Assembly: GCF_040954835.1 (NCBI RefSeq)
Contig: NC_090723.1
Coordinates: 7,698,001-7,762,000, forward strand
Direction of reading: 5' to 3'
Source: Lepisosteus oculatus
Taxonomy: Eukaryota > Chordata > Actinopteri > Semionotiformes > Lepisosteidae
Length of the DNA: 64,000 nt
In this document: one piece after another, positions 1 to 64,000 of the stretch
Layout of the letters: each line of letters begins with the position of its first letter
Numbering within the stretch: position 1 is the stretch's first letter
The notes under the pieces: generated by a model
What the model was told of the DNA's origin: nothing
Databases searched by the model: none
Seen by the model: the letters and a program-made list of their open reading frames with translations, nothing else
Position numbers and translations under genes: made by a program

Positions 1-2059
1 CTTTCTCTGGCTGTGTGTTGTCTTCTGCCTCTCGCAGGCTTGGGCGATGCCTACGAGGTGCGCATTCAGGGAGCATCTGATTGAAGTCAGCCTGAATCTT
101 CTCAAGGACATGGTGAGTCCGAAATCGACTGTTTCTAACCTGGAGATGAATATGCTACTTCTTAAAATTCGATCGGTTGAACGCTTCTGTATTGTTCTCT
201 TGTACATTAAAGGGAGGACATTTCCCGAGAGAGTGCATCAAAGACAACGTGTTGATTACTTTCCCAGCGGAGGTGCTTACCGATGGCTCGCAGGTAAAGG
301 CTGATTCTCTTACCCAAAATACCCGCCGAGCACAGGGACGGCCGTTCACACGTGTGGAGCATCAGAGGCGATTGGCAGATGTCAGTCAGCTCACACGCTG
401 GCAGCGCTTGGAACACGGGTCTGCATTTTTTTTCCGGCTAACGTTTTGTTTTCTTCGTTCGCCCAAACTCAGAATGAAAACATCCAGCCGGTGGTTTACG
501 AAACACTGAGGAGCGTTAACACCCTTTTTCAAAGCGAAGGCAGGCCGTCAACATGGGACCAAAGAAAGCTGGAGGATTTCCAGAGTGTTGTTTTTCGTCA
601 GGTTTCCGACTTCAAGAAATGTGTAAGTTGCACTGAGGCGTGCTTCGAGTTACATTAGCCCCTTTCCTACACACGTTCTGAGATGACTCGACAAGTATGC
701 TTTAGAGCGGTGGGTACTGACAAACAAGGTAAACTTAGTCATAACGTTTTTTAAAAATACAGAAAACAGGCTTTGCAGGATTTTTTAAAGCGAACGCTAC
801 TTTCAGCAGTAACTTGGAGAATTGTGTGTGGAAGTTGGATTCACAACAGCAGGACACGAGTGTGTACGGCTAAATGCACATGGTGACCGTGCACCGGATA
901 TACAGGAAGCCATATTTTATTAATTACGTGCGTTTTACGCTCTGCTTACTTTGAAAGCAAATGTCCATTTGAGGAATCCTGAGGTAAGGTGCAAACCACT
1001 AACCAGTCTGCTTATGATATGCACTATCTTCCATAGTTTTTCTAATCTTTGACAGCGAACGGATAACGTCGAAGCATTCCCTTAAGTTCCAGAACATATG
1101 CTAGGGGCTTTAAAAAGACCATTTTTTTGAAACTGGGCCTTGTTCGGCAAAGTAATTTGTGCAAGGTGCGGCGCGCTTCCAGTTCATAAAGGTCTCAAAA
1201 ACGTCTTTTCAGGCTCTGAGGAATCGGACACGGAGAGAAACATCTTCTGCCAATAACTCGACGGTGCAGCTGAAGACCTACTTTAAGAAAATGGGACGTT
1301 TTCTGGAAGAAAAGGTACCGGCTTGCGTGAAATATCATCTTTTTTTATATAAAGCCAGTTAGCTTTTTTTAAAAGCGTGATTGCTTTTTACTAAATTCCC
1401 TTTGCGGACTTTTTTCGGCAGTCACGCGTGATTCGGGATGAGAGATCCGATCTGCTTCGTGTGTTAAATTGACAGGTCATCGCGTGTTTTCAATACATTT
1501 GGAGTTCAAATCTACCAAAGCAAACGACTGATGTTTGTAATCAGGCCATTGAATAGACGGGTCCTCTCATTTTAAAGGTTTATATCAGTCTGATTGCATT
1601 TAACCTGGTTAGAATTAGGAGCTCTAATGTTTTTGTAGGGTTGAGACTAATGTGGTCATTTCTGGTACGAATACAAACCCAACGGAGGATTTGTCTTTAA
1701 AACTTGAAAATATTACAAGGCGGGAAGTCCTTAATCTTGGTTGCTCTGATGTCACAGCTTACTGATTCGCGGGTACTTTGTTCAAGAGAACGCAGTAATC
1801 TTCATTAGTCTAAGGCTTTAGCATATACTCACTGACTACACCAAACTGGTGTAGATGAACATTATTCACTTCGAAAACACGCATCGAGCACCTTTGTTTT
1901 AGCCACGCAGTATTTACTGCGTTCTAAATTGAGATTTCTTTGTTCCAGAATTACAGTTCCTGCGCCTGGGAAATCACAAGACAAAAACTCATACAGGTCA
2001 TACAAGCCATTCTTGAAAAACAGCATGCAGTCGGAGCGCTCAACGTGGAACACTACTGA
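1..2059 (+). CDS. ifn: Type I interferon A (4-Cys fish type), 5' end cut by window
   Basis: Secreted helical antiviral cytokine that would act through the class II cytokine receptor/JAK-STAT route. Coding exons are 2-112 (in frame from base 2; about five start codons lie outside the window), 213-293, 473-622, 1213-1314 and 1949-2059, all bounded by GT/AG with every intron in phase 0. They give about 189 residues, the usual fish interferon length. Visible parts are the end of a signal peptide (VVFCLSQAWA), then MPTRC with the first mature cysteine, FPREC in exon 2, FKKC at the end of exon 3 and NYSSCAWE at the start of exon 5. The four cysteines place it in the 4-Cys (group II) class. An N-glycosylation sequon (NNST) lies in exon 4. 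Exon 1 is nearly identical to that of gene E while exons 2-4 are not. The family call is secure; the exact subgroup is not. Confidence 0.93.
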
Positions 2060-2084
2060 AGTTTTCGTTTTTGTAATATGAACA

Positions 2085-2279
2085 TGTCAAAATATTTATT
2101 TTTTAACTAATATTTAAAGTCGTTCGTACTATTTATATAAATATTTATTGAAAGTTTTTAAATATACTCTACACTTTAAAAACTGGAAAAATTAAATTAT
2201 TTATTTAGCTATGTTATTTATTTAACTTATTAAACATTTGAGTATATATGTAATGTATTCGTACTTTTAAATGAATAAA
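2085..2279 (+). promoter_or_regulatory. AU-rich 3' UTR and poly(A) signal of interferon A
   Basis: Starting about 25 bases after the stop codon is a run of ATTTA/TTATTTA motifs, followed by AATAAA at 2274-2279. Such AU-rich elements mark short-lived cytokine mRNAs. Confidence 0.7.
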
Positions 2280-2639
2280 TCGTGGCATACAAAATATCGC
2301 CCTGTGTTTGTGTTATTGAAAATGTACTTAATACACTACTGTACTGGACCAAGGACAAGAAATGTTTCTGGTTATTGAATTCTGCAACGCAACGCGTCTT
2401 CCGGACAAATTCAAGTCATAATTAGGACTGTGGTTTTTGGAAATAAGATAAGTCACTTCAATGTTTCTGATTACAAACAGATCGGGTGTCACCTCAACCA
2501 TAGAAGGGATTGTCATAAAAGCAGCAGACAGAGGGGGCGCTCTGTAGTCGGGCTAAAAGATCAACTTTATGGCTGAAGCCGAAAACTGAAACCATATATT
2601 TCCCTCATCCCCAGGTCCCTACCAATCAGATGTATCCAC

Positions 2640-3326
2640 AACTTTATTACTACTAATTACACCTATATTAGTAGTAATACTAATGAGTAATACTAACTCT
2701 TCTGAGCACACCAGGTAATGGGGCATCCACCTGGATGATGCAACGGAAGAACGCTCACCACACACCAGTTATCAGTGGGGAGGAGAACAGAGTGATGAAT
2801 TGGGGGCTTATTAGGAGGTCATGATGGGTAAAGGCCAATGGGAAATGTGACCAGGACGCTGGCGGGTTACTTTTCAAGAAACGCCCTGGGATTTTTAATG
2901 ACCACAGAGAGTCAGGAGCTCAGTTTAATCTTATACGACACCTTTTTACAGCATAGTGTCCCTGTCACTATACTGGGGCATTAGGACCCACATGGAGTCC
3001 GGGGTGAGCATCACCTGCTGGCCCCACTAACACCTCTTCCTGCAGCAACCTTAGTGTTTCCCAGGAGGTCTCCCATCCAGGTACTGGCCAGGCTCACACC
3101 TGCTGAGCTCCAGTGGGCTCCCAGCTGGGAGCTGCAGGGCGATATGGCTGCTGGGTACGAGGAAGACACCAAATCATGCAAACACATAGATAGCTGGATG
3201 GAATTCTGCTTCTCCCCCCTGGACTGGCAGCTTTTGTAGATGTAAAGGCTGAAATCAAGACAAATCACATCAGACCTTTTTTCACCTTTAATAAGATCTT
3301 GTAACCAACAATATTTAAGTGGGAAA
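2640..3326 (-). repeat. 5S rRNA-derived SINE, copy 1
   Basis: Read on the - strand, 3153-3040 follows the outline of a 5S rRNA gene, keeping an A-box-like AGCTCAGCAGG and the C-box GGATGGGAGACC, which are internal RNA polymerase III promoter parts. A leader (3326-3154) precedes it and a body with a TA-rich tail runs to about 2640. The leader and 5S part match 8935-9222 in opposite orientation almost base for base. A shorter relative lies at 40895-41475. Confidence 0.75.
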
Positions 3327-4600
3327 ACAAACGGATCATTTTTAGGAAAAATAATTTAAAAATTACAAAAGCTTTACAAAATAAAAAAAAAACATTCATG
3401 TCCACTATATAAGAGTGCCTGAATCATTTCACCAACTTCCATTCATCTTTAAAATTCACTGTAAATGTGTCCTCCTCCACTCTCTTCTGTATCTTAGACA
3501 CCCACCAATTCAAATGGCTGTCTGCTTTACAGCTCCTACCACCCCTAACACCCCCATAACTCGCCCCTTTCTCACCGTTCCTGTAGGAAGTCAAAGCCAT
3601 TATAATGCACTTGGCCTTCATTGACCGGGGATACCCTTGACGATGTGTTGGACAGGGCCCTCAGCACTCGGAACATCAATCCAAGAGGGAAATCTCAGAC
3701 CCAGGGCTGTATTCCACTGCTCATCCCTTCCACTCCACCTCCCTTTCTATTCCCAGGACCAGCCAAGCAAATTTCCCTATTTTACAGGATGACCCCGCAA
3801 ATGGACCATTTTTCCAAATCCTACCGCCCATTATTACCTTATTCCATTGATCCCCTCTAATCTGCACCACCTTCTGACCACAGGTCCCCCAAACCACCAT
3901 CCACATTTCCTGGAACAGAAAACTCTGTCACTTGCAAATACAATATGTGTCCAGTAGCACAATAACCCAGAGAACAGCTGCAGTACGTAGGAATCTCATT
4001 TACTGCATCTCTTGGTAGGTCAGACATTTCGTTTTTCTGGTCATTTTCTTCCTTCGATCAGGTGTATTCCCCACATCTGCAGATAAACCGTCTCCTGAAA
4101 ACGAGACTTCATATCATCAGTCCTATGGACCTGCCAGGTGTGCAAAGCACGTCAGCATGACTTTGTTTTTCAGAGATCCCCCCCATTCAATAACGTAATA
4201 GTCGGGTAATAATTACTTAGGAATTTCTTCGGTTTTCACATTCGTTCTACGGAAAGCGTTTTTTTTTCTCTCTCGGTAGATTTAGACCCAGTGCAAGTCT
4301 TATTAATAATTAATTGTTTAGCATCTTCCATGTTAATTATTAAAAATCTTAGTAGGTGCAATTTATCACTGTGAATTGTTTATTTCTAGTACTCCGTTCG
4401 AGACTATGTGCCGTAACTGTTTCGGAGCGGCAGAGAGCGTGAATGTAAAGTACAGGAACTGAAAGCAGAAAGATACAAGATTTACAATTAGAGAAAGAGA
4501 CCACAGCATCGCAGCTCTCGTCTCTGTATTTTCTAACCGGGCAACAACAACAATGAAACAAAATTAGTTTGTTTAATTAGAAATCATCTTTGTGTTTAGA
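3327..4600. other. Intergenic spacer before interferon B
   Basis: No coding exon with splice support is seen. The short reading frames here have no recognisable motif. A low-complexity A-run lies near 3380-3395. Confidence 0.5.
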
Positions 4601-4653
4601 TTTTAATCCAAAGGAGGGAAAGCAGATCTCAGACAAGCACATGTACAAGAATT

Positions 4654-4771
4654 GAAACAGAAAATGGACATTCCCTAGCCATAAGAGGAAATCAACCAGA
4701 ATTCTATGGAATACATAAAAAATACACTTATGTTTTGCATTGCACAGGTCGAAAGAGGTATGCTTTATAAG
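4654..4771 (+). promoter_or_regulatory. ISRE-like site and TATA box of interferon B
   Basis: GAAACAGAAA at 4654-4663 fits the GAAANNGAAA core bound by IRF proteins. TTTATAAG at 4764-4771 is a good TATA box about 150 bases before the start codon. The spacing suits an inducible interferon promoter. Confidence 0.5.
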
Positions 4772-4923
4772 CCCGGCTGGTGCACTCTAGAAAATCATAA
4801 ATCGGAGTTTTACTTCTTTGGCAGTAGGATTAACATTAATTAATCAAATCTGTATTTCAGATCAGAGTAGATTATATCCTTCTATATATTTATTTGCTTT
4901 GATTAATACCCGACTCTTGCTAA

Positions 4924-6233
4924 ATGGCTCTGCAGAAATTAGTGACGCTCAGCCTGGTTCTGTTTCTCTCTGTGGAAACGCAGTCTCTGAAATGCACTTG
5001 GTTGGAGCATCAACTGGGAAACATAAACGAGAAAAGTATCCAGGCTTTGAAGGAAATGGTAATACATCTTAACTAAGAAGCTCCACTCCGAATATTAATT
5101 TTATATTCTGTTTATTTTTATATATAACTTAATTTCGTTTTATTTTCCTCTAGGGTGGAGATTTCCCGGTGGAGTGCGTTTCACAAATTATCACCACATT
5201 CCCAGTGGATGCTTTCAAGACAGCTGAAAATGCCAAGGTTAACATTTTTTTAAACTTCAGTTCGATGAAATCAGAACACATTTCTCAATACTCAATACTC
5301 TACAAGCACATATGTATATTCCAGCGTGCATTAGTAATAATTGTTGTTGTTTTTTTCTTCCAGAACGAAGATATTGTACTCACTGGACTAGAGACCATGA
5401 GGTGCGTGCACAACATCTTCAACAAGACTGGGCACCCTGCGACCTGGGAAATCTCTGAACTGGAACGTTTCCAAGGCCTCCTCTACCGCCAGATCAGACA
5501 GCTGACACTTTGTGTAAGTATCTCTTACTGCGTTCGCTCCTCTGTCATTTTAAATGTTATGTGTATACATTATCACACTGAACTATCGCACGATAGAACA
5601 TGTTCAGAATTTTGTGGGTTTAGTTAACTCCAGAATGAAATCTGCTCCGCATTTTTTGAAACTGTAATGGAAGGCTCCACTAAAAGCGAGAAACCGGTAG
5701 ATGGAGAGAATGCAGTGTTGTTATGTAACCTGTGATTCTTGAACCTTAGCTGTCCAGACACTGATCAGACTGTGACACGGAGATGTGAGATTTTTGTTCC
5801 TTGTCCTTTGCAGGCAGGGAGCGAAATGAAATTCTCCGGAGAACCGAATCGCCTCGGCGTCAGCGTGGTTCTGAAGACAAGCTTCGCCAAGCTGGAGAAG
5901 GTCCTGAGAGATAAGGTACCCAATCTGCGAATCATCCGGAACAGGTTTTATTCTTATGATGTGACTTGGTGTCAAGGTGTAGTTGCTTTGTAGTGCAACA
6001 AGCATTTCTCATCAATGTCAGTGACAGTGCGAGATACAGCTTCTCTCTTTCTGCCGGGCTCCAGCACTGCAGCACAGCTGAGCTGGAAACGGACGTGATC
6101 ACCCACGTGACTTTTTAAGACTCGTGTTCTCACCCCCCAGGACTACAGCTACTGCGCGTGGGAGAGCGTGAGGAGGGACCTCCGTCGCGCACTGGAGCAA
6201 TTTCAGGAATTCCTAGAGAGCAACAAGAAGTAA
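4924..6233 (+). CDS. ifn: Type I interferon B, divergent paralogue
   Basis: Secreted antiviral cytokine. Exons are 4924-5058, 5154-5237, 5364-5513, 5814-5915 and 6141-6233, all GT/AG and all phase 0, giving 187 residues. The first 21 or so residues form a hydrophobic signal peptide (MALQKLVTLSLVLFLSVETQS). The four family cysteines are present (LKC, VEC, the last residue of exon 3, and YCAWE in exon 5), plus a fifth, probably unpaired, in MRC within exon 3. The exon 4 sequon shared by the other four copies is missing; an NKT sequon occurs in exon 3 instead. The protein ends in a charged ESNKK tail. It is clearly the most divergent member and may belong to a different subgroup from A, C, D and E. 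The start is chosen because it opens the signal peptide about 150 bases after a TATA box. Confidence 0.93.
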
Positions 6234-6304
6234 AGATGAAACTCCATGAAGAAGGAGATAGTCTCCTTGATTCACTGGTGAATCCAGAAGCTGACTGAAA
6301 AAGT

Positions 6305-6503
6305 CAAAGAAATATTATTTATTTATATTATTTTATTCTATTATGTTTTCCCGCATAATGATGATCGATTGATTTGTTTATTTATTTAATTTATTATTTA
6401 TTTATTTAATGTATTTACCATGACTGTGATCTAAGACCAGCAAACGCTTCATGAATTGCTTTTTATACTGAATGAACTAATTTGTTTTTTTTTTTCAAAT
6501 AAA
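6305..6503 (+). promoter_or_regulatory. AU-rich 3' UTR and poly(A) signal of interferon B
   Basis: Dense overlapping TTATTTATT motifs at 6315-6415 precede AATAAA at 6498-6503. This is a typical mRNA-destabilising cytokine 3' UTR. Confidence 0.7.
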
Positions 6504-8930
6504 AGAAAAGACGCTACACTTCAGGTGTGTGTGTTGCGTGTTCAGTTTTTGACTTTCTGGTGTTGTATGCAAGTGTTGAGTCAGATGAGCTTTGCGTTAA
6601 GAATGCCGAGACGTTTTACACAGAAAGAACACAATATGAAAAAACCCTTTTTTCCCTACATTACTTGAGTGATGGTGGCGAGAAACCTCATTGCATCGTA
6701 CAATTTAGATATTCACACATCTGAACCTCCTGACTGTAGAACAGGAGACTTCTTAGAACAAATCCCCTCAAGAGCTGTGGCAGACGTCTGAAACCGGGGA
6801 TCGTGCTACTGGGACAGTAGATGCTCGGATACAGTGCTAGAGAAGAGGTCATTAACAGAAGATGGACATCCCAGAGAGGCTCTATTAAGCTGTGATGTCC
6901 GACACACTCTCTCGTCACGATTTGCCAGTTCAACAACGACGCCTTAGCTGTGTCTGTGTGAGAGTGGAGGACTCTAAAAAGGGGTTTAATTATTAAAAAC
7001 AAAGTTATGGTTATTATTATATAAGAATATTAAAAGCAACTTCTGAAAACGTCTGAAAGAAAAACAAACAAGGAGACGAGTTAACAAAACGAGAGCACCG
7101 TTAAAAACCCGCAGAGTGCAGAAGACGACTCAAGGGAAAGACAGAACTGATTACGTAAAAGACTTTCTGAAGAGGAAGGTTGTCAGTCTGGGTTGGAAAG
7201 CGCTCAGGAAAGCTGGCTCTCTAATATCCTTTAGGATCGACTTCCAGGGCTTTGGGGCGCAGCAGGAGAAGGCCCCGTCACCTCCTGAGTGCAATCGAGC
7301 TGGGGGGACAGACAGCGGACCAGAATCAGACGAATGAAACCCTCCCACTTCTGTGAGACCGACGATGAGGTAATGCATCCCCACAGTGTGGTGTGAAAAG
7401 CCCTGCGCAAACTGAGTCATTCTTCAATATGCAGTATTTTTAACCTTAACCCGTTCAAAAACCAACGTCGAGGCCCTCAGCGGTTTAGAGGAAAGGGACG
7501 GGGGAGGGGGGGATTCTGAGTTACTGGTGCAGATGGCAGAAATGGAAAGCTAAGACATGAAAGAGCTTCTCTGGAAAACGTTTCGCACATACCTAAAAAA
7601 AATGAAGCATCTTCATTGTCCGTCTGCTTTTACCGCCAATAGATTTTTAAAATCCGCTATTTATGTGTATGCATCAAAACCCAATATAGTCTCTGAGGAT
7701 CTAAGATGCATATTTTTTTCAGACTTTTATTCTGTGTTTTCACTACTGGTACGTTTCTCTATTACACGTTGATAGTTTTGCTTTGAACGTTACATTTTGA
7801 ATAATCTGTTATTCAATCGGCTTAGCTAGCTGACGTCCCAACAAGACAGCTGGGTGCTTGCTCTGACCGAGCGGAATATTCAGTGCATGGTCAAGAAGTC
7901 TTTTATCCCCGGAGATCAACTCTTCTGGGGCTCAGGTGTCTGTGTCCATATCTTGATTCTAACTTAGCCTCTGCTTAATAAAGTGGAAAAGTGAATAACT
8001 TAAACCCATCCATCAAATTCCATGGTTAGTCATAAAAGAACAGTTTCTATGTTGATTCAGTACTCTGCCTTGTAGAGTAGATGCAACAAAGATAGAGACC
8101 TGCCTGGTACTGACAGCTGTGAAATGGGAAGTGGAAAAAACGTTCTTCAAATAAAAAGGGAAGTTGTGTCACTCTTAAGCGGTATCAAGACCCTTCTGCC
8201 ACAAGCGTCTTCTGGGAGTTCCTATCCTCTGCCACAGCGAAATACAATATATTGTGAAGACATGACCCATATATAGAATCGCGGGAAATACGAAGAGTCA
8301 TGCATGTCACCGAAGTGAGAGGGCTGTTCCTGACACAATACAAGTACGAAAATAACAAATTAAAATAGCGCCTATACACCTTTGTCTACGTTATAAAGTG
8401 AAAAACTGAAACGTCACCTTGCTTTAAATCGGAGCGTTAGTGAAATCTATCTGGATACGAACAGATGTATCGAATAGGAACGAATGAAAGACAGGGTATC
8501 AGCGGATCAGCGTTTTTTTGTTTAAAATCAGAAGCTACAAATCCAGTTAATGAATTTTTATAGACAGTGAAATATATACAAAATATTAACAATAAATGAC
8601 ATTATGTTTCTCAACAACAGTTATATTATTTTCATGTGTAAATGACTCACACTCACTGTATACATTGCACCTCATGGTGGCCATATGACATACAGTACTT
8701 GCTTTAGAGAGCTTGAGTATCTGATGGCGTAACTGACTGAGGTGTGGGGGATAGACAGTGACAACACCGATACCGGCTCTGGCAGTGAAGCAGGATGGAG
8801 GCCTGCACAGGCGCTGGTGATGGAGTCTCCCAGCGGGGAACACTGCCACTGTCTTGGTATGTTCAAAGCTGAGGAGAAGCCCCATTGGCTGCCCGCTCCT
8901 ATGCAGCTGTCCAGACTGAACAAGAGTGGG
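6504..8930. other. Spacer between interferon B and the inverted SINE
   Basis: Several short open frames (for example 7116-7337) lack splice sites, signal peptide or family motifs. I see no exon that can be supported. The GC-richer stretch 8740-8930 may be a diverged part of the adjacent repeat. Confidence 0.5.
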
Positions 8931-8934
8931 TATT

Positions 8935-9245
8935 TCCCACTTAAATATTGTTGGTTACAAGATCTTATTAAAGGTGAAAAAAGGTCTGATGTGATTTGTC
9001 TTGATTTCAGCCTTTACATCTACAAAAGCTGCCAGTCCAGGGGGGAGAAGCAGAATTCCATCCAGCTATCTATCTGTTTGCATGATTTGGTGTCTTCCTC
9101 GTACCCAGCAGCCATATCGCCCTGCGACTCCCAGCTGGCAGCCCCACTGGAGCTCAGCAGGTGTGAGCCTGGCCAGTACCTGGATGGGAGACCTCCTGGG
9201 AAAAACTAAGGTTGCTGCAGGAAGAGGTGTGAGTGGGGCCAGTAG
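8935..9245 (+). repeat. 5S rRNA-derived SINE, copy 2 (inverted relative to copy 1)
   Basis: Leader 8935-9105 and a 5S-like part at 9106-9222 with AGCTCAGCAGG and GGATGGGAGACC. The leader is practically identical to the reverse complement of 3326-3229. It is shorter at the 3' side than copy 1. Confidence 0.75.
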
Positions 9246-11280
9246 CACTGAGAAGAATGTCTTCTGAGCGGGCTGATGCAGTGAACTCTGACCTCTGACA
9301 TATTACAACTTCTAAAGTATCATATAAAAGGCCAAAGGAAACATGTGTTTCTGCTGGGCTCCAGCAGTGCAGTGTGGCTGTTTTGGAAACTCCTGGATTC
9401 AAAGACATTTTCAACCTCTCCCTGTCCCCCGTCTGTGGTTCCTATATGCACAAAAAAACAAACAAACAAGGCAACATGCTTTTACTATTGTATATTGTAA
9501 AATATTTACAGTACTTGCCAGCCACTTCTATTGACTCTTGTCTTCATCTCTCCGTACACTGAGAGAACAAGCATGAGTGAGAATTCCAGTGTACACCTCA
9601 CAAAAGGCAAATGAACTTTGAACTTGAACTGAATTCTCATCTGCTTATATGATGTGTGATATTGTCTTCTCCTGTCCAAGAGCTGTACTAAATGCCTTGA
9701 GGAGCTTGTTTTACATGTAAACATTAGCTTATAAATGGATTGTTATTTATTTTGCAGATCTATTGTAGAGCGTTACTCTTTCTCAGCCACATCACAGATC
9801 CACTGACGTTAAACTGTAATTGCCTTGCAAACAGCGAAAACCCTTGGGTTCTGGAAAAAAGCCACTTTAATGATGTAACACAGCTACAGGACACATGACG
9901 TATACATGCGATGAATTCGGAAATGTTGCGTCAGACCATAACGATTTTCAAGCCTATAGAATAATGCACACTTTTTCATTTTTGCTCTTATTTAAAAATA
10001 ATATACCGTAATCTAAATATCCATTTAAGGTCCGTTTTAATTTTGTTTTATTTAATGTGATTGTAAACGAACAGGTTACGTATTTTGCAAATGCATAGCA
10101 TCACGTTCCAAAGCAGACAGCATTTAGCACGCCCACTTGACATGCGCAGCGCAGCATAACATCTGACATGACTCAGGAGATTTCGCCGAGGTTTTCTGTC
10201 AGATATCCTGTGTGACAGAGGTGTGGGGCATGTATTGTTTGTGTGGGCAGGGGTTTGTAGAAATGTAGAACTGACCTGCAGCTACAATGCAATAGAACAA
10301 TGCAACATTCTTGTGGTCGTCCTGACGTCCTAGCTTAGTGCGATACACACAAAGTACTGTACGATTTATTCTGACTTCCTGCATTAGAGCGGCACAGCCG
10401 ATCTGCTCGATGGTCTGATCCTAAACAGAACGGGTGAGCTGTACGTTGAAAATGACACCCGTAATACCCTCATTGTTGGAAAAAGCAGACGCTGTTATAT
10501 TTGTCATGTATTTAATTTTCGCTGACCTCAAGTTAGGCGGCCAAGACCTGTTGCTTTGTGCTTACGCGTTGAGGTGCCTTCCACTGTCCCAGTCGAAAAA
10601 GCGCATAAGCAAAGTCAGGCACCATTTAGTTGAAAGTAACTGTTGGTGTGCCTTTCCTACTGCTCTGCACATCAGCAGAACCACATCCGCAGCGCGCAAA
10701 CAAGTACCCGGCGAGATGATGTTTTCTGAAACTCGTCTTGAGGGGCCTGAGCGTTTTCTCTCCCCGCTCTGAGTGAAAGCGCCGGTTCACAAATCGTTAT
10801 TGGCGCTGGATTAAGAATGGTTCAAGAAGTGATTCTGATTCATCAGAGATGCGTTTCTATTTTCCGACAACCGTGTGATATCATTTCATGCCAAAAAGCT
10901 GCTGTTCTAAGGAATCCGAAAGTTTGCCAAAACTGCATGTTTTCTGCTCTGTGTAGCGCTTCATACAAGTCGGAAAATGCAGATGATTCTTCAAGGGCTT
11001 TTGGAGAATATAAGGACCGTTGACAGCGATGGAGTGAATCACACCGTCTCTAAAACTGAAAGTCGACATGTCCTGGACTGTGCTGTTGGCAGACATTGCG
11101 AACACACTGGCGGCTATTTCAAACCCAGAACACGGCTGCTATTCGGTCTCGCACCATCTGGACTCACACAATATGGACTAGGTAGCGCTGAGCCTGTCAC
11201 AGTATAAAAGCAGATTTTCCTTTTAAGACATGTTGGAGGAGACGGTTAAATAAATGCAGGACAGGTGAACACTGATGATG

Positions 11281-11340
<60 letters not shown>

Positions 11341-12960
11341 TAAATTTTATATCCACAGATTTCCTGTTGTACATTTAGATGCATCATTTTCAAATAATAC
11401 ATCTTCTTCACCTCCGCTAGCATTAGGTGTTATATATTTATGTGAAATGAATGCGTACTTTCTATGTTATTGTGCGTGCTGCGTCCATATTATTAGAGGA
11501 CACCGATATTATGTAACTTCTATTTAGTACAATATATTTTCCAATGGTTAATGGGTGAAGAACATAACACGTGTAATTTTAGCTGGTCTTAAAAGCTTCC
11601 AAACAAAATAGTTCTTCTTTAAACTGGGGATGGTGTCAATTTTTAAATAAATCTTAAATGTGTTCATGGCTGCCAACGTTAAAGCCCCAAAGGTTAAGAA
11701 GAGTTCAATATCGCATTATTCTGTTATTCTATTCCCCAGTTAAAGTACCACACAGTACCACGCAGTATACAAGTCAGTTAACAGTATGTTTGAAGGATTT
11801 ATACTGGTAAACCCCATTGGTCTCTGCCTCGTCTCGTTGTGTTAATAGCAGGATTTAGAAATGATAACTTTCTCGAAAATGTATTTTTGTGGTTTAGGCG
11901 ATATTTACGTGATGACGACCCCAACAACCAAAATAATATATTTTATAACTGATATCACCACATGTAAAATATCCTAAACTACATAACACATTCTAAATTA
12001 ATCACAAGCTTTCAGACTTTTCACTTACGTAAACTGTGATATTTTGTAAAACTGCCCAGTATATGATTATATTAAATATGAAAATCTTAAACAGTACGAT
12101 GTCAAAATTATTCTTAATATTTTAAAGCTCTGTCTGGCATTGATACAAGCAATCAATGTAATAATTAACTGATAAAGGCCTTCTCTTAATGTGTCGGTTT
12201 GTTATAACTTGTACAATCGATACAGTACATTAATTATACCGGATACAATTAATTTATTAAAATTATATCCAAGACTCTTTTGATTATGTTACGTTGTTAA
12301 ATTGACTTTGATTATTTATTTTAAAGAGACACATTCAGCATGTTTTTTTACAGAACGTTAGAGTAAACGTCACTCTGGTTAAAAGTCTGCGGGTTTTAAA
12401 ATTATTTTATTATAAAACTGCTAGTTATAAAAGCAGATATTTAAAATTGTGTTTTGTTTTTAAATCTGCTTGTTAATTTAATTTGTCTGTTTAACCTTTA
12501 AGGTGGAAGCTCTTTGGATCACATAAAACTACATCTAGTTTCTTGGGGGAAAAAACTAAGTGTTAAAACATGGAGGTAGGCATTTAGAAAAACAGACAAA
12601 TCAACACTTGTTTAAATGGAAAAAAGGATTTAGATTTTGAAAGTCGGCATTAAGTTGTAATGCAACAATATACGTAGAATATCAATACACGGAAAATACA
12701 TTGTAAGAACACCTACTCTTTTCATACCTGTTTTTCAGGGCAAATACAATTGGAATAAGTATGGAACACGAAAATATAAATTTTGGTGTTCATAAAATAA
12801 TTCATTGTTTCTCAAGTTTTACAGGCGTGAAGTTTGACTTGTCTGTAACTGGACAAATAAAAAAACAGACTTCTGCGTTTCCATGAGGTAAGAATGTTGT
12901 CACCCTCGCTTGGCTGCGAGCCCGCCGTCTTACACTACATTTGGTGGAATCTTTGACTCA
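9246..12960. other. AT-rich spacer upstream of interferon C
   Basis: No exon, signal peptide or CAWE motif was found on either strand. It contains one AAT microsatellite (listed separately). The composition is strongly AT-rich from 11,400 to 12,900. Confidence 0.5.
11275..11341 (+). repeat. (AAT)n microsatellite
   Basis: About 20 uninterrupted AAT units preceded by two GAT units. It is likely length-variable between individuals. Confidence 0.95.
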
Positions 12961-12967
12961 CGTTGGC

Positions 12968-12974
12968 TATTTAA
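12968..12974 (+). promoter_or_regulatory. TATA-like box of interferon C
   Basis: TATTTAA 52 bases before the start codon, matching in place and sequence the TATTTAAG of genes D and E. Unlike B, D and E, no GAAANNGAAA core is obvious in the preceding 150 bases. Confidence 0.45.
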
Positions 12975-13025
12975 TAGAATCAGTTCCTAATACTGCAGTT
13001 TGTTTATCGTTCCTGTTGTGACACA

Positions 13026-15024
13026 ATGACACTGAAAGGAGTCCTGTGGCTCTGTGTTTTCTTCTGCCTGCCGCAGGTCCGGTCCAGTCCAAGCAGATGC
13101 ACCTTCAAACAGCGTCTGATTGAAATCAGCCTGCAGCATCTTGATGAGCTGGTGAGACTGGACAGAAATCCATCAAGTTTCGAAACACGGAATCTTTTAT
13201 TATTTAATGACTTTTTTTTTTGCTCTTCCATTTAAGGGAGAACCTTTCTCTAAACACTGCATCAGAGACAACGTTTTAATTCCTTTTCCAAAGGATGCAT
13301 ACACGACTGCTGTGGATTCGCAGGTGAAGTGGAGTCTTTTCTTGGTGCTGCACGATCTCACCAAAGATAACCTAAACCAGTCGCACTTCAGATCAAAATG
13401 AATCGCTCATTCTAATTTTATTTCGTTTGCATGTTGTCACATTTAGCTTTTTTTTTTAATTTACACTCAGAGTAAATCTTTGTCTACATTGTAAGTAGTA
13501 CTGGATGCGAAGGAGAGATGTGCTGTACTTCGTAAATTGGTCTGTTTTGAAACCGCCGGTGAAATTCCAAAAGAAGTTTCTATTAATGTAAATGTCGTGT
13601 AGACTCTCGCCCCGATTCTTGGGTTGCATTTCTCCAACTCGAGTTTTGTTTTCTTTGTTTTCCTGTGCGCAGGGAGAAATACAGCTGGTGGTTTATGAAA
13701 CGCTGAAAAGCATTAACAGCCTTTTTGAGAAGGAAGACACGCCGTCAACATGGAACCAGAGACAACTAGATGACTTTCAGAATATCGTTTTTCGTCAGCA
13801 TCATGAATTCAAGAGATGTGTAAGTTCCAAAACTTAGCGAAAAGCGTGTTACAAGTTATCTGGCTTTTTTTTTACCCACATAGTGTCTGAGATGACTCGG
13901 CAAGTGTGGTTATCACGGCATAAACCCGAAAAAAGGTTAAAAAAAACAGAGAGAAATTGTTCTGAAACATGGACAATTCATGCATTATAATTGTTTTGAA
14001 GAGATCTGGGGAGAATTCTGGGCTGTCGTTTCCACAACCTGTCGCATGACTATGAATTCGATAGTCTCTTACCCAACCACCCACGAGGCTACATGCATTT
14101 CAAATAACATTTTCTTGAAACACGAAACTTCACCTTTAAAATCCCAAGATTCTACCGAGATGAATGGCCGAACATTATTTGCCCCTCAACTCGCTTTGAA
14201 ACGCGCATCCCTTTTCATCTCGTCTTTTGAGTGTCTTGAGTAATGTAATGTTGATCAACATTTACTTGCAAATCCCGATCTTGAAAAGTCTCGCTTAAAC
14301 TTCTGCGCTGTAACGCAGTGACGCTCCACGCAGATCTGATTAACGCTCACGGGTGGCTTGCCTTTTTAAATGTTGGGTGATTGCAGATGAAGAGAAATAA
14401 GGGGAGAAAAAGACTCTCCAATTCCTCATCCGGGGACAGGACTGCGCTGGTGAAGATCTACTTTAAGAAAATGCAAAGAGTTCTGGAAGAAAAGGTATCA
14501 CATTAATCATATTATTGCTGAACTCTGATGGAAAACCTATTTTAAAAATCTATATCTCTGGGTCTATCTAATGTAATTCGTAAATTGTGCGCCTGTTTGG
14601 ATGTAAGTCATATGATTCGTACGTCTTTGGTGTAATCGATACCAAAGTTTTCAAGTAAACTGTTCAACAAGTGGTTGTTAAAAATACCTTGTTTGTCCTA
14701 CAGTTAAGCTTTACTGGTTAAAATTACTTTCTGTTTTAAGTAACAAATCATTGTGAATCTCGTTAACTATACTCTTAAATGTAACTTTATTTTGATATAT
14801 TAATAGTAATTCTAATTTTGTTTTGAATATGTGATCACCTCAAATAAGGCACGTGTACTTTTAGCCCCGAATTGTATTCAGTGCCCTACTTTCTAATTTA
14901 TTTTTCTTATTTCTTTCAGAATTACAGTTCCTGTGCCTGGGAAGTCATACGAAAAGAACTTAGACAGGTTTTACTAATCATCCTGGACCAATTTTCTGAC
15001 GGCTTGCTCAATACAAGCAGATGA
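13026..15024 (+). CDS. ifn: Type I interferon C (4-Cys fish type)
   Basis: Secreted antiviral cytokine. Exons are 13026-13151, 13237-13323, 13673-13819, 14387-14494 and 14920-15024, all phase 0 with GT/AG ends, giving 190 residues. The signal peptide (MTLKGVLWLCVFFCLPQVRS) is followed by SPSRC. The other cysteines are in SKHC (exon 2), FKRC (end of exon 3) and NYSSCAWE (exon 5). Exon 3 carries the typical VVYETLKSINSLFEKE helix. Exon 4 starts with a very basic stretch (MKRNKGRKR) followed by an NSS sequon and the conserved YFKKM helix. Compared with A it is one residue shorter in exon 3. The start codon is the first ATG after the TATA-like box. Confidence 0.94.
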
Positions 15025-15074
15025 GAATATTGATCGGCACATGTAATACTCACTGGAATTTGCAGTGAGGTGGT

Positions 15075-15700
15075 AAATTATTTATTTGAGTAATATGTAA
15101 ATGTGAAAAGCGTATTATTCAACATAACCGATTCTATTTATATAACTTATTTATTTAAACTATTTATTGAATAACCTGGAATTATTTTATTTTTATAAAA
15201 ATTATAAAACTGTGGAGTGGTGAAACTGTGAAAATGTATTTCTTACATGCCGGGAATATTTAAAAATGAATAACAAAATTGTTTAGAAAAAGGTCCAACT
15301 ATTAATGTCAACGAGTCAGTTATTAATCCTTAATAATGGATACATAGTACATTATGTGTTAACCAGTGACAAATATATATATATAAGCAACAATACGTTT
15401 TACATGCTAAAGTGAGCCTTCACACAGAGTGACATGAAGCGTTTTTACTTCATTGCATTTAGGCAATTATCACATAACATCTTCGGTTTAGATGCTTGCT
15501 GACATCTTCAATCGTATATACGGTTTTTTGTATTTCAACAGGCATATTAAAGCTAGGTTAATAGAGGATAATGCATTTATAACTTGTCTATCGTAGAAAA
15601 TACTTATCGTAGAGTATTTCATATTCATAATTAAGGGTTAACGAAGTGTTTATTATTGAACGTTATTTTTGAAGTTTGAACCGACTGTTAAGCCAATAAA
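15075..15700 (+). promoter_or_regulatory. AU-rich 3' UTR and likely poly(A) signal of interferon C
   Basis: TTATTTA motifs at 15078-15200 follow the stop codon. The first clear AATAAA is at 15695-15700, giving a longer 3' UTR than in the other copies. Confidence 0.5.
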
Positions 15701-16860
15701 CGCTGGTTTTAAACATGACAGATTCATGTGTCTGGAATATTGAGATATTTCGATAAACCTACCATAACCTGCAAAAGAAGTCGTGTGGCTGACACGTTCT
15801 TCCTTCATTTACGGCTCCATAACCTTGATAAGTGGAGCTGGGGCTGAACCGTACAGGTGAAACCGAATGACGTGTTAGTACGGGACAAGGTGCAGAAACG
15901 CTCATGCAGGTGAAAAACAATGAAAACGTGCAGGTCAATAAGATAGGGACACCAAAAGCAGACGCTAAATTCGACATTGTCTGGCGCAACACCTGGCAAT
16001 AAGCTACTCTGAGTTTCGGCTTGACAGTGATTGACTCTCTACAACGATGTTGTAGGCTGATGGATGTAGTCAATCATGCTGACACGAATTAGTTGAGCCT
16101 TAAGTTCCCTCGGGTGGAAATGCAGTAACTTCCTTAGCTATATTTCAAATTATCAGTCCCAGTGAATGATCTAGTTAATTACGTATTTTATATTATTTAA
16201 TATACTTTATAATTCTATAAAGTAATTCTGCAGTCCTGTGATTTCTACTCTTTGTAATAGCATCGCCTCTCGCTGCTTGTTATTTAAAAAAAAAACACTG
16301 CACAGTACTTGATCTGTGTCATTTTGCGACCTCTAATTCCTGTTCGGTAGCGACAGGGTAAAAATGCATGACATCTAGTGCTCGGGATTTTTTTTTTTTG
16401 CGTTAAGAAATCGAGACAATCGTTGCAAAGCCCAAATAAAGTTTCTTTTTAAAGCTGGTATGTATCTTGGAAGTCAAGCAAATACAGACGAAATGTTACA
16501 GGTATGGGGGCTCGTTCACGGAGAAATGTGGGGGCTGTTCTGAGAAAACTGGACCACAGCAGCACCTTTTCAGCCGTGGGTATTAGCTGCATCAGTGTGG
16601 TGCTTTATCAGTGTGAGGCGGGTCTGTTGGAATCCCAGACGGTTGAATGGGTCAGCAGGTACCACTCGCAATATTCCATGGACAGGCACACAAACAGACC
16701 AGGTGCCTGTGTTGCTTTAAAGTGTCAGATGACTTCTACTTGCAGGGGAAAGTGGGGTTATTAATGCAATTCTAACTGGACTATAAATGCAATTTTAATA
16801 GAGTTATAATTGCATTTTAATTAATGAAATAACAGTGGTGCAGTCCTACAAGTAGGGGTA
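15701..16860. other. Spacer between interferon C and a LINE end
   Basis: Short open frames only, none with a recognisable motif or splice support. Confidence 0.5.
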
Positions 16861-16864
16861 TACC

Positions 16865-17606
16865 TGGATAATAAACTGGAGTGGACTATTAACAATGCCA
16901 CTTTCTGTACAAGAAAGGTCAGAGCCGACTATTTTCTTAGGAGGCTCAGGTCCTTTGGTGTGTGTGGAACACTGCTACGCGTACCATCTTCTACGCTGTT
17001 GTGTGCTGGGGCAGCAGCATCATGGCAAGAGACGTAAATACGCAATAAGCTCATCAAGAAGGCTGGCTCTGTTTTGGGGCTGAATCTTGGCCCCCTGGAG
17101 GTGGTGGCGGAGAGGAGAATGCTGGCCAAGCTCACAGCCATCATGAACAACGCCTCTCATCCGCTACATGGGACTATTATTAGACAGCGGAGCACTTTTA
17201 GTAACACACTGCTCCAGCTACAGTGCTCAAGGGAATGTTTTTGCAGGTCCTTCCTCCCAGCGGCTGTCAGACTGTATAACACTGCCCTAGGCTGGGCCTG
17301 TTAGCCCTTCATCTGCTCATCTATCTACGGACACTGCATTAATATACTGTTTATACTGAGGTATTTTCAATCTGTATATATATATATGTGCATTTTGCAC
17401 ATATTTTATGGTCTGACAGTGACTATTAGCACATTTTGCAAACACCTTTTTTCCTATTTTATTTTGTATTCTATATACTTATTTAATTATTCTAAAACTG
17501 TAGTTATTTTAATTTTAGTCTATTCTGATGTCTGTTTTGCTTTTCTTGGGCTGGGCTGCGGTAACGCCTCAGTTTCCCTTCGGGATCAATAAAGTCTTAT
17601 CTTATC
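16865..17606 (+). mobile_element. 5'-truncated L2-like LINE (3' end of reverse transcriptase ORF and 3' UTR)
   Basis: In two adjoining + frames (16,895-17,083 and 17,074-17,304) the sequence encodes the typical C-terminal end of fish L2/Rex-type LINE polymerases: a partly shifted LRSFGVC-like and CWGSS-like region, then EVVAERRMLAKLTAIM, SHPLH and RSFLPAAVRLYN. A 3' UTR ends in GGGATCAATAAAG plus TCTTATCTTATC. Only about 0.7 kb remains, as expected after incomplete reverse transcription, and frame changes show it is dead. The terminal repeat is shared with three SINE copies in this window. Confidence 0.8.
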
Positions 17607-18670
17607 AACAACACACTAATGATAATTAAGAGTTTTATTCCCCCAAAAAAGTAACCCTTCATCGCCGTGTTATTTGACACTGCGATGATATGACTGATAA
17701 TTGATCAATATGACTGATAATTTAGCTTCCACAACAAATACACAAATTCCACCTCAAAGTTTACTGCTGGACAACAAATAAAGAAGTGACAACCGTTGCC
17801 CTTTAAATGAGGTTGTGCAAGGGAGACGAACTCCCTTAAAGTACAGAAACTAACAACCATCTTGAAGGACCAAGCCAGCCCGTACACTCCAGGACGAAAC
17901 CGACGTGTATTGATTCCTTATACTTTGCCTTTAGACCGACAGACAGAGCTGTATGAATCTGTATTATACGGGCAGCGGGAACTTTGATATCAACTCATAG
18001 TCTGCATTACATTCGAAAGACCCGCTGGATCACTTTTCTTTCATAATAGTTTCTGCCACTGTGGCGTGGGCGAACGGTAATGGGATTTGCAAACAAAATT
18101 AGACTGATAGGCCTACTTGAGAATTACATGTTACATTACAAGTTTCAATATTAAAACGTCGCTGCTACAGCCCTAAAAAAATCTTCATGAAACACAGGAG
18201 AAGCCGAGACAACGATTCCATACAAATCACTTCTATGAAAAGAGTTCTTGATCGTTAGTATGGACTGAACATCATCCCTTTAAAGTCCATTGTAATCACA
18301 AAATGTTAACAGTCCATTTTACAAGCTTAATATTCTTAATCCTATCCATTATCGCCCCGACGAGTTAGAAATAAAAACTATTGCACATGAAAGACCGAAT
18401 GATGATGATTTGCGGAACCTTCTCAAGAAGAGAGGTTAAGGAGGATATACTGAGGGTCACGTTACAAAATGAACTTCGAACAAGAGAAAACAGCAGCTTT
18501 TACGCTTTAATGTTAGGTTTAAATACTCAGGCTTCACTAACCGCAAACAGCAACGCTAAACAAATCGCTGTAATAACAGCATCACACTACACACCGACAA
18601 TAAAAACCACGCAGCGCGGATGTTTAACACGAACTTCATCGAAAGGGAAAATCCTGCTCCGCGGTGTCAT
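17607..18670. other. Spacer upstream of interferon D
   Basis: No supported exon. The open frame at 18,381-18,743 runs into the interferon D promoter and has no motif. Confidence 0.5.
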
Positions 18671-18680
18671 TCATCAGGGA

Positions 18681-18728
18681 TTTCGTTTTCACTTCTTGTC
18701 CCGCTCTCCTTTCTCTGGACTATTTAAG
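18681..18728 (+). promoter_or_regulatory. ISRE and TATA-like box of interferon D
   Basis: TTTCGTTTTC at 18681-18690 is GAAAACGAAA on the other strand, a perfect GAAANNGAAA IRF core. TATTTAAG lies 30 bases further on at 18721-18728. The core promoter CTATTTAAGCCGC is shared with gene E, which suggests common descent and virus-inducible expression. Confidence 0.65.
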
Positions 18729-18895
18729 CCGCGATGGCACTAAGGAAAAACACGCACACGCGAAATTTGGTGAGACACCTCCGTGAGGTACTCCGATCAT
18801 CTCGTCCTCCCTCTCGATCACAGCGTTCGATTAAGCTGCTTTGACTTAGAAGAGTCTTCTGTTGCAGGTCACACGTCTATACGCCTGTTACCACA

Positions 18896-21100
18896 ATGGA
18901 ACTGAATGGATCCCTGTGGCTTTGCGTTGTCGTTTGCCTCTCGCAAGCTTGGTCGATGCCGACGAAATGCGCCAGATATCAATGGTTTCTGGTTGAAAAA
19001 AGCCTGGACATTCTTGAAAATCTGGTGAGGTCGAAGTATTCACACCTGAAGAAGGCTCCACGGCCGAAACGTTGTTTTCTTTCTTCTCTTTTCAGCATGG
19101 AATAAACCTATTACTTGTTCATATATATATATATTAAAATGTATAGTTGTGCTATTGTTATTTAATTATAAATTAAATCTCTCCTCATGTCATTCATTTT
19201 AAGGGAAAACGTAAGGGAGAAGGTTTCAACGCAGACTGCATCAAGGACAACGTCGTCACCGCTTTCCCTGAAGACGCCTTCTTGCTTGCAGACGACGGCC
19301 AGGTGAAGACCGCTTTTTCCTAGCGCTGCGTGACGTCACGCTGGTGAACAGTATAAACAGTAGGAGTATCTTAACACACGCGGTGACGTCACTCAAGTCA
19401 GCGGCGATTACATTCGTGGTGTTGATGCCGTTCAGAAAGGAGCTCAGATAAATATGATGTGTTGTGCCCGCTGGAGATATAATGAAGTAGCTCAAGTAGG
19501 GAGCCGCATCAGCATGCTTAGGCTGTAAAGGAACAAGTAAAGGTTTATTCCACGTTGAAAAGAGACATAACGTTTCGGGTGTGTGTCGACACCCAAAGAA
19601 GGCTCCACAGCCGAAAAGTTGTTTTCTTTCTTCTTTTCAGCGTGGAATAAATCTTTACTAGTTCCTAGAGATAAAATTGGGTTTGTTTGTTTTTTCCCCC
19701 CTTTCCCCGAACTCAGGAAGAAGACATCCAAGTGATGGTTTATGAAACGCTTCAGAGTATTCAGAGCCTTTTTGAAAAGGGAAGAAAGCCGAAAAAATGG
19801 GACGAATTCCGAGGCATCGTTCACCGGCAGCTTCAAGAATTCAAGACTTGTGTAAGTTCCGAACCGCAAAGACTAGCGGACTAGCAGACTCTGCGAAATG
19901 TATCCGCCTTTCGTACCGACTCAGCAGTGCGCATAACCTACACTGGCATTTGTGTCGATCGCAGGGTCCGAAACACCGATTGGGCAGCGAAACGATCGAC
20001 CCTGAAGATATAAATTCCTCTGATGCCAACAGAAGGACTCTGCTGAAGGCTTACTTTGAGAAAATGAAAAATATTCTAAAAGAAAAGGTAAGACATTATA
20101 ATCTAGGCCCGTCAATAACATTAGAACTATTTGAAGTACAATACAAATCACATAGCTGTGAACAATTTATTATTGTAAGTAGACATAAGAACTAACGTGT
20201 TTTAAAACTAGTTTCTGAAAGTCCATGCGGATTTAAACTTTATGTGACTTGTTAGAGGTAAAACTAAACTTGATGGACAGAATGGTGAGGTTTGTAGTGT
20301 TTATGATGTTATTTTGACATCTTAAATACCAAGAAATGAACAGATGCTTAAGTTCGTGCAGGTAAATCCAGGAGGAACTATCATGTGAGGTCTTTGTGAC
20401 TCTTCATTTTAAGGAAAAGTGGCAACACAAAATGGGTGTTCAAATTGACCTTTTATTCTGATTCTGTAGTCAGTAGTTCGGATAGATTCATGGTAGAGAT
20501 GCATTCAGAAATCAATAACTTCAAGAAACTCTTCTTTCCAGGAATAAAGAGCATACCTTCTTGAGACTTTTCATCTATGACATTGCTTTACTTAGATTGT
20601 CTAATACAACTTTCCTGAGATTTTTAAATATTTACTCTGTAAACCGGGTATGGAACTGGGAGTTTAATAACAGCTCTGATACTCACTGTTAGTATTTACA
20701 AAGTCTGCATGGGAAGTTGTTACTTAGTCATATGTAGCTACCAACGTATGAAGAGATCAGGCTGCAAGAGAGAAATGCTACTTAATTAATTAGTTCAGTT
20801 AACATTATACCATTTACTTTTGTCATTAAATTGCTGTTTTCTGTTTATCAAAAGAAAAACTAGACTGTTTCAAATAGTAGACTTCACAATGGGGTTTTTA
20901 CTTGACAAAGAGTCTTTGGTTTACACAGTTGGGGTTTGCCCACCTTATGTTATTATTCCATTATGTCCTGAATTACTTCTGGCCTTTTTGTCTTTCAGAA
21001 TTACAGACCCTGCGCCTGGGAAGTCATTAGGAAAGAACTCAGGTTGACCTTTTATGCCCTGCTAGACAATATTGACAGCTTACCCGGGGCACGTTCATAA
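18896..21100 (+). CDS. ifn: Type I interferon D (4-Cys fish type)
   Basis: Secreted antiviral cytokine. Exons are 18896-19024, 19216-19302 (or from 19204), 19717-19851, 19965-20087 and 20999-21100, all phase 0, giving 191 (or 195) residues. The signal peptide (MELNGSLWLCVVVCLSQAWS) is followed by MPTKC. Other cysteines are NADC (exon 2), FKTC (end of exon 3) and NYRPCAWE (exon 5). Exon 3 is five residues shorter than in A, B and E: the loop between the two helices is reduced to KPKKWDEFRG. Exon 4 has a longer acidic N-terminal part with an NSS sequon before YFEKM. Two in-frame AG acceptors 12 bases apart precede exon 2; paralogue alignment favours the second. Introns 1 and 2 contain related MITE-like repeats. 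Confidence 0.93.
19041..19121 (+). repeat. Half copy of a MITE-like repeat in intron 1 of interferon D
   Basis: Contains CCTGAAGAAGGCTCCAC, then a long pyrimidine run ending in TTTTCAG (19,088-19,095) and AATAAA (19,101-19,106). It matches the right half of the element at 19530-19666. Confidence 0.7.
19530..19666. mobile_element. MITE-like element with inverted ends, intron 2 of interferon D
   Basis: The left arm (19,530-19,577) and right arm (19,611-19,666) are imperfect inverted repeats of about 45 bases. The right arm carries a pyrimidine tract plus CAG (to 19,640) and AATAAA (19,646-19,651) in the sense direction of the host gene. No transposase is encoded. Confidence 0.65.
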
Positions 21101-21169
21101 TGTTGAACAGAACAACATCATCCTCATTGTACAAACGCGTTTTAACATGACTTCACTTTTCTATTGATA

Positions 21170-21244
21170 ATATAACTTATTTAAATTATATTTATTGAAA
21201 ACCTATTTATTTTTATGAGTTTTGTATTAAGATAAATGAATAAA
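21170..21244 (+). promoter_or_regulatory. AU-rich 3' UTR and poly(A) signal of interferon D
   Basis: TTATTTA motifs at 21176-21216 are followed by AATAAA at 21239-21244. Confidence 0.65.
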
Positions 21245-21830
21245 TGTTGTTATAAAACATCTCACTGTGTTTGCATTATTGTAAACTGATGCATCATTTT
21301 ACAGAGCAGAGTAATGAGCTGTAATGCACAGTATAGAAACAGGGTAACATTTTTCAAATAACCCCTCTTTTACTTGTGTGAGAAACTACTGTATGACTGG
21401 GGAATTTCTCCATTACATATTTGCTACTGCTGGCTCATTGCTGAAAACCTGTTTTAGGTTATAACGCGATGTCACACTTCCTTGTTTGTGATGTGTGTTT
21501 ATCAGCTGGGGATAAGAACAGAGGTATTTTGCTTCAAGATAAAGTTTGCAGTCATTAAGGGAGGTGACAAATGTATTCCAAATAAAACTGTATGGTATTT
21601 ATACAGTTCATCACAGCCAATGTCTTGACTTTGTGTATGACATTCTAGTCAGTTAAGCCAAATATTTGCATTCAAAATTTCACAGGTAGAATTCAAATAA
21701 CGGGATAAAAAAAGAGTAATTCTATTTTTCTAACTACATATTTTATATCCAAACCCATTATACCCAACTTGGTTCTCAGTGTGTATTCACCATTAAAGTA
21801 CAACACTGGGTGATGTGTGGCAGCTATTTT

Positions 21831-22117
21831 AGATAAGATAAGATCACTTTATTGGCCATATACAATGTCTTGCATTAGGAATTTGTCTTTTAGCAGACCC
21901 CAGCTTACTCTCCATGAGACACACAGACATGGGGAGAGAAGCTTGGGGTCAGAGCGCAGAGTCAGACATTTATACGGCGCCCCTGGAGCAGCTGGGGTGA
22001 AGGGCCTTGCTCAGGGGCCCAATGGAGTAGGATTCCTCTGCCGGCCGCGGGATTCGAACCGGCAACCTTCCAGCCACAGGCGCAGATCCTGAACCACAGA
22101 GCCACCACTCCACCCAA
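21831..22117 (-). mobile_element. tRNA-derived SINE, copy 1
   Basis: On the - strand the element starts with a tRNA-like head holding an A box (TGGCTCTGTGG) and a B box (GGTTCGAATC, 22060-22051). It ends in AATAAAGTGATCTTATCTTATC at the + side start. Related copies lie at 41806-42083 and 46694-46940. The end resembles that of the L2-like LINE at 17591-17606. Confidence 0.85.
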
Positions 22118-24270
22118 AGAGCTTTAGCTCTTCAGTAGTACCACTTGAGAAAGTGCTTCATGAACTGAATCAATCGTTATGGAGCCCAGATTGACCACAC
22201 ACAGAACACCCACCTCTTTAGAATATAGCCAAAGTGACTAAGTAGTAGGATATCAGTCATTTCATCTGAGGAACAGAATAGTATGTCCAGTCATTTTACC
22301 AATGCACTGATTTGGGAATACTCTTTCAGAGACAATAGCACCACCTACTGGTCCACCACCACTACATACAGTAGCAACTTGGTTTTCCTTAGACTTCTCC
22401 CCTCTCAGTATTGGGCAGGCCAGCCTTGCCTACCTTTTGACATCTAATGAAATGAGGCTACAAGGTAGCAACGCTATGGTCACAAATCTGTAATATTGAT
22501 GGCAAAAGAAAAGTCTTATTTCTTATACCGAAATGACTGGCCTACATAGCCTATTGCAACATGAATACCTCACTGACACGCATAACAAAATGCCTCTTTG
22601 GATAGCATATTGCAATCAATATCGCCATTTCTCTGACAAGCATAGACGTCCCGATTTAATTCTCTGTTTTTCCCAAATTTCTCAGTGAATAAGAAAATTA
22701 TGAGCACTGACAAATTGGAAGGCTAATGTACATTACAAGATTTTCTTAGGAGTTTTTGTTTTGCATACAATTTAGAGCATCGCTTATTTTGGGCCTTTAA
22801 CATCATATTTTTAAAGTACAGCCACTCTTCTTCTATTGATCTGTTCCGAGGTCACTGATTGTAGGTACATGCCTTACAATCTCTTCCTCATTACGTCTTA
22901 GCCTGCCTTTCAAAAATCATAATCTTTCAGTTTAGACTCAAACTTTAGGGGACATAAAACATGGCCTACACCAACAGCCACCAGGTCACACTTTCACAAT
23001 GGTTCCATCACATCACATCAAACGATCCAGTACTCTTTATATTAAGGTTTGATTAAAAAATGAGTTTAATAAAAACATCATCCATGGTTGACTGCATTAC
23101 AAACTAGGATAAAAAGGAGTCAGTTTCAGATTCTGTAGGGGAAATCAGAATATCACAATGTTAGCGTGAGAAATTGATCTCTCATATACCTAGAAATGCA
23201 TGCATATTTTCTGCACTGGTTGGTTCATAACATACACCCGTTGTAACATACACCTTTTTAGAAATCCTGTTTTTCAGTTTACCCCTGATAGATTCTCATC
23301 TGTCTGTGACCCCTTGCTTTCTTTAGCTTGGTGGTTGTTGGTATTGTACAGTCTATAGTACCATCCTAGTTACCCTTATAAACTACCTTTCCTAAAAAGA
23401 AAACCAACATAAAATATTAAGTATCCATTACTTTTGTGTATTCTGTCTTTCCTAAAAGAGTGTGTATCCATGAATATTATATTCATTCCCATCATTCTCC
23501 ACCACCCAAGGTTCAGAAATTAATAATTTCATAGTCATATGTAAATGTTGTAACCCTGCATTCTTGCAGTTTATTTCTTATGCTTTGAGTTCTAAGCATT
23601 TAAGATTTTTGTGTGTTGTTTGTTTTATATTTGTTTTTAGTGATGCCCAGGGCATTCCTTATCCCACCAGACCTGGGCTGTGAGTGGCACCCTGCCCCTC
23701 AGGTTAAATACTCAGCTACACCTTTTATCTTACCAAACAACTATTGCTACTAAAGAACGTCAGTAATATAACCTGGAAATAATGTGTTAGAGGAAGCGTG
23801 TCAAAGAAAAAAGTACAGATGTCCTGCTGGCAGATGTCATGAACTAAACGAATCTACCAAAAAGAAAGAACTATGAGCATTGAACAGATATATGAGAAAT
23901 GGTAATTCAGGAAAACGAAAAAAAAAGACTACAGTACATCAACAAAAGGGAAGTCATGCCGTCATTGTTCACCCGAAATCTCAAGTTCATCTGTGGCCTG
24001 GAGTTCGTGACCGTTACGTCAGGCTGAAGAGGTGAAATGTGTGCCTGAAAGTGAGATACGCTGATCAGCTTGAAGACGGAGCGTGGAGTTTCCCTGTGCG
24101 CTATTCCTAATGCAAAACCACTGAGCAAGGAAATAAAATAAATAAAATAAAAATAAAAAATGGTCTTTTCAGGATAAACGATAGGGAAGTAAGAACACGC
24201 GGACGGAAATCCTCTATTCAGCGGTTACAATCATAATTAAATTTCCCCTGCTTCGATCACTTTCATTGTA
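22118..24270. other. Spacer between interferons D and E
   Basis: No exon, family motif or strong repeat that I can support on either strand. Confidence 0.5.
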
Positions 24271-24295
24271 TCATTAAAACGTTAAAAAAAGCGTG

Positions 24296-24364
24296 TTTCG
24301 CTTCGATTCTCCCATTACAGACTTATTTCGCTTTTTATACCTGCGTCTTATCCGACTATTTAAG
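24296..24364 (+). promoter_or_regulatory. ISRE-like sites and TATA-like box of interferon E
   Basis: TTTCGCTTCG (24296-24305) and TTTCGCTTTT (about 24326-24335) are close to paired GAAA half sites on the - strand. TATTTAAG at 24357-24364 sits in CTATTTAAGCCGC, identical to the core promoter of gene D. Confidence 0.5.
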
Positions 24365-24528
24365 CCGCTGAGACCTGATGGCAAGACACAGATCACACTC
24401 TGAAAGCATTTGGAACAGCATCTCTTTGAGGTAAATGGGAACACAGAAAAGTGTGATTTTGAACCTGTCTCTCTTTCTCCTCGACTACTTGAACTAACAG
24501 CAATCTTCCTATGTTTCAGGTATTCGCT

Positions 24529-25993
24529 ATGGCACTGGAAGGCTCCCTGTGGCTGTGTGTTGTCTTCTGCCTCTCGCAGGCTTGGGCGATGCCTACGAGG
24601 TGCGCATTCAGAGAGCATCTGATTGAAGTCAGCCTGAATCTTCTCAAAGACATGGTGAGTCCAAAGAGAATGGTATTCAAGTATAAAAATATGCCGAAAG
24701 TGTCATTTACATTTGGTTATAATAGCTTTACGTTCTGTGTTTTAAGGGAGACGGTTTCCCCAAAGAGTGCCTCAGTGATAACGTAGTTATCGCTTTCCCA
24801 GCGGAAGCGTATGAGTTTGCGGATGATACCCAGGTAAAGACAGCTTCTTTTTACATTTTTGCCTTTTGATATGGGCGATATCATTCACATGTACTACTGG
24901 ACATACGTGGTTTATACGTAGATATAATGATACGTAGAAAATAGCAGATTTTAAATGAAATGACAGAGATTAATTCCAAGACGAACAAAATAACCTGTGA
25001 AATCCTCTTCAGGTGTGTATACAGATATGCAATATATGCTGTATGTATATTATATATGAAATACAGATATAATTTCATTGTTGGTCTCGGCTTGAAATGT
25101 TGCGGCGATTTTAAAATACTTTTCAAAATAAAGACCAAGTGTTGGTTGGTGATTACAGCTCTAAACGTTTCTTTTCCGAAACACAGAAAGAAGACTTTGA
25201 GATAGCAATTTACAAAACACTGAACAGCACAGACGCCCTGTTTGAAAACGAAGGAAGGCCAACTTCATGGGGCCAGAGAGCAGTGGACGAATTTCAGAAC
25301 CTCGTTTTTCGCCAGGTTCAAGATTTCAATACCTGTGTAAGTTCCAGATACAAACAGCCGTCGTCTCTTTAACGTGAGCCGCTAAAGTACGGTCTAGCAG
25401 GAGCAAATACTCCAAAAACGTGCATGATAGCGGAACTTGTGTGATCTCTTGAAATCAAATTTTAACAATCTGGACTAAGACACGACCAGACCCTGAAGAA
25501 AATCGTATAGGCTGTTGTTTGCTCTGGAGCCAATGAAAGAACGTCTTGATTTCACTGAGGCCTGGATATTAAACCAGAAATTAAATAAGTCCTATGCGTT
25601 CCTATTCGCTATTGAGTGTAGCGAATGGCTCCTATCCTTAGACTTGCAGGAGATCTTAAACGAGAGCACCCTGTGTTGATTTCAGGTCCCGGGGATTCGG
25701 GAAGACGTAGAAACGACCGGCAACTCATCTGCTGCTTACAGGATAACGCTCCTGAAGACGTACTTTCAGAAAATGGAAAATGTTCTGCAAGAAAAGGTAT
25801 TTAAGATGTTTATTTCAAAGTATATATACAGTATATAAAACCTTGCATTGTGGTCTGTTTTCCTAATTGCTGGCCTGTTTGTTCCCCCCTCCAGAATTAC
25901 AGTTCCTGCGCCTGGGAAATCATAAGAAAAGAACTCTTGGGGATTTTACAAGTCATCCTCGATAAGAACGCTGAAATCGTGGTCAGGGCATGA
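24529..25993 (+). CDS. ifn: Type I interferon E (4-Cys fish type)
   Basis: Secreted antiviral cytokine. Exons are 24529-24654, 24747-24833, 25187-25336, 25686-25796 and 25895-25993, all phase 0, giving 190 residues. The signal peptide (MALEGSLWLCVVFCLSQAWA) is followed by MPTRC. The other cysteines are in PKEC (exon 2), FNTC (end of exon 3) and NYSSCAWE (exon 5). An NSS sequon lies in exon 4 before TYFQKM. An in-frame upstream ATG at 24511 lies across a TTTCAG acceptor (24,514-24,519), so it probably belongs to a 5' UTR intron; the start at 24529 matches the paralogues. Exon 1 is nearly identical to that of gene A. Confidence 0.95.
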
Positions 25994-26049
25994 AAATTAT
26001 AACGCAGGACATTATTTACGTGTGTTTTTTTTAATAATGTCTGGAAACA

Positions 26050-26171
26050 TGGAGCTAATTTATTTATTTATTTTTATTATTTAACAACGTTGATGCTATT
26101 TATATGACTTATTTATTGAAGAAATCTATTTTTTAAATTACACTTTTGCACGATGCTTTTACACGAATAAA
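26050..26171 (+). promoter_or_regulatory. AU-rich 3' UTR and poly(A) signal of interferon E
   Basis: TTTATTTATTTATTTTTATTATTTA at 26058-26082 and more ATTTA motifs precede AATAAA at 26166-26171. Confidence 0.7.
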
Positions 26172-26798
26172 TGTTATGGGAATATCATCATGTGCTTGCG
26201 TTATTGATATCTGGATTGTACAGCATTGCACGGAGCCAGGCAGATGAGCAAAAACTGAAGTGCAAAAAAAAAACTGTGAGTAGAAGCTTTTACAAACAGC
26301 CCCAGGGAATACAATTTGGCCCTGCAGAAGGAACTGAACATAAACACGACACGGAAATTATTCGCAGGATTTCTTTATATTGAATCATTTATACTGCAAA
26401 ACAAAATTTCAAATAGGTTTATAAAGTTCCCGGGTTCAAAAAGGTTTAAATTCCATAGTGCCAGTTTGGCAGTCAGTGGCTCAGCGGAACGCCTGACACA
26501 GGTCCTGTACAGTGAATCAATGCACTTGTGAGAGAAGCTTCACTTCCGTGCATTTGGACAAGAACCCGAAGTTGGACACTAGCCCAAGAAGGACACTAGC
26601 CCAAGAACCTTTATTGAAGACCTTCGACCTTGACTTGCTAGGAGCGTAATCTGCAGTGTTTTACATCATCACGGCTGTTAGGCGAATATTAAGTGGCCTT
26701 GAATAAAGACAGACCGATGGATCACCAGATTGCGTAATTTCGAAACCCTGACGTCACCATTTCAGAGGCTACGGCATTTCCGCGTTTCCCTTCCTGCG

Positions 26799-26816
26799 CT
26801 TTCGGTTTCGTTTTCC
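26799..26816 (-). promoter_or_regulatory. Orphan ISRE with three GAAA units
   Basis: On the - strand the site reads GAAA-AC-GAAA-CC-GAAA, a better IRF target than any interferon promoter in the window. No TATA box, signal peptide or CAWE exon is recognisable near it on either strand. Confidence 0.55.
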
Positions 26817-28230
26817 GAATTAAAAAAAAAACCTATTAAATGTACGAGCGTGTTTAATTAAAACGAGTTAAGTAAAAAATAACACATATAACCTTTTGTA
26901 TAAAAAGATGCGATGTTCGAACGGGTATGACCGTTACCACAAATAAAAAAACGCGATTTTGTCAACACGAGACTATTAAAACTACATATTGTGACAAAAC
27001 ATTTCTGAATTGTTTTTTATCTGAATTGTTGCTCTCGCTGTGCGGACACCAAACTGTTGTTTTCAATGCCTTTGTTTCGAATGTACCTTTTTTTAGCGTG
27101 CATTTTTTGCCTTTTGCAATTGTGGCATTTTACCGTGCTTGCAATCACTATTAAACAATTAGACTGCAACAGACAGTCGTAACAAGGCGTCCTTTCAAAT
27201 ACACCTTAGTTTTTCACTATGCATGTTTCAGTTCGTTTTTAGTCACAGACCTCACTACAAACGGCTTCGCCAGTCTGCAGTGACAACTGGGCATAGACAA
27301 TTCAGTCAAGACGTTGTACGTTCACTCGTTAGACCAGACGCACTAAACCTGTGTGCAATTCGCACACATGTCAGCCTCACTGTCAGTCTGTATACAGAAC
27401 GAAATTTTCATCAATCAAGAGAAAGGATAAAAAATAAACATGGGATTTTGGCAAGAAGTCCTAGCAAACGCCGGCACAGAATATGACATTTTAATATCCT
27501 TCCGGTGACCCACTAGAATTACAACACTGGACTGAACAACCACTGAAACAACCTTAACGACGCTGGAAATTAGAACTTCGTGGTCTCTTGTCTAAAATTA
27601 CTCGCGTTAACGCATTAGCTCTGGAAGGCTAGAGTTTGCCGAACTTCTACTGTAAAATAAGAGCAAAGCCATTTTTTCTCACCCCACCTGAAATGCACTT
27701 TTGCTATTAGTTACTCAAGATTACGTTCAATGTACAACAGGGCGTTTCCTTTTAAAGACAACTAATCACCTCTGGTCAGGGTCGTCTGTTAGTAAATGTG
27801 TAATTAAAAGAATAGTGACAAACTCGCAGAGAACAATTGTTTAGGTGGCAGCTGAGTCAAAGATGGTCTATCATGAGTGCAAGAGTCAGTGGTTGCCTAA
27901 TCAAGTAATGGAATTGGAGAATGCCCACTGAATCCGGCCCTTATAAAGCTAATGTACTTAGCAATGTCGGTCTTCTCAATAGGTTTGTGAAGTGGAGGAA
28001 GCTCGCATGTTAGTAAATCGCTGCTTGGTGATTTAAAAACCATTACAGAATCTACCTGTAATCCACCTATCTAGTCTCCGTTTGAAAGAAAATTAAAATC
28101 AAGGAAGCAAGAATGAGGGGATATATTTATGTACGGAATATTTACGACAGACTAGACCTGTAGTTTTGACAGACCGGAAAAGAGAGACCCTGTGGAAGAC
28201 GCAGAATGCTCATCTTGTTTGCTTCTGATG
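26817..28230. other. Spacer between the interferon array and the next - strand gene
   Basis: Short open frames only. The 3' UTR of the - strand gene ending at 28,236 probably occupies the right part; no clear AATAAA on the - strand was settled on. Confidence 0.4.
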
Positions 28231-28235
28231 TGTGT

Positions 28236-30079
28236 TCAACTGCCATGGTCTTGACTAAAGACAAAAAAAAAAGAAAAACATGATTTCATTAAGCCTACAT
28301 GACTGCTATGTAAAAATCTAGTGTTCAAAAAGCCCAACAGCCATAAGCATTGTGTTCTGTGTCTGAAAAGAGTCAATTCACTCATGCACTGAGCAGAAGA
28401 AATAGTTTGTTGAGCAAAAGACAGTCATTGCTAAGTTTATTGACATTTATTGACCACCGATTTATCATTACAAGTGGTGAAGACTTGCAAAGCAAAATAA
28501 GTTATTTTTGTATTCTTTTGCAGAATACACCATGATTGTGCAAAACCTGTTACATCAGAGCGAAATGTCCTTGATAAGGGCACGCAGGTGGAGGAAAAGC
28601 AGATGGGTGAGATTTAGGAAATGAAGATGGCATTTCCTTTTGATACAAAACAGAGGGAACATTTCATCCCCATGTGAAAATAAACTGATTTGAAAAGCAA
28701 CATTGGGTCTTACAGAAAGCCAAGGACCGGGGTTTTCAAACAATGCAAAACAAATTAGACTTGGCAGTCCATGAAAACTTCACTTTGTTTCAAGCAATGC
28801 TCCTGCCAGTGTCATAAAACAAAGGTGAAGAAGCAGATTTCCACTTACCTGGTGTGAGCCCTGCGGAATATCTCCTCTGAAGAAGAAGAGGCACACGCAC
28901 TTTGACCTAGACTCTTCCGACGAAGGTACCCAAGGGGCTTGTGTAGATCTTCAATCCAGAGTGGCTTCATCTTTGGGACATATTCACGACACGCAATCTG
29001 CAAGAAGTATTTGTAGGTTTAAACTACATCAAATATTTTATTGAATTATAGAATTTAAACTATGTAACCATTATCTATTTACTGTATAAGGAACAATTAG
29101 AGGTTGCTTTGCAGTTCAAATGCTGATGTAGTTCCCCACTCAAACCTGTACTATATACTAGTGTCATTGAAATTGGGGTTTAATCCTGAGCAGGCTTTAC
29201 ATTATTGACTTACCTTACCAGTCAGTCAAGACTAGCACCCCAGATCTTCACCTGCCCACCCTACCAGAGTGCCGAGTCATGGTCAGCACCCCAGATCTTC
29301 ACCTGCCCACCCTACGAGAGTGTTGAGTCATGGTCAGCACCCCAAATACTCACCTGCCCACCTTACCAGAGTGCCGAGTCACGGTCAGCACCCCAGATCC
29401 TCACCTGCCCACCCTACCAGAGTGCCGAGTCACAGTCAGCACCCCAGATCCTCACCTGCCCACCCTAACAGAATGGTAAGTCGAGGCAAGTGTGAAAGTG
29501 GTCTTGCACAAGTATTTTGAATAATGCATAAAAACTGGAATATCTTACCTCTTGATCTGATTCTTGTAGGAGTTGCCCATTTTCTTGCAAATATTTTGTC
29601 TCTGACCTTGAAAATTAAAGTCATTTATCAGAAGAGCTGTTATTTAACCACTAAAACTTGAATCATCCTCACTACCCAAGTAGTGATAAGTTACTTTGAA
29701 ATGAACATGTGGCATCTACTTTTCTTTAAAAGACAGCAATCATAATTAGATTTATATTTATCAAAGAATGATGAATAAACATAACTATTAAAAGGCATTT
29801 AAACACGATCGAAGATTTTTATATACCTACCAGATAACTTTTGTTTTTTTTTCTTGTGAGCTGGCTTATTTTTGGATGAGGTTCTCATAGGAGCAGCCTA
29901 AAAAATGCAATGCATTAGAAAAATTATGGGATAAAACAAAACCTCTCCCAGACTTTTCTTCTAGCAATGAGGCCAAAACAAACCCTTACTTTTGTTTCAA
30001 TAAAGGGTCTAATGTAGGTGTGATGCTTTCTTGAGGTGGCAGAACACCATGAAGGGCGTTAGAGTTGGTGTAAATGAAC
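28236..30079 (-). CDS. Unrecognised gene, 3' half (five linked exons)
   Basis: I do not recognise this protein. Exons that join in one frame on the - strand are 30079-29990, then 29897-29831 (or from 29883, which keeps the frame with the exon before), 29606-29549, 28997-28849 and 28254-28236. Each has good splice ends, and the phases fit (exon 29897 ends in phase 1, 29606 in phase 0, 28997 in phase 2). The encoded tail is lysine-rich (HKKKKQKLS), then acidic and glutamine-rich, then a well-conserved-looking segment (MKPLWIEDLHKPLGYLRR), a serine-rich run and a TGA at 28238-28236. No membrane segment or enzyme motif is seen. It is probably an intracellular or nuclear protein. It lies just downstream of rdm1 on the same strand. 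The 30079-29990 exon and its join are the least certain part. Confidence 0.6.
29230..29478. repeat. 51-bp minisatellite, nearly five units
   Basis: Near-identical units containing CAGCACCCCAGATC and CACCTGCCCACC. It lies in an intron of the unrecognised - strand gene. The 17-residue repeat it encodes in + frame one is a by-product of the 51-base period (a multiple of three). Confidence 0.9.
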
Positions 30080-31440
30080 CTGGAAAAGGCTCTGTCACCA
30101 TTCAATGTTGAGATTTCGGCCACCAATAAGCAGGGTTAAGTCTGAGGTTATTCATTCAGAAGCAACGTAAAAATTAATTTTGACTAAATGGAACGGTTTG
30201 CTTTGTTTATGCGGCAGTAATTAAGTTTGGAAAAATGCACTATTGAATACCACAATGAGTCATAAACTCAGGTCTGCTTCTTGCGGGGGAGAACTGAACA
30301 GCTCTCTCTGACACAACAGAAATTTCATACATGCCTAAGACAAGCTCTCTGTGTATATTTAAACAAAATTACGACATCATTTTAACTGTAGACATTCCAT
30401 TGAATCGATTTAGAAGCTATTAAAGCCTCTGTCCAGGTCTAATACCCTCACAGCAAAATGAAATGACTCATTTGGTGATAATGTATTTTATTGATAGATT
30501 AAGAAATTGCAGCTGTATAGTCTTAAAATACCTGGGCCTATTGTCAGATGCACAACAGAGCACCATTTATCCTAATTATTAAAACGCTGACCTGTGCTCT
30601 CTTGTTTGTAATTTACAGAAATATGCCCTACTGTAAAACAGGTTTTGATTTTACAAGAACAGACAGACTTTTTGTAATATACAATAGATTTGTGTCACTC
30701 TGTGAAAAATGTCATTATTATTTGGTTTGTCCATTTATTTAACACAACAGAATATGTTTATAAATGTTCTATGAAAAAAGACTTGCTGCCTTGCAGCCTT
30801 AAGGTAACAAATAAAGTAAAATTGAAGAAACATAGGTGTGGAAAAAATGATTCATTTGAAATATTGTTCTGCACAATGCCACAAACCTTAATGATAAAGA
30901 TGATCCTGAAAATCAGGCCTAAATTCGCTATGGTTGCAAGAACTAATGTCAATCTCCTTCCATCTGCAAGAGATATTCTCAGAATCTGCTCCTGTAAAAA
31001 CAATCACACTGGTAGCATCCTTACTATAAGGGAGAGACACATTGAAAGCTATTTGTTAAACGCACAAAATCAAATACAAAAAATCTGCAAATAGTGGGGA
31101 CCATGATGTACATTTTTCTTAAAATCATTGCAAATCAAAATAGAGGCCTTTTCAGTCCATGTTTTCTGGGGCAGGAATAAGCCTTTTAAGAACATCTTGA
31201 TAAGAATAAACAAACAGCAGCAAACTTCGCTGGCCATTCCTGGGAGGGACACTTGGTACTTAAGCAAGAGGTGTTTGGAATAACCTGACGTGTGAATTTC
31301 TCACAAAAGCAAAGTCCACAGCAACTACGAAGGCAGCTGAGCTCGAGTAGGTTCTGAATCTTTCAAAGAGAGGACAATATCTCCCACATGTACTGTACTG
31401 GGTCAAGGAGCAGGTCTATTTCAGGGGATGGAAAATCCCA
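30080..31440. other. AT-rich putative intron
   Basis: No further exon could be supported. The open frame at 30,690-31,094 (+) has no motif and ordinary intronic composition. Confidence 0.4.
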
Positions 31441-31449
31441 CACAGGGGA

Positions 31450-33260
31450 ACTGCTCACCAGGGTACGTGCTGCCTTTTCCACAGCCTGCTCGATTAGCGC
31501 TGAGGACTTGATCTAAAAGCGCTTGGAAACCGGCCAGCACTGCGTCACAGTTTGCCCGCGGCAGGGGCGTGAGGCACCAGCCTCTTCACTATGGAAATCA
31601 CACTCTCATCCGAGGGCGCGACTCTCCAGTCGTCGAGGATCTTCTGGTCGGGCCGGGCCGGTTTCGGAAGAGGAGGTGTTTCCGGGTCCGAGATGGCAAG
31701 ACTCGGGGTTCTGCTAACAACGGTCTATGAGCCCGCTTTCCCGGCAGTATAGGTTGTCATTTTGAAACCAGCTCTTTGCAAAGGATTAGTACTCTCAGAA
31801 ACAGGGGAAAAACCTCTGTTGTGAAGGATGCCGGGCATTCTCAGGGGTGTTGACCATCTGGGACATTTCTGGAAACGAGCCATTGCGGACAGTGCTGTCC
31901 ACAAATGGCGATAACACAGCGCGAAGGCCATTAATATAATTCACAGAAATGCATGTTTCTTGGAGATCCATTAGTACGTGGAAAGCTCTGCTGTTTTTCT
32001 GCAAGGGAAGCATTCGATGGCTTGCTTCGTCTGCGTTTGGAAGGCCTGACTCATGCATTCTATATGGAACTCCCTCTCTCATGTGGTGACTAGGCAGACG
32101 TTCTGGAGCACCATCCTGATTCAGAAAAGGGGATTTCTCAACCTCTCTCTCTCTGAATAAGGCCTCTGACGTTGAGCACCTGAACAAGCTTTAAGCCCAT
32201 GCCTCAGAATAGTCGGAAAAGTAATCCGCAAGTCCTGTGGTGGCCGAGACGCGATAGATGTTTCCCGCAGTTTTTCCAGGAGGTTGTTCCAAAAGCTCCG
32301 TGTTGGACGGAGTGTTGCTAGGGGCCTGGGCGGAAGCATCATCACCCAGGCCTCGGCCCCCAGCTGTTAGAAGGTTTTGTTTGAGCGTAAAAAAGTCGGC
32401 AGGAGAGTCCGATGTTTTAAGGCGCACCAGTGCTCAGCTGCCACCTGGCGGGCCAACTCCCCGGGCGCGCGTTCCCTGATGCGTCACCCTCAGCCGTCGT
32501 GGGGAAACTGCCAGCGTCGATTTCAATAAATGACTTTGCCTCACTCCCGTCTGAAACATCTGACTCATGGCTCCACGCCTGTGAAAGCCGATGCGTTGCG
32601 CTGGCAGACTTCAGATTTGACACCTGTGGTTCGACGAGCGTTGGCCGGGCTCCTTTGTGCTGGAGACTCTGGGCCCCCGGGCCCGTGTTCATCGAAAGCC
32701 CAGGCAGCCAGGTCCGCCTCCTCCTCTGCATCTTGGCGCGCTCTTTCCAAAGGTGTCGGCTGCGTCTTTCTCTCCGCCTCTCCAGACGGGTGTTTCACAA
32801 CTGCTTTCGTTCCAGATTTGAGTGTTGGGGACAGGACCCAGTGCTTGAAGAGGAGCCCCAGCACTATGGTTCAAGTTTGCCGATGGTGCAGGTCCTACTT
32901 TCTGTTTCCTCGTGGTGTTATGGGCCCAGTTGCTTTTGGCCTGCGTTTTTCAGACAGACGTGCCCTCCAGTCGCCGTGTGGGACCCACTGCCTTGTTTTG
33001 AGCTGTCCGGCGTGTAAGAGAGTAGGGCGGGATATCTTCCTGGCCCAGTGTGATAAACCCTTCACGTGGGCCACGTCCTGCTTTTTAAAGTTCAAACCAA
33101 ACAGCTTTCTCGCCAGCTGCAGTTTGACACCAGAACCAGGGGCCTTCAGCTTCCTGGCAGCTGTCCGAGCAGTTTCCCATTTCTCTGGCTTCCCTTGTGC
33201 TGTTCCCGTGTCCACGGGGTCAATGGCTGCAGTAGTTCCAGAACTGGAATTTTTCTAAAT
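31450..33260 (-). pseudogene. GC-rich, broken coding-like island of unknown origin
   Basis: Sharp rise in GC against AT-rich flanks. On the - strand there are successive protein-like stretches (for example LERARQDAEEEADLAAWAFD and FHVLMDLQETCISVNYINGL) spread over different frames and interrupted several times. It has no visible introns of its own, so a retrocopy or a degraded retroelement coding region is likely. An alternative is a large exon of the flanking - strand gene damaged by assembly errors. I cannot assign a family, and antisense + frames up to 242 codons are open as a by-product. It should be read as a fossil unless transcripts show otherwise. Confidence 0.45.
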
Positions 33261-36060
33261 TAGAGTGTTTAGCTCCTTTCACAGCCCCCTGATGACTGAT
33301 TTCTCCTCCTCTTGTAATCCAATGGATGCCTTTGTCCTGTTCCTGCTTCTCAGTCCCAGGGTTTTTATAATGCGTTCCTGTTCAGTCTGGTCACATTGGT
33401 TTTAAACCAGAAGTAAGAATGAAAGGGAATGGCAGTTTTTTTTTCTGGAAAATATCTAAGTAAGGAAAATTCATAAGAGAAAAACTGTCATTTCTATTTG
33501 CATTTATCATTGTGTGCTTTGGGGCTCTATATACGTCTACGGCAGAAATCTAAGGAGACTCTAAGGGCATTCTAGTCAAAACTGTAGTACATTCTGGTTT
33601 AAAATGGAGTCAAGGATTGTCAGAAGAAATGCTGGACTAACGGATTTGTCACATTCTGGGTTTTTTGTAACTGATCTGTGCAAAAAAAAGGATTTAAGAC
33701 CCATCTATGTTGTTGAAATCAACTGTATAAGATCTTTCATAAAACAGCTGGATTATTTCCAGGTATAAATTAGCTACTTCAAGGGAGCCAAATGAGAAAA
33801 ATATTTTTACTTTTTCATATGCTCACAGTGGGCAGTACTGCAAAACATTCATCTCATTTGCAATTGCTTCTCCAAGTATCCAAAATCAAAGTATTTAATC
33901 AAGGCTGTGTCTTGGAGAACCCCCTCTCTAAGCAGAAGAAGTAAGCAGAAGCACTGACTGAAGGATTTTTTTAATGCTTATGTTGTATTATATCTTTTTG
34001 TTGCTGAGAAACTGAGAAACCTATAAAGCACTAACATGCCATAATAACTGCCACCACATCTACTTGTTTTTTTATAGAAACAAAAGCACTTACATTTCTT
34101 TAATCTGTGGTTATAAAGCGGAGTGATGTTATTTCTTCATGGGTCTGCCTGATTCCTCTAACATCACTATGGGAATAAAGAAAATTGGTGGAACAAACTC
34201 TCACAGAATAGAAAGTTATTTCTACAGCACAATGTGCTCAGATTTATTTTAAACACTTCTGTGTAAAATAAATTGCAACACAACACATGAGCAAGAATTC
34301 ATATGTTGCACATGTGCGTGCATGTGTGTGTGCGTGCATGCCCTGTGATGGACTGGCGTTAAGGTGCATCCTGTCTTGTTGTACCCCATTACTGCCAGGT
34401 TAGGCCTCGGCTCACCACGACTCTCTGAGATAAAGAGGTTACCGAAAATGAATGTAAGGATGAAACAGCAGCCAGAGCAAAGGCACTGAGGAAGAATGGC
34501 AAAGGTTAAAAAGCCAAAAAGTGGAAACAATCTAAAAACGAAACTAGACATGTAGAGAACAAAAATGGGCACAGACATATTGAATCATCCTATTATTAGA
34601 ACTAATAATAATTTCACTAATATGCAGCGAGCATTAAGGAACTGAACAGCATGCCAGCTCTGAACAGCTCCTTGGGCAGTACTGACTGTCATGAATATAC
34701 TAGTTTGATTACAAAACCAAAAAGATCACTGTAATCTAGGCTTCTGGGGTCACAGGCTGTTGCGACGGCACTCTTAAATAGTGGATCTGCTCAGTCTACA
34801 TTGGTTTAGATAATTCTATATTTCAATATCTTTGTATGTTTAGATTGGAGGAAGATCTTATTAGGGACATTTCTTCTCCCCCCAAAACCAAAGAGATTTA
34901 GTTCCCGGAATGTAAGGAATGTTACACGCAAACCAGTTAAAATAAGCAGCATCTTGAAAAAAGGAGCCTATGAGGGGGGACTTCCTTTAATTAGCCTATA
35001 CTACACCCTCAACCCCAAAAACCACATTCTTCAGGACCAACAGGGAGACAAACTAGAGAGCACAACTGGAAACTAAGGGGAAGTGCATTTGAGATCAAGA
35101 ACAGGAGACACTGACTTTACACTTAAGGTTGTGGGAGTGTGGTACAATTTCCCCACAAACAGTGACACCCTAACTTCCTTCAGGAATTAGTAGAATGAGT
35201 TTGGTCGTTGAATTGCTCACCAGCTAGTGACCAAACTAGCGACACGGTCTAATCGTGCTCGTTTGCAAAATGTCTTGAAGGGACTCCCAATCCAGGAAAA
35301 GCCAAGAATCCCTGATATTAATGAGCTTCTTATTTCAAAAGTTAAATGTTCTTAAATCTCATTGAGAAACGTGTTTTGCATTAGTTTTATGTATAGTACA
35401 CACACACCTCATTATCACAGTATCTAATGAATTGAAAAAGTACCAGAAATTAAATTCTGCTGGAATTCTGGAGGTGTCTTAAATAGGAGTTAAGAAAACT
35501 GAGCATTACCGCAGAAAGATTTAGAAACCATGATCTTTTATTTTCAAACAACTGTGAAAGAGTAAGAACGAGTGGGTAAGACGTATGAAATAAAGTAGCA
35601 GAAAACAAAATGAATTATTGATACCGTTTCGTTTTGGAATCGTACTTCGAGTAGGAAAGGCAATTTGAATGATAGTGGGCGAAGCTAAACCATTAGCGCC
35701 CCCTTATGGAACATTAGATAAATGGCAGGTTAAAAATATCTATTAAAGCAGTCTCTCCGGAGACCGTACTGTAAATGTTTGCCTGCTTGTCAAACCAAAG
35801 TCTTATGGTCTTTCTGTGATACAATCAGATTCCATTTGGTAAGGACATGGTAAAGTATTATATATAAAACATTTTCAAAATCAAAGCATTTTATTTCGAC
35901 TTCAAATTTTTCGCTATAGATACGATTACATGGTGGATTCCAGACTAAAACGTTGAAACTACAAACCTCTTCTGTATTTTGTTCTATATATTCAGGAGAA
36001 TAACTTTTTTTTTACATTTATGTTTAAGGAGAACAAAACACTTTATCTAAAAAGTCGCGT
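33261..36060. other. Putative long intron of the - strand gene
   Basis: Mostly AT-rich with no supported exon. A diverged V-SINE tail is listed separately. Confidence 0.4.
34325..34445 (+). repeat. Diverged V-SINE-like tail
   Basis: CCCTGTGATGGACTGGCG with a following CATCCTGTCTTG matches the 3' domain of the V-SINE at 37822-38170. The tRNA head is missing. Confidence 0.6.
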
Positions 36061-36066
36061 ACTTAC

Positions 36067-36227
36067 AGAGAGGAGACAAGATGTTGCCTGGTTTTCACTG
36101 CGGCTGCCGCTGTTAAATCGAATTGGTTACTCTCGGTGCCAGTACAGGAGATGCGCTCCGCTGTGCGCAGACACTGCTGTGGGCAGGAAAAGGCGCTAGC
36201 GTCCCGAGAGTGAGAAGCAGTGTCCAT
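36067..36227 (-). CDS. Probable first coding exon of the unrecognised - strand gene
   Basis: From ATG at 36227 the frame stays open for 53 codons (starts MDTASHSRDASAF) and runs into a consensus donor (CT|GTAAGT) at 36066, leaving phase 2. The exon is GC-richer than its flanks and lies about 0.8 kb downstream of the rdm1 stop on the same strand, where a promoter would be expected. Linking it to the exons at 30079-28236 is an inference from strand and position; the exons between were not found. It could be the first exon of a different gene. Confidence 0.4.
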
Positions 36228-37000
36228 TTCTAACCAAAAGAAGAGCTAGTATTACCACAATGACCGCCCTTCTGGGCATTCTACACAGGATCTTCAACGT
36301 TAAAAATGAAATGGTACCATCTCGGAAGGCTGCCAATTGTTTGCATGGTGAAATAAAAATTGTAATTAGGCTATAGCTTAATATTTAAGTAGATAATTGC
36401 TCCAAAGGCCTATATAGGCATCTAGTTTATATCTTCCAGCTCCAATTTGTATTGTACGCTACTGTGCCGGTCAGTTGCGCGGCAACCGTTCCGAGATCAT
36501 TATGAGGTCATCATTTCGGCAGTCTGACGGTCAGATGACGTCTAATATCAACAACAATTCAGTAACATTGATTAGAGCCTCACCGTCACCTTCAGGCAGT
36601 ATGGATTTGAAATTCTATACATTGGCATTTACAAAACGCAATACGGTGTAACTCCACAAAGATGGTGATTCGAATATTTTTTATTATTATTTTAAAACAA
36701 ACGACTCATTTTCTATCAAAACACTTTATTTTGTGAAATTAAATAAATACAACATTTCAAAACTTCAGGTATAAGACATTTAAAGTAGAAAACGCACTTT
36801 AAGGAAACTCTTTTTCGGAAACGAAGTTTAAAGTGAACTGGGAAGAACTATACCATATATATTTAAGAATCCCTAAGTTAGCACTGAAATATGAAACTGC
36901 CAAAGTTACAAACGCCTCATCACAGACTCTCCTTCACAATCCCCCTATCCCCAGTGAAACTAGTTAGGGCACCCCTTTAACACATCAAACCCAGGAGAGT
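36228..37000. other. rdm1 3' flank and intergenic spacer
   Basis: Contains the rdm1 3' UTR. TTTATT on the + strand at 36725-36730 (AATAAA on the - strand) is a plausible poly(A) signal about 280 bases after the stop. Confidence 0.4.
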
Positions 37001-37006
37001 CTGACC

Positions 37007-40000
37007 TCATGGCACATCTGTCATATTCAGACTCAAATCATACAGAAGGTCCTCGTCCTCCTCCACACCTGCAAACTCACTCCAGGAAATATCATTCACC
37101 TGAAATTGACAAAGAAAACAGGTCAACATTTGGTATATCAGGGCAATGTCCTGTTCTTGTCCACAACAATGATCATCATCGTCATAATTATTATTTCAAA
37201 CCGAATTGTATGTACTGGTAACGTATATATAGTCATATACCTGCTGGATGGATGCATAGGAGGAATTTTTGCACACTAAAATTACTTCTTTACTAAATCT
37301 TTACTAAAGACTGCATTCTAAAGCACAGACAGATTTTAAATTAATAACAATGGGAGGTTATTAAAACAGGTTCTGGTTGAAGATCAACAAGTCCTTGCTT
37401 TCAGACTACACAGACTCGCCCCCAGGCTAACAGGCTGAATAACATACCTGGATCAGTCCTTCCAAATCCTCATCCGGCACAATCTCATCTGGATCTAACC
37501 TGCACTCCACGGCCACCTTCCCATCACCTGGAAAACAAGGAAAGGTATGAGCAAGAACTGTGCTGCGACACAGGTCGGACACTTTGGACTAATTGATCTG
37601 TCTGTCACTCCACCACTTGCTTCCTGGTTCTGCTCCTAAAGGTCTCATGTCTCTTGTTTTCCAGCTGAGCTCTGATTTACTTTAACTAAGCTGATAACTG
37701 CCTTACTTAGACCTTCCAGGTCCAGGGCTGTGAATGCACCTGGGCTGCTCCACCAGCCTCAACAGCTGGATTCCTGCACATTTCACAGGTACTGTTAAAT
37801 TAGCTACCGAGACCCCAAAAAGGGGAGGAACTGTGGCACAGTGGTTAGCACTGCTGCCTCACAGTGCTGTGGCCCTGGGTTCAATTTCAGACCTGGGGTA
37901 CCATCTATGTGGAGTCTGCATGTTCTCGCCGTGTTCACATGGGTTTCCACCTGGTGCTCTGGTTTCCTCCCACAGTCCAGAGAGATAGTGGTAGGTTAAT
38001 TGGCTTCTGGAAGAACCGACCCTGATGTGAGTGTGCCTATACTGTATGTACCCTGTGACGGACTGGCGTCCCATCCAGCATGTATCCTGCCTTGTGTCCA
38101 CTGCCTGCCAGGACAGGCTCTGGTCCCCCCCCATATAATGTATTGGAAGAAGCAGTTAGAAAGTGGGAGGGAAACTAGTAGTTCAATAAACAATTATAAC
38201 TGGCAATTGAAAGGAAAAAGAGGACTCTGAGAACTTGAGTTTTCTGTCCCAGCTGTGTACTTACAAAGCAAAACAGTTAGTACCTGAAAAAATAGAACTC
38301 ACCCAATACAACTAAAAGCACCTTCTGGAAAGCATTGCAAAATGCTCTTTCTTTGGCATACTTCTGCACCTTTCCTCGTTTCAGGAGGCGCTCCACTGGG
38401 TCTGGAATAAAATATCTATAAACAGAAAGCCTGCCTTGGCTACAACAGCACAGTTCTCTTCAGGAACATATTAGCAGCACAGTATCCAGCACAACAGCCC
38501 GCACCCAACAACGGCTTGTGCCCACTTTCTCACTGTCAGAGTGTAGAGTGAATTGTTTCTGCGGTGGTTCTGTCTTGGCTCAGGACCTACACAGCCACCA
38601 TACTTTACAGCATCAATGAAAGAACTCAGCAGCAAAAGAAAAAAACTTAGTTTAATTCCAAACCTCTGGCTGATTTCAGTACATGGCAGTATCATTATCG
38701 AGAGCACCAATCCATCAACATTATATTTAGATACAATTTTAACATAATAGTGATGCATTAAGCATTTTTGCAAATACTGTAGGTAGGAACAAACAAACAA
38801 ACATTTTTAAGCAATTTAAGGTGGCCCTGATGTACTTGATATCTTTTCATATTTTTTACTTTAAAACCAAATTAGTTTTAGTGCGCTATACAATAACCCC
38901 AAATCACTTATCCTAATATTATGGAGCCTTAGGATATTAAAATAAGGCTGCAATCTACAATAGCAAGAGTGAGCACAGTACTTAAGGAGCAAACTAAAAA
39001 GCAACTGAAATTAATCTTATCGGTCAAATGTTTTATTGTCAATTACTCGCTGACACGTATCCAAAGTGACTTACATTTGTACTCATTTTTACACGTTTAG
39101 CAAACCGAACAGAGCAGATTCAAGCTGCTAGCTCAGGGTTAGAATGGTAGTGCCCCAGAGTGATTCTGAACACGCAACCCTACAGTTATGCGTTCAGAGC
39201 CTCTAACAGTACTTTATAATGCAACCTATTTGCAACCTGGTGAAAATGCAGAACCTGCCTAATGAGGATCAGATCAGCTGGTGTACAGAAGAAACATACC
39301 TGGATTATTCTCAAGGAGCTCCTCTGCCACCCCAACACCCCTGCAGCTGACTCCATGCTTAGTGAACATTAACTCCACAATGCAGCCGTATTTCAGACTG
39401 ACTGCCTGCGTCTCTGTACCCAAGGGCAACAGTCCAGCATTATCGGTTATCGAAATGTCATGAAGCTATGAACAGAAAAAGAAACATAGGAAGGATAAAA
39501 CAAATCACACATGGGCGTACAGTTTTAACCACTGCACTGCAAATCAGAATAATAATACGACTTTTTTTTTAAACTCAGCTCTCACTTCAATATTTTGGAT
39601 TTCTACTACTGGTGCAGCTAATATAAGAGTCCTTGTTCTAGGGTACACATTCTTACACAAATATAATTTAAACTTGTACACAAATCAACTTACAGGGCTT
39701 ATGATCACCTATTTCAATATATCAGTACCCATATACTGTATACAGCTGGGCTTGCCAGAGCACTCTGGGTAAACTACCCCCATACAAACACTGGAGTAAC
39801 CCCACCTGGGATTCGAACTCGCAACCCTGTAATCAGAAGGCCAATGCACGGACCACTGCTCCATTCTGCTTTCACACTTGAGCTGCTTGCAAAGAACAGT
39901 GAATTGGCTTACTGTGACAACCCGACTAGACCAGCCATTGAAGCCCAGGTAGTAGTTGGCAAGTTCCTGGCACTTGGCACTACTGAGACATCTGACAGTC

Positions 40001-42898
40001 TGACAGAAGGCAGGGTTCTGCCTGGTGCAAAGACGAACCTGGAGAGAGTGAGGGAAACTGTAAGCTTGTCTAATATTATCCTGATACAGCCAATGTTACT
40101 TCAGGGGGCATGTAAAGAGGAAAAAAGGTAGTTATCAGGGATTTGGGGGACAAAACATCTAATATAACGTCGAAGAAACAAGCGCAATTTTCCACAGCTG
40201 AAACACATTGCTGACATCAAGAAAAAAAAATCCTGAGTTATCTCGTAATTACTAGATAGTACGTTCTCGCATACAGTATGTGATCACCACGCGATAGCAC
40301 AATTGTGATCCAATACCTTCATTATCATTATCCGAGTTCCAGTTTTAAGCAGTGAAATTGATTCCAGGACACACTCGTTCTTGTTTATGTGTGAATATCC
40401 TTAAAACTGTGTTCACATGAGGTACAAACTGTATTTTGCAGCATTGCACTTTGCCAGGAACACTAAACCCACAGCTCCAGCACAGCTATCGGCAGCTTGT
40501 AGGTTCTTCATAAAGTCAAATGATCCCCGCTGCGAGTTATTCTGCAATCTCGTGATTACGAGATAACTCAGGATTTTTTTTCTCTTGATGGTAAGCAATG
40601 CACCCGTAAATTAGCCTGTTTCAGTTCTTCTGTGGGGAGAAGGCTGCAAAGTGCAAGACTGCCATCTGCTGGCAGAACTAATCCCACTGACTGCTGTACT
40701 GAAAAAAAAACTACAAACTACACGCAGCAAAGGAGACCACAGCAAACCGGCCAGTTCAGACAGTTTGATAGTAGTTCACCGATCTATTTCGTGAAAGAAG
40801 CAAGGCCGTCAGCTTCAACAACACGCCTGTTTCTGCTCTTGGATTTAAATGCACTTTCACATAGTCTCTTGGGTCTCCTGGTTCCTTAATATTACTATTA
40901 TTGTTGATGATGATGATGATGATGATGTATCCTTACACTTATATAGCACTTTTCTGGACACTCCACTCAAAGCGCTTTACAGGTAATGGAGACTCCCCTC
41001 CACCACCACCAGTGTGCAGCCCCACCTGGATGATGCGACGGAAGCCAGAGTGCGCCAGTACACTGCCCACACTCCCCCAGCTCTCAGCGGGGAGGAGAAC
41101 AGAGTGATGGAGCCAGTTCAGAGAGGGGGATTATTAGGAGACCATGATGGGTAAAGACCAATGGGAAATATGGCCAGGAGAATGGGGTTACACCCCTACT
41201 CTTTTTGAGAAATGCCCTGGGATTTTTAATGACCACAGAGAATCAGGACCTCGGTTTTACAGCTCATCCGAAGGACGGTGCCTTTTTACAGTATAGTGTC
41301 CCCGACCCCCAAAGACTGCAGGGTGAGCGCCCCCTATTGGCCCTACTAACGCTTGTTCCAGCAGCAATCTTAGCTGGTGGTCCCCCATCCAGGTACTGAC
41401 CACCAGGCTCACACCTGCTGAGCTTCAGCCGGGCTGCCAGCTGTGAGCTGCAGGGTGATGTGGCTGCTGGCATCGATACTTTTTGTACAGAGCCCAGTTT
41501 CTAACCTTGTAAACTTTCACCGGCGAATCACCACAGCTTTGCGAGAAACCTACTTTTAAGGGTTTGTCCTGAAACAGCCCCCTCCCGTCCGTCGCCTCCT
41601 GCGCCCAGCAGGCCTGTGCGGCGGAGAAGAACTTGACGATGGCGTAGAATCCGGGCTCGGCCACCGAGGCGTTGGCACGGACCCGCAAGGAGAACAGGGC
41701 GCCGAAGACGGAGAAGTGTTTAAAAATGCGATCCTGTCCATGAACAGAAAGCAGCGACCATTGGACACCCCACAGCAGAACACATATGACTTTAATGGAT
41801 GCTAGGCATAAGATCACATTATTGGCCATAAACAATTTCTTGTGTTAGGAATTTGTCCTTTCACAGACCCCAACTTGCTCTACATGAGACACACAGACAG
41901 GGAGAGAAGCTGGGGGTCAGAGCGCAGGGTCGGCCATGTATACGGCGCCCCTGGAGCAGTTGGGGTTAAGGGCCTTGCTCAGCGGCCCAACGGAGAAGGA
42001 TTCCTCGCCGGCCATGGGATACGAACCAGTAACCTTCCAGCCACAGGCGCAGATCCTGAGCCACAGAGCCACTGCTCCGCCCTAATGAAAGGGTATGAAA
42101 AGGTACTTGCCCAAAACATAATCTTTAATATGAAACATAAACTAAAATATATTCTGAAGCCCGGCTACAAAAAGCAAAAACTTCAAACAACAGGGATGAG
42201 GACTTCTGAACATTTTCATTGCCAATCAATGACTGTCAGAGACGTGTGCAGGTGAGCACTCCTAGAGTCAAGAGCCCCATCCTCCACATCAGATGTGAGA
42301 GACTGTGCTACCCGCCATGCAAGAACACTGTAACTGTAGGGTTCAAGCGATGGTGGTTTAACACTCTGCCTGTAAGGACAGGAACTGGATGGAGACGGAT
42401 ATTCTTCGCACAGTTTATTTCTGAACAGTCACATCGACACCTCCTGCGTTCTCCCTCTCTCTCCCCTTGTCACTAGTCACGCTATCCCGTAACCGATCAG
42501 AAAACAAAGAAAGTTTGACGTTAATATACCCATCTACAGTCTGAAATAGAGAATCCTACATAACTCAGAAATATTTTAAACCGCGTAACGGAATAAAACA
42601 ACAGTCAACGTAGGACATTAGCTTACAACACAGTTCACAATCATGCTCGGTCCTACTGAACCATAACATGAAGCACAAGGTCTCATTAATATCGGCACCA
42701 TTCTCCCTTTTTGCATTCAAACGCAAGAACAGTTGTTTTATGAACTATGGTGTGTGACCTATACTTTCCCGGAAAAAAAAACAAACAACTCACGTAAATG
42801 TAGGCTTCAGAAAATGTAGGCAAAATGTTCCAGATAAACAAGGTTTTGTCGTTTTCAACGGGCACTTTAAACTCCACAATATCCACTTCAGTTTCCAT
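37007..42898 (-). CDS. rdm1: RAD52 motif-containing protein 1 (RDM1), complete
   Basis: DNA-damage-response protein related to RAD52, thought to bind nucleic acid through an RNA recognition motif. Seven exons: 42898-42794, 41733-41554, 40038-39913, 39465-39300, 38401-38303, 37527-37448 and 37099-37007, giving 282 residues, close to human RDM1 (284). The RRM spans exons 1-2: VENDKTLFIWNI as first strand, then the RNP1-like region FGALFSLRV...GFYAIVKF. The KPLK|VRLCTR junction matches human VKVRL. The RAD52-like motif KCQELANYYLGFNGW is in exon 3. The acidic C-terminus ends in YDLSLNMTDVP. Every junction keeps frame and has GT/AG ends. Introns 1 to 5 carry SINEs and a MITE but the coding sequence is intact. 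Confidence 0.95.
37822..38170 (+). mobile_element. V-SINE-like retroposon in rdm1 intron 5
   Basis: tRNA-like head (GTGGCACAGTGGTTAGCACT), central part with GTTTCCTCCCACAGTCC, and the conserved 3' domain GACTGGCGTCCCATCCAG ... ATTGGAAGAAGCAGTTAGAAA. This is the layout of the V-SINE superfamily. Confidence 0.8.
39040..39235 (-). repeat. Diverged tRNA-derived SINE-like repeat
   Basis: On the - strand a B-box-like GCGTGTTCAGAATC lies in a tRNA-head-like context similar to the copy at 39720-39865. Strongly diverged. Confidence 0.4.
39720..39865 (-). repeat. tRNA-derived SINE head in rdm1 intron 3
   Basis: On the - strand AGCAGTGGTCCGTGCATTGG (A-box area) is followed by GAGTTCGAATCCC (B box). 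A second SINE family, distinct from copies 21831, 41806 and 46694. Confidence 0.6.
40216..40594. mobile_element. MITE with long inverted ends, rdm1 intron 2
   Basis: Ends CATCAAGAAAAAAAAATCCTGAG and its inverse CTCAGGATTTTTTTTCTCTTGATG continue inward through TTATCTCGTAATTAC, giving about 40-base terminal inverted repeats around a 300-base core. No transposase; a nonautonomous DNA transposon. Confidence 0.8.
40895..41475 (-). mobile_element. 5S rRNA-derived SINE, copy 3, with GAT microsatellite tail
   Basis: On the - strand the 5S-like head (about 41472-41360) is followed by a body shared with copy 1 (ATTAAAAATCCCAGGGC, CCCATTGG, CATCATGG). It ends in a (GAT)n tract at 40902-40926 on the + strand. 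Lies about 80 bases from rdm1 exon 2. Confidence 0.75.
41806..42083 (-). mobile_element. tRNA-derived SINE, copy 2, in rdm1 intron 1
   Basis: Same family and orientation as 21831-22117: tRNA-like head at the right, ATCTTAT end at the left. The B box is slightly changed (GGTTCGTATC). Lies about 70 bases upstream of rdm1 exon 2. Confidence 0.85.
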
Positions 42899-43067
42899 TG
42901 TACTTCCTTTAAACGGACAATACAGCTATGTTTGAGTTTTACTGTAGAATGCAGACACAGACCATGGCGCTTTTATTCATTACGAACCGCAACAAACTGA
43001 ACACCAACATCACCTAGAATGGAAACAAGACAGTGCAGCCTTCTTCCTGACTGGGCCGAAATTTGGA

Positions 43068-43075
43068 TTTGGCGC
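43068..43075 (+). promoter_or_regulatory. E2F-like site upstream of rdm1
   Basis: TTTGGCGC fits the E2F consensus TTTSSCGC, 170 bases upstream of the rdm1 start codon in a locally CpG-containing stretch. Suitable for an S-phase or repair gene; short motif, so tentative. Confidence 0.35.
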
Positions 43076-43089
43076 TAAACATACGTCAT

Positions 43090-44470
43090 CATGCGCGACG
43101 AGTGTTTCAAGCGCGGTCTGCCGCCAGGGGGCAGCATGCTTGGTTTGTAATGGAAGAACGTGATTCAGAATAACTACAGTACGTAGTGTTCTTCACATTA
43201 CGATAAAAATGGAGAAATCCATTTTGGTATCATTTTAAAAATACAGTTATATCGTGTAAAATATAAACTAATGTTAGGACTGTACAAACTGACATTTCTA
43301 GGGACGCTTGTTGGATTATAACATGGTTAGTGCCTACCTGTTGAACTTGAATCGGTATTGCGTTTACAAAAATCAGTTAAACCAAATGAAATAAGTATCG
43401 ATTTTAACGTTTAAAGCAGCACCTCAATATTCATACCGGAGCGCTTAAAATGTATACAGACTGCTTAACATGTAGGCATCAAGACTGTTGTAAAAATGCT
43501 GAGTTAATGGCACCAGAGGCTTTGAAAGAGTTACTACAGCCGAACAGCCAGTGGGAGCAGCCTGCAGCCACGGTGTTGGGCAGCTGTCCCGGCAGGCGTG
43601 TAAAAATAGAAACTTCGAGGTGTCGCCCAAAACGACTGTACTCAGCTCATTACTTCTGCGCAGATCGCTGCGTCTTCCTAGATATCTGAGCGAAACGGCG
43701 TGGGCTCTCTCGAGTAGCGGCTGTGTCTTCAGCGCATTATCCTTACGCCAAAGCCATGCGATCGAGCGCGATGCGATTTCAGAGAGCCAGAAGCGAGGCT
43801 TCAAACACTCCAGGCAGGAGATTTAATTCGATTGACAGACAAGAAAATAACAGTACTTGTAAAAACTGCAGCACTGAACTCCCAAGCCCTCAAGAAAGAA
43901 GCGACAGCTCTCAACTGTGGTGCTGGACACGTCAATGAAATGTCCATTTTTCTCTAGCAAGCGTCTCTAGCAATCCGCCCCTTTTCCAGATTGCCCTTAT
44001 GAAATCATTCTTTCTTGAATTTTCACGATATGTTTAGAATTGGTTCACAAATTTTTTTTCACAAATTTTTTTCAGGGTTTTGAACATCGCCCTTACCGTT
44101 CAATTTCATTGCTTTCCGTGTTTGTGCTTTGAAAATCGTGTTCTACTACAGCCCTGCTCTGATGTTCAAACTCTGATGTTTTAACATTGAAGTGCAAAAG
44201 ACAAGCAAATAAATCCGCTGTTTTAAGTTCGTACATCATCTTTTTTTTTTGTAGCACATATCTTTTATTTCCTTGTCTCATGTACATGAGGGTCGTCGTA
44301 GTCCGCTCTGAGCATAAAACACTCATCCTGCGTTTACCCACAAAGTACCACAGGGCACTTTTGTAAAACTTTAACCCCCAAATCAAGGAATCGGTATACA
44401 TACAGTAAAACCAAAGCACTAATAAGCTGTAGATATTGAGAGCCGTTCAAAGCGTGTTTGTTGCAGAATA
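43090..44470. other. Spacer between rdm1 and gh1
   Basis: Moderately GC-richer at 43,440-43,940 with overlapping short + frames, none with a motif or splice support; possibly a divergent non-coding transcript. No gene called. Confidence 0.4.
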
Positions 44471-44477
44471 CTTCAAT

Positions 44478-45040
44478 TTTATTGATAAAATAAATGCTTA
44501 CATACAGGTTTCGAAGAGTTTCAAGATCTACGAGAAAAACACGTTTAATTAAATTCCTTCAAATGAATGCAATTGAACACTATATACAGAAATTTCAAGG
44601 AGACTTTGGCCCAAAAGATGTACAGAACATTCGAGTGCATTCAAAGTTTTCTTTCTAATATCTGAGGGTGGCGGAACACGGAGACGCTGTCTTAAAAACT
44701 AACTTAAAAGTGTGGGTATAAATATGTGTGTTTGGGAGGGTTATGTGCCTGGGATCCTACCTGTGACCAGTATGTATTTTCAATAGGATGAAGATCACAT
44801 GGGAAAAATGTGATGACAAGTTTCGGCAGTGCGAGCCAAAGTTGATCTGATCGTTTTGCTATCGGTTCTTTAAATCAGTTCCTAGTCTGGCTGAGCAACA
44901 GATCAGCCATCTTACCCACACAGCAGAGACGGGCAGTTTTTATGTCTCTCCTGTTGCTTTCCAGTCTTCATTTTTTTCCATTTAACTGTAAGGGTGCCAG
45001 GCAAACCTCCTGAGCTGACTGACCCATCAAAACCTTTATT
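44478..45040 (-). promoter_or_regulatory. Candidate poly(A) signals of gh1
   Basis: AATAAA on the - strand occurs at 45040-45035 and 44483-44478, about 0.5 and 1 kb after the gh1 stop. I cannot tell which is used. Confidence 0.4.
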
Positions 45041-45515
45041 CCCATCAACTGAATTAGTATGTGTGTTCTTTTAAAAGGAATATGAAAACTAGAGTCTAAT
45101 TTCTCCTTCCAGCTCAGAAACATCCTTGACATCCACATTTCACGCCTGGTTTAATTTAGCCTTAGAGCAGCTTGTTCTCTAGGTGGAATTACAGCTGCAA
45201 AACCTCACAAATCAGAACAAAATGCATCAGAGGGGAAATTTGCAAAGAAATTAGAAAACTGTTTTTTTAAATAATTTTAACTGTATTTTTTCTAAAATAT
45301 AGTTCCTGTGTACTTTTGTTTTACAGAAAATACATGCTGTACAGAACTGATTTTGGCAAGCAAAACGTCTGTTTTTTTCATCATGACTACCAGAATAACT
45401 AATCCATTTTGATTGCTATGACTGATACGAAAGAGCAAAGCTAGAAATCACTATTTTTTTGCATTAATGGCTTCTGGGTAGGGCCTCACTGCAGCTGTGC
45501 AGCTGTTGGTCTTCT

Positions 45516-47755
45516 CTACAGAGTGCAGTTGCTCTCCACAAAGCGTCTGCACTTCATCACTTTCAGATAAGTCTCCACTTTGTGCATGTCTTTCTTGAAA
45601 CAAGCTAAAAGCCCGTAGTTCTTCATCAGAGCGTCGTCGTTTCTCAGGTTGGTGTCAAACTTCTCATACGTGAGAGTCAGGAAGGCTGCAATTCTGGGGC
45701 TTCCCTCATCAATTTCCTTTTAAAAAAAGAAGAAAAAATATCTTATACATATACGTACAGTTAGGATTGCATAAGATTTGAGGAGAAGCTTGCCTCTAGG
45801 GACTTTCGGACGTCCCTGTGAAAAAAGCACTGATGAAAGTCACTGGACGAAGCTGGAATTTGCAAATACAAATCCGTTGCTCACCCCTTCTTCAGAGCAT
45901 TTACAGGGAAACATCAGCTTTCCTGTCCAATTCCAAGTCAAGGTCTCATCTCTGCCAGTAATCTCAATACAGTTTTCCCACTAAGTGCTCTCCCTTGTAC
46001 TTTCCCTGTATGCATCCTTGAGGATGTGCAGTAATTGTACTTCATTTGTGCTAAAACACCTACTGAATTATCGTGGGCACAAGCATAGATGTTTGGCTTT
46101 ACTCAGTGGTTCAAATTGCTGAAAATATTTCAGAAGCGTGCATTCTCTACAGGATTTAAGCAGAGCCTCTCCTTCCTCTTACCCTTGTGAGGGTCACGAT
46201 CCCTCGCTCAAGGTCCTGCAGCTTCTCAAAGATCCTGTCGGAAGTGCCGAAGACTAGGCTGTTGGAGAACACCCGGCTCAGAGTCTGCAGAGGGCTGATC
46301 CAGGACTGGATGAGAGCCAGGGAGAATCTCAGCAGCTCCACATCCTGGAAGGAAAATGGAGCAATAAAAAAAAAAATCCATGTGCTGAATAGACACGCAC
46401 GCGGAGATGTACATGTTATCTTTCTGCATATCCCTAAACCGTGTCTCGAAGCTGAAAGAGAGCGACCGTGATTCCAAGGACAATCCCAAGATGGATTGGT
46501 GTAAGTCAGACTCCCAGGAAATCCTGTCAGCGATAAAATATGTAAGCAGAAAAAGCATGAAGATATTGTGAGATATTCTCCATGGCAAACGGATGTCAGT
46601 AGGGCAAGCCGTGGAATGGCCAGCTGAGCAATAAAGACCCTATGCGTAGCGGTAAAGGAGGGCAACACAGAGGTTAGCCCAGACTCAGGGGGTCAGATAA
46701 GATCACTTTATTGGCCATATACAATTTCTTGCATTAGGAATTAATCTTTTCGCATACCCCAGCTTGCTCTCCATGAGACACACAGACAGGGAGAGAAGCT
46801 GGGGGTCAGAGTGCAGGGTCAGCCATGTATACAGCACCCCTGGAGCAGTTGGGGTTAAGGGCCTTGCTCAGGGGCCCAACAGAGTAGGATTCCTCTGCCA
46901 GCTGTGGGATTTGAACCGGCAACCTTCCAGTCACAGGCGAAGAGGGACGAAGAGGAGATGTAACAACTTACAGATCTCTGCTGAGCTTCGTCTTTGCCAG
47001 TGGGTGCAGGAATGGACTCAGAATAGCATATGGCGGATGGAGAACTTTTGCTTGACTGTCTCTGCTCTTCTGGCACGTAGGTGCGCTCCTGTACAGATGT
47101 GAGAAAATATACATTTTTAAAACATGCTAGAATCCAGACAGAATTGCTATATTCGGAGAAGCATCAGCTTGAGCTGCTTCAAGAAAAGGGCTCAGACATA
47201 GGTGTGCAATCACAAGGATTGAAATATTAGAGGGGATGATAGAGATGTTAACAGCCTCTGTTGAATAGAAGAACTAAAACAATTGCCGACTCACAAAATC
47301 TTTGTAAATATCAGCCGCAAGCTGGTGGAGGTGCTGTGCTCTCATCACTGCATTGGTGAAGAGGCTGTACAGTGGAAATGCTCCCACTTCCACTGGTGAC
47401 ATGAAAAAGACAGCGAGCAGAACCGGACACAGCAAAAAGCCTGGAGTGGAAAATACAGGCATAAAGACACAATAGCAATAAATTAGTTAGATTGAGTTGC
47501 TCCAACTACGCTCCTCCATAGATGGGCCCTACTTGACGGTGACGTTTCCGATGAGCATGCAAATTGCAGAGAAGTCAAGGCAGTAGCTGTCTTGTCATTT
47601 TTTTAGAAGTGTTTCTATTTATTGCATACTCCTTTACTGTTACTTGTCAGAATAACAGAGACATCACCATGTAATTTCCATATTTCATCAGTAAAACTGT
47701 TTCCAACGCTCAATAAAAAAGATCAATCAAATTGAAAATCCTTACCTGATGCCAT
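45516..47755 (-). CDS. gh1: Growth hormone (somatotropin), complete
   Basis: Pituitary class I cytokine hormone acting through the growth hormone receptor to drive growth and metabolism. Five exons, as in tetrapods: 47755-47746 (10 coding bases), 47440-47295, 47088-46972, 46344-46183 and 45716-45516, giving 211 residues. The signal peptide ([24 protein letters not shown]) is followed by mature [20 protein letters not shown]. The four disulfide cysteines are present: [23 protein letters not shown] and ESNCTL. A C-terminal N-C-T sequon is typical of fish. Exon 4 holds the [17 protein letters not shown] helix. It has five exons, unlike the six-exon gene of many teleosts. The sequence is close to non-teleost ray-finned fish hormones as I remember them. 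All splice ends are GT/AG and frames join without a break. Confidence 0.98.
46694..46940 (-). mobile_element. tRNA-derived SINE, copy 3, in gh1 intron 3
   Basis: Same family as 21831-22117, with the ATCTTAT end at the left and the head cut short at the right. It comes to within about 30 bases of the gh1 exon 3 donor. Confidence 0.85.
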
Positions 47756-47827
47756 GTTTGCTTTAAATGTAAAGTCCTTCTTGTTCTGAACCTGCAAACG
47801 ATTTGTAGGGCTCTGTCTGACAACCTC

Positions 47828-47837
47828 CTTTTAAATA
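47828..47837 (-). promoter_or_regulatory. TATA-like box of gh1
   Basis: TATTTAAAAG on the - strand, about 75 bases before the start codon, the normal place for a growth hormone TATA element. Confidence 0.6.
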
Positions 47838-48104
47838 GTGGTTATGCCATACATAAATGGATTTGGTAGGAAACATTAGAAATCTGCCTTTTCGGAGATA
47901 TTTTTGAAATGATATTTCCTTTGGTTTGTGCCTGTTTGCGCAAGATCGCTATCATCTGATGATTAACCCAAACAGGGTTTTAAAATATTTGTATTTCATA
48001 TATTCAGGGGGTGATGGATACGGTACACCCAGAGCTGTAAATAAGCTGCATAGTGATAGGGTCAAGTTCTCAATATGTTCCACAAACAGCTGGATTATTG
48101 TGCA

Positions 48105-48113
48105 ATTATTCAT
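48105..48113 (-). promoter_or_regulatory. Possible Pit-1 site upstream of gh1
   Basis: ATGAATAAT on the - strand fits the pituitary POU factor consensus, some 270 bases upstream of the TATA-like box. Such sites control growth hormone genes; a single short match. Confidence 0.3.
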
Positions 48114-51100
48114 CATTAAACCGTTTGAGGCCCTCGGTTACCTTTCCATTATCTGACCCAACAGTTCCACCATTGACGGGGGTACTAGTAACTTGATTCT
48201 TGTGAATATGGTTTGCTCTCTATTCTGTAATATAAGTGGACCAGGTTACAGATAATGTGGCCAAAACAGGACCGATTTAATTGTTGCACACATGCAGCGT
48301 GGAGAACATCTCCTCTCTCCATGACGTGGAGGACAGATAAGGATGTTGGTTCATCAGAATATAGACAACAAATGGAGCAAGCCTCATCAGCAGAACTCTC
48401 CAAGCACAGGCCACAACTTCAGTAGCACAACATACAGTTCTCTCCCAGAAGGTTATCATCTGAATAAACATCAGCTCAATAAGATCACATACGATCAGTA
48501 TCGCATTCGGGGCACAATGATCTCACCTGGTGTCCTGTCCTGAGCAAGAGCCGGTCAGGAAAGTCTGTGAATATTCAACAATCATATGCCGTAGGTGAAC
48601 TGATATGCCAGGAAATGAGCGTGGATTCACTACTCGCTCGCAAAAAACAGAATTTGATCTGTTTATGAAATGCATTTAAAATGCTACTTAATGCATGAAC
48701 TTTTAGTTTACTTCCACTTCGCTAAAAGCAGTCTCATTTTACAGTCACACAAATGTATATCATATATATACAGTATATGGCACATATGGGCAGTAAGCCA
48801 TAAGCCAGGGTTGGGAAATCAGAAATAAATAACCCACACAAGTGATCCAGGCCCGCTGTGTTTCTCAAAGTTCACTCAAAAGACAAAAGCAGTGTGTTCA
48901 TGCTGTCAAAGTCTTGGTTAGTTTTCCAGATTGGGTCCATCTACGTCTACACAGACGTTTCATTCTCCACTTGAAAGTTTATGTTTTTTTTTTTTTACTG
49001 CTGTGACAGGGAAATATAACACATTGTTGGACAGACAGGAGAATGATTAACCATATATTATAAGACTTTGCTTCTAAACGTTTTCGCTTACAGTACAGAA
49101 AAAAAAGTTAATTTATTCCCATAAATGATTCCTAGCTCTGCCAAGATATTTAGTCAACTGCCAGGTGGTGGCGATAGTCCTGATAGTCCACCACATCATA
49201 CTATCTGTGAAACAGATGTATGAAAAATAAACAAAATAACCAGAATGGTATTGTATCCCATTGAAAGATCTTCACACAAATTTGAAACGGCAGCTCTTTT
49301 CTGCCGGTAGGCACCGCGATGGTAAGTTAGTGCTGAACTGCAGCTAGCAGTTCCCCAAAACAGGCGAATATCATGCTGAAGAAGAAGGTTTAACACTTTT
49401 TCATTTTTGTCAACAGGCGATCACTGTACAGTTCGCCGACCTGGGTCTCACAAGGCCCCCTGCTGGAAAGAGACAGTATCGACCTGACATCCCGGCTGTC
49501 TCGCCCAGATGTTCTCATTAATGAAAACATCGGCGTGACGAGGCCGGAATGTACCCGCTGAAAAGGCATCGTGGCAACTCGGACAGGCTCCGTGCTTCAG
49601 AACAACGCGCTCCAGGCGCCCTCGCTTTCAAAAGTATTTTATTTTTTAAATACAATAAACAAGGGAAAAAAAACACCATGAAACATTTTTTTTTTTCAAA
49701 GCATGGGAACCCGGGACAGATGCAAGCTGGCGTTTTGAACAAGCATCCAGCAGAACTGGCAAACATGATGTCTGAACTTCAGGTGAAGACACGATAGGCA
49801 GGCGTCGCAGTTTCCCATGGCCCCACTAAAAGAATTTGACTGGCCCATGAATAACACCACTGAACCACACATATTAAATTCAAAGCATACAAAAAAAGCC
49901 ATCTTAGACCACCGGCTGACTCATTTTTCTTTCTTGTGACACCCTTTAGTTTTCATATATAGAATCATGTGTTGGCTTGTGAGGGTGACTTATGAGAAAA
50001 CAATTCCATCGTAGGGGTTCTGTGACATTAAAAAACACAAAACCAGTCGCATTCAAATGTCACAGGAGCTTTGTTCCTGTAACCCCACGAAGCACCAGAT
50101 GAACAGGCGGATCTTGTATCTGAAAGCTCTGCTGTGATATCTCTGCTGTGATACTTCATCTATTCCCCACAGCCAGCGTTCCTCACTCACTGACATACAG
50201 AACAGGACAGCTACACACACAAAAAAAAACAGAAAATCCTTCCCCAAAATGAAATCAATGATCTACAAACACAAATATGGATGAACAGATGTTCTCTTAA
50301 GGGCTTCTGAGCACCATTACATCTCTAAATGTGACTGCTGTCCAGTCTACTTCTTTGTTAATATTGATTATTAATATTAGTATTAATATTCCATGCCATC
50401 AGCTGGATTTATTATGCTTTGGCCCTCAGTGGTGAATGACTGGAGCCTCGTCTCTGAGTGACGTCTCTCTTGCAGCACTTTAATTTTCCCACACCTCCAA
50501 TGCCCAGAAATGTATCGTGACGCAAATGATATGTAATTACAGCTAATGATACAGTTTGTCTTAAGAGGTAGATGACACAATTCTTCTATATTGTGTAGAG
50601 CAGGAGAAAGAGGATTCTGGGGAGCAGTGGGATAGATTCTGTGCGCAGTATGCCACAAAGACGTCGCTCGAGAGCACAGGAGGGTCTATCTAGTGCTCCT
50701 TTATTACATTTGTCTGTGCACGCAATTAGGTTGCTTCATCGCTGAAAGTACTGAGCACCAAAACACAAAGCAAGACTATTAATGCTAATAGGGAAATGGA
50801 CTGGCTAGTTTAGTAGTAAATTAGTTATTAGTTAACACTCAAAATTTATGATACAGCACTCAATAGTCCTTGAGTCAAAGTCCTATTGATGTCAAAGAAG
50901 AGGTGTGAACTCAGCTACTCAGCGAAGCTCAGCTGAGCGGCCAGCTTTAGACTGATATCTGCAGAGGCACCGCCATGGTGAGAGAGAGGAGGGGAGAGGA
51001 AACTGGCTGGGTCTGCACTGCACTGAAGGCTAGCTGCAGCTCTCACCCTCGGAGACATCAGGGGAGGGTTCAGCCATGCAGAACTGGGTGAGTCGAGGGC

Positions 51101-52180
51101 TGGACTATATATATAACAAGAACAGGAAAGGAGGAGGGCAATTTTACTGTTCTCCATCTCCTTTTCTTGTGTGGGTCCGCAGTGGGGAGGGAATTACAGT
51201 ATACATCACAAAGAAGTGGAGAAAAAACTGGCCACCTGTCCACTGTGTGATTTCAAGCACACAGAGTTTGGTCCCGGTCATCCCTGCAACCTCAGTTCTA
51301 GTGCTGTGCCATAACTCAGCAGAAGACATTTTTACATCATTTCTTCCCTCTGTATGAAAATAATCACATCGCAGGTCTGCCCAGAAAGTTATTGCAGAAC
51401 TATTCAATCATGGTTAATATGGAATTCACCCCCCACCCCGTTAGTTATTAACAATAGTTAAATTATGGCCCGACTCTCCAGATAGAGCAGAGAAAAAAAA
51501 AAACAGGCCATCCAGAAAGCTTTGAAATAAACTGAAAAAAGGCACAAGTGCTCTTTGAAGTCTATTCAGTAACATTAGATTTTCCAGCAGTGTTGCATTT
51601 ATTCCCTACACTGCAGGATAAGAGGATGTTTCATTATAAACAATAATATGTATCTGCGCCAATACGATTTTTATGCACCTATGTTCCAGTGGCAACCATA
51701 ATGTGTGTACAATATAGATAGTGCATATATGCAGTGCACAGTTTTGTGTACAGTATGTGTCTAAGGTGGAGTTACACTGCTACAACGTAATTAAGGTGGT
51801 GTATCTCAACCAGCCCTGCAGGGCATGTAATGAAATTAATCCAGCCATGCCCCACAGGAAACCACCTGTTCTGTTTGCTCAACTTCCCCTCCTTTGTGAT
51901 CATGTACAGTGAATGATAAAATGGAAACCTACTGCCCTGTCAGTGTGTTCCATGCACCTTGTTGGATGTGAAAGAAATAGATTCTGTTATTTACTTCTGG
52001 GTAAATTACAGCCCGTTTTGTGCAGCAGAGGGGTGGCTGAGACACAGCAAAAACCGTATCCACCTCAGATGTACAAGGGCAAAGGCTGGGAGTCAGAGTT
52101 GCACGCAACACAGGGGGGAGGTTTTTAAACTGTTGGGTGGCGTCCTGTTCAGGATCTCGCCGCATTCAAAGGCTTCACCC
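48114..52180. other. Spacer between gh1 and cd79b
   Basis: No supported exon. It contains the cd79b 3' UTR at the right; AATAAA on the - strand at 51603-51598 is a candidate signal. Confidence 0.45.
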
Positions 52181-55100
52181 TCACTCCTGGCAGGGGTGCT
52201 CTCCTTGTTCCCAGGCAGTTTCAGGCGTCTGGCGCAACGTCATAATGTCCTCGTACATGGCACACTGCTCGATCTCCAGCCCCTGCAACGAGAGCAGCGC
52301 GGGCAGGCAGGCAGGTGAGGACAGACGAAGTGACCCAGGTGCCATATTCATCAGAACGGAAGGGCTTCAGGTCTGCGATGGCTCTCTGCTAGCAAGCTAT
52401 GACTCTCGCCATTAAAGAAATGTGGCCTGACGCTTAATTTGCTTTCTACCGGCACAGCACTGGCTGTGAGAGAGCTGTGCTTCACTGGCAAGTAAGAAAG
52501 AATCATGCAAATCAGTGATCGGGAACAGGCCACTTCTTCATCCTTAGAGGCTGAGAGATCGCAGTTCTTCAGTTTCTATGGTTCTATGATCTCTGCTGCG
52601 CCAGAAACTGAATATGAACAGTTTCCTGTTATTTTTACTGATTGTTTCTCTTTGGTTACAGTATTACAGAAAACAGAAGAGCAGCAGGGTGGAGTGGCAG
52701 CTAGCACTGTTGCATCGTACTTGTTCAATTTTGGATTCGATTTTGGACTGGTGCACCTCCTGCGTGGAGTTGGCATGCTTTCCTAGCTGTCTCTGGACAT
52801 TTAGAGCTCGTCTCACTTCCCAAACACATGCAAGCTGGGTTAGATTGCCCATGCTTAATGGCACAATCCTTGATAAAGAATCAGGGGTGTGATCCTTTTC
52901 ATTATAACTCTGCACTGTCTGGTTTAGCTGTGCTACAGTGCCGAATTCAGAAAAACTTAGATAAGCTTCAGGTGAGGCAGAAGATGTTTTATAAAAAGAG
53001 ACATTATGAAAAACAACCATTCCAAGCAAATCATACCTCATATGTATGATCATCTTCAGGTTCCTCATAGTCTCGATCTTCTGATTTCCCCTAAAAGAAA
53101 TAATTCTTAAATAGCGTATCTTTTAAGAAGGCAACTACAGTAATTACATGCAAATAATTAAAATCCTCACAATAAAAAAAAAACTTTCCCAAGCCCCATC
53201 ATGATCATGACTCTCAACAGTGTTTACTGTTTTTCTGTTTGTAAAAAAAAAGATCCCAGTTAGAAATCAATGGTAGAGTATATTCAGGGGCTCAGAGCAG
53301 TGAATTTTTAAGCTTTACAAAAAGCTGAGACTTTGTTTGAAATAATGTTGGTGTTTTTTTATCACATTTTGAAATGCATAGTGTCAAAAACTTCAATTGA
53401 AAAAGTAGGAATACTAAACATTGTTCTGCTACCATAGTAATGCAAATACTGCCTTTTCTATGAATGTGTAACCAAAGCACTTTTTAATGAAGGAATAAAT
53501 CGTGACAAGTGTGGCTAAAGACTAGCTTTTCAAGGCAGAGGAATTTCATTTTCATTGGGGACTCAGTAGGGACTGCTAAACAGCTAACTCTCCATCTCAG
53601 TTTTCAGAAAGCCACAGTCTGCACTTACTTTGTATTTAAACCACAAGAGTGGGACAAGGATGCACAGCACCAGTAGAAAGGTTTGGATCAAAATGATGGC
53701 ATCCTTCATCTTGCTCTTTTTCAAAGCATCTTCGGGTTTTAAACTACCTGGAGAACAAACACAAGCACTTGAGACATGCATGGAAGTCAGTCTTGGTCAA
53801 TCCATTGCAGAACTTCATCAATCCATTTCTGGAAGGACCCAGGGGGCCACAACAAACATCAAATGCCAACAGTAAAGAGCATAAAAGTTCTTTCTGTACT
53901 GACGACTCACAAGGTGATCAGGGCTTAATCTCAAGGATAGAAGAACATGAGGACTCCAGAGAAGTTAATACAATACCATAAACCAAAAAAACACAGTAGT
54001 TCCTTGAATATTCCAACAGGGATAGATGTCAAGCACTACTCTGTGCAACACTTACTGTATACCAGAAGTTCTGAGCCAGGGCCTTTCACGGAATCATATT
54101 TGCAGAAGTAAATTCCACTGTGTTCACTCCTGACCCCCATGATGGTGATGGTGCTGTTGTTGTCCTTGACTGAGCCTTTGAATTTCACAGTGTCACTCTC
54201 CGTGACAAGCACCTCATCACTGGCATCGTGCTTCAGGGTTTTTACCCACTGCACCTCATTGGTATGATTACCCAGTGATATGTAGCAGAACATGCTGATG
54301 GCGCTCCCACTTCTGACACCAAGGAACCGTGGCTTCTGATGCACTCTATCGCCCCCCACTGGCACGACTTGGGAAAAAACAGGAAAATGAAGATATTTCT
54401 CCTGCTACATGTAATTGTTTGTCTCTTTCCCAAAATACCACTACTACTGCTACTAATAAGAATAATCTTTCCTTTTGTCAGTAATAAATACATAATATAT
54501 ATTATTCAACTATTGCTTACTGGATGAGGCACATACTGCACATTCATGTATCAAACTAACACTAGTATATTGTTTTCAGGATTAAAGGATCAATAAATCA
54601 CTTATGAAACAATAAATGGTTTTAACTTACACCTAAAATGATATGGTATTGCTCATGTCTACAGTTGCGTTGGATTAAAGCATTTGTTCAGTAGCAAAAG
54701 AAATGCAAATTTATTTTGTTCCTTAAATAGAGATGTTCCATCAAAATTCTCTATCGGTTGTTCACTTGTATGGTTTGTCTTTATATAATAGGCGTTAGAT
54801 AATGGTGGAGATGTAACTGCTAAAAGCCAAATACACTTACTCAACCACTTACAGTATCAAGGCTAGTGAATTGCAATGTTTTATGACTTCCTCTTTTTTG
54901 TTGTTGTTTTAAACAGGTGGACCGGAAGTGACTGGATTATAAAAAACAATACATTCAAAACTGACTTGGTATAGTATGCAGAAAAGGAGGGAGTTCTTGT
55001 TTTTTAATTTCTTTTTTTCTTGTTAACTGGGACCTCTTACATAGAGTTAACAACCTCAAACATGAGCGCAAGAATAAAATCACTGTGTAAGAGGTAATGT

Positions 55101-55646
55101 AAGTACATAGCATGTGGCCGTCAGTGTGTGCGTTGAATCGTTGCATCCAGGTCTCAGAAAGGTCCAAAAGTCTCATCTGCAGATTTTTCAAGGCATTTTA
55201 ACAAATTGTAGATGGAATAAAATATTGTAAGGACAAAGCAACTCGGCAGATTGAATTCATGAAATGATCATGGATAAAGGAATATGTTCAGCTTAGTCAC
55301 AAAATCTATACAATAAATACTTTTAACATGTACATTTGATGGGGTTTTAGGACAAACCTTACACAATACAATGTACTCCTAGGTAAGCAACTCCCAACCA
55401 GTTGTTAACATCCCTTCCCTGACCTGAAACCACACCGTATGACTATCCCTGAAGTATATTTTTTGCAAAATTCTAATCAGGTGGCTCTGTAAGGCAGCTA
55501 AGAAAGGCTATATATACTTTCTAAATCAAACTGCTAGGTTGTTACTGATCAGATTATTCAAGTAAATATATGCACTTACTTGATACATTCACCAAGTAGG
55601 AGAACAGACTCCCAAAGAGGACGCAGGGTACAATCCTCAATGCCAT
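52181..55646 (-). CDS. cd79b: CD79b, B-cell receptor Ig-beta chain, complete
   Basis: Membrane signalling partner of surface immunoglobulin, paired with CD79a. Exons: 55646-55580 (signal peptide MALRIVPCVLFGSLFSYLVN), 54367-54056 (one V-like Ig domain), 53747-53629 (membrane-proximal stalk and transmembrane helix), 53090-53037 and 52282-52181 (cytoplasmic), giving 217 residues. The Ig domain has the cysteine pair MFCYIS/YFCKYD, the W of VQWVKTL, and NHT and NNST sequons. The transmembrane part is IILIQTFLLVLCILVPLLW. The ITAM is YEGL-x7-YEDI, and the tail ends GEHPCQE, close to human GEHPGQE. All junctions keep frame. Where human CD79b has a cysteine in the GCGTELRV segment (interchain bridge to CD79a), this protein has GPGSELLV. 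Confidence 0.97.
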
Positions 55647-55829
55647 GGCTCTTTTGCATCCAAATAAGCTGCTTGAAAGTTAGCAGTTTGGCTCCCAAGA
55701 TGCGAGTGGCACCACTGTGACTGTTTCAGCCGTCACAGTTCTCTGCTGGGAGCTGGTGAGCATGTTTCGATATGCTTGGCTTGTACTTCCTTCAAGATAA
55801 TGAGCTAGCATTGCAGGGACTGTCCCGAG

Positions 55830-55837
55830 ATGCAAAT
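55830..55837 (+). promoter_or_regulatory. Octamer motif upstream of cd79b
   Basis: ATGCAAAT, the perfect Oct-1/Oct-2 octamer, 184 bases before the cd79b start codon. Mammalian CD79B promoters are known to use an octamer for B-cell expression. No TATA box is evident nearby. Confidence 0.6.
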
Positions 55838-55899
55838 AAGAGCAAGTCAGCGATCTGCATGCATGCATACAGTGCTTCACAGGGCATTGCCCGTCCTGA

Positions 55900-58800
55900 G
55901 CCTGGATAACTGATATTTAATATAGGTAAATGTTTCGGGTTGGAGTTAAATTTTTAACTCTTAGATTTAAAGAACACTTTTTGGACCAGCCATGTTGACA
56001 TCACATGGAGCGAGAATCTATCCAATTTAAGATGAAATACCAAAATCTAGCATCATAATTCGGTTTACTGCTTGACATTAGACTCGTCAATAGGTTGATT
56101 TGAGCTTTTTCATGAAACTCATCGCTCTGTATTTTAACGCACACATACTGTACAAATTGCTTTCGGAAAACGTGTGTGATGCGACCGCCATCTGGCCGCC
56201 TACTGTATGTGCGCGATGTCTGAGCGAGTGGCTGATCCCAGTCATTCGAAATGCGTGCAGATTGTTCACTTCCTGGACTGCGTCTCCTCCAGTGCAGCCG
56301 AGATCAGATAATAGCTGTGATCACTCTGGACAAACCAATGCAGCACCAAGACTTGTGACAGTCTTGTACAGCCAAGCCTGGAATGCAATAAGAGGAGAGA
56401 ACATTCACAACACATTGCACGAAGGATTTTACACTGATCCACTAACTTGTGGATATCTTCCTTTCAAGTCACATAATGCAATGACCTTTACCATGAGAGA
56501 TCCTTGATTATTTTGTTTTTTTTCTTGGCACTTGTAGGAATTGGACTCTCTTGACTCTCCCAGGCCTCCATACTGCTTCTGTGCAACATCCCGGTGTTAT
56601 CCAAACAGGAAATGGACAACTGCATTCCTTCAGAGTTCTGTATGGAACGGTGGAGGCCCACATTCCTGCTGGCTTTTTTTAGAATTGAGCGCTCTGTTAC
56701 ACAGTTTAACCCTTAACCAGTCAAATAATAACTGTTTGATTGCTTTCAGCCCTTAAAGAAGGCAGAGGCCCACCTTTTAGCGATCGCAGGTCACAAGTAA
56801 CTTGAATTTCCAAGCTTCAGAATAGAGAAAAAAAAACTTGCAAAGTTTCCAGTCATGCAATGTGTTAGGTCCATTAAGAGTTCGATTCAGTGAAGAGACC
56901 TGCAGGTATGTGGAGCACAACTAGAAGTGTCTGCTGTAGGTTTTACTGGTTGCTCTTCAATCAGCAGCTGACAAAGACCTGAAGCCAATGCAGCTGACCT
57001 GACTGCTTATCTAAAGAACAGGCAATTAAGGTCAGGGGTGAAAGGAAAAGACCTTCCCAGACTTGCTTAGACGGACCTTAATTAGGAGCCATTTTATTTG
57101 CTAATTGCAGAGAGTGGAAGAGACAACTGCTGTGTGTCCTTGTCATGTGAAGTAATGAATGGCTGGGTTTTGGCTGAGGAACACAGGCATGTCTCAAAAG
57201 CATTCTATGAATAGTAAATGGTTATTAAACCCTTCTAGCTCTCTAAGTTACATGACCCCCCCACCCCAGAGGTGTGCTGTTAATGTATGGTCTTTTTTAG
57301 TTGCCACTGCTTAACTTGAGCACCTCTCAAATAACCTCCCATTAAAATTGGAAGCAGTTACTTGCGTCCCTGTTACTGAAGATTAAAAGAATAATAATTT
57401 GGGCAGAGCCCGGTGGGTGGGGGACGGGGACCACTTTACCCAGCATTATTTTTCTGAGTGCAATTTTGGAAAGGCTGTTCTCCATTTAAAACTTCATTCG
57501 GACACTGTCTGCAGACCTGTAGTTCAGAAGGGCTAAGAGGCACGCTGGCCAAAAGACAAAGAAATCACTTCATTCAAACTTTTCAGAGCAACGGATTTCA
57601 CCCCATTTCAGTTTTGAAATACCGGATTTTGGATCATTTTAGTTTTGTGAAGATTTAGATGAATCCATCAAGTTGAAAATAGCCCAGGCTTTTTGCACCA
57701 TGCTATAAGCCTCCTGTGTGATTCTTAGGTGCTGCTGCACTTTGGGTTGTCAAAGTAAACTCATTCAGAAAGTGTGTAGATCTTTAGCACAGCAACTTCA
57801 CCTGGACTCCCAAAAGCTCGCAAGCGCAGTTTTCTCCTGCAGTCCAGCCCCTGTTTGGCAGCTTAAGCAAGTGGTGCGTTTGGATGCAATACTTACCATA
57901 GCAGCTGATACACAGAAAACAGGTGACTAGCAATAAGGTAACGAAAAAAAAAAGGTTGAGAGAAAAGTCGGCTTTAATCTAACTTGACTTGTACTTGCAC
58001 ATGCTCACTACATGCAGGTTCCTGCACCAAACCCTGACTTTGTCACTGACTCGCTGTGCATCTGAGCAATTCAGAACATTGATGTTTGTTTGGAAGCAAG
58101 TGAACCCCCTTGCATTTGGGGTAAAATCTATCGCTCTGGGCCTACTGTAAGTCTGCAGCAGATGTTGCTAATGCACTATCCAGTCTGGTGCCTTTGAGTT
58201 TCCTTTTGATTAAGGTGTCATCTACAGTAAATGCTAAGTGACACATTAATAGACTGAGTTATGCTTTCCATTAACAAATAGAACAGAATAATATTCACAA
58301 ATAGAACGAGAATTTCTATTAACAAATCATGCAAAGCTGGGGAAACGTCAATAAGCAAACAATATTTTGCATGATTGGAATAGCTCTTTTTCTTACTCCC
58401 AGTTTTTATTTGTATGCTGGGCACCTAAGGTCCTGCAGAACTTGCAAGCACGTGCACACAAGAGGGCCCTGAGTAATGTTTAGCCATGATGAGCATCAGA
58501 ACAATACCACAGTGATGTCAGGAATGCTCACCCATGGCCAGGAAGCAAATAGACTGAGAACGTGAGTACTGCTTGGTCTAATTGGGGTGGGGGGGTACGT
58601 TTTTAGCATTCCTCTTGACACCTGCTGCAAACCAGAGAGCAACTGGCAGAGCACAGGGGTATCTGAATTCACAAGCACAAAGAGAAGAAGTTCAAGTCTG
58701 AACTTTCAGCATGGGGAGGGGGTTTGACCTGGGTGGCAATGAAGCTGTGAAGGCATGCATGCCAGCCCTGGCACCATCCACGGCTGGAATCTGGGTATTC

Positions 58801-61290
58801 TTTGTGGCACAAATGCATTTCCCAGCAAAGGGGCTGGTGTTGAAAAATGTAAAAGTAAATGAAAAGTAAAAGGGCTAAAGGCCAACCACCCCCACAGACA
58901 CTTTCGAGTGGTTTCTTGGTGTCTGACAAACTTACAAAAGTGTTATTGTTACACTTTAGAAAACAATGAACGTACAAGAGGAACACTCGGAGGCTCTGAA
59001 GTTACATCAGGCCTTCCTAAGCATGCAAAACAGGCTTCAGAGTGTTGCTGTTTTTATTTTAGCAACAGCGCTGCTCAGAAGCTGCAGATCCTGTGTTGAG
59101 AAGCTGTCCCTAGAGCATTGCGTGTTGACTTCACTGAACCATGGTGAACACAGAGGCCCTGTTTTAGGTCAAGGCCAGGCAGTGGGATGTTTCTTTTAAG
59201 CGAGCTGCTCCTGGCTGTCAGAAACAAGACCAAAAAAAAAATTTTAAACAGTTTTTATCCTATTACTGCTTTGAGAAGGCCTTTGAAGCAGTAATGATGT
59301 TAATGTTTAAAAACTAAGCGAGGCAGTGAGTGATTGAGTCAATTTAAAAAAAAACTGTATATGATTGCAATACATTTTTTATTAAAAACATGCATTATTG
59401 CAATGCATCTAAGGCATCTTCAGTTGCGGCATGCAGTGGGTTGGATCGTCAAGAATAAATGACCTATCCCTGTCCCATTGACCACAGAGCTGAGCAGGTC
59501 ACCAGATGGACATTGAAGTGCCCTCTTCTGATAGTACTTGACCTCTCTTCCCACCCTATCATTTCAGGGGTAGGAAGGCAGGGCTGCAGCCTTCAGTTAG
59601 AGCAAAGGCACAGCGACCATCGCTCCTCCAGCCTGGTCTCTCTTTCCAGTCAAAACAGTTGTGTCGTCTCATGTTGCCCTGCACAAACAGCTGCCAAGAT
59701 AGGCTGTGATCCCATCTGCTGACGAGTCAGCTGCCAGCCCTGCTCCCAAGTGGGCAGAGGCTGATGCAGGAGCCCAGGGTCACTAGTTTGGCTAGTCCCT
59801 CGCACATGCAGTCATCTAATACAGACAGCCCAGCCGAGCTAAAACAAGCAGGTCTGAAACGACAACGACCGAACTCTGTTAAAAGGCCCTTAGAATGGAG
59901 GAATTTCACCCGTTTGCTCATCTGATCGCCCCAATACCCAAGGCCCTTGTAGAGCAGTGTGGTGAAGGTCCCCAGAGAATCAATTTCAGTAACTCGGCAG
60001 AGCAGTTTGCTCCAGACCTCCACCACTCTTTGTGCAGAGAAACACATCCTGATTCCTAATTCTAGCACGCCCCTATACAGTTTCCTCTGCTCATGACTAG
60101 TGAGATTCCATACTTTTAACCTGTCTCTTTACAACATTTCTTTAAAGCTGAGAATTAACCTTCCAGAGTAGACGCGTGTTTTTTGTAACACATTGGATAA
60201 AATTATACATGATTTAAAACGGGAGGATTAGAACTACATCCCTAACTGATAGACTGGCCTTGTGCATCAAGCAGGGTCTGATACATATGGTCATGCACAA
60301 TGGTTTCTAGCTGAACAACGTTACTCAATGATAACCACTCTAGAGCCAAAAAAGGACTCAGAGATGAGACTCAGAATGAGAGGAAGAAAAGCCTGATTAG
60401 GCTCTCCCAGCACACTTCCAAGCAGGCCTGAAGACGACTTCTCACAAGCTGTTTTTATTGAAATGATCAAAGCTGAATGATTAACTGCAATCAGTGAGCT
60501 TAATCTGATGTTATCCGTATGGATATCAAGAGGGTTGGTATGACAATCAGATAATTTTTTTTTTCTAAAAACAAAGCGACAACTAAATAGCTGTCTCTGT
60601 TAAAAACGTAACGAGTTTGGATTACACGGACATCCTAAGCACTTCACAACGCCAATCACACGTTACAATTTCAGAACAGTTTGGAACGTAATTAATCAGA
60701 GGGGGGTAGGACTCTCACACTAAAGAGATCTATCAGCTTTTAATCCCTAACTTTACGACAGCTTGTTACCTGAGGTTAAAGAAATGCCACGAACTTGGAA
60801 GTGAGAGACAAAAATAGAAAGTGCTCTTCTGCAAGAATTTGGAGGCGTTGCAAGCTGTGCCAAAGCAGTCCACTAGAGGGAGCCTTGTTGAAAAGAGATC
60901 TTAGATAATAGATAATAACGGACGCATTATCGTGGCAATGAAAATCATCTAATAGATAAAAAAAACCGTGCCTACAAAAATAACTCAATACGTATAAACA
61001 GAATGAGCTCTGCAAAAGACAATCTTCTCAGTAAAACCTCTCGTACTCTACCTATGAATTAATTTTCTCGATTTGGAGAAAGTCTCCAGTTAAATCATGA
61101 TAAAAGACGTGCCGGTTAAATCATTTCTACTACCATTATCCACAAACCTCGGCACAAATCACAGAAATGTACAGGTATATGCTGGAAAGTTTAAAAAAAA
61201 CCCGCAAGAAATCGAATCTACAGACAGTGATATGTGAATATCTGTCTCCAGGCCAATCTCTTTGAAAAGAGAACAGAAAAAAAACAACAT
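55900..61290. other. Intergenic region beyond cd79b
   Basis: Only short open frames without motifs or splice support on either strand. No repeat family recognised. Confidence 0.5.
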
Positions 61291-61300
61291 CTTGTATCCC

Positions 61301-64000
61301 TTTATTTCATCATTTACAATATTCTATGCTATAATAGTTTTACAAAGTAAAGGGCTTTTCACATAGATAATACAAAGGAATAAAGTCTTAAAAATCACTT
61401 CTAGCACTGAGCAAAAAGTATGTACAGGCAACACTGACAGTACACATACAACGTCTGGTACTGAAAATGAGTTTCCATACAATTAGAAATGTAAACAAAT
61501 GGTATATATATAATTTACAGGTTACCAATAATTGCAAAATGGCAACAGCGGCCTTGTTATTAATACTCAGGCAACACAGAATATTTATATTATAAACTAT
61601 ACTGATAATACTGTATGGTTTAGTATAAACTTAATAATAAACTACTTCTGTAACTTGACAAACTGCAAATAGTCATTAGGTGAAGCATGTAAAACAGCAT
61701 ATTAAATCAAATTAAATATTCGAAACACAGGCTGTGTATATAGCTTCATCTTTTTGGCTTTGAGCTTCTGTGCATCCATTTCTGGCAAATGAGTGGGACC
61801 AGGCTAGGGGAGAGAGGAAGAGCTCAGAGCTGAAAATGTTCAGCCATTTTAATGAAAATTTTCTTTAAAAAAATGCGCACCACTCCATTTCTCGTCAGCG
61901 ATTTCTTTCTGAAGCCTAAAACAAGAGGTCATCTAGTTCTGATGATTTAATGCGTCTGAGGCTCAAATGCGCTCTACTTGTCTGTGTTAAACCTGCTTTT
62001 GAGTAACAGATGCTTTCATTGTCACCTGAGAGAAACGATGGCTATACTGAAAAACAGAAAATAGGTAAATACATCACAGGACTCCATTTGGTCAGTATTA
62101 TGGATCATTCAAAGATGACATTTTAGAATTCTTTTTATTACTTGTAAACTGATCAATCAATAATATTGATAACCCCAGTGCCAAGCAGTCTTTGAAATAA
62201 CTTCTCAATTCCTGTGAGAGCTGGTTTTCTCTCTTGGAACTACAACCTGCCTGTCATGTTTTTCTTCTGGACAAATACTGCCAAGAAAGGAGCAGCGAGC
62301 AAACAGATTCAATCATCAATCAATAATCAATAATCATATTATACTCCTAGCAGTCCCCCCACTGCAGATTTTCCCTCGACTCAAAATAGCATCCCCAAAA
62401 TACACAAAGCGATTACTGAAATTGCCTACAACGAGATCCTCTGAGAAAAATACATAAAGCAAAAAAAAATTAAAACTACTGTTTGCACACAAAATATTGG
62501 ATAAATAAAAGTGCTTTTAATGAGCTTTTAAACCCCCACAATTAAGACATTTCTCCTTTAAGACTTTTATATTTTTTAACCTCTTTAACTGCTTTAAGAA
62601 AGTGCATCGCTGATTGTGAAAACATTGTTCTCCACGTAAAAGAAAAGTTACTTTTCTTTTTAAAGTACGAAGTACAGTCTTCCACAAGTGCCGCAATGAA
62701 ACCAGTGAACAGCGTTGATTCGTCTTGACTGTGTAACAGTGGGAGAGGGTCTGTGAAATGATATCACACCTGTGCAGTGCCCTAGGGTTACCTTATTGAC
62801 TCACATCTCTAAATTAAGCTTCCCCAAGACGTAGGACTTGATTACATAGACTTTCTGCCTACTAGCCAAGACACAGATTCCGAACATGTTGCTGCGCTGG
62901 GGCTATTTGCCAGATCCCAACCAATGGAAGGTCAACATCAGGGACTGGATAGAGCAACATACAACTGCTGGTGCATGTGGCTTAAAACTCTGGCTTTTAC
63001 ACACCAATACATCTCAACATGCAGGTATTGTGGCAGAGCAGTGGAAAAGCAACTTGTGAAATGCAGAACTAAGATCAAGTTTCGTTCGGGCTAGATGAAA
63101 GCACTTGTTTCTGGATTTTCACAAGAATCAAGTCACATTCCATGCCCACGCACCCACAGACACTACCTACAGAGCCGGATGTGCATGGCAGTTTTTAAAC
63201 CACTGTCTGTGATGAAGTCTGTTGGATTGTGATTTACCGTCAAAGCAATACCATATAAGGCTTTTTTGTTTGGGGCTGGCGAAATTGAACTGATAAAATG
63301 CAATTGTGACTGAGAGACAACAAAGCAAATCTCTTCAATGTGAGAAAACGAAGCTAACAAAAGTGGCTGAATAATACAGGCGTGTTCTTTCGTTCAGTGA
63401 TGCAATGAGCCATAGGAACAGAAAAAAAAACTGGTATTAACCAAGCCAGAGACGAAGAAAAAAAAATGCGACACATCTGCATGTTTGAAAGCAAAGTGCA
63501 GCCTATTTGCTTTTTAATCACATGGAGCCAGTGGGGAGCGACAGATAAACCTGACTGGCCTCATCTGTTGTGCTGAACTCCTTTGTAGGTGCCACAGTGC
63601 GAAACATCACAAATGAAAGCACAGCCTCTTGAATCAGATTGCTTCAGCAACACCATAACTGGATAGGCGAGAGCTCGCTGGTTTCATTTAGAGTCCCGAA
63701 AGACTGTCCGCAGTTCACAGATTAGAGATCAATCCATAATCCTCCTTCATTTCTAGATAGTAAATGCACAGCCCCCACTTGTTAAATCAGGTAGACAAAG
63801 AAATAAATTTGGTTACACATTGGTAAACCTGTTTCCTAAATGCTTTTTAAATGCGGTAAGGGGCCAGCGCTAAGCAACATGACAGTAGTAGTTGTTGGTT
63901 TAAAATTCTCTGTGTCATTGTTTTTTTTAGAATTGCCCACTTTACCTGCAATACAAAAGGGTACAAAAGTTTCATCTGACAATCTCGAAAATGTGAATAG
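61301..64000 (-). other. Possible 3' UTR of the next - strand gene
   Basis: No coding frame is recognisable. AATAAA on the - strand (61306-61301) could end a transcript coming from the right. In tetrapods scn4a follows cd79b in this order and orientation, so a long 3' UTR of a sodium channel gene is a reasonable guess, not an observation. Confidence 0.25.

Follow-up and report, generated by a model that had tools for sequence, protein, structure and literature searches.

How have two tandem interferon genes come to be nearly identical over most of one exon, when they are strongly diverged over the rest of their coding sequence? The question is raised by a 64-kb stretch of the Lepisosteus oculatus genome (contig NC_090723.1, positions 7,698,001 to 7,762,000; hereafter the window), which carries five type I interferon genes, here called A to E, arranged in tandem and all on the plus strand. 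A layout of five exons and four introns was found in all five, with GT-AG introns and an open frame, gene A lacking its first bases. All five proteins match PF00143, the interferon alpha/beta domain, above its cutoff (78.8-112.2 bits against a cutoff of 26.8). A five-exon structure is described for bony-fish interferon genes in the available portions of two papers (PMC5332411, PMC5127012), and A to E are intron-containing fish type I interferons. The gene models are as follows.

1 to 112, plus strand: exon 1 of gene A, recognised by its frame, its GTGAGT donor and the PF00143 match of the spliced protein; the 5' end lies beyond the window, and the exon holds most of the predicted signal peptide and helix A.
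213-293, 473-622, 1213-1314 and 1949-2059, plus strand: exons 2-5 of gene A, modelled from GT-AG introns and an open frame (PF00143 E=1.8e-31).
4924 to 6233, plus strand: gene B, a five-exon type I interferon that is divergent and was taken as the outgroup in comparisons.
13026 to 15024, plus strand: gene C, a five-exon type I interferon that pairs with A in exons 2-5 (bootstrap 78).
18896 to 21100, plus strand: gene D, a five-exon type I interferon.
24529 to 25993, plus strand: gene E, a five-exon type I interferon with exons at 24529-24654, 24747-24833, 25187-25336, 25686-25796 and 25895-25993.

By sequence, the solved structure closest to E is 'Type I interferon 2' (3piw, E=2.9e-33), which we take to be zebrafish IFN-phi2. 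Residue 2 of 3piw aligns with residue 21 of E, and the mature part of exon 1 matches the amino-terminal stretch of the structure, presumably helix A. One scan of viral_contigs found no relatives of protein E. Exon 3 of gene B (5364-5513) encodes an additional cysteine (MRCVH) beyond the four common to A, C, D and E, and past the conserved tryptophan exon 3 of gene D (19717-19851) has five codons fewer than its counterparts in A, B and E. A short element that resembles a dispersed repeat, GAAGGCTCCAC-GCCGAAA-GTTGTTTTC...TGGAATAAA, occurs twice in gene D in similar form, at 19048-19110 in intron 1 and at 19595-19655 in intron 2. For placing the locus, 20 other open reading frames of the window were scanned with Pfam. 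Somatotropin-family (growth-hormone-like) exons lie downstream of the interferon cluster on the minus strand (45519-47486; one with E=5.2e-13, three weak and below cutoff), and at 29234-29472 a 51-bp unit is repeated 4.7 times in tandem (91% matches).

The likeness between A and E was delimited by setting A 1-160 against E 24,543-24,702 without gaps. Mismatches fall at bases 3, 4, 7, 70, 106, 121 and 124-127 and are frequent thereafter, which leaves one shared tract in each gene, the two matched stretches being separated by 24 kb.

8 to 120, plus strand: shared tract in gene A, 113 bp with two mismatches to E (bases 70 and 106), from the ungapped comparison and the permutation tests.
24550 to 24662, plus strand: shared tract in gene E, probably the donor copy, from the ungapped comparison.

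The tract comprises most of exon 1 and the first 8 bases of intron 1. Over exon 1 as a whole, A and E agree at 106 of 111 bases and at 36 of 37 residues, with F (A) against S (E) at the odd one; the two coding mismatches within the tract are both synonymous (2.0 synonymous and 0 nonsynonymous over 35 codons). The initial annotation, made from the sequence alone, had reported two base differences up to the end of the exon and a single differing residue among 37, and our counts agree (2 of 105 over bases 8-112). It had also described the homogeneity as confined to the signal peptide and first helix; this stands insofar as the tract covers most of exon 1, and needs amending at both ends, since the match enters intron 1 by 8 bases and apparently starts within exon 1, at about base 8.

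Beyond the tract the two genes are far apart. Over exons 2-5 together, identity is 67% at the DNA level (141 differences among 429 coding positions) and 48% at the protein level; exon by exon, from 2 to 5, DNA identity is 70, 68, 59 and 72% and protein identity 56, 48, 41 and 47%. The strong divergence noted earlier for exon 2, exon 3 and intron 1, with exon 3 proteins about half identical, is thus borne out, exon 3 protein identity being 48% and mismatches in intron 1 being frequent past base 127. After exon 1, the lowest proportion of synonymous differences between A and E is that of exon 5 (pS 0.26), and the DNA of the CAWE region is alike at the start of this exon. A second A/E tract at this point was considered and is not claimed, the permutation scan giving just the best segment per pair. 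Elsewhere, A resembles C (71%) over exon 3 together with the end of intron 2 and the beginning of intron 3 (443-702 against 13643-13911), and A and C may be sisters or may have exchanged sequence there.

Chance is a poor explanation of the A/E tract. Every block of 105 A/E columns in exons 2-5 has at least 18 differences, against 2 in the tract. The conversion-tract test that had been proposed for these genes was run as a GENECONV-style permutation test on the concatenated exons, with columns assumed exchangeable. The longest run of identity between A and E spans 26 polymorphic sites when genes A, C, D and E are used and 39 when all five are used, and neither run was matched in 200,000 permutations, the largest shuffled A/E runs being 22-24 and 33-38 sites, respectively. 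Among the 10 gene pairs, each given 3,000 permutations, A/E alone passes Bonferroni correction (0 of 3,000), and C/D (87) and B/D (96) fail. Because the test assumes exchangeable columns, the other gene pairs serve as a control for constraint specific to the exon. Over the same 105 columns, A and C differ at 30, A and D at 32, C and E at 29, D and E at 30, and C and D at 36, and on this last count we rejected conservation of exon 1 across the family. The same holds for the protein, in which C and D are just 48% identical over exon 1 and A agrees with C at 19 of 37 residues and with D at 22 of 37.

A conserved family exon having been set aside, purifying selection acting on A and E alone might, without any exchange of DNA, have preserved the signal peptide and helix A. 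The low protein agreement of A with its paralogues C and D, and of these with each other, speaks against this; both coding differences in the tract are synonymous, as selection on the protein would have it. Since protein constraint could mimic conversion, silent sites were examined on their own. By the NG86 method, A and E differ at 4.0 of 24.7 synonymous sites in exon 1 (pS 0.16) and at 40.2 of 95.3 in exons 2-5 (pS 0.42; Fisher p=0.03, on rounded counts over the whole exon). Synonymous divergence is therefore not equal across the exons, an equality which the initial annotation had set against gene conversion, and the deficit in exon 1 is of moderate significance. Codons that encode the same residue in both genes (Met and Trp excluded) behave likewise, with 3 of 32 differing in exon 1 against 19 of 65 in exons 2-5 (p=0.038); for the tract alone the count is 2 of 31 (p=0.016), with the tract limits having been set after viewing the data. 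The other five pairs among A, C, D and E differ at a pooled fraction of 0.33 of such codons in exon 1. The silent sites are few and give moderate evidence for excess identity between A and E, and the moderate strength of these silent-only tests leaves selection on A and E some room. Against it stand the greater likeness of the silent sites themselves, the continuation of the match for 8 bases into the intron, and the want of any RNA-structure signal that could account for silent constraint (fold z of +1.0 in A and +0.9 in E). An RNA-structure cause was rejected on the same values; exon 1 of D reaches z=-2.0, but D is outside the tract. We regard selection confined to A and E as improbable.

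Trees are weakly in line with conversion, as A joins E in exon 1 and C in exons 2-5. In the tree of exons 2-5, ((A,C)78,E)93, gene D falls outside the group. Of 15 topologies, 8 are rejected by the AU test; those with A+E are not among them, their AU values being 0.14-0.28. For exon 1, A and E group at a bootstrap of 59 with a branch to E of near-zero length, and none of the 15 topologies is rejected. Site patterns are clearer than the trees. The split AE|CD is supported at 8 sites of the tract and 14 of exons 2-5, AC|DE at 0 and 16, and AD|CE at 0 and 8. A grouping in exon 1 unlike that of exons 2-5 is suggested by these comparisons.

A short interlocus gene conversion is very probably the best explanation of the A/E tract, because its right edge is sharp, its left edge is probable, silent differences are fewer within it and no comparable conservation is seen in C or D. 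On these same grounds the gene conversion first put forward in the initial annotation is supported. About 113 bp would have been copied between the tandem genes E and A, starting within the signal-peptide codons and stopping 8 bases past the end of exon 1, and the two synonymous coding differences would have arisen afterwards. The right edge, at 120/121, is firm. The left edge lies at the start of the window, where the first 7 bases hold 3 mismatches (bases 3, 4 and 7), and a boundary near base 8 is probable from the sequence. Conversion without crossover is recognised by a short tract bounded on both sides, and the route of recombination would be homology-directed repair of this kind.

The left edge also bears on an unequal crossover or exon swap, which would have carried the promoter and exon 1 of E to A and left one junction in intron 1. 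Such an event would agree with a right edge just within intron 1, and it draws some latitude from the upstream flank of A being beyond the window. The chance of at least 3 mismatches in 7 bases is, however, P=0.0002 at the mismatch rate of the tract and 0.009 at the upper confidence bound of that rate. Over bases 2-7, moreover, where six bases can be aligned, D is identical to E, C departs from both at two positions, and A has three mismatches whichever of C, D and E it is set against. The exon-swapping recombination that had been offered beside gene conversion is accordingly disfavoured, on few bases at the edge of the window, and we hold it to be very unlikely. Least likely of all is an assembly or haplotype error that set an E-like exon 1 at A; the tract does adjoin the start of the window, but the two copies differ at 2 tract bases and near both edges, and A has an intact reading frame and splice donor.

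Under gene conversion, E is the more likely donor and A the recipient. The direction is favoured by 2.2 log units unscaled and 1.4 scaled, from distances that are not independent of one another, and a transfer from E to A is therefore weakly indicated as the probable one; the donor may instead have been a third gene, beyond the window. Divergence within the tract is 2 of 105 positions, or 1.9% (95% CI 0.2-6.7%), against 33% in exons 2-5. The conversion is hence young relative to the split between the A and E paralogues, and the earlier description of it as recent holds in this relative sense, with no date in years attached.

Conversion among type I interferons is already known in mammals, and the A/E case would add a fish example with introns. 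In pigs, GENECONV detected gene conversion among the IFNA, IFND and IFNW genes; among the matches listed, tracts measured 132-499 bp, and conversions in porcine IFND involve the open reading frame and the 3' region, according to the available part of that paper (PMC4221479). A paper on the bovine locus, in the part available, cites type I interferon gene conversion for several other mammals (PMC2680415). Like these mammalian cases, the A/E case combines clustered paralogues with a tract on the order of one to several hundred bases, detected by GENECONV or, for A and E, by a test of its kind. The mammalian genes are intronless, as stated in the accessible text of a further paper (PMC5127012), whereas A and E have introns, are one-third diverged, and share a tract that makes up most of one exon. 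Gene conversion is likewise named as a force that may drive IFN1 evolution in a paper that discusses concerted evolution of IFN1 lineages (PMC6640115); in A and E a single bounded tract could be located, as opposed to homogenisation of the whole gene. Among the matches listed from the open-licence literature, no title or abstract opening mentioned exon-limited conversion in fish type I interferons.

As predicted from their sequences, the signal peptides of A and E are nearly the same, judged from the visible part of that of A, and helix A is shared; the remainder of the two proteins differs. That the two share a secretion signal and helix A, as had been proposed at the outset, is true of their sequences (36 of 37 residues), and any effect of the shared exon 1 on secretion or receptor binding may be supposed from this likeness. 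Conversion could have been repeatedly targeted to exon 1, or retained there, such that distinct interferons share a module for secretion and receptor contact while the rest of each protein diversifies. We think this improbable; if true, conversion directed at exon 1 would be a form of natural domain swapping in intron-containing interferons. Trees or probes based on exon 1 could misgroup A and E. The locus offers a clean and small case of exchange between diverged, intron-containing interferon paralogues, and if selection keeps the tract, A and E would constitute a natural experiment on the contribution of the signal peptide and helix A.
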